IMG/VR virus record: IMGVR_UViG_3300001533_001542
Location: 1-30,806 of that record
Direction: 5' to 3' (one strand)
Length of the DNA stretch: 30,806 nucleotides
Source: a virus
Below are positions 1 through 30,806 of the stretch, piece by piece. The stretch's first letter is position 1. Each line of letters starts with the position of its first letter. The notes beneath the pieces are model-generated. The model had not been told where the DNA came from and searched no databases. It saw only the letters and a list, made by a program, of their open reading frames with translations. The position numbers and the translations under genes are program-made.

Positions 1-140
1 ATTCAAACAAAAACAAAGCAAAAGGTAATAATTATTTTGAAGTGGATTTATTAAAAGAGATTAAAGAAATTCATAATAATTTAAACCCTTTATTTTTAAA
101 GGATGTTAAAGATAATGAATTTTTAGAAGTTTTAAAACAA
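1..140. other. AT-rich segment of foreign composition at the left edge
   Basis: The first roughly 130-140 bases are about 20% G+C, against about 45% for the rest. One + frame (3-188) is open and would encode a Lys/Asn/Leu-rich peptide (it contains NNYFEVDLLKEIKEIHNNL), typical of a low-GC genome. The composition changes between about 130 and 150, inside a purine-rich stretch. The downstream AAA+ reading frame meets a TAA at 133-135 exactly here. I infer a join between two different DNAs, either an assembly chimera or a real recombination edge. I do not recognise the short peptide. Confidence 0.6.
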
Positions 141-630
141 TGCAGAGAAGAAGCAAAGCGAAGCGGAGGCTACAGAAGAGGTTGTTGAGAATGAGATTGA
201 GAATCCGGTTTCTGAAGAAAGCGCGAATGACTTTCACTTTAACTCAAAGGTGGTATTCATCACTAACTATGAGTCGGTTCCTCAAGCCCTTCAAGATCGT
301 TGTTCAACTCTAAAGATGATCTATTCCAATGAGGATGTGTTGAAGATCATTGAAACGAACGTATTGAAGATCGCTCCTTCCCATGTTCCCGAAGCACGTG
401 AGATTTTTACAACAATTAGTGGAATGTTCCTTGAGGATAAGGGGTCTGGAGTAGCGCTTGCGAATGAGATTGATCAGAAGGCGATGCTTGAGTTCCTCCG
501 AACACAAAACAGAAATGGGCTTCTAAAGCGCACACTCTCAATTCGATTGTTCAAAAAGGCCTTATCCCTCTATGTATTGACAAAGGAATCTCCTTATTGG
601 AAGACGGTTGTGATGTCGGAACTTGCATAG
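136..630 (+). CDS. AAA+ ATPase, C-terminal part only (5' truncated)
   Basis: The frame is open from 136 to the TAG at 628-630. It begins with an acidic, Lys-rich linker (AEKKQSEAEATEE...), followed by the second half of an AAA+ core. Visible elements are a beta strand ending in sensor 1 (VVFITNYE), the downstream QDRCS with a probable arginine finger, and a helical C-terminal region (LSIRLFKKAL). The Walker A and Walker B parts are missing, and no start codon exists before GTG 250, which would begin inside the core fold. The gene therefore really starts outside this sequence and is cut by the AT-rich segment. Related phage ATPases are remodelling or loader-type motors; the exact role here is unknown. 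A strong terminator follows it at 671-710. Confidence 0.7.
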   Translation, partial: NNAEKKQSEAEATEEVVENEIENPVSEESANDFHFNSKVVFITNYESVPQALQDRCSTLKMIYSNEDVLKIIETNVLKIAPSHVPEAREIFTTISGMFLEDKGSGVALANEIDQKAMLEFLRTQNRNGLLKRTLSIRLFKKALSLYVLTKESPYWKTVVMSELA

Positions 631-638
631 GATAGATA

Positions 639-1256
639 ATGCCCCGTTCAATCCGAAATACGATCCCCCTAACGCTTCGTACTCTAATTCAGAATACGAA
701 GCGTTTTTTTCCAAATCGCTTTGAGTATCGAGCAAGGGATTCGGTTCACGTGATTCGGATAGAGCGGGTGACGGTGTATGGGGGAGGAGAACCGGGAACG
801 GGAAGAACTACGTATCGAATTCGATCACGATCTTGGCCACAGTATTGGCCGTACTACGTTACTCATGATAGACGGGGTAGACGACATCGGTACCAGAGAA
901 CAACAAAACATGAGTATGAGGTTACGATTCAGATGGACAAGCTATCAATCGATGATACTCGATTCAAGATTCGTACCGGCCTTGGAAGACTTTGGGATTT
1001 TACAAAGGCGGCCCGCCCCTCTCGTGACAAAAGAGGAACGATTATTGAAAGTAAAAATGTAGAACGGGGAATCAATGGTGATCACTTTTTCCGATTATCG
1101 TGGATACGAAAACAAGCGGGGGTTCTTTATGGTCAGGACTACACAAACGGCCCGCCATTGATTCGGAATCCCAAGATGATTCAGTTTCTCACGAAACACG
1201 AAATCGGTGTCATCCGCTATCTCATGCGAAGAGGGATATTGAAAGGGCGAATTTAG
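639..1256 (+). CDS. Conserved-looking basic phage protein of unknown function
   Basis: The longest version starts at ATG 639 (205 aa), overlapping the TAA of a possible readthrough tail of the previous gene, with only a weak AGGA upstream. However, the terminator at 671-710 lies within its first 24 codons, so the real start may be GTG 750, 768 or 774. The robust part runs from about 790: an Arg/Tyr-rich stretch (TTYRIRSRSWPQYWPYYV), then HEYEVTIQMDKLS and a conserved-looking RTGLGRLWDF segment. The protein is strongly basic. I do not recognise the family. It could be a DNA-contacting or virion protein, but that is a guess. Its stop codon TAG is part of the next gene's ribosome binding site. 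Confidence 0.6.
   Translation: MPRSIRNTIPLTLRTLIQNTKRFFPNRFEYRARDSVHVIRIERVTVYGGGEPGTGRTTYRIRSRSWPQYWPYYVTHDRRGRRHRYQRTTKHEYEVTIQMDKLSIDDTRFKIRTGLGRLWDFTKAARPSRDKRGTIIESKNVERGINGDHFFRLSWIRKQAGVLYGQDYTNGPPLIRNPKMIQFLTKHEIGVIRYLMRRGILKGRI
671..710 (+). terminator. Strong Rho-independent terminator
   Basis: The 11-bp arms AACGCTTCGTA (671-681) and TACGAAGCGTT (695-705) are perfectly complementary, with a 13-nt loop. The second arm runs into seven T residues (704-710). This is a textbook intrinsic terminator for + strand transcription, placed about 40 bases after the AAA+ gene stop. The other strand lacks a T-run, so it is unidirectional. It lies inside the longest version of the next ORF, which argues that the next gene starts downstream of it. 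Confidence 0.85.
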
Positions 1257-1264
1257 GAGGAAGT

Positions 1265-1447
1265 GTGCGAACACTCCAAGAATTGAACCAAAAGTTGTCT
1301 GGAACGCTTGACAAGGAAGAGAATGTCGTATATAATTGGATTCGTCAGGGGGTGATTACCTCAAGACTTTTTCGGGAGTACATAAAATCTCGAACAAGAA
1401 TCATCTATCGAGAGGAAGAGAGGAATAGCGATGGAACAGGGATTTGA
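1265..1447 (+). CDS. Small protein, possible helix-turn-helix
   Basis: GTG 1265 has a perfect AGGAGG at 1255-1260 four bases upstream, which decides the start. It gives 60 aa ending at TGA 1445-1447, overlapping the next gene by 17 bases. The central segment VVYNWIRQGVITSRLFREY resembles the recognition part of small MerR/excisionase-type helix-turn-helix proteins, and the tail is Arg-rich (KSRTRIIYREEERN). Function is unknown; small DNA-binding or adaptor protein is an inference from this pattern only. Confidence 0.55.
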   Translation: MRTLQELNQKLSGTLDKEENVVYNWIRQGVITSRLFREYIKSRTRIIYREEERNSDGTGI

Positions 1448-1727
1448 CGACAAGATTGTATTGGAAGATGTAGATTGCTATGCGTTTGAGATAAGTGAGA
1501 GCGTTTCTCTTTTATTCTACCCAGAACATCGGATATGGACGGCGGAAATTTGCCGCGATACCGGAGAAGAGGGGACGATTCTCTTGGAGCATGATGGGAC
1601 GATTGAAGGGGAAGATGGCCCCCTTACACTTGGTATAGACGAAACACTTTCGATTGAGGATGTCACTATTAGTGGTGAGCTATTGCGGAAGTTTGAGAAG
1701 ATCGTAGAAGGTGTCAATAATGAGTGA
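1431..1727 (+). CDS. Acidic small hypothetical protein
   Basis: Ninety-eight residues from ATG 1431, with GAGGAAGAGAGG upstream. The protein is strongly acidic (about a quarter Asp/Glu), with no signal peptide or membrane segment. The predicted pattern is beta-rich (ISESVSLLFYPEHRIWTAEI, then TILLEHDGTIEG) followed by a short C-terminal helix (SGELLRKFEKIVEGV). It overlaps the upstream GTG gene by 17 bases and the downstream 42-aa ORF by 8 bases, which implies coupled translation. No family recognised. Confidence 0.6.
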   Translation: MEQGFDDKIVLEDVDCYAFEISESVSLLFYPEHRIWTAEICRDTGEEGTILLEHDGTIEGEDGPLTLGIDETLSIEDVTISGELLRKFEKIVEGVNNE

Positions 1728-1848
1728 TTACGATTTTGATGTGTTTATTCAAGAATCGATAGATGAGGTTGTGGATATAGAAGAGGACCATACGCGGGGA
1801 GTTGGTATTTTGGAATCTATTGATCGATATGTAGATATCGAGGAGTAG
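1720..1848 (+). CDS. Tiny acidic ORF (42 aa)
   Basis: ATG 1720 lies upstream of the preceding gene's TGA (1725-1727), an 8-base overlap typical of coupled phage genes. The product, MSDYDFDVFIQESIDEVV..., is acidic. It contains two short related pieces, FIQESIDEVVDIEE and GILESIDRYVDIEE, so it looks like a 22-residue duplicated motif. It ends at TAG 1846-1848. The same frame then continues into the next ORF, whose TTG start is three bases further on, so the two could be one gene interrupted by an amber codon. Function unknown. Confidence 0.5.
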   Translation: MSDYDFDVFIQESIDEVVDIEEDHTRGVGILESIDRYVDIEE

Positions 1849-1851
1849 GAA

Positions 1852-2148
1852 TTGTTCATAAACGACATTGGGACGACAATACGCCTTCGTCTTCGGAATA
1901 ACACAATTTCCTCTTCTGATACGGTTCGGATTTACTATCGAACTCCCTCCAATGTATTTGGATATTGGGTTGGGGCGGTAGACGGAAACAACTCGATTGT
2001 ATATCGAATACAGTCGGGAGACATTACGGAACCTGGTAATTGGCAGATTCAAGGGTGGATAAGTCGAGCCTATGATGAATGGTCAGGGTATACGTCAATC
2101 GTCACCCTACCGGTTCAAAATGATCTTGAAGGGAGCGGAGAGATATGA
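1852..2148 (+). CDS. BppU-like beta-sandwich domain protein
   Basis: Ninety-eight residues beginning at TTG 1852. GAGGAG at 1840-1845 is six bases upstream, a good ribosome binding site supporting the unusual start. The pattern FINDIGTTIRLRL...SDTVRIYYRTPS...GDITEPGNWQIQGWIS resembles the single Ig-like N-terminal domain of phage baseplate upper proteins (BppU/DUF2479 type): a short ND-type opening strand, an alternating beta pattern and a late G-x-W strand. In that family the domain anchors or decorates virion parts. Here it stands alone, far from the baseplate cluster, so a decoration role is inference. It overlaps the next gene by ATGA. Confidence 0.5.
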   Translation: MFINDIGTTIRLRLRNNTISSSDTVRIYYRTPSNVFGYWVGAVDGNNSIVYRIQSGDITEPGNWQIQGWISRAYDEWSGYTSIVTLPVQNDLEGSGEI

Positions 2149-2594
2149 AACGAATTGTCGTACACGAAGAGATACAAAGTGTAATTGTAGATCGACTTTC
2201 CAAAATGCGGAACACGCCTTTCAACATTACACGGGATGAAGTGAAGCGTCAACTTGGAATTGATCCGATACGTGTTCTTCAGTTTGTGTTTTCACACAGT
2301 CGGCCTTCTATTCGAGAAGAGGCGATCGGGACACTGCATGAGTTTCGTGTGGTGTCAATGTTTGAGGATGGACTTCTGGAACAGATATGGGACATTCTAG
2401 AACAAAAGATAGACCCCGATACGGCGGATGATCTTATGAGGAGAGAAATCTCTGATCTCATGAGTTTGGGTGGGAGGGATTTGGAGAAGGCGCTACAGCT
2501 TTCGTATGATGAATGGAAGCCTTGGGTTGCGGTTCACATTCTGCGAAGCGTTTCTCCAAGCACGCTTGATCTTCTACTTTTGGCGGTAACATAA
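2145..2594 (+). CDS. Hypothetical helical protein (149 aa)
   Basis: Starts at ATG 2145 within an ATGA overlap and ends with TAA sharing its last base with the next ATG (TAATG at 2592-2596). It is mostly alpha-helical by eye: repeated amphipathic helices with VLQFVFSHSRPSIREEAIGTL and several acidic and Leu-rich segments (WDILEQKIDPDTADDLM, LDLLLLAVT). The helical pairs have a HEAT-like look, but I cannot assign a family. The coupled start and stop place it in the same operon as its neighbours. Confidence 0.6.
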   Translation: MKRIVVHEEIQSVIVDRLSKMRNTPFNITRDEVKRQLGIDPIRVLQFVFSHSRPSIREEAIGTLHEFRVVSMFEDGLLEQIWDILEQKIDPDTADDLMRREISDLMSLGGRDLEKALQLSYDEWKPWVAVHILRSVSPSTLDLLLLAVT

Positions 2595-3322
2595 TGCGTT
2601 ATCTAATTCAAGAAAGCCGAGAGCTTGTACAAGTCGAAGTTTTCAATGACGGGAACAATTGGGCGATGAATTGGAAGGGCGGAGGTAGTTTTGTATTTCG
2701 TGGTTCACAATCAGCATTTGCCCTTTTCTTGAGGAGACTTAAAGCCTCCGATGACAAGGTTCCACCCCGCAGTCATCGTTCCGAGCCGTACAAGATGATA
2801 GCCCAAGAGATTGCTATGGGATCGGATAGAATCATCTGGGTTTGGAAACACAATCTGAAGAATATCAAAGAGATTGCTTCTTCCCCTTACAAGGAGCGGT
2901 ACATCATCCGCCGTTATAGAAAGCCGCTGTTTGAGGGGGCAAAGTACTCGTATTATGAAAATGAGATGGATGAGGACACATTCAACAAGCTAGTGAAAAT
3001 CAATCAAAAGTATGCACGAGTAGTGATTGAGTTGTATCTTCATACAAGAAATCTTTGGACAGAAATGTCGTTCCGTCCATTTGAACAATGGGAGGAAGAG
3101 ATACTGTTTGGAAGGGAGAACGATACGGTTAAAGAGAGATTCAAGACTTATCAAATAGCCCAACAAAAAAAGTTATTCTCTAGGTATCAAGAAGTTGGCC
3201 ACCTTCAGAATCTCTTGCAGTATGTTCGAAAAAACAAGAGCTATACCTTTCTTCACTTTCGTGAGGATATGATAATTGTACAAGATTTGTTGGATTCAGA
3301 AGAGAAAAAGGTAGAGATATAG
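2594..3322 (+). CDS. Hypothetical phage protein (242 aa), upstream half of an amber-split ORF
   Basis: Starts at ATG 2594, coupled to the previous stop. The N-terminal 50 residues look beta-rich (LVQVEVFNDGNNWAMNWKGG), the remainder helical and charged, with many aromatic residues (KYSYYENEMDEDTF, FRPFEQWEEEILF). It ends at TAG 3320-3322. The same frame stays open beyond the TAG to 3445 and carries a YGANTKWCTT motif, so this may be the N-terminal part of a larger ancestral protein. No catalytic motif is visible. Function unknown. Confidence 0.6.
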   Translation: MRYLIQESRELVQVEVFNDGNNWAMNWKGGGSFVFRGSQSAFALFLRRLKASDDKVPPRSHRSEPYKMIAQEIAMGSDRIIWVWKHNLKNIKEIASSPYKERYIIRRYRKPLFEGAKYSYYENEMDEDTFNKLVKINQKYARVVIELYLHTRNLWTEMSFRPFEQWEEEILFGRENDTVKERFKTYQIAQQKKLFSRYQEVGHLQNLLQYVRKNKSYTFLHFREDMIIVQDLLDSEEKKVEI

Positions 3323-3325
3323 AGC

Positions 3326-3445
3326 GTGCTACTGAAGTTGGTCTATGAGGATAAGGATTGGATTCTTCTTATCCCAAAAAGTTATGAGGCCACTTGTAAG
3401 TATGGAGCGAATACCAAGTGGTGTACAACTGATAGAGAAAATTGA
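3326..3445 (+). pseudogene. Short ORF with truncated YGxNTKWCT-type domain
   Basis: The ORF from GTG 3326 to TGA 3443-3445 encodes 39 residues: VLLKLVYEDKDWILLIPKS, then YEATCKYGANTKWCTTDREN. From memory, the yed-dw-P-yeA-cKYGANTKWCT pattern is the core of a domain found in many large phages, normally followed by further residues of an aromatic F/Y-x-x-Y segment and a strand. Here the ORF stops straight after the Cys motif. It is in the same frame as the 2594 gene, separated only by an amber TAG, and has no good ribosome binding site of its own. I read it as the remnant of a longer gene. Confidence 0.45.
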
Positions 3446-3456
3446 AGGAGGATAGA

Positions 3457-3963
3457 ATGCCATCACCATACGTAACGAAACTAACAAAGGAAACCGGAAA
3501 GCCGATTGAAGAAGTGGAGCGCCTTTGGAAGGAAGCGAAACAGATTGCATCCGAAGAGTTCGGTGTTCCCGTTTCTGAATTCAGTAAGAAGGAATATAGG
3601 TATACCATGGGAGTGCTAAAGAACATGGTTGGGATGAGCGAAGCAAAGGTGATTGATCCAACGATCTTCTTGGAAAGTCAATTGTCTGCAAGGGATTTTC
3701 TTCGGGAGGCGATGACATCCGGCAACTTCTCAATCGGAAATGTTCGCCCACCAGAAGACGATGAGGACGATGACGAAGAAGACGATGATGAAGGGCTTGA
3801 CAGGCTTAGTAGAAACCGGTATAAAGGGGAAGAGCTTGGGGAAGGAGCGGCGGTGACAGCGGCTACTCAATTGATATCGGGGGATGATGAGGAGGATGAA
3901 TCTTGGGATGATGACGATGATGAAGAGAATCTAGTAGGATCACGTCCAGAAGACTTGTCATAA
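3457..3963 (+). CDS. Phage protein with acidic low-complexity tail
   Basis: ATG 3457 is preceded by AAGGAGG (3445-3451) at five bases, so this start is preferred over the TTG at 3442. It encodes 168 aa. Residues 1-60 form a helical domain (KPIEEVERLWKEAKQIASEEF, then KEYRYTMGVLKNMVGM) of a type I have seen in phage proteins annotated only as hypothetical. The second half contains two Asp/Glu tracts, around residues 100-114 and 146-158, separated by a Gly/Ala segment. Acidic tails like this can mimic nucleic acid or bind basic partners, but that is inference. Confidence 0.6.
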   Translation: MPSPYVTKLTKETGKPIEEVERLWKEAKQIASEEFGVPVSEFSKKEYRYTMGVLKNMVGMSEAKVIDPTIFLESQLSARDFLREAMTSGNFSIGNVRPPEDDEDDDEEDDDEGLDRLSRNRYKGEELGEGAAVTAATQLISGDDEEDESWDDDDDEENLVGSRPEDLS

Positions 3964-3980
3964 ACGGGAAAAGGGACACA

Positions 3981-4490
3981 ATGAATACAGGGGTTGTTGA
4001 GCGGTACATTGCATTTGTAGAGAAAACAATTGGGCAGTTTAGGGAAATGGGGTCACTTCTTCGAGAAGACGAAGTAGACACTCCGTCCTTAAACAAGGCG
4101 CTTGCAAGTTACTATGATGTTTCGCTATCACTGAATAGTGAGTATCAACGACAGAAGATTGAACATTCACAACTAGAACTTGACTATCAGCAGTGGTATG
4201 ATGAGAAGTTCACAGAAGCAAAACGGGCGGTCTTGAATGAGTATGCAAACTCAAAATCAATCAAGCCTTCGGTGAAAGAGTTTGAGGTACAACTTCGATC
4301 AGAAAACCAAGCGGCTTGGAGGGAATGGCAAGATCGATTAACAGAATTGGATGCGCGTGTACAGTTTCTATTGAGGCTTCGTGAGTTGTTGAATAAGTAT
4401 GACAATATACTTTCTACACTGTCATACAACATTCGGAGCGAGATGAAGTCATTATCAATAGAAGGTCGGGCAACAAGGTCACATGTATAA
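3981..4490 (+). CDS. Coiled-coil phage protein of unknown function
   Basis: One hundred sixty-nine residues from ATG 3981 with AAAAGGG upstream. Almost wholly helical with long heptad-like stretches: HSQLELDYQQWYDEKFTEAK, KSIKPSVKEFEVQLRSEN, then DARVQFLLRLRELLNKYDNI and LSYNIRSEMKSL. This order (W-Y-D-E-K-F, KS-KP-VKE, RFLLRL, LS-N-RSEM) recalls a conserved protein of many tailed phages for which I know no firm function. It is the last gene before the 4575-4612 terminator. Confidence 0.6.
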   Translation: MNTGVVERYIAFVEKTIGQFREMGSLLREDEVDTPSLNKALASYYDVSLSLNSEYQRQKIEHSQLELDYQQWYDEKFTEAKRAVLNEYANSKSIKPSVKEFEVQLRSENQAAWREWQDRLTELDARVQFLLRLRELLNKYDNILSTLSYNIRSEMKSLSIEGRATRSHV

Positions 4491-4525
4491 GATATGTGAC
4501 TATGTTATGCTATAGGAGGAGATCA

Positions 4526-4549
4526 ATGCGAAGACAACATAGGATGTGA
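4526..4549 (+). other. Seven-codon mini-ORF with perfect ribosome binding site
   Basis: AGGAGGA (4514-4520) is followed five bases later by ATG CGA AGA CAA CAT AGG ATG TGA, encoding MRRQHRM. It lies between the 3981-4490 gene and the 4575 terminator. A leader peptide acting on the terminator, or the stump of a lost gene, are both possible. The rest of the gap (4491-4649) holds only the terminator and the promoter-like motif. Confidence 0.3.
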
Positions 4550-4574
4550 GAGTCGCCGTAAATCGTCTACACTT

Positions 4575-4612
4575 GCCGCTATATGAAGTCATGTAGCGGC
4601 TTTTCTTTTCTT
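4575..4612 (+). terminator. Rho-independent terminator
   Basis: Arms GCCGCTA (4575-4581) and TAGCGGC (4594-4600) pair perfectly. The stem can extend with a U-G pair and ATG/CAT, leaving an AAGT tetraloop. It is followed by TTTTCTTTTCTT. It closes the 639-4490 gene group, just before the promoter-like motif at 4623-4639. Confidence 0.8.
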
Positions 4613-4622
4613 GTCTCAAGTC

Positions 4623-4639
4623 CTACTATTAGCATAGAG
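4623..4639 (+). promoter_or_regulatory. Candidate phage late promoter motif, copy 1
   Basis: The 17-mer CTACTATTAGCATAGAG sits directly after a terminator and ends 10 bases before ATG 4650. A near-identical 17-mer occurs upstream of the chaperone gene and a looser one before the sheath gene. I saw no other full copy in the window. The GAGGG at its right end may also serve as ribosome binding site for the 4650 gene. Confidence 0.45.
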
Positions 4640-4649
4640 GGTCTAACGC

Positions 4650-5186
4650 ATGAGCATTCAAGACAAATTATCGAAAGCGATGTCGAAGGTGTCACGACGA
4701 ATCTTTGATACGAGCATTTCATTCTTGGGGCGAACGGCGTCATGTAACCTCTATAGCTTTGAGTCCGACAAGTATGGAAATGAGTCCTACCGGTTCATTC
4801 GTTCAAGAACAGTAGAGGCCGTTATTTCTTATCCGGTAGAAGTGCCGCTTGACTCATATCGAGAACATGAGACGAACTATCTATCAGATGGAAGTGAAAT
4901 TCCATCTACAGCCTATAATGAAACGGACACGCACATTGACTTTTTTGATGTAATTCCAATAGACGTGTTTCTCAAGTGGGAGGATGATCCAAAAACTGGG
5001 GACTTTCTTGTACATTTCCTTTACGATGAGAAGGATGAGAAGATTCCGATGGTCCTTCGTCTAAGTGATGCGGTAGCGGCCGTTACAACACATCTTATAT
5101 GGAGGAAGTTTTCGGCAACCCCATATCGTGGAAGTTTACCGGAAGAGATTCAGAATGAAATCGCCTTCACTTTGGGGGAAACATGA
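4650..5186 (+). CDS. Probable neck/connector-type virion protein
   Basis: One hundred seventy-eight residues, first gene after the terminator and promoter-like motif. The first ~20 residues are helical, and the rest looks beta-rich with repeated alternating strands (VEAVISYPVEVPLD, DFFDVIPIDVFLKWEDD, DFLVHFLYDEKDEKIPM) and a C-terminal helix. A YPVEVPLD plus IPIDVFLKW pattern in a 20-kDa protein placed upstream of the sheath fits a head-tail joining or neck protein. I assign this only from position and shape. It overlaps the next gene by ATGA. Confidence 0.6.
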   Translation: MSIQDKLSKAMSKVSRRIFDTSISFLGRTASCNLYSFESDKYGNESYRFIRSRTVEAVISYPVEVPLDSYREHETNYLSDGSEIPSTAYNETDTHIDFFDVIPIDVFLKWEDDPKTGDFLVHFLYDEKDEKIPMVLRLSDAVAAVTTHLIWRKFSATPYRGSLPEEIQNEIAFTLGET

Positions 5187-6148
5187 CAACCGGATCACAG
5201 CTAAAGATAAGTCTCGGATTAGACGCCTATCCGAACGTTTTGATTCACCGATACATTTCCTCCCGATATCGATTCTACTTTATTTACTTTGATAGCAGGT
5301 GGCCAAGTAGACTAATCACCTACCAAGAGATTCGGACGCTTCCCTATATCGGCCTAATGCTAAACTTCCCCGATTTTCAACAAGATCGATCTCGCTATAC
5401 ACCGACAATGCACATTGAAGATTGGAATGGGGACCCAGATGATGGAGTGTTTTTCACATTTGATCTATCCGGCCGATATGGGGAACTTGGGGAGAATCGA
5501 AAACATCCGATTGTACCAAAGTTTAGTGGGCGGCTTCAGGAGTTTGTTACACTTTCTGATCTTAACACAGATCAATCAATTTCAGACTTTACTTCTAAGA
5601 CACGGAAGGAACGGAATAAGGCGCTAAGTACAGAAAACAAACTTGCCAAATTGGTAGATGTTATACTCGATACGGTAAAGGACTATGTGACATTTGTCTT
5701 CCATACCGGCGCTACAACACCGATATATCGAGATGATCACAAGTTCAAGAGAACGAAACCGAAAGATAACCATCGGCTTGCATCAAATCCTGAAAAACGA
5801 TATGAGATATACATTCGTGTCTTAGACTTCTTTTCATGGCTTGAAGCGCAAGATACGGGAAAGGCGGCTATAACACGTAAGGACATCAAGGAGGTTCTAA
5901 GCATATCAAACATTCAAGTGTACTCCACGAGTCCATCTTTCCACTGGCAAGGAATGAATTACAACTTATCGATTCTAGATGGAAGCGTCTATCCAACGGA
6001 CATTGAACCGCAGCGATGGGATAAGGTACACGGGGATGATGCATTTCTTGACAAGCACCTGTATGGCTTAATGCGTTCCATTGCGTTTTTCGAGAACCAA
6101 ATGGCGGCAATGCTGACAAAGCGCCTACGATCAAGGGAGATTATATAA
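5183..6148 (+). CDS. Phage structural protein with degenerate SWIM-like C-terminal region
   Basis: A 321-aa protein coupled to both neighbours (ATGA upstream, TAATG downstream). The C-terminal part has IQVYSTSPSFHWQGMNYNL, then YPTDIEPQRWDKVHG and FLDKHLYGLM. In a family of large-phage proteins that I know, this order is C-x-C/DPSF...P...NP...CKHL, a SWIM-like metal site. Here the cysteines are replaced (S/T and D), while the F, P and K-H-L positions remain, so metal binding is probably lost. The N-terminal half looks like a mixed fold (YRFYFIYFDSRWPSRLITYQ). A virion role is inferred from context. Confidence 0.6.
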   Translation: MTTGSQLKISLGLDAYPNVLIHRYISSRYRFYFIYFDSRWPSRLITYQEIRTLPYIGLMLNFPDFQQDRSRYTPTMHIEDWNGDPDDGVFFTFDLSGRYGELGENRKHPIVPKFSGRLQEFVTLSDLNTDQSISDFTSKTRKERNKALSTENKLAKLVDVILDTVKDYVTFVFHTGATTPIYRDDHKFKRTKPKDNHRLASNPEKRYEIYIRVLDFFSWLEAQDTGKAAITRKDIKEVLSISNIQVYSTSPSFHWQGMNYNLSILDGSVYPTDIEPQRWDKVHGDDAFLDKHLYGLMRSIAFFENQMAAMLTKRLRSREII

Positions 6149-6741
6149 TGCGATACATGATTCTACCGCTTACTGAAGACTCTTTCCGAGAACAAGATAG
6201 GGACAAGAGGATTGATAAGATGTTCCAGAGCTACCCTGTCTTTACCGAATCAGCACAGAGAATGCCGGAAAGATTTCTTGACTATGAGAAGATGAGAAAT
6301 ATCATGGGAAAGCGGATTGACATTGCCGTCTTTCAAGACCCAACGGGGAGTGAATTGAAGGATATTATTCAGAACGATCAGATGGCTCAGTGGGATGAAG
6401 GGAAGAGGGCGCGTGGAATCCTAACTCTGAAAGGTAAGCTCTACGTGGGGATGTGTGAAGATGGTGAATTCCTTCATGATGATCTTCTTTTTACCCTTGA
6501 CAAGATGGGAAAAGCAATTCATCAATCTGGGTGGGAGAGAGAGGAGGAGTCCGATATCCTTGCGGTTCGTGTTTCAAAAAGCAAAGTAATTGAACCAAGT
6601 TCAGATTCCTATCGCTACGGGTTTCCGGAGAACATTGAAGACTTCCGCCCCCCAAAGGGGTATACACTATCCATATTTACGGATGAGCTCAATGATACAA
6701 TGCTCGATGGGGATGAAAACTTGTGGGGAGTACAGCGATGA
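6148..6741 (+). CDS. Hypothetical phage protein (197 aa)
   Basis: ATG 6148 shares its A with the preceding TAA, and the gene ends in an ATGA overlap with the next. The product is charged, with no signal or membrane segment. The middle contains a compact beta region (RARGILTLKGKLYVGMCEDG) and the C-terminus is Pro/Asp-rich (FPENIEDFRPPKGYTLSIF). I do not recognise a family. Tight coupling to the genes on either side puts it in the same transcript as the neck-type genes. Confidence 0.6.
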   Translation: MRYMILPLTEDSFREQDRDKRIDKMFQSYPVFTESAQRMPERFLDYEKMRNIMGKRIDIAVFQDPTGSELKDIIQNDQMAQWDEGKRARGILTLKGKLYVGMCEDGEFLHDDLLFTLDKMGKAIHQSGWEREEESDILAVRVSKSKVIEPSSDSYRYGFPENIEDFRPPKGYTLSIFTDELNDTMLDGDENLWGVQR

Positions 6742-7022
6742 AAAAGATAGTAGACTTCATAAAGCGATTCTGGTATGTTCTTCTTGGTGGGGTTTTATCC
6801 CTTGTCCTTCTTCTTTCTGGGAGGCGAAAAAGGTTTTCTGATATTGTTTCTACATTGGCAAAGAGTGAGGGGAAAGTAGAGGAATCGGAGGATCGATTGG
6901 ATATGGCAGTAGAGGATGCAAAACAAGCGGCCGATGAAGCACAGTCTACAATCAGTGCCGTTCGGGATAGGAAAGAGGAGCGAGATAGCTATGCGGATAC
7001 AACGTTTTTTCCTAATCGGTAG
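6738..7022 (+). CDS. Single-pass membrane coiled-coil protein, i-spanin-like
   Basis: ATG 6738 overlaps the previous stop (ATGA) and is preferred over the in-frame upstream ATG 6723. Ninety-four residues: a short basic start (MKKIVDFIKRF), one membrane helix at about residues 11-27 (WYVLLGGVLSLVLLL), an Arg/Lys stop, and then a coiled-coil-like domain of Glu/Ala/Asp repeats to about residue 85. This is the shape of an Rz-type inner-membrane spanin, which links the inner to the outer membrane during lysis. It is followed by an overlapping exported protein, as in Rz/Rz1 pairs. No endolysin or holin is visible nearby, so a virion or other envelope role is also possible. Confidence 0.55.
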   Translation: MKKIVDFIKRFWYVLLGGVLSLVLLLSGRRKRFSDIVSTLAKSEGKVEESEDRLDMAVEDAKQAADEAQSTISAVRDRKEERDSYADTTFFPNR

Positions 7023-7488
7023 TTTTTTTCTCTTATTCGGAGGAAATTTATTCGGGGAGACCTATACGGTTGAGACTTCACAGGGAGAACGGGATGTAGT
7101 TCTACCGGAAGCGATGACCCCCATTGAAGGGTTTCTTCAGATGGCGGAGTTGTATCTTGAAGAGCGGTACGATCTTGAGGAGGCCCTTACTCAAGTAGAT
7201 CAACTTCTTGAACATGTGGATCGCCTTGTATCCGAAGTTACAGAATACCAAACGGAAGTGATCCAATATCGGGAACATGTAGCGGAGCTAGAAGAACGTT
7301 ATAGGGAGGAAACCGCCCTACTCCCTTTATCCTTATCCATTGGTGGATGGGTGGACACTCAACTGCCCGTGTTATCCCCTTCTGTTGGGGCTTCGGTGTT
7401 TCTCGATATCTATGAACGTGCTCGAATTTGGATATCCGGCGGTTTCCCTTATCGTCTTGGAATCGGTATCGGGTGGAGGTTGTTCTAA
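6991..7488 (+). CDS. Exported coiled-coil protein with outer-membrane-type C-terminus, possible spanin partner
   Basis: The start ATG 6991 lies inside the preceding gene (32-base overlap) with GAGGAG ten bases upstream. Residues 1-22 form a clear Sec signal peptide (MRIQRFFLIGSFFLLFGG, cleavage probably after NLFG). Residues about 45-110 are coiled coil (LEEALTQVDQLLEHVDRL, YREHVAELEERYREE). The last 50 residues alternate in a beta-strand pattern and end in GIGIGWRLF, the terminal Phe being typical of outer-membrane barrel strands. There is no lipobox Cys, unlike classical Rz1 or u-spanins. I infer an envelope-spanning lysis partner of the 6738 gene in a diderm host. Confidence 0.55.
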   Translation: MRIQRFFLIGSFFLLFGGNLFGETYTVETSQGERDVVLPEAMTPIEGFLQMAELYLEERYDLEEALTQVDQLLEHVDRLVSEVTEYQTEVIQYREHVAELEERYREETALLPLSLSIGGWVDTQLPVLSPSVGASVFLDIYERARIWISGGFPYRLGIGIGWRLF

Positions 7489-7489
7489 C

Positions 7490-7819
7490 ATGAAGTATCG
7501 GTATTCACTTGTAGCGAATGAGGCTACCCGGAAAACTCGCCGACATCGTATTGAGGGGATCCCCCTTGTACTCGGGAGGGTAACGACAACAAGCAAGAAG
7601 ATTGAAACGGTTCCACCCTATGTGATTGAGAAGATGATACCGGAGACAAGTACCGAGTTGAAGTCTATGAAGAAGGGGGAGCTACTTGAGATGTGCCGAG
7701 ATAGAGGGTTTACCGATGAGGAAGTAGATGGAAAGAAGAAGGGAGAAATTGTAGACCTTCTTCTCTTGGACCTTTCACTTGTGGATGAGATTCATGAGAT
7801 TATCGAAATTCAGGAGTAA
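7490..7819 (+). CDS. Small protein with C-terminal SAP/HeH-type domain
   Basis: ATG 7490 lies just after the previous TAA (7486-7488), with TGGAGG about ten bases upstream, and gives 109 aa. The N-terminal half is basic (EATRKTRRHRIEGIPLVLG). The C-terminal segment ELKSMKKGELLEMCRDRGF, followed by K-K-G-E-I-V-D-L-L, matches the two-helix layout of SAP, HeH/LEM or Rho-N-like motifs: L-x-x-M-x-K-x-E-L, a loop, then K-x-x-I-x-x-L-L. Phage proteins with this motif are often small virion or head-tail components that may contact DNA. The motif call is moderately safe; the role is not. Confidence 0.6.
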   Translation: MKYRYSLVANEATRKTRRHRIEGIPLVLGRVTTTSKKIETVPPYVIEKMIPETSTELKSMKKGELLEMCRDRGFTDEEVDGKKKGEIVDLLLLDLSLVDEIHEIIEIQE

Positions 7820-7827
7820 TAAATCGT

Positions 7828-7914
7828 ATGAAATGTTACGAAGATATTGCTACTTTGGAATGCCAAGGAACAATAAGGAATGGCTCCGTTTGTTCTAAAT
7901 ATTGCGTTCTGTAG
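7828..7914 (+). CDS. 28-residue Cys-rich mini-protein candidate
   Basis: In the 110-base gap between two genes, ATG 7828 to TAG 7914 encodes MKCYEDIATLECQGTIRNGS followed by VCSKYCVL. It has four cysteines spaced C-x8-C-x9-C-x3-C. AGGAG (7812-7816) lies eleven bases upstream. The codon use matches the neighbours. The Cys spacing could form a small metal-binding or disulfide-stabilised knuckle. It may be a real microprotein or chance. Confidence 0.4.
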   Translation: MKCYEDIATLECQGTIRNGSVCSKYCVL

Positions 7915-7929
7915 GGGAGAAGGCGAAAG

Positions 7930-8616
7930 ATGCCGAGCTTTGGGTACTATTCCAGTTCATCATTTCTCAATGTAGTCTATGCAATGGATATTGCAATTGA
8001 GAATCACTTTGCAAAAATGCTCTTTGAGAGCGACCTTTCTCGTATCATCTATTCCTCGAATGCGCTATCCATGAGAAAGCGAGCAAGGGGAAAGTCTTGG
8101 AGTGATTCTCTTCTTCCATTCATGAATTACCGAATGACGGGTATACGGAAGGGGATACAAGATGATCGTGGGTGGGGAAGTTATCTTGTCAATACAGGGT
8201 TCCCCATTGAAGAAATCGGCCGACGGATAAAGGTTTCTCCGGTCACTGTCTCCTATGAATCTACCCTATGGTTTCATCAACCCCTTGACACGATGATAGC
8301 GAATGAACGGGTGATTTGGGAAGCGCATCTAGAAAAATTTATTCCTTTTTCGATCACTATTAGTAGTGAGGATGGAGAAAGTCAAGCGGATCTTTCCCTG
8401 AAGGGACGGATTTTGTATGATGAAACATACAATCCAGAGTATACAGATAAGGATTGGTTGGAACAGAATAAGATTGAGTCTATTGCACTGAATTTTGAAA
8501 TGGAAACCTTGAGCCTTCAATATGGAGGGGAGATTGTGGTACCGGAAACCGTTGTGTTTTCGTTTACAGCAAAGAAGGGGGATGATGTTACCCTCGCCGA
8601 ATACTTTTCGGAATGA
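7930..8616 (+). CDS. Probable tail-completion or neck protein upstream of the sheath
   Basis: Two hundred twenty-eight residues from ATG 7930, with GGGGAGAAGG upstream. The N-terminal region is helical (SFLNVVYAMDIAIENHFAKM), followed by a basic segment, then a beta-rich C-terminal half (PVTVSYESTLWFHQPLDTM, FIPFSITISSEDG, VFSFTAKKGDD). The position immediately before the tail sheath matches where tail-terminator or neck proteins lie in many contractile phages. I do not recognise a named family, so the call rests on position. It is followed by a promoter-like motif. Confidence 0.55.
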   Translation: MPSFGYYSSSSFLNVVYAMDIAIENHFAKMLFESDLSRIIYSSNALSMRKRARGKSWSDSLLPFMNYRMTGIRKGIQDDRGWGSYLVNTGFPIEEIGRRIKVSPVTVSYESTLWFHQPLDTMIANERVIWEAHLEKFIPFSITISSEDGESQADLSLKGRILYDETYNPEYTDKDWLEQNKIESIALNFEMETLSLQYGGEIVVPETVVFSFTAKKGDDVTLAEYFSE

Positions 8617-8619
8617 TAA

Positions 8620-8636
8620 GCACTATTAGGTTAGAG
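8620..8636 (+). promoter_or_regulatory. Candidate phage late promoter motif, copy 2
   Basis: GCACTATTAGGTTAGAG lies in the 36-base gap between the 7930 gene and the sheath ATG (8653). It shares ACTATTA and TAGAG at the same spacing with the copies at 4623 and 11650. A separate AGGAG closer to the ATG provides the ribosome binding site, so the motif is not simply a Shine-Dalgarno element. Confidence 0.4.
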
Positions 8637-8652
8637 CAATAGGAGAAACACT

Positions 8653-10227
8653 ATGTCGACGAGTTATCGAATTACCGTAAACGAAATTGATCGTTCCGCT
8701 TCGCTACTTCCCGATGTTGGAAATACTGGTGGAATGGTGGTACGTTCCTCGCGGGGTCCACGTGAGCCCATTCGAATTTCACCCGGACAGAATCAACGGT
8801 TGTTTGATCTTTTTGGAGAGATTTCAACAAGTTACCCGGATGTATGGGAAGCGTATCAGTATATTCAGAATGCACCGCTTTGGGCGGTTACTCCCTCTGA
8901 TACAACATCGGATACACAGAGTGCAATTGTTGTGGAGTCTACGGGAGCTTTGGGGTACTACAGTGCCTCTCCAACATCTAGCTTACAGAGCTCTTCGGGT
9001 GGACTTACTCCAACATCGATTGATGCTTTCACTTTCTCGGCTTCTACTCAGTATTTTGTACTTTATTCAAAGATTCCTTCAACAAGTGATTTCTTGAGGA
9101 CTTCGGTATCGTACAATAGCTTAAAGGATGCTTTCAACATCATTCTTTACATTCTTCGTGATGGAGCGTATGAAGTTTATGATGAGTATACCGTATCAAT
9201 CACAGAGGGCGCTACCGGAGACTTTGGTTCAAACATCTATATTGAGGATGTGTTTGCAGAAAATGATCTTATCGGTGTGATTGTAAATGATACAGCTGGA
9301 GTAGCCGGAGATACGTCAAACGAGTTTGTAGATTCTACAGAAGTTGACTTTACCGGAAGTGCAAAGTCCATCAGTATGAGTACCCTTCTTACAACCGCTT
9401 GGGCATACTTCCAGAGTTCACGTAAGTATCCGGTAACGATTTTTATGGATACAACGGCGGATTCTTCAATCCCCGCGATCTTCAACACTATGAGGAACAC
9501 CTATCAAACCCGATCATTTTATATAATGCCGCTTCCTCTTACGGAAGGGTCATCAGCTGCTATTTCAACAAAGGCAGGATACTCTTCGAACAATAGGGGA
9601 ATCGCTTATTATTGGAATCAGGCAAAGGTGCAATATGGAACAAAGAAGTTTTGGACTTCACTTATTGGTCCTATCGGGGTACGACATGCGTTGATGGTTG
9701 ACGTGTTCAATGGGCTTGCCCCCTCATGGATCAATGAAGGAAACCATGGTGGGCAGCTTGGTAGTATTGGTGTACTGGAAATGAAGTTTGATCCTACACA
9801 AACAGAACTTGAAGCACTAGACGATGTAAACATCAACCCCCTCGTGTTTGATCCAAACTTTGGGGTGATGATTACCTCACAAAAGACGGCGAAAACTCCT
9901 GGATTCATATCGGATGATTCCTACATTGGGCATAGTCGCCTCTTTGATGTTATCATTGCAAATATTCAAACACAGATTCTTGTTCCTCAGATCACAAAGC
10001 TAAACGATGAGCTTCATCGAAGACAAGCGGCGCTTCTTGGTGGATCGTTCCTTCAAAGCATTGTAGATAAGGGGCTTTTATCGTCATACAAGGTAGTATG
10101 TGACACCTCAAATAATACCGGGGCGGTTCTTTCACGAAGAGAATTTGTATATACAGTTGAAGTTCGAGTGACTCCGTTCAGCGAGTCCGTTCAGTTCAAC
10201 TTCGTCAAGCTAAGTCAACTTAGCTAA
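8653..10227 (+). CDS. Contractile tail sheath protein
   Basis: A 524-aa protein with the layout of contractile tail sheaths. It opens with an N-terminal arm strand (MSTSYRITVNEIDRSASLLP) with GGMVVRSSRGP, then a large variable Ser/Thr-rich insertion domain (about residues 90-250) and a conserved alpha/beta core (KYPVTIFMDTTAD, WTSLIGPIGVRHALM). The C-terminal domain contains HSRLFDVIIANIQTQILVP and ends in a strand exchanged with the neighbouring subunit (YTVEVRVTPFSESVQFNFV). In the virion it polymerises around the tube and contracts to drive injection. It is directly followed by the tube gene, which supports the call. The 3' end carries a hairpin. Confidence 0.9.
   Translation: MSTSYRITVNEIDRSASLLPDVGNTGGMVVRSSRGPREPIRISPGQNQRLFDLFGEISTSYPDVWEAYQYIQNAPLWAVTPSDTTSDTQSAIVVESTGALGYYSASPTSSLQSSSGGLTPTSIDAFTFSASTQYFVLYSKIPSTSDFLRTSVSYNSLKDAFNIILYILRDGAYEVYDEYTVSITEGATGDFGSNIYIEDVFAENDLIGVIVNDTAGVAGDTSNEFVDSTEVDFTGSAKSISMSTLLTTAWAYFQSSRKYPVTIFMDTTADSSIPAIFNTMRNTYQTRSFYIMPLPLTEGSSAAISTKAGYSSNNRGIAYYWNQAKVQYGTKKFWTSLIGPIGVRHALMVDVFNGLAPSWINEGNHGGQLGSIGVLEMKFDPTQTELEALDDVNINPLVFDPNFGVMITSQKTAKTPGFISDDSYIGHSRLFDVIIANIQTQILVPQITKLNDELHRRQAALLGGSFLQSIVDKGLLSSYKVVCDTSNNTGAVLSRREFVYTVEVRVTPFSESVQFNFVKLSQLS
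10208..10225 (+). promoter_or_regulatory. Small hairpin at the sheath/tube junction
   Basis: AGCTAAG (10208-10214) and CTTAGCT (10219-10225) pair perfectly around a TCAA tetraloop, covering the last codons of the sheath gene. There is no T-run, so it is not a terminator. A role in processing or in shielding the downstream ribosome binding site is possible but unproven. Confidence 0.3.
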
Positions 10228-10247
10228 AGTAGGATAGGAGGAACATA

Positions 10248-10862
10248 ATGCCTACAGTATCCGATCTATATGGCACTATTGGGGAAGATGCTCCAAACAA
10301 CTTGTATGAGGTAGACTTTACTTGGGCATCTGCACCAAGTGCGTTGTTTACTAGTACTACGACAATAAATAGTCTTGACGCCCTAAACTCACATCTCAGT
10401 TATCGTGTAACGGACCTATCGATTCCATCGGCGGAAACAAGTACGTACTCGGTAGATTGGGGGGCTTGGACTATTGATCGGCCTTCTCCAAAAATAACAA
10501 CTTCTCGGGAAATGAGTTTGTCAATTCGCTCTGACAAGAACTATGATCTATACAAGATTTTTGTGAACTGGAAGAACGCGATTCAGAATGAAACTACCGG
10601 TGCGATTGGAGCCGTGACTTCTTGGACCGCAAATATCCTGACAGTCACTATTAAAACGATTGATAGTTCCAATGGTCTTATAGTTCTGTTCAACAACATT
10701 TGGTGTACCTCCGTAAGCGACCTCTCATTCTCACAGGGTGGTGGAGACCCCGTGACGTTTACCGTAGGGCTTAACTTCATGTCTATCGACAGAAACTTCT
10801 CTGAGACCCCGGATACTGATGGTTCGGAGGATACCGGCGGTACTTCTGGGGCGGCGTCGTAG
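10248..10862 (+). CDS. Tail tube protein
   Basis: Two hundred four residues from ATG 10248 with a perfect AGGAGG six bases upstream, the strongest ribosome binding site in the region, as expected for an abundant structural protein. The beta-rich T4 gp19-like tube pattern is visible: SHLSYRVTDLSIPSAETSTY, then SREMSLSIRSDKNYDLYKIF, a long middle strand, and CTSVSDLSFSQGGGDPVTFT. It ends in a flexible Asp/Gly/Ser tail. Tube subunits stack as hexamers inside the sheath. Adjacency to the sheath strongly supports this. Confidence 0.85.
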   Translation: MPTVSDLYGTIGEDAPNNLYEVDFTWASAPSALFTSTTTINSLDALNSHLSYRVTDLSIPSAETSTYSVDWGAWTIDRPSPKITTSREMSLSIRSDKNYDLYKIFVNWKNAIQNETTGAIGAVTSWTANILTVTIKTIDSSNGLIVLFNNIWCTSVSDLSFSQGGGDPVTFTVGLNFMSIDRNFSETPDTDGSEDTGGTSGAAS

Positions 10863-10882
10863 CAATGGATGGGGAGTAAAGG

Positions 10883-11617
10883 TTGTCACTTCTAACAAGT
10901 AGAATTGATCTGAATGTACTCAATCGGGCGAACTTCCAAGAATCACTAAACTGGGAGTTCTACCTATTTCGAGTGCCAACTCGGACTTCTACAATCGTGG
11001 AGGCTCAGTATGCGGGAAGTATTGCAATGAACTTTCTACAATCGAATGCAATGCACTACCTTGTATCGGATGTCTCATTTAACCCCCTCCCCACCATAAC
11101 GAATGAGTTTCACAAACCAACTGGAAAGTACTTTCCGAGAAGCGTAGAGCAATCAAACGACTTATCCGTTACCTTCAAGGAAACCGAGACGTTTGCAGTC
11201 TATAATACTCTAAAAAGCATAATGCAGACAAATGTCAATACGGAGTATTACAGACTCAAAAACGCCCCCTCCCAAACTGTGATTGGGATTGTAGTGTTCT
11301 ATCGGAAACAGGGGGCGGCTGGAAGGGCGGCAGAAGTGATATGCGGTGATATTACGGTTGGGAAGGCGATTGAAGAAATACGAGCCCTAAAAACCGGACA
11401 AATTTTTGTATTCATGGATATGAAACTCACTTCAACTGGTGGATTTTCTCTATCCTATGGAGGGGGCGAAAACTTGCCGGTATCCGCCTCTTTCAACTAT
11501 AATCATGTCTATAGTGGTACGATTATTGATCTGTTAGCTGGTGGGATATTCTCCACAGACTTTCAAGAGGTACGAACTTCAACCGCTACAACCGCTCTTG
11601 CTGCCGCCTTCCTCTAA
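10883..11617 (+). CDS. Tube-like or tube-associated tail protein
   Basis: Starts at TTG 10883, with GGGGAG (10871-10876) six bases upstream; no ATG fits. Two hundred forty-four residues, beta-rich with SNAMHYLVSDVSFNPLPTIT, SNDLSVTFKETETFAVYNTL and a C-terminal SYGGGENLPVSASFNYNHVY. The general order (opening strand, V-S-D-V motif, L-S-V-T-F-K-E, then G-S-A-S-F-N-Y strand) resembles tail tube proteins, so it may be a second tube or a tube-end protein. It has a Thr/Ala-rich tail. No clear gap-separated promoter precedes it, so it is co-transcribed with sheath and tube. Confidence 0.6.
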   Translation: MSLLTSRIDLNVLNRANFQESLNWEFYLFRVPTRTSTIVEAQYAGSIAMNFLQSNAMHYLVSDVSFNPLPTITNEFHKPTGKYFPRSVEQSNDLSVTFKETETFAVYNTLKSIMQTNVNTEYYRLKNAPSQTVIGIVVFYRKQGAAGRAAEVICGDITVGKAIEEIRALKTGQIFVFMDMKLTSTGGFSLSYGGGENLPVSASFNYNHVYSGTIIDLLAGGIFSTDFQEVRTSTATTALAAAFL

Positions 11618-11649
11618 CCCACCTCCTCATACAACTCTTATTCCCACAA

Positions 11650-11666
11650 CTACTATTACCATAGAG
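11650..11666 (+). promoter_or_regulatory. Candidate phage late promoter motif, copy 3
   Basis: CTACTATTACCATAGAG lies in the 92-base gap 11618-11709, 43 bases before ATG 11710. It differs from the copy at 4623 at a single base. The gene's own ribosome binding site (AAGGAG) is separate and nearer the ATG, so the motif must act at the DNA or transcript level. The rest of the gap shows no hairpin terminator. Confidence 0.5.
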
Positions 11667-11709
11667 ATGCGTTGCATTTACTAGTCAAACTTGATAAGGA
11701 GCTACCACG

Positions 11710-12735
11710 ATGATTGATTTTTCAGGCATGGCACAAACGGACAACACGGTGATGAATTCAGAACCCGCACCCCTCACGTACTTTCCCCCTGAGTCTCTCG
11801 AAATTACGCTTTCTACCGGAGGGCGGCTTTCTTCTCCGAGAACACTTCACGTTACCGACTACACAATGGAGGACGTACTAAAGCTATCCACATCAAACCC
11901 GGAAACACTCCTAAATGAGTTAATGCAAGTGATTCAGAACTGTATCAAAGACCCTGAAGTATCGGTTGAAGACCTTCATGAGAATGAATTTGAAGAAGTA
12001 GCCTTCACCCTCTACTACACGAATTGGTCTCACGTAATCAATGATTATCCCTACCCCTGGACACGAGAAGAAGTAGATCAGCTCGAAGCGGATGGGGTGA
12101 TTGATGCAAAACGGAAGTATAATCTTCTAAACGGAAAGGAAGTTCCACGAATCAATCTGTCCCTTGACAGCGTTCAGCTTGTCCCTCTTCAAGAAGACTT
12201 TAGTGAGCCTATTGTCATTCGTATTCCAGATGGATCACGTATCGGATTTCGTCTTCCTCGCATTGGGGATTTCCGAATTCTCACCGAGGCGCTAAAGGCC
12301 AAGTATCATCATGAAGATATGGAATTTCTTGATACAAAGCGACGGGTACAAAGGGATCAAACGAAAGCGGAACTTGAAATCTCCCCTCATCGAATGGAAG
12401 AGTACCGTGATTATGAAAGGCGGCGGGCAATCGATATGATTCAACTTCGTCAAGGGCTTCTTGTTCAATGGATAGAGAATAAGGATGGAGAGCGACAAAG
12501 TGAGTTTACAAATAATGAGCGCATTCAGTTTTACCACGCTTTTGATCGTAAGGTTTGGATTACCCTAAACAAAGCCCTTGAAGACTTGAAGTTTGGAATT
12601 GATCATGAGGTGATGGTGCGATCTCCATTCACTGGAGAAAACGTAACAAGGAGGTGCTCTTTTCAAATTATGGACTTTATACCAACCAATGACGTACCGG
12701 ACGATTCAGGATACACTGTTTCATTTGGTACTTAG
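11710..12735 (+). CDS. Tail assembly chaperone (upstream member)
   Basis: Three hundred forty-one residues from ATG 11710 with AAGGAG upstream. It sits immediately before the tape measure, the standard place of gpG-like chaperones that coat the tape measure during tail assembly. The N-terminal part has SSPRTLHVTDYTMEDVLKLS, and the rest is acidic and helical with LFRLPRIGDF-like segments. In frame 2 a second ORF starts before its end and runs 157 bases beyond it. AAGGAGG at 12648-12654 followed by TCT TTT CAA could promote a +1 shift, making a gpGT-type fusion. The chaperone function is inferred from position and the overlapping arrangement. Confidence 0.6.
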   Translation: MIDFSGMAQTDNTVMNSEPAPLTYFPPESLEITLSTGGRLSSPRTLHVTDYTMEDVLKLSTSNPETLLNELMQVIQNCIKDPEVSVEDLHENEFEEVAFTLYYTNWSHVINDYPYPWTREEVDQLEADGVIDAKRKYNLLNGKEVPRINLSLDSVQLVPLQEDFSEPIVIRIPDGSRIGFRLPRIGDFRILTEALKAKYHHEDMEFLDTKRRVQRDQTKAELEISPHRMEEYRDYERRRAIDMIQLRQGLLVQWIENKDGERQSEFTNNERIQFYHAFDRKVWITLNKALEDLKFGIDHEVMVRSPFTGENVTRRCSFQIMDFIPTNDVPDDSGYTVSFGT

Positions 12736-12892
12736 GCTCGGTATACCAGAAAGTGAGATTCTAAAGTTGTACTTTCATACCGTACGTATGAGATTAGATC
12801 AATTGAAGGATTACGATAAGAAGAAGCAAGAACAGGAAAGAGCACAGATGGAACAACAAAGGGCGAATCAGAAAAAGGCTCGCTACAAGTAG
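12689..12892 (+). CDS. Tail assembly chaperone downstream ORF, probably a frameshift extension
   Basis: The frame is open from 12647 to TAG 12890-12892. ATG 12689 is the only usual start but has no ribosome binding site, and a 46-base overlap with the upstream gene in the +1 frame suggests translation by frameshift. The 67 residues from ATG contain FHLVLRLGIPESEILKLYF, then a highly charged Lys/Gln/Glu tail (KKQEQERAQMEQQRANQKKA), typical of the second chaperone domain that binds the tape measure. The position just before the tape measure supports this. Confidence 0.55.
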   Translation: MTYRTIQDTLFHLVLRLGIPESEILKLYFHTVRMRLDQLKDYDKKKQEQERAQMEQQRANQKKARYK

Positions 12893-12908
12893 CAAGAGGG
12901 GATTGGAG

Positions 12909-15900
12909 ATGTCGGATATACCGATGATGCATGAAACAGAAGGATCATCATATCGCGGGTTGATACCGGCTCTTCAATCCTCATTTGTCAAGTTCGGTGA
13001 AAAGCTCGATAACACCGCCGATAAGATGGTTGATGGTCTTAACTCCGTTACAAAAACTACAATCGAAAAAACCGTAAACAGTGCCCTCGGCCCGATATCA
13101 ATGTTCATGCAGCCTTTTCAGGATGTGTTTGGTATCGATTTTGGAAGAGGACTTGCCAACCTTGTCAATTTTAAGCGGGGTACCGGCCTATTCGGTACTG
13201 GTAAAGCCTTCCGTGGCCCGCTTGATGAACGAACCATAAAACAGATTGATCCCGGATCTACCTTCCTCTCAAAGACACTAGAGCGCCTTCTCGGTGAGGA
13301 TGGAAAGAACAAGTTCACTTCTATCTTTGAGACACTTGGGGATTTTTTTAGTGGGGGAAAACTGTTCGGCATGTTCAAAGATGCCCTTGGTATTGGAAGT
13401 CTCATCATTGGAATTGCGGATATGGTGAAGGGAGCGATTGAGGGATGGAGGTTAGCGGAGGATTGGGGTGTTGAAAGTTGGATTGGGGCTATCGGTGGAG
13501 CCCTTGGTGGTACGGGAGAAGGTAAGGAAAACGCATTTCGGAATGCACTTACAAAGGGGGCATTGGGTGCGGGAATTGGAATGGCCGTGTTCGGCCCTGT
13601 TGGATTCATTATCGGCGGTATCATTGGGGCGGTAGGTGGAGCGATTCTTGGATATTTTGGGGGAGAGAAGATTGCACAATGGATTCAAAATGCAAAGGAT
13701 AGCATAACCGATTACATTGAAGATGAGGGGTGGGGAAGGATTCTTGGTGACTTTGCAGATGGCGCACTTCCCGGCGGCTTAGTAGGGCTTGCGCTTTTCG
13801 GCCCGGTTGGATTTATCATTGGAGCCGTTTTGGGTGGGGTGAGTAAAGTCCTATGGGAGTTTTTTGATCAGGACAATGCCCTCACAGAAGGCTTAGGTAA
13901 CCTCAAGACAAGTATTACCAGTTACATCACTGATACCGGATGGAACACTGTCCTCACCGAAGCGATTAGTGGTCCTGGGCCTCGTGTTGGTGCCCTCATC
14001 GGATCATTTGGTGGCCCGCTTGGATTGGTGGCGGGGTTCATACTTGGTTTAGGCGCACAAGCGATTATCAATTTTGTTTCTGCAAGTGAGTGGGGAGAAA
14101 GAATTAAAGAAGTAAAGAATAACATTCTAACCGCTGCGACAATATCGCTTATTAGATACCTTCCTCATGTTCCCGATTGGATTCGAGAGCCGCTTAGACA
14201 AGTGGCTTTTCTTGGTCCGGTAGGCCTTATTGCCGCTTCGTTTGTTGCGTATGGGCTTAAATCAATATCAGACTTCATGAATTCTGAAGATACAAAAACA
14301 ACAATCAGTGATACGAAGGAATCGGTCATTAACTTCATGAAGACTACAGATTGGGGAAGTATCCTCATGGATAACCTTGATCTTGGTCTTGGTATTAGCC
14401 TTGGACTTATTGGAGGCCCATTTGGTTTGATTGCGGGCTATCTTCTTGGGTGGGGAATAAAGTCTCTTGTTGAGTTTATACAAACTCCCCCCGTACAAGA
14501 TTGGATAAAAAGTACAACGACAAGCATTAGAAAGATTTTTAGTAGCGAGAAGTTTTACTCAACTATATCCTCAATTGAACTTCCAAGTGTAGTACAAGAG
14601 ATTCTTCATACTCCCTTCGGAATGATTGCCGGTTTCCTTGTATGGCACGGTATTGATGCGGTACGGGGATTTATTGACACTGCCGGAGATTGGGTAGCAA
14701 CACAACGTGATGTGGTTGTAGATCGAATTCAAACATTCCTTTCCGATCATGATGAGATAGTCAACATTGCACGTGGACTTGTCTCTACTGGTATTGAGAC
14801 ACTCCGTGGAATCGATTGGGCGGGGATTGGTAGTCGTATTGATCAACGTGTAGATGATATGAGGGACTATCTTTCAGATCATGGCGGGTTCTTCAATGTT
14901 ACACGGGGGGTCATAGACTCCTCAATCGGTTACTTGAGAGAGCTAAATTGGGGAAGTATTGGAGATAGGTTTCGTGATATACGATTCAATATCGGCCTAT
15001 ACTTATACAAGAACGGCGGATTCTGGAATGTAACGCGGGGTGTAGTAAACTCTGCAATTGCTTCTCTACAAGAATCACGCTTAGGACAAGCGGTTGAGGG
15101 AATGGGAGATAAAATACGGACGTATATAACCTCCGGTGAATGGAGAGAGGCGGTTGGGGAGCGCACAGAGGGGCTACGGGCTACTCCTGTTGGGATGATT
15201 GTTGCGGAGTTCATTCAGGGATCAATAGACTCAATTCGAGACTTTATTTCACGAGCACGTGATACTACAATCGGACAGTGGATAGAGAATGCGGTTGGAG
15301 GAATTCCTGAGTATTTTGCGGAAGTTGGGTGGCAAAGTATTCTTGGAAACTTCCTTAAGGGGGCGAAATCGGGAGCGATACGAGGACTCATAACGGGTGG
15401 CCCTGTAGGTGCGGTTGTTGGTGCTTTGATGGGTGGTGTTACAAACGTTCTGATGAATTACCTATCCGCAACCGGACTCCTTCCCGCTTGGTTAAAGGAA
15501 GGAAGGGATGCAATTGGATCATTCTTTCGGAATGTGAATTTTGAAGAGTTATTCTCAAATATAGCAACTGGTCTCGGTATCGGAATGGCAATAGGCGCCT
15601 TTGTTCTTCCCGGCCCTGTTGGATTTATTGTTGGCAGCCTTGTTGGTGCGGGTATCGGCGCTATATGGACATTCTTTAAGGGAGAGGGGTCAAAAGAGTG
15701 GCTTGGGGGCATCTCTCTTGGTAGAATCGTTAGTGGGATATTTGGGAATGCGAAAATAATGAGCATATTTTCGGGCTTACTTGGGACAATCGGATTTCCA
15801 ATGATTGGTGGTGCAATTGGCTCACTTGTCGGTAGTGTTCCCGGTGCGATTCTTGGTACCATTATCGGTGCGGTAATCGGATGGGCCTATCGTGGTATCA

Positions 15901-16202
15901 TGCGTGTACTCAATAAAACTGATGGCGATGCCATTGTAGAGGGTGTGACGAGTGACACCTCATTTCTCGGAATGTCGACAAGGCAAGAGGTAACAGGAGC
16001 ATTAGCGGGGTTTGGTATAGGGGCTGGTGGAACAATTATAGCAGCCTTAGCGGTTGGGGCTACTGGGTTTGTCCCCCTTGCTATTGCACTATTAGCGGGG
16101 GCAATTTTTGGGGTTGTAGGAAAGGCAATAGGAAGAGAGGTTTTTAACGCTAAGAGCTACACTGAAAGACTGGAAGCCATGTCCCCCATTATGGATTTTT
16201 AA
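12909..16202 (+). CDS. Tape measure protein, N-terminal and central part
   Basis: ATG 12909 (GAGGGG seven bases upstream) is preferred over TTG 12903. The 1097-aa product is the ruler that sets tail length and is ejected ahead of DNA. It has a helical N-terminus, then about ten glycine-rich hydrophobic modules of the form FGPVGFIIGxxxG, spaced about 65-72 residues apart from about 13590 to 15620. Each is linked by amphipathic helices with repeated W-G-x-I and a YI or FI segment. In the middle (about 14760-15060) are three shorter modules around NVTRGVV-S-I. The ORF ends at 16202 only because a 55-bp duplication shifts the frame; without it, it continues into the next ORF and would be 1320 aa. 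Confidence 0.85.
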   Translation: MSDIPMMHETEGSSYRGLIPALQSSFVKFGEKLDNTADKMVDGLNSVTKTTIEKTVNSALGPISMFMQPFQDVFGIDFGRGLANLVNFKRGTGLFGTGKAFRGPLDERTIKQIDPGSTFLSKTLERLLGEDGKNKFTSIFETLGDFFSGGKLFGMFKDALGIGSLIIGIADMVKGAIEGWRLAEDWGVESWIGAIGGALGGTGEGKENAFRNALTKGALGAGIGMAVFGPVGFIIGGIIGAVGGAILGYFGGEKIAQWIQNAKDSITDYIEDEGWGRILGDFADGALPGGLVGLALFGPVGFIIGAVLGGVSKVLWEFFDQDNALTEGLGNLKTSITSYITDTGWNTVLTEAISGPGPRVGALIGSFGGPLGLVAGFILGLGAQAIINFVSASEWGERIKEVKNNILTAATISLIRYLPHVPDWIREPLRQVAFLGPVGLIAASFVAYGLKSISDFMNSEDTKTTISDTKESVINFMKTTDWGSILMDNLDLGLGISLGLIGGPFGLIAGYLLGWGIKSLVEFIQTPPVQDWIKSTTTSIRKIFSSEKFYSTISSIELPSVVQEILHTPFGMIAGFLVWHGIDAVRGFIDTAGDWVATQRDVVVDRIQTFLSDHDEIVNIARGLVSTGIETLRGIDWAGIGSRIDQRVDDMRDYLSDHGGFFNVTRGVIDSSIGYLRELNWGSIGDRFRDIRFNIGLYLYKNGGFWNVTRGVVNSAIASLQESRLGQAVEGMGDKIRTYITSGEWREAVGERTEGLRATPVGMIVAEFIQGSIDSIRDFISRARDTTIGQWIENAVGGIPEYFAEVGWQSILGNFLKGAKSGAIRGLITGGPVGAVVGALMGGVTNVLMNYLSATGLLPAWLKEGRDAIGSFFRNVNFEELFSNIATGLGIGMAIGAFVLPGPVGFIVGSLVGAGIGAIWTFFKGEGSKEWLGGISLGRIVSGIFGNAKIMSIFSGLLGTIGFPMIGGAIGSLVGSVPGAILGTIIGAVIGWAYRGIMRVLNKTDGDAIVEGVTSDTSFLGMSTRQEVTGALAGFGIGAGGTIIAALAVGATGFVPLAIALLAGAIFGVVGKAIGREVFNAKSYTERLEAMSPIMDF

Positions 16203-16250
16203 CGCTAAGAGCTACACTGAAAGACTGGAAGCCATGTCCCCCATTATGGA
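16141..16250 (+). repeat. Perfect 55-bp tandem duplication
   Basis: Positions 16141-16195 and 16196-16250 are identical over exactly 55 bases, starting TTTTTAACGCTAAGAGC and ending CCATTATGGA. The flanking bases differ (G and A on the left, T and G on the right), so the unit is exactly 55. Because 55 is not a multiple of 3, the tape measure frame breaks here; deleting one copy joins both ORFs in frame. Confidence 0.95.
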
Positions 16251-16926
16251 GCCTTTAGCATCGAAAATAGAATCGGGGGACTTATTAGACATCACAGAAC
16301 AAGAAGCACTCGCAATCGAGTCATTCCTTCAGCACTTTACAGAAAGTGGGCACTCCGATAGAATACGAGAAGGAGCAGACACTGCAAGATTGGAGGCACT
16401 CTCAGCGATTATTGATTTTAAGCGAGGTAGAAGCAACGGAATTAGTGAAGACCCGGAGCTAATTGAAGCTCTTGCGGCAGAAGCCTTCGATATATCACTT
16501 GTTAGGCAATACTGGGGGGGTTTAACTAGATCGAGGAACATCCTTAATCCTGTTATCCCAGCCCTCCAACGTTTTGCTGAAGGGTTTCAAACTGTATTCG
16601 GTGAATCAACTGGATACAACTTTAGAAATGAGAATGACTTCATCCTTCGTCCGAATGGGGAAGTGATAAGTACTCACCCCAATGACACTATTATAGGATT
16701 GAAGGATATTGATACCTCAATGCAAGAAGCTGAGAGAACAACCGTTGCTGCTCTTGCGACTATCATGGGGACAACCGGCAGTGGGGGGTCTACGGTAGTA
16801 GATGAGATACGGGGGCTTCGGGAAGACATGAAGAAAACAAAATCGGGAACAATGGTGCAGAACAACTATACAAGCCGATTCAATCCGATGAATGTTGCTC
16901 GCTCTCTCACCATGGAGGTTTTGTAA
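16234..16926 (+). CDS. Tape measure protein, C-terminal part, separated by the duplication
   Basis: ATG 16234 lies in the second repeat copy and has no proper ribosome binding site. The residues MSPIM at the start also occur at the end of the preceding ORF. The 230 aa are mainly helical (DLLDITEQEALAIESFLQHF; DEIRGLREDMKKTKSGTMVQ) and end in NPMNVARSLTMEVL, like a tape measure C-terminus that docks at the baseplate hub. It is probably not a separate gene. Removing one 55-bp copy places it in frame after 16178 of the upstream ORF. Confidence 0.75.
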   Translation: MSPIMEPLASKIESGDLLDITEQEALAIESFLQHFTESGHSDRIREGADTARLEALSAIIDFKRGRSNGISEDPELIEALAAEAFDISLVRQYWGGLTRSRNILNPVIPALQRFAEGFQTVFGESTGYNFRNENDFILRPNGEVISTHPNDTIIGLKDIDTSMQEAERTTVAALATIMGTTGSGGSTVVDEIRGLREDMKKTKSGTMVQNNYTSRFNPMNVARSLTMEVL

Positions 16927-17694
16927 ATGAGCAATCAGACCATTATCATCCAAAAGGGGGGGGTAGACGTTCTTAGTGGAACGGGAATACAGATGTACAT
17001 GGAGGACGCCCTTAGCGTTCGGGCATCGTCGCAATGGGATGCACCATTTCAATCGATACAAGAAGGGGCTTCCGATTTAGCAAATGCTATAAATACTTTC
17101 GGATCACTAATAGGGGCTTTTCGGGGTGAGGAGTCTGAAGATGCTTCCCTTATCAATCCCTCAAAATGGAACTTGTCATTTCAAACGAAGTATGCAACGT
17201 TTCAAGTTTGGAAATACAGTGAACCAATTGCATTTAACATTTCGGTAACGTTCTTTCTCGGAATGGCGGACATCTATGATGTAAAGAAAGAAGTGATTAT
17301 CCCCGTATCAAGACTGATGAAGCTTGTTCTTCCAACTGAATCCACAAAAGATAAAACTATTTTTGAGAGGCTTACGAAACTAATTGCACCCGGCCCTTCA
17401 ATGGATGATTTAGTAAGCGCAGTGTTTGAGGGAGATGCAATACAAAAAGTAGACTTTGGGAGTAAGGAATCATTCATTACCGTTAGAATGGGAAAATTTC
17501 TACGCCTTGAGGATTGCTTCATTTCATCGGTAGAACCAACGTTTAGCGAGACTCTTACCGATGATGGATATCCAGTATCGGCGTCTGTACAGATTGGGAT
17601 ATCTACACTAACGGTAGCAACAACAAACATGATAGACTCCATGCTTGGTATACAACAAAAGGGGGGAACCGAGACTGTTAGGGGGCATACATAA
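16927..17694 (+). CDS. Baseplate tube-initiator-like protein
   Basis: ATG 16927 directly follows the previous TAA, with GGAGG upstream. Two hundred fifty-five residues; beta-rich, with NPSKWNLSFQTKYATFQVWK, AFNISVTFFLGMADIYDV and a C-terminal GKFLRLEDCFISSVEPTFSE then YPVSASVQIGISTLTVATT. The last block (LEDCF-SSV-P-FS...G-P-SA-V-I-T) resembles baseplate tail-tube initiator and gp48/gp54-like proteins that nucleate the tube on the hub. It lies right after the tape measure and before the gp53-like gene, which is the expected place. It ends in a TAATG overlap. Confidence 0.65.
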   Translation: MSNQTIIIQKGGVDVLSGTGIQMYMEDALSVRASSQWDAPFQSIQEGASDLANAINTFGSLIGAFRGEESEDASLINPSKWNLSFQTKYATFQVWKYSEPIAFNISVTFFLGMADIYDVKKEVIIPVSRLMKLVLPTESTKDKTIFERLTKLIAPGPSMDDLVSAVFEGDAIQKVDFGSKESFITVRMGKFLRLEDCFISSVEPTFSETLTDDGYPVSASVQIGISTLTVATTNMIDSMLGIQQKGGTETVRGHT

Positions 17695-18005
17695 TGAGAT
17701 ACCAATTTATGAAAAAGTCTACTCGAGATGGAGTGGGCGGAGACTTCTATTATGACATTCTCTCAACCCGATATTCCGATGACATTCCAGATAGTACAAA
17801 TCAAGTTACCATAACATCTCTTCTTATCGATCGGTTTGATCTGTTTGCCGCAAAGGCGTATGGGAGTATGGCCTATGCCGATCTTGTTCTTGATTTCAAT
17901 GGAATTGCACACAGAAGTGAGATGGTTGTGGGTGAGCCCCTCATTGTCCCAACGAAAGCCGCTTTAGATTCGTTTATTCAAAAGTGGAAACAGGATGATG
18001 TATGA
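17694..18005 (+). CDS. gp53/LysM-like baseplate wedge protein
   Basis: One hundred three residues, coupled by TAATG upstream and ATGA downstream. The core, LIDRFDLFAAKAYGSMAYAD, continues with LDFNGIAHRSEMVVGEPLIVP. This matches the LysM-like fold of baseplate wedge proteins (T4 gp53 type and the tail protein X family), with a D-L-A-Y-G helix, an N-G-I turn and a G-x-x-L-I-V-P strand. In the virion such proteins join wedges to the hub. The length is typical of the small versions. Confidence 0.7.
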   Translation: MRYQFMKKSTRDGVGGDFYYDILSTRYSDDIPDSTNQVTITSLLIDRFDLFAAKAYGSMAYADLVLDFNGIAHRSEMVVGEPLIVPTKAALDSFIQKWKQDDV

Positions 18006-19186
18006 TCAATCTAACGGAGGGAACGTATCTAAAGGCGAATATAGATCGTATTACGGATTTCAACTTTCCTCCGGGATGGCTATCCTTCTCCCTCATTGAT
18101 TCTATCCATTCATTCTATCCGAGAGCATCCGTACAAGTGAAAGACAAATCGGGAGACCTTTATGAGACGCTTGCAACCGTTCCCGGAATTAAGTGGATGG
18201 GGGTAGAATATGGACGAAAGGGAGGGGATTCTGTTGGTGATCCGTCCCTCAATTTTGTCGTAAACCAAGAAAACTTTGTCCGAAACGAAGAAAATCCGCA
18301 CACCTATTCTGGGATCATTGACTTTCAGATGCTTCATGAATGGTCCTCACAACAAGAGACGGCTACCGGAACGTACAAGGGTGCGCTATCAAAAGTGGTA
18401 TCCGATATGGTTTCCTTCTATTCATTCAGTAGAACAAACATTGAAACAACAAGTAATACCGGAACGTGGTATCAAGGGAACAAGACGAAAGCTCGATTCA
18501 TTCAAGAAGTGGCAATCCCTATCGCGTACTCTTCTACTTCAAGTGAGACGCCATACTTTGCTTTCATCGATCTAAAGAATCAATTTCACTTTCGTAGCTT
18601 TGGGAATATGCTTCAAGAGCGGCCCTCGCAAGAACTATACGTTTCTCCCTCAACCAATCAGATAGGAATGCGAGTGATTAGCATATCATCATGGGGGGAG
18701 TCATATACATCATATCTTAAACATGACAATACAAAAGTGGTAGCCCTTGATTCCTCCGGGAGTGTAAACAACATTGACATTGCCACCTCTAATTCAATTC
18801 CCGTTACGCGGGGGGTAAATCTTGTAGCAAACAAAACCGATACGTCTGTTACCTCCTACCCTCAGTTCTTGTGGGGAACAACACAAGGACCGAATGAGAG
18901 GGGAAAAGCCCTCTTTCAAACTCGGGATACGTTGTTTCAAGATCGTCATCTTGTTGTGATTCCCTTTGAACCAACTATTTTTTCCGGCCACACTATTAAG
19001 ATGACGGCGGTACACCGAACGGGTGGAGGAACAACGTCTACTCGTGTATCGGGAGTATATCTTGTAGAGATGAGTGAGCATCTTTGGGATGGGGAAACGG
19101 TCACACCTGTTACGAAACTCCTCCTATGTCGAAAGAATGCAGAGGGTGTTGATCGCTCTACTCCGGTTGGAAGGAAAATGGTATGA
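18002..19186 (+). CDS. Baseplate hub protein, gp27-like
   Basis: Three hundred ninety-four residues. N-terminal beta barrel-like start (YLKANIDRITDFNFPPGWLS) and an SFYPRASVQVKDKSGDLYE segment typical of the first hub barrel. A second domain contains a helix (GALSKVVSDMVSFYSFSRTN) and a peptide with FAFIDLKNQFHFRS, recalling gp27 and late-control-D type hubs. It is followed by the spike gene, overlapping by ATGA, as in T4-like and P2-like order. It would form the trimeric ring that carries the spike. Confidence 0.75.
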   Translation: MINLTEGTYLKANIDRITDFNFPPGWLSFSLIDSIHSFYPRASVQVKDKSGDLYETLATVPGIKWMGVEYGRKGGDSVGDPSLNFVVNQENFVRNEENPHTYSGIIDFQMLHEWSSQQETATGTYKGALSKVVSDMVSFYSFSRTNIETTSNTGTWYQGNKTKARFIQEVAIPIAYSSTSSETPYFAFIDLKNQFHFRSFGNMLQERPSQELYVSPSTNQIGMRVISISSWGESYTSYLKHDNTKVVALDSSGSVNNIDIATSNSIPVTRGVNLVANKTDTSVTSYPQFLWGTTQGPNERGKALFQTRDTLFQDRHLVVIPFEPTIFSGHTIKMTAVHRTGGGTTSTRVSGVYLVEMSEHLWDGETVTPVTKLLLCRKNAEGVDRSTPVGRKMV

Positions 19187-19950
19187 TGAATCTCAATCTT
19201 TACTTTGGGAAAGTAGAAGATAATGACGACTCTAATAAGAAGGGGCGGCTACAGGTGCGCCTCATTCCCGAAATGCAAGGTGTACAAACCGCTGATCTTC
19301 CTTGGCTTGTTCCCTTTCTTGGAGGATCGGTAGATGGAGGTTCATTTCAAACCGCCCCCCTTGAGGTTGGAAGCACCGTATGGTGTTACTTTCAAGATGA
19401 AACGTTTCAGCATGGGTGGTACATATCCGGGGTGTTCTTCGATCAGAAGGTTGACTTTACTAATACAGAAACCGACCTCTCAAACATTACCGATGCGTCT
19501 GTTGGAAACTACAAGGACTTGCGCCTTACCCGTTATACCGATGGAACGATTCACTTTCACAACGTGAATACCGGAGTAACCGGTATCTATCACAATACCG
19601 GTAGCTACGTTATATTCGATGGAAACGGTGGTATCATCGGATATGCGAAGGACAAGATCAAGCTGTATAATGATACCAATTCTATCGAGCTTGGTACGTC
19701 CGGTGGAATTACAATTGATCCCGGTACTGGAACGGTAGACATTGGAGGAAGCGCAAAGTCTCTTGTTACCTATGCAGACCTTGTACAGATTCTCACCTTT
19801 CTCTTTGCAAACTTAGATAGCAGAATTCATATTGATCCATTATCAGGAATGACAGGTACGGTAAATCCGACACACATAAATCTCACATTTAATCCGAACT
19901 ATGAAACACAGAAAGCGAACATGGAAGCAACAAAGGTGAAAACAAGCTAA
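19183..19950 (+). CDS. Central spike protein, gp5-like OB fold
   Basis: Two hundred fifty-five residues. The N-terminal ~95 residues form an OB fold: FGKVEDNDDSNKKGRLQVRL, then LPWLVPFLGG and GSTVWCYFQDETFQHGWYIS, very typical of gp5/VgrG-type spike bases. A repetitive beta region follows, with DGTIHFHNVNTGVTGIYHNT and IELGTSGGITIDPGTGTVDI, forming the trimeric beta-helix-like tip. No lysozyme domain is present, unlike T4 gp5. It follows the hub by an ATGA overlap and precedes the gp25-like gene with TAATG, so the three are co-translated. Confidence 0.85.
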   Translation: MMNLNLYFGKVEDNDDSNKKGRLQVRLIPEMQGVQTADLPWLVPFLGGSVDGGSFQTAPLEVGSTVWCYFQDETFQHGWYISGVFFDQKVDFTNTETDLSNITDASVGNYKDLRLTRYTDGTIHFHNVNTGVTGIYHNTGSYVIFDGNGGIIGYAKDKIKLYNDTNSIELGTSGGITIDPGTGTVDIGGSAKSLVTYADLVQILTFLFANLDSRIHIDPLSGMTGTVNPTHINLTFNPNYETQKANMEATKVKTS

Positions 19951-20345
19951 TGGCAAATCTAAAGAGCGATGTACAGTATTTTGACTCTACAATAGATGGA
20001 ACGGTACGAAACGGGCATCTTCAGGAGCGATATGAAGGGGATGCGCTTCGTACTGCCCTTCTTCTTTGGATTGGATCGTTCAACGGCGACTTCATTGGAG
20101 GAGAACCAAGAGGCGGGTACGCTTTTAGTGCGCTTAGTGCTCCACTAAATGAGGATGGCGCTTCTGAGGTACAAGAACGAATTCTCTATGGTCTTCGACA
20201 TGATTTTCCTATTACGGTAAACGTAAATTCAATCATCATCTCTATCAATGAACAAAAGCGAATGTGGAACATTGAACTTGACGTAACCGCCCCTAACCTC
20301 GGATTGAGGGCCACAATTGACGAATCGATACGAGCGATAGATTAG
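19950..20345 (+). CDS. gp25-like baseplate wedge protein
   Basis: One hundred thirty-one residues, in the usual 100-140 size class of gp25/GPW-type wedge proteins. Features are EGDALRTALLLWIGSFNGDF then EVQERILYGLRHDFPITVNV and IISINEQKRMWNIELDVTAP. The C-terminal beta-helix-beta arrangement is typical. In contractile tails gp25 contacts the first sheath ring and starts sheath assembly. Neighbours are the spike upstream and baseplate J downstream, exactly as in other phages. Confidence 0.8.
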   Translation: MANLKSDVQYFDSTIDGTVRNGHLQERYEGDALRTALLLWIGSFNGDFIGGEPRGGYAFSALSAPLNEDGASEVQERILYGLRHDFPITVNVNSIIISINEQKRMWNIELDVTAPNLGLRATIDESIRAID

Positions 20346-20358
20346 ATAGGAGTATACT

Positions 20359-22254
20359 ATGGATTTTGACTATGAGTCCATTCGATCACGAATGATAACG
20401 AATCTCAAAAAGCGGGCTTCTTGGAAGAATGTACTTCCAATTTCAGTAAATGTAAAGATGATTGAAACGGTTGCCGAAGAGATCGCCGAACTTGCCCGCT
20501 ATGATGAGTATCTCTTGCGAGAATCAAAATGGGACCTTGCACGAAATGTATCTTCTCTTGTGAATCAATCGATTATGTTGGGGTATCAGCCTCATCGAAA
20601 AGTGGGGGCTACCGGGGTTGTTCAAGTTTCAAGTAATGAGCTTGCATTTTCAGACCCTTGGTTGGAGTATGAAGCATATAATGAAGACGACTATGTGAGA
20701 CACAACAACAAAATATGGAAGTGTACAAGTGATGAGGTAACGGAAGAACCATCAAGCACCGCTACGAACTGGACGAGAGTGCGTACCTTCCATACTTCAA
20801 ACATCGGAATTCCAAAATGGTGTCAATTTACCGGAAGTAACGGCCTTACCTATACTGGTGTTGAGGCCGTTACCCTTCTCGCTTCTCAAGATTATACAAG
20901 TGTAAATGTAGTGCAAGGGACTCCACAACTATACACCGCTACCGCTACGGGTGACACATTTGAAGAAGTGTATATTGAAGATGGAAGTATAGAAGAGAAT
21001 GTGTATGAAGTCTACGTGAATGGAGTAAAATGGACAGAGATTGACAATCTACGGAATGCTGAAGCGACGGATACGAAATTCCAAACAATTCTCCACCCCA
21101 ATTTCGAGGGTGTATACTTTCGGTTTGGTGACAACATTACCGGTAAGAAGCCGAATAGCGGAAACACTATTTCCATCTACTGGATCAAGACGGATGGCGC
21201 ACTTGGGAACATTTCCACCCTTGGAGGGATCACGGGGATTTCTACAACGATATCGGACGTAACGGGAAGTGTCGTACCGATGTATACGTGGAATTACAAT
21301 ACGATTGCCGGTGGAAAGGGGAATGAGGACATTGAGTCTATCCGTCGTAACGGTACATTCACCTTCCAGAGTGGTGATCGCCTTGTATCGGTGCCGGACT
21401 ACAAAGTGTTTTTGGAAAGTGAGTTTGACTTTATTGGAAAAGCTGTCGTGTGGGGAGCCTATGAGCAGAACTTAGATGCCGGGAACGATCCGTGGGAGTA
21501 TATTGCGGCGGATGAGAATTTAATCTACATTGCCGCGATTACACCGGGAAGTACTCCTATCGATTTCCTAAAGAATGCCGATGGAAGCGATAGAGACGAC
21601 TACAAAACAACGCTCATAGAAGCGATGAGGGAATTGAAGTCCCCAACGGATGTTGTGAGTTTTGAGAATGTTGAGTTTATCTATGTAACGGCCGAATCTA
21701 CAATATATGTAGATAATGCGAACTACTCCCTTGCGGAAATGGTAACGACGGTAACGGAAACCATTATGGAGGAGTACGGTATTGAGAACTTGCTTTTCAA
21801 ACAAGCAATCTATGCGTCAAACTACAATCGAGTGATTGATACGGTAGACGGGGTTCGATACCATAATACTGAGTTTGCATTCTATCGCTTGACTGAATTC
21901 TCATCATCCTCCTATGATATTGCGGACATCCTTCCCCTCCCAACGATTGAAACCGGTTCGGTAACAGTGTATGCAATTCGAGGAAGTAATACATTCACCA
22001 TTGCAACCGATGATGGTTCGGGAAACTTGGTAGCGGAAAGCGGATACACCCTATCGGCCGGGGCTTCTATTGTTTATTCAACCGGGGCCATTGCACTGAC
22101 GGTAGCGAGTGGTCTATCAGAACCCTATCAAGAGTATACCATCAAAATCACATACGATACGGTAGATGATGATCTTGTACCAACGAAGCGATACCAAATT
22201 CTATACTTCAATGAGGACGCTATTAGTATAACGGCCGAATACTATGAGGAGTAG
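20359..22254 (+). CDS. Baseplate J-like (gp6-type) wedge protein with extra modules
   Basis: Six hundred thirty-one residues from ATG 20359, AGGAG six bases upstream. The N-terminus is helical (NVKMIETVAEEIAELARYDE), followed at about residues 99-144 by an inserted module YNEDDYVRHNNKIWKCTSDE...NWTRV that resembles a CBM5/12-type carbohydrate-binding fold. The baseplate J core includes VYFRFGDNITGKKPNSGNTI then ISIYWIKTDGALGN and a DIESIRRNGTFTFQSGDRLV block, which are the usual landmarks. Residues about 530-631 contain a beta module (TDDGSGNLV...IVYSTGAI) also found in the next gene. It would form the wedge ring. It ends at TAG next to, and in frame with, the following gene's start. Confidence 0.85.
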   Translation: MDFDYESIRSRMITNLKKRASWKNVLPISVNVKMIETVAEEIAELARYDEYLLRESKWDLARNVSSLVNQSIMLGYQPHRKVGATGVVQVSSNELAFSDPWLEYEAYNEDDYVRHNNKIWKCTSDEVTEEPSSTATNWTRVRTFHTSNIGIPKWCQFTGSNGLTYTGVEAVTLLASQDYTSVNVVQGTPQLYTATATGDTFEEVYIEDGSIEENVYEVYVNGVKWTEIDNLRNAEATDTKFQTILHPNFEGVYFRFGDNITGKKPNSGNTISIYWIKTDGALGNISTLGGITGISTTISDVTGSVVPMYTWNYNTIAGGKGNEDIESIRRNGTFTFQSGDRLVSVPDYKVFLESEFDFIGKAVVWGAYEQNLDAGNDPWEYIAADENLIYIAAITPGSTPIDFLKNADGSDRDDYKTTLIEAMRELKSPTDVVSFENVEFIYVTAESTIYVDNANYSLAEMVTTVTETIMEEYGIENLLFKQAIYASNYNRVIDTVDGVRYHNTEFAFYRLTEFSSSSYDIADILPLPTIETGSVTVYAIRGSNTFTIATDDGSGNLVAESGYTLSAGASIVYSTGAIALTVASGLSEPYQEYTIKITYDTVDDDLVPTKRYQILYFNEDAISITAEYYEE

Positions 22255-22257
22255 ATG

Positions 22258-23703
22258 ATGAGCCTAAACACGATCAAGCGAGTTCCAAAGATGCTTCAAG
22301 CCTCTCCGTTTTGGAGTGACTTTGTTGACATAGTGGATGAGGAACTTAGCAATCTGAAGTTGGAAATTGATGCGCACAAGAATCAGTTCAACCCCCGCAA
22401 CCTCACGACGATAGCAGAGCTTCGTACCCTCAATGAGTACTTCGGTTTTATAGTCGATGTTTCACTTTTAGAGATTGGAGTGGATGATGTAGTTTCATAT
22501 CTTAGAAGGGAAACTGAGAACATAACGTTCAAGGTACGCAAGAAGAGCTCAAAGGACTACCATGAATACATGTTCAATAAGGTCTCTCAAAAAGGCTACG
22601 TGTATGTCCTGTTCTATGATTCACAAGATGAGGGAGCCCTCTATCGGGCGATTAATTACTATGACAGTCAAAACAACGTGCTATCGCTTCTTGAGGAGCA
22701 CGACTTTTCAGTAGCACCATTTACAAAAGTGTATCCCCTCATGTCGTTTGAGGGTTTTCTCACACTTTACGGATTAGATCGGAATCAGATACTTGATGAT
22801 ACTACTACGTGGGAACTTGACTATTCTCTATTTGGAAACTCAGTGTCTCCAACAAAGCATATCGCCGCTGAGTTCATGACGGATAGGGTTGTAGATACGT
22901 CTTATCTTACGAATGATACCTATCTTGAGTATGCGCTGAATAACTTGAACTTCGGAAGAAAGGCGACAGAAGTGCCACATGCTGGAATCGGTGTAACCGC
23001 CTACTGTACGGATGATGAAAGTGAGTTTACGATTCCAACAATATCGGTAGCGACACAAGTCACCACAAATTGGACGGCCGATAGTAGGACGAACTTGGAC
23101 AACCTTTACAACTACATTGTACTCGAAAGTGTACTTGATGATCAATTCTACAAACAATCCCTTGCTTCTACTCAGATTTATGAAGAGGAGGACACATTTG
23201 ATCTTGTGAACGTGTCGTTTCCTGGTAACCGTTGTAACACAGAATCGGCCGGTACGGGAAATGGATCAAACGACGATTTTACCTATACGGCTGACTTTCC
23301 GGGAGTTGCCCCACACAGCATCATAATGACGTATACGGATGTTGGATCAGAGGTACGCACTATTAAGGATGATGGGAATGGGAATCTTTACTACTCGAAT
23401 TTTGTAGACCCCGAGGACTATACGGTAGAAACCGATTGGAGGTGCGGATCCGTCATCTATAGTACGGGAGTTCTTGACTTCTCAACCGTTATCACAACCG
23501 GCACTTCTCCCCCGGATGTAACACCGGGAAATGCAAACAGTATTGACTTATCGTATCGGACAACATACGATCATACGATAGACACTATTAGGATATACAA
23601 TTCATCCGATCAAGAGGTCTTGACGTGTACATTTCCGTGGATTGTACTTAGCTCTTCAAAATATCATGCAAGTTTTCTTTTCGTTATAGATAGGAGATCA
23701 TAA
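22258..23703 (+). CDS. Tail protein I / gp7-like baseplate protein with beta module
   Basis: Two ATGs lie in tandem (22255 and 22258). GAGGAG at 22246-22251 has better spacing (six bases) to the second, so I start there; 481 residues. The N-terminus (IKRVPKMLQASPFWSDFVDI then LNEYFGFIVDVSLLEIG) is helical and resembles the fibre-anchoring tail protein I or gp7-type wedge proteins. At about residues 340-450 there is a beta module with IKDDGNGNLYYS...VIYSTGVLDF, related to the one in the baseplate J-like protein. It links baseplate wedges to fibres by position; the exact family is uncertain. Confidence 0.65.
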   Translation: MSLNTIKRVPKMLQASPFWSDFVDIVDEELSNLKLEIDAHKNQFNPRNLTTIAELRTLNEYFGFIVDVSLLEIGVDDVVSYLRRETENITFKVRKKSSKDYHEYMFNKVSQKGYVYVLFYDSQDEGALYRAINYYDSQNNVLSLLEEHDFSVAPFTKVYPLMSFEGFLTLYGLDRNQILDDTTTWELDYSLFGNSVSPTKHIAAEFMTDRVVDTSYLTNDTYLEYALNNLNFGRKATEVPHAGIGVTAYCTDDESEFTIPTISVATQVTTNWTADSRTNLDNLYNYIVLESVLDDQFYKQSLASTQIYEEEDTFDLVNVSFPGNRCNTESAGTGNGSNDDFTYTADFPGVAPHSIIMTYTDVGSEVRTIKDDGNGNLYYSNFVDPEDYTVETDWRCGSVIYSTGVLDFSTVITTGTSPPDVTPGNANSIDLSYRTTYDHTIDTIRIYNSSDQEVLTCTFPWIVLSSSKYHASFLFVIDRRS

Positions 23704-25385
23704 TGGCAGCCTACACAACTGATGATGGAACACAAACTATCACATTTGACTACAAGCAAGATGCCACAAGCATTTCGTTCAATCAGATTCTCCGGAAGAT
23801 CATGAAGCCCGGTATCTATGAGGGTGGCCTTCTTACTCGGGTGGATAACACTGCGGTTTCACTATCGGCCTATACAGCAATTGTGTATGCCTCAAATGAA
23901 GATACGGTAGCAATACGGGTTGAAACAGAAAACGCATACAACGTTTCAATATCAGCCGCCGCCCCCTACATTGTACTTCGGTTTGAGTGGCACAATCAGG
24001 AATCGAACTTTGTAGAAGCAATTGCAAAATCGGAAGCGGATATTGCATCGGAAGACCCTACCGGCGATTTGTACGTTATCGTTGGGAAGGGAAGTTTCAC
24101 CGGCTCTACGCTATCCGAGACGTTTGATTATACCGATAGAGAAGCAGTATCAAAAGATGCCGACACCATTCTTCTTGGTGATAGCTACTCAATCAATAGC
24201 GCTCCCATCGGAGGAACATCATCTGTGTTTTCCGGTGATTCTACGTATGTCACTCAAGTGCTAACAGACATCTATGCGCGTCTTATCAATCTTTCTGGTG
24301 TGGGCAATGATGCGGTAAAACAACGCCATGTAGATAATGCAACGGGAAATACCGGAGTACATGGGGCATTTCTTCCGATAGGAACAGATGTTACCTATAA
24401 GGATGGGACCATTTCTTCATCTGCAACAATTGTATCCGCTTTGCAAACTCTTGCTACCGCCTACAAAAATGCAACGGGTATTGATGATGATGTTATACAG
24501 AAACGTCATATTGACTTTGGGACTACGGAAACACAAGTCAATCTAAATGACATGATAGCAGGAAGTACCGTATCTCAAGCAATGAACGGTGGTGTTACCA
24601 ATTATTCCCATACAACAACCACTAAACTGTCTACTATCATCACATCTATTGCCGAAATCCTCAACGAAATTGCTACTATTGCGAATGGAAACACTACAAA
24701 CATTGCAACGAATGAGAGCGATATTACCGCCTTGGAGGCAAGCATCACTACGTGGCCAATTGGATCGATTATTATGTTTGACGGTGTAGGTTGGGTAGAT
24801 AATTCTACAATCCCTGGATGGTGGGCTTGTACGGCGGCAAATAACGCTACTGGTAAAACACCAAACTTAGAGAATCGATTCATACGGGGAACAAATACTA
24901 TAGCCCCGGGATCAGGATTCAATGAACGTCTAGACGGATCAGATTCAAAAACACTATCTACCGCTGATCTCCCGTCTCATAGTCACTCATTTAGCGGTAC
25001 ATCATCAGCAACGACGACATCTGAAGTTAAAGGCCATGGACACAGTATAAGTGGAACTACACCGAGTGGTCTCCATACCTTAGAGGATGGAGAGCACAAT
25101 CATACTTGGAATTACAATAGTAAACGACGATTGGGGGAGGAAACTTTTGAGAGAGACTCCAAAATAAGAGCTAATGAAATAGCGCAAAAAACAACAAGTT
25201 CTAATGGAATACATAGTCACGAACTCCCTTCACTGAACGTTACCGGAACTGCCGCTTCTGCCGGAGCACACGATCATACCGTTTCTGTTACTATTAGTGG
25301 GACAACAGGGAATACTGGAGGTGGAAGTTCTATAGACATAAGGCCCGCATTCTATAGTCTCATATTCATTCGTAAGTGTGCATAA
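23703..25385 (+). CDS. Collar-type short tail fibre with His motifs
   Basis: Five hundred sixty residues, starting in a TAATG overlap. The N-terminal ~160 residues look like a baseplate-anchoring domain (ISFNQILRKIMKPGIYEGGL), then repeats with VKQRHVDNATGNTGVHGAFL and IQKRHIDFGTTETQVNLNDM. A coiled-coil or helical stalk (residues ~300-345) precedes a tail-collar domain (WPIGSIIMFDGVGW...IPGWWAC...TPNLENRFIRGT). The last ~140 residues carry H-x-H motifs (HSHS, HGHS, HNHT, HSHE, HDHT), like metal-binding loops in T4 gp12-type fibres, ending in DIRPAFYSLIFIRKCA. It is a likely receptor-binding short tail fibre. Confidence 0.8.
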   Translation: MAAYTTDDGTQTITFDYKQDATSISFNQILRKIMKPGIYEGGLLTRVDNTAVSLSAYTAIVYASNEDTVAIRVETENAYNVSISAAAPYIVLRFEWHNQESNFVEAIAKSEADIASEDPTGDLYVIVGKGSFTGSTLSETFDYTDREAVSKDADTILLGDSYSINSAPIGGTSSVFSGDSTYVTQVLTDIYARLINLSGVGNDAVKQRHVDNATGNTGVHGAFLPIGTDVTYKDGTISSSATIVSALQTLATAYKNATGIDDDVIQKRHIDFGTTETQVNLNDMIAGSTVSQAMNGGVTNYSHTTTTKLSTIITSIAEILNEIATIANGNTTNIATNESDITALEASITTWPIGSIIMFDGVGWVDNSTIPGWWACTAANNATGKTPNLENRFIRGTNTIAPGSGFNERLDGSDSKTLSTADLPSHSHSFSGTSSATTTSEVKGHGHSISGTTPSGLHTLEDGEHNHTWNYNSKRRLGEETFERDSKIRANEIAQKTTSSNGIHSHELPSLNVTGTAASAGAHDHTVSVTISGTTGNTGGGSSIDIRPAFYSLIFIRKCA

Positions 25386-25397
25386 GAGGATCAATCA

Positions 25398-28300
25398 ATG
25401 GGTCAGATTGGAAGTGATATCAAAAGAAACATGACGTTCGTTACGTACTCTAAGTTTGGGGAGTACATAACGGCGCAAAATGCCGGAAAGTCTCCCGGTG
25501 ATCCCGGTTACATCGATATCTCCCCCGGAGATCTGGGATACCCCGACCCTGTTGACAATGACAACATTGATATTGACTATACAAACGCAATTGGTGATGC
25601 AATTGAGGCATACATTCGGGCAGAGTCCTACTATCCTCTTGACACCCCCACATGGGATTCTCCTGCAATCGAAGAAACCATTGTAGAGGCAGAACCGGGA
25701 GTATTTCGTCCTACAGTTTCCCTGCATTGGATAGCACAATCCACACTAACCCCTTCAGCGTGGGCGATTGAAACGACCTACAGCGAGGGCGATTATGTAT
25801 CCTATGACGGAACGAATTACGTTTCCCTTTCAGATTCAAATGTAGGAAACACTCCCAACGTTGAAAACTCAGAATGGTGGAACCCTCTTGTCGTAACGAA
25901 CGATACGATTCAAGTGTTCCGAAAGAAGGGAAGCGGTGTCTATCAACAGATTGCTATCTTAGAGAACACCGAAGCTGATTATACAGATGAACAAACTCTG
26001 TTTAACGAAACGTATGATTATCGCCTCATTCGCTTGAACGGAGTGGGTGGATTTACTGAGTTTTCGACTACACAAACCATTAGTACGTCTTCCTTCCCTA
26101 CCCCCATTACGCCTACCGATAACCCAGTGTTGTATGTGAGTAGTGGAAGCGTTGGGATTCAGTATGATGGTGTAGACGATACGGAAACAATAACACAGTA
26201 TTATGAGATTGAGTATCGAACGGCAAAGGCGAAGAGTTCGGATGATGGGGAATGGTCCATTCCGATCTACCCAGAGTGGGGGGCGTGGACAAACCTCATC
26301 AATACCGCATCTTTACGTGTTGTACACAATGAAGTACAGTCTACATCCTGTTATCAATACCGTTATCGCGTTACCTCAAACTACTCCATATCCTCCGGAT
26401 ACTCTCCACTTTCTGAAGTTGTAATTCCATTTGAGAAGATCGATGTATCTACCTTAAACCTAGGCTACATTGCATCTCAAGCGCATACCGTTCTTGTGGG
26501 GACGGGAAGTGACCCTACAACTATTTTCTTCTCTCCCTCTTCCCTTGATCCTGCAATAGATGCCGATACCGATACACTGGTAACAGACGGAAGTCTTTGG
26601 TGGAAGATCGATACGAACTCCATAATGCAGTATGAGGGAACAAGTAATTCCTGGAATGCAGATACCACGTTATCACTCAATTCGGCTACTACCTATGATT
26701 CTCTCATCACATCTACCGTATCTACCGCCACAAAGACGACTCTTCTCAATAGCTACTACAAGATTCTTGTACTTCGGAAAACACTTCTTGAGCGGTTCGG
26801 TACAAAGATCGAAAGCCTTCAAGACAACCCGGCCTTCACAGCACTTCGTGAGCGATTCATCACACTAACAGATAGCTTCTATAATCCGATATATGGTTTG
26901 TTGACGGATATGTCGGAGGCTTCCACAAATCATGATCCCGATTGGTGTGTAGATCAGTATAGAAAATACTTGAGAGAAGAACGCACTCTTGGACAATACT
27001 TAATTGGGAAATACAATAGTGGGCTATCTCGAAGTGTTCAGTTCGACAGCGACACCTACAAACCGGCCTTTAATAGTGGATTAGGGAAACTTGTCCAGTA
27101 TATTGAGAGTGTTGGTTCTGATAGCGTAGACCTCTACTATGGGGATTCTGCAAATCGATCTTCAGTACTCTCAAGTGCGGATGTTGGCGATATCTATGTA
27201 GAATCAACAACGGTATATACAAAGGTGGGGTCGGCTTGGATAGAGTATACCGGGCGCCTTCTTTCCTATGCAAGTCTTCGATTCATTGTTTCCCCCTCAA
27301 CGAATAACGTCAAGACGATATTTGTGTATTCAGATACAGGAAGTCTTCCTACTGCCTATGCGGTAGATGATCTTATGATCTTTGAGGAGGGTGTTGAACT
27401 TGCCGCCCCAACCTACGGGGATTACACCAAGACATTCTACACTGGAGTGTACAAAGCAATTGGAAACTCTGTTTCGGAGTGGGATAATGCAGAATGGGCA
27501 AGTTTAGAATTTACGTATTCGGATTCATCCACAAAGCGAACACAGCGCCTTACACAGACGATTCAGAATAATTTTGAGAAGGGGGACGTATTCATACCGA
27601 GTTCTGATATTGCTTATACCGGGACGTACTCCGATTTCACCTTTCTTGAGGATAGCATCTATGTAGCGGTTGAAGACTACCTTTCACCATTCAATCCCGG
27701 CAGTTGGTCTAACCTCATTCGATCTACCTCAGTTGTAGAACCGGAAACGGCATTCAGACGTGTAGAGGTGATCTATAGCGGGGATACCCTTACAATCGGT
27801 GAGAAACAAGCCCTTGTACAAGAGTATGCAAACTTCAAGGCGGCCTATGATGATTTAGTAGACCAAGCAAGCGGATATACAACAAACTTTCCTTACGTAC
27901 AAACCGCCGTTACCTCCTACACGAAGACTATCAACTCATTCTATGCGTTTCTCTATGGGGAGGATGGCCTCCTTGTATCACTAACAACTCCAACAATTCG
28001 CGTAGGGCTATGGGATACCATACAAAGCTACTCCTCAAGTTTATCGCTTGATCAAAAAAACGTAGAAGAAAATCTTGAACGTGCAAAAACTCAGTATGAG
28101 CAACTCACCGGGTTTGATGGTACGGTAGATGGACAAGAAATAACCACAACTATCAATACGATTTCAAACTTTTATGCAACACCCGGAGTAGATTCAATAT
28201 CCCTTGAGTGGACAGCCCAAATGAATCTCACCAGTTTCAACTACTACGAGTTGCAAGCAAGTGATGATGGAGGAGATAGCTATCATGCGTTAGAAATTGA

Positions 28301-30806
28301 TACAGACAATACACTGTTTACCGATGAGTTTGTTACTTGGGCTTCTCCTGTGGGACGGACCACCACTGTTGTTCGAGAAAATAGTTTCATATGGGAAAAC
28401 ATAATTGGATATTCCGATGGATCAGCTTCTGTTCCGATTGAAGGGCGAACGTTTATCATTCGTGTTCGGGTAGTAACGAAACTTGGAAGTACAGGACCTT
28501 GGGGGACAACTACAGCAACCTCATCTATTGCACGCATTGATCGGGTGGGGTTTGTTACACAGCGATCCCTTGCAATGAATGGAGAATATCGAGCGATAAG
28601 TGTTGGGGAGATTGAGGGGCTACCAACATGGGCGCGCACCACTGGAATTTGGGCAGACTCTTTTGAGAATCAAGCGAAGACGGAAGATGGTACCGATCTT
28701 GTACAATACAACACAGAAGACGTTACCGATAGCTATGGGAACACGATCTACAAACGGTACGTAGCCGATTATACAAGTGCCGGCCTTGTGTTAGGCAGGT
28801 GGCAACAAGTGAGTGGTACGTATGGAAGTACCATGTTTGCTTCCGAACAAACAGGGACAGCAATTGCTGGAGGGTGGCAACTCACGATCGGCGACAACTC
28901 CGGGAATGATGAAGCAACCATTGCCTGGAAAAACTCCATTCCTTATGATCCGAACAAACTATATCGATTAAGAGCCCGCATCAAAAGAGTTAGCGGGACG
29001 GGAAGAGCAAGTATTGGCATTATCGGAAGAAATAGCTCTGATTCGGATTGGGTAAGTTCATCAGGAAGTACGTCCATCTCACCCTTTTATAGCATTTCAG
29101 CGGAAGATGTAAATCCGACAACAGGTGAATGGACAGAGTATATCGGATATATTGGGGCTACCTATGATGACAATGGCAATCTTGTTCAAGGAGTCGGTAC
29201 GCCCGATGGAACGGTACACTCTGATCCTACAGACCCCGAAGTAGCACACGATGATCTTCGCTATATTCGCCCCATTCTTCGTTTTAATACGACATCTTCT
29301 TCCGGACAATACGCTATTGATTATCTACAAGTTGAAGAAATTGATGCAGAGGCACTTTCTAAAGTACGAAAGGGCTTAAACTATCGTGGACAGATGATTC
29401 GGCGTGTTGAAGCCTCAAAGATGGATGAAACGGCGATTGATCTTGATACTGAATACAGTGGTACATTTTCCAGTAATGAAGTTCTTATCGATAAGGACAA
29501 GATTGCATTTTATCTTTCAGGACAATCATCCGCTCGTGATGCGTGGCCGGTGTGGTTCAAAAACGATGGTTCTTTCAAGTTAGAAAAGAAGATCGGCATA
29601 GACAATTACCACTACTTCAAAACGGATACCGAGGGGTTTGTATTTCGGGGTTCAGTATTGTTTACTTCTGGTAGTAGTGGGTATAACAACATAACGGATA
29701 TACCAGATTATCCGAATAATGACAATCTTGTATTTTATGCTCCTCTAGATGAGGGGGTTGATACCTATACAACAGATATTGTTGGTAAAAATACAATTAG
29801 CCTAACTGGCGCTACATCATGTACGGGTGTTGCGGGTAAGGCATTGACGTTCAGTGGTACCAACGATGCGCAGATCGCAAGCGGGCTACCTGCTGGTGAT
29901 GCGTCGTTTATCTTGTGGTTCAAGGCGACGAAGGGTGTGGCGCAGGACCGAACGCTCGTGTCCCAAGACGGGGAGGCGGGGCGTGGTTGCTACATCGCCG
30001 CTGATGACGATAGGATAATCTTTTACTCCCAGGCAGCCGATGGCCTGACTTCCAGAACTTCAACCACACAAGGAGCTGAATGGACCGCGTCTACGTGGAC
30101 GCACGTTGTCGGGGTGCAGGATGGCACGACCACGCGCATCTACTGTAACGGCGAGCCGGCAGACGAAGACACCCACGCCGACATCTACACGTCATTTGAC
30201 GCTACCGGCGACATTGGGAATCGCGCAGGGTCACTTGATTTCGACGGCTCGCTGGATGACATTCGCGTGTACGATCGTGCGCTTACTGCAAATGAAGTGA
30301 AAGCCCTCTATCAAAATCCTGGTATCAATTGGACAAACTGGCAGTTAGATGAGCGCCCCTTTGAGATTGATGGGGGAGCCGTTGCCGGTGTTATACGATC
30401 TAAAACAAATCCCACCTTCAACTTTTGGGACTTTGAACGTGGAAACTTTTCTGTAGGTATTGGTTCAGAATCGCAGCTAAAGATCATCAATACAACAACT
30501 GAGGATGAAACCGCTACCGGATTCTTTCTTATCGGTCTTAATCTTGAACTTACCGAATCAGATTTGAGTACATTCTTTACAGATTATTCTTCAAGCTCAA
30601 AAAAACTCACTCACGCAAGTGGTGGTTTCTATTGGGCGAGTGCAACAGAAGAAAACCCGATTGCAAATTATGATAAGATGATTGAGTGGAGCGCGGTAGA
30701 CGGTAATCCTCTTGTAATTGATAGCGATACTACGACGAATCTCAAAATAGATGGGGATGATATTTTAGTTGTAGAAAGTACTGGGATAGATATTACAGGT
30801 AACCTT
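25398..30806 (+). CDS. Giant multidomain tail fibre / host-recognition protein, 3' truncated by the window end
   Basis: ATG 25398 with AAGAGGA seven bases upstream; 1803 codons stay open to the last base. Landmarks: a CBM5/12-like module at about residues 120-166 (YSEGDYVSYDGTNYVS...SEWWN), fibronectin-III-like regions at about 231-341 and 917-1044 (SISLEWTAQ...FIIRVRVVTK), helical or coiled segments at about 435-520, and a LamG/concanavalin-like domain at about 1443-1638 (LVFYAPLDEG, SFILWFKATKG, THVVGVQDGTTTRIYCNGEP, GSLDDIRVYDRAL). The last residues (NLKIDGDDILVVESTGIDIT) look like the repeat preceding a self-cleaving fibre chaperone domain, which is outside the window. Role: host surface binding. 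Confidence 0.8.
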   Translation, partial: MGQIGSDIKRNMTFVTYSKFGEYITAQNAGKSPGDPGYIDISPGDLGYPDPVDNDNIDIDYTNAIGDAIEAYIRAESYYPLDTPTWDSPAIEETIVEAEPGVFRPTVSLHWIAQSTLTPSAWAIETTYSEGDYVSYDGTNYVSLSDSNVGNTPNVENSEWWNPLVVTNDTIQVFRKKGSGVYQQIAILENTEADYTDEQTLFNETYDYRLIRLNGVGGFTEFSTTQTISTSSFPTPITPTDNPVLYVSSGSVGIQYDGVDDTETITQYYEIEYRTAKAKSSDDGEWSIPIYPEWGAWTNLINTASLRVVHNEVQSTSCYQYRYRVTSNYSISSGYSPLSEVVIPFEKIDVSTLNLGYIASQAHTVLVGTGSDPTTIFFSPSSLDPAIDADTDTLVTDGSLWWKIDTNSIMQYEGTSNSWNADTTLSLNSATTYDSLITSTVSTATKTTLLNSYYKILVLRKTLLERFGTKIESLQDNPAFTALRERFITLTDSFYNPIYGLLTDMSEASTNHDPDWCVDQYRKYLREERTLGQYLIGKYNSGLSRSVQFDSDTYKPAFNSGLGKLVQYIESVGSDSVDLYYGDSANRSSVLSSADVGDIYVESTTVYTKVGSAWIEYTGRLLSYASLRFIVSPSTNNVKTIFVYSDTGSLPTAYAVDDLMIFEEGVELAAPTYGDYTKTFYTGVYKAIGNSVSEWDNAEWASLEFTYSDSSTKRTQRLTQTIQNNFEKGDVFIPSSDIAYTGTYSDFTFLEDSIYVAVEDYLSPFNPGSWSNLIRSTSVVEPETAFRRVEVIYSGDTLTIGEKQALVQEYANFKAAYDDLVDQASGYTTNFPYVQTAVTSYTKTINSFYAFLYGEDGLLVSLTTPTIRVGLWDTIQSYSSSLSLDQKNVEENLERAKTQYEQLTGFDGTVDGQEITTTINTISNFYATPGVDSISLEWTAQMNLTSFNYYELQASDDGGDSYHALEIDTDNTLFTDEFVTWASPVGRTTTVVRENSFIWENIIGYSDGSASVPIEGRTFIIRVRVVTKLGSTGPWGTTTATSSIARIDRVGFVTQRSLAMNGEYRAISVGEIEGLPTWARTTGIWADSFENQAKTEDGTDLVQYNTEDVTDSYGNTIYKRYVADYTSAGLVLGRWQQVSGTYGSTMFASEQTGTAIAGGWQLTIGDNSGNDEATIAWKNSIPYDPNKLYRLRARIKRVSGTGRASIGIIGRNSSDSDWVSSSGSTSISPFYSISAEDVNPTTGEWTEYIGYIGATYDDNGNLVQGVGTPDGTVHSDPTDPEVAHDDLRYIRPILRFNTTSSSGQYAIDYLQVEEIDAEALSKVRKGLNYRGQMIRRVEASKMDETAIDLDTEYSGTFSSNEVLIDKDKIAFYLSGQSSARDAWPVWFKNDGSFKLEKKIGIDNYHYFKTDTEGFVFRGSVLFTSGSSGYNNITDIPDYPNNDNLVFYAPLDEGVDTYTTDIVGKNTISLTGATSCTGVAGKALTFSGTNDAQIASGLPAGDASFILWFKATKGVAQDRTLVSQDGEAGRGCYIAADDDRIIFYSQAADGLTSRTSTTQGAEWTASTWTHVVGVQDGTTTRIYCNGEPADEDTHADIYTSFDATGDIGNRAGSLDFDGSLDDIRVYDRALTANEVKALYQNPGINWTNWQLDERPFEIDGGAVAGVIRSKTNPTFNFWDFERGNFSVGIGSESQLKIINTTTEDETATGFFLIGLNLELTESDLSTFFTDYSSSSKKLTHASGGFYWASATEENPIANYDKMIEWSAVDGNPLVIDSDTTTNLKIDGDDILVVESTGIDITGNL
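29830..30300 (+). other. GC-rich LamG-like insert within the fibre gene
   Basis: Several 60-base stretches here are 65-70% G+C (for example 29941-30000 and 30121-30180), against about 40% just before and after. The codons GAC, GCG, CGC, ACG and GGC replace the AT-ending codons used elsewhere. The segment matches most of the LamG-like domain, so the domain was probably acquired from a higher-GC source. Confidence 0.7.

Follow-up and report, generated by a model that had tools for sequence, protein, structure and literature searches.

In the IMG/VR record analysed here, a perfect 55-bp tandem duplication causes the phage tape measure gene to read as two open reading frames (ORFs). In the phage itself the tape measure gene is very probably ordinary and unbroken, the second 55-bp copy being an artefact of assembly; this degree of probability is a judgement. 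The window, meaning the whole stretch of DNA that was analysed, is the entire linear record of 30,806 bp and is free of Ns.

The window contains a contractile-tail module composed of genes for the sheath and tube, a gene in the position of the tail assembly chaperone, the tape measure gene, a PmgG-like gene, a gene in the hub position, a gpV-like gene, a baseplate wedge gene, and tail fibre genes. The PmgG-like protein matches those of PaBG, HRDY3, and the Erwinia SNUABM jumbo phages at 22–31% identity. The annotated regions of those phages have a common gene order of sheath, tube, two genes, one or more ORFs in the tape measure position, and PmgG. These sequence comparisons indicate that the phage is contractile-tailed and distantly related to the jumbo phages PaBG, SNUABM_7, and HRDY3. 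Because of the PmgG matches and the common gene order, the genome is likely to be large and the record to be a fragment of it. The features of the window that are discussed below are:

8653–10227, plus strand: tail sheath gene, used as a query for homologous relatives
11710–12735, plus strand: gene in the position of the tail assembly chaperone, synteny anchor upstream of the tape measure gene
12909–16202, plus strand: ORF1, the N-terminal part of the tape measure gene, with its TAA stop (16200–16202) inside copy 2
16141–16195, plus strand: copy 1 of the duplication, which ORF1 reads in frame 0
16196–16250, plus strand: copy 2, identical to copy 1, read in frame +1 by the frame of ORF2, probably an assembly leftover
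16197–16203, plus strand: UUU UAA C closing ORF1, within five consecutive T, where +1 slippage would enter the frame of ORF2 (rival reading only)
16234–16926, plus strand: ORF2, the putative C-terminal part of the tape measure gene, assigned from its +1 frame and position and ending directly before the PmgG-like gene
16927–17694, plus strand: PmgG-like gene, synteny anchor immediately downstream of the tape measure gene

The duplication and the split reading frame

The initial annotation described two perfect 55-bp copies lying head to tail at 16141–16250, and the sequences of 16141–16195 and 16196–16250 are indeed identical. The run of matches at an offset of 55 is exactly 55 bases long and is bounded by a mismatch on either side: copy 1 is preceded by G and followed by T, and copy 2 is preceded by A and followed by G. 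There are exactly two copies, and they are as long as one of the commonly used k-mers. Similarity beyond the 55 bases does not exceed chance, and the flanks show no decayed repeat array, because the adjoining 55-base units are only 20% (left) and 35% (right) identical to the repeat unit. No further exact tandem duplications of 20–400 bp were found in the window. A 55-bp tandem copy cannot have originated by chance.

The coding signal, calculated as codon log-odds trained on the other genes of the window, lies in frame 0 until the repeat and in frame +1 beyond it, and therefore one tape measure gene reads as two ORFs of approximately 1099 (ORF1) and 230 (ORF2) residues. The ends of the two ORFs are positioned as previously claimed, with ORF1 terminating in MSPIMDF before the stop that ends at 16202 and ORF2 starting with MSPIMEP at 16234. 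The length of 1320 residues given for the single-copy reading from the ATG at 12909 is also arithmetically correct; a TTG at 12903 is an alternative start of ORF1. The stop of ORF2 adjoins the PmgG-like gene (16926/16927), and that of ORF1 falls about 720 bases short of it.

The identification of the split gene as the tape measure gene is borne out by matches of ORF1 to tape measure PHROGs (phrog_1272, E = 1.1e-8; phrog_167, E = 2e-5) and to the ORFs in the tape measure position of related phages. The gene lies after the chaperone-position gene and before the tail gene that follows, in the same place as in loci L246–L249 and in phages PaBG, SNUABM_7, and HRDY3. Comparison of ORF2 with the C-termini of the tape measure proteins of the relatives gave no alignment above the shuffled background, so it is only the frame and position of ORF2 that suggest that it belongs to the tape measure gene.

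Tape measure genes of related phages

Relatives of the window phage were found solely by way of PmgG and the sheath. The sheath searches gave six related loci, four of which span the tape measure gene. The gene forms a single uninterrupted ORF without the duplication in all four: L246 (595 residues), L247 and L248 (670 residues), which look like one phage recorded twice, and L249 (708 residues). This agrees with the expectation of the initial annotation that related phages would have one uninterrupted ORF. The four ORFs are positioned between homologues of the neighbour genes of the window and resemble ORF1 in their N-terminal parts, with E-values of 1e-5 for L246, 1e-22 for L247 and L248, and 6e-9 for L249. 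Their stop codons lie 2–10 bases upstream of the PmgG-like gene. These relatives are distant, with sheath identities of 44–50% at best, and they suggest only that the tape measure gene of the lineage is normally undivided. Searches of IMG/VR, from which near-identical records were excluded, with an exact 32-mer, ORF2, or the baseplate wedge protein found no close relatives, and neither the wedge protein compared with bacterial and archaeal genome contigs nor the tape measure parts compared with GenBank phages retrieved any relatives.

The tail regions of these loci have additional features. Two differing sheath-like genes, encoding 513 and 620 residues, are adjacent in L247 (9980–13396) and L248 (3902–7318), and both are related to the lone sheath gene of the window. 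ORFs resembling GIY-YIG/NUMOD3 homing endonucleases lie between the tail genes of L245 (7894–8868) and L246 (1877–2881 and 11540–12388); the window has no such ORFs at the corresponding places.

The ORF in the tape measure position is also single in all 16 of the more distant IMG/VR loci examined (879–1178 residues; several of these loci are near-duplicates), and in both SNUABM_7 and PaBG. The cultivated Pseudomonas phage HRDY3 (PQ015379) has two adjacent ORFs in this position, of 843 and 342 residues, ahead of a PmgG-like gene as in the window. The two ORFs meet at GTGATG (L004, 5148–8707). In contrast, the closest relatives of HRDY3 carry one ORF of 1172–1178 residues (L005, 3586–7113; L006, 2111–5647; L007, 6191–9709), which is 69–70% and 60–62% identical to the two HRDY3 parts. 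The split in HRDY3 may be genuine, with the protein made in two parts, or it may stem from a frameshift error in the deposited sequence. The existence of relatives with two ORFs at this point had been named as evidence that would speak against an artefact. HRDY3 provides two ORFs in the right position, but its break is located at another point of a tape measure protein without detectable similarity to that of the window, no duplication was reported or found there, and the homologous relatives of the window phage have a single ORF.

Origin of the 55-bp duplication

The duplication is most likely not real biology. The unmerged k-mer overlap put forward earlier as the leading explanation is the best supported reading, although not a proven one, and the length, the clean edges, and the published 55-bp k-mer leftovers fit it. 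A short-read assembler would have broken the contigs at an ambiguous point, leaving the flanking contigs with one k-mer in common. Placing these contigs end to end with the k-mer (k = 55) untrimmed would produce the tandem repeat. Since 55 = 3 × 18 + 1, the remainder of the gene would be shifted to the +1 frame, and the false stop TAA would appear at 16200–16202. Under this scheme, the record would have passed an assembly stage with k = 55, and the junction between copies 1 and 2 would be missing from the reads; that the overlap came to lie within a contig, and without Ns, is an assumption. The exact k length, the clean edges, and the otherwise intact operon are the pattern expected from an overlap left in twice. 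A real duplication can be of any length and often has some homology at its junction.

Comparable leftovers have been described in assembled contigs. The direct repeats of contigs in the Extended Data of CheckV peak at 55, 77, and 99 bp and were ascribed to assembler k-mers (PMC8116208), and artificial 127-bp overlaps of SPAdes contigs were described and removed in another study (PMC5923482). The overlap between contig ends was reported for COBRA as maxK, or maxK-1 for IDBA-UD (PMC10914622). The CheckV and SPAdes repeats resemble the duplication in the window in being exact, clean direct repeats of k-mer length, but they are found at the two ends of a contig, whereas the copies in the window are adjacent inside the contig, which presupposes an additional joining step. 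The scaffold joins analysed by Chen et al. 2020 are similar in that the overlap of neighbouring contigs was kept as duplicate sequence at an internal join; however, Ns separate the copies there (PMC7111523).

Among 50 IMG/VR records, exact end overlaps measured 127 bp (n = 6), 141 bp (n = 1), 123 bp (n = 2), 124 bp (n = 1, in a simple repeat), and 50 bp (n = 1). The overlaps of 127, 141, or 123 bp are found at L144/L145, L150/L151, L194–L199, L218/L219, L148/L149, L212/L213, and L236/L237. Such untrimmed overlaps make an IMG/VR record longer than its genome. The loci, approximately 3.31 Mb, were scanned for duplications in one pass at a 95% threshold and another at 90%. Microsatellite-type sequence aside, the scans found no clean two-copy duplication of 34–300 bp besides that of the window. 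The sole other one longer than 30 bp, in L185, has 33 bp and is in frame by length. It is located at 10350–10416 and encodes a CxxC-type sequence. The number 33 is also a SPAdes k-mer size, and the duplications in L185 and the window are the only interior ones of k-mer length in the 3.3 Mb, too few to calibrate the coincidence in length. No interior duplication other than that of the window reaches 55 bp.

The exact length, the copy number of two, the lack of edge homology, the switch of frame, and the intact gene in the homologous relatives thus all speak for an artefact. Against it, the leftovers measured in the 50 records are all at contig ends rather than in the interior and do not include a length of 55 bp, the published duplicates at scaffold joins came with Ns, and clean real duplications such as that in L185 do occur. 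The last point, together with the identity of the copies, which fits a very recent event, would also suit a real 55-bp duplication that arose in the phage genome, or in part of the population, and inactivated the tape measure gene. We consider such an event unlikely, and similarly unlikely that the assembled genome represents a dead-end or low-fitness variant, because both would require a chance equality of length with a common k-mer size, zero homology at the junction, and the loss of a tail assembly gene, yet without other obvious damage to the downstream operon. A real duplication would normally disable the tail ruler.

A genuine duplication in a still viable phage is very unlikely, whether viability came from +1 slippage or from two separately translated ruler proteins, as HRDY3 might have; both routes leave the coincidence with 55 unexplained. 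Slippage at UUU_UAA_C would yield the full tape measure protein with approximately 18 extra residues, and the run of five U would allow the peptidyl-tRNA to re-pair perfectly one base on. As in the +1 site of prfB, a codon ending in UU that can re-pair at +1 is followed by a stop and C; UUU_Y is prone to +1 shifts in bacteria, and UUU_U is the shift site of release factor 2 in a few species (PMC5009743). Nevertheless, the sequence of the window is UUU_UAA rather than CUU_UGA, the upstream sequence CCCCCATTATGGAT, read by eye, contains no strong Shine–Dalgarno stimulator, and the relatives do not have such a site because their ORF is without the break. Furthermore, UUU precedes the first stop in 15.5% of simulated 55-bp duplications in ORF1, which makes the site unremarkable. 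This kind of rescue is scarcely credible. A genuine two-part tape measure, with ORF1 and ORF2 translated separately and then assembling together, has a possible precedent in the two ORFs of the HRDY3 isolate record, as opposed to one in L005–L007, but that break lies elsewhere in a protein without detectable similarity and may itself be a sequence error. The split in the window coincides with a perfect duplication of k-mer length, the homologous relatives have a single ORF, and the ATG of ORF2 is preceded, at a distance of two bases, only by GGAAG, which in copy 1 is internal coding sequence. A two-part ruler is therefore highly improbable.

Three other readings were considered. Target-site duplication by a mobile element was rejected, since nothing is inserted between the copies. 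The neighbours and the gene order on both sides of the duplication match the same relatives, which argues against a chimera of two different phages and makes the join as such look correct. A circular contig, left untrimmed and rotated afterwards, was the third reading. The genes recognised in the window are tail genes only, and when the last ORF is continued from base 30806 into base 1, it stops after 17 codons in a stop-rich stretch; this gives no support to a closed circular record but falls short of a strict exclusion.

Consequences for annotation and other possible frame breaks

If the duplication is an artefact, its importance is confined to annotation. The tape measure gene would be entered in truncated form alongside a hypothetical gene that does not exist, and estimates of tail length based on ORF1 would come out approximately 17% too short. 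This suggests a simple screen of viral contigs for exact, clean tandem repeats of k-mer length that flip the reading frame. If the duplication were real, the tail ruler would tolerate a frame break.

Two other places in the window have overlapping reading frames. At the 5′ end of the record, the frames at 3–188 and 136–630 resemble two pieces of one protein and may mark another break in frame close to the end of the contig; a search for relatives of these frames found none. The frame at 12647–12892 overlaps the end of the chaperone-position gene, and a like arrangement occurs in L244, L245, L246, L247, and L249. The chaperone-position genes of all six phages close with almost the same sequence (YTVSFG or similar, around TCATTTGG), and beyond the stop of the gene the +1 (or -2) frame is open for about 40–55 more codons. 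The arrangement has the appearance of a conserved programmed frameshift in a tail assembly chaperone (G/GT-like), by +1 or -2 rather than -1.
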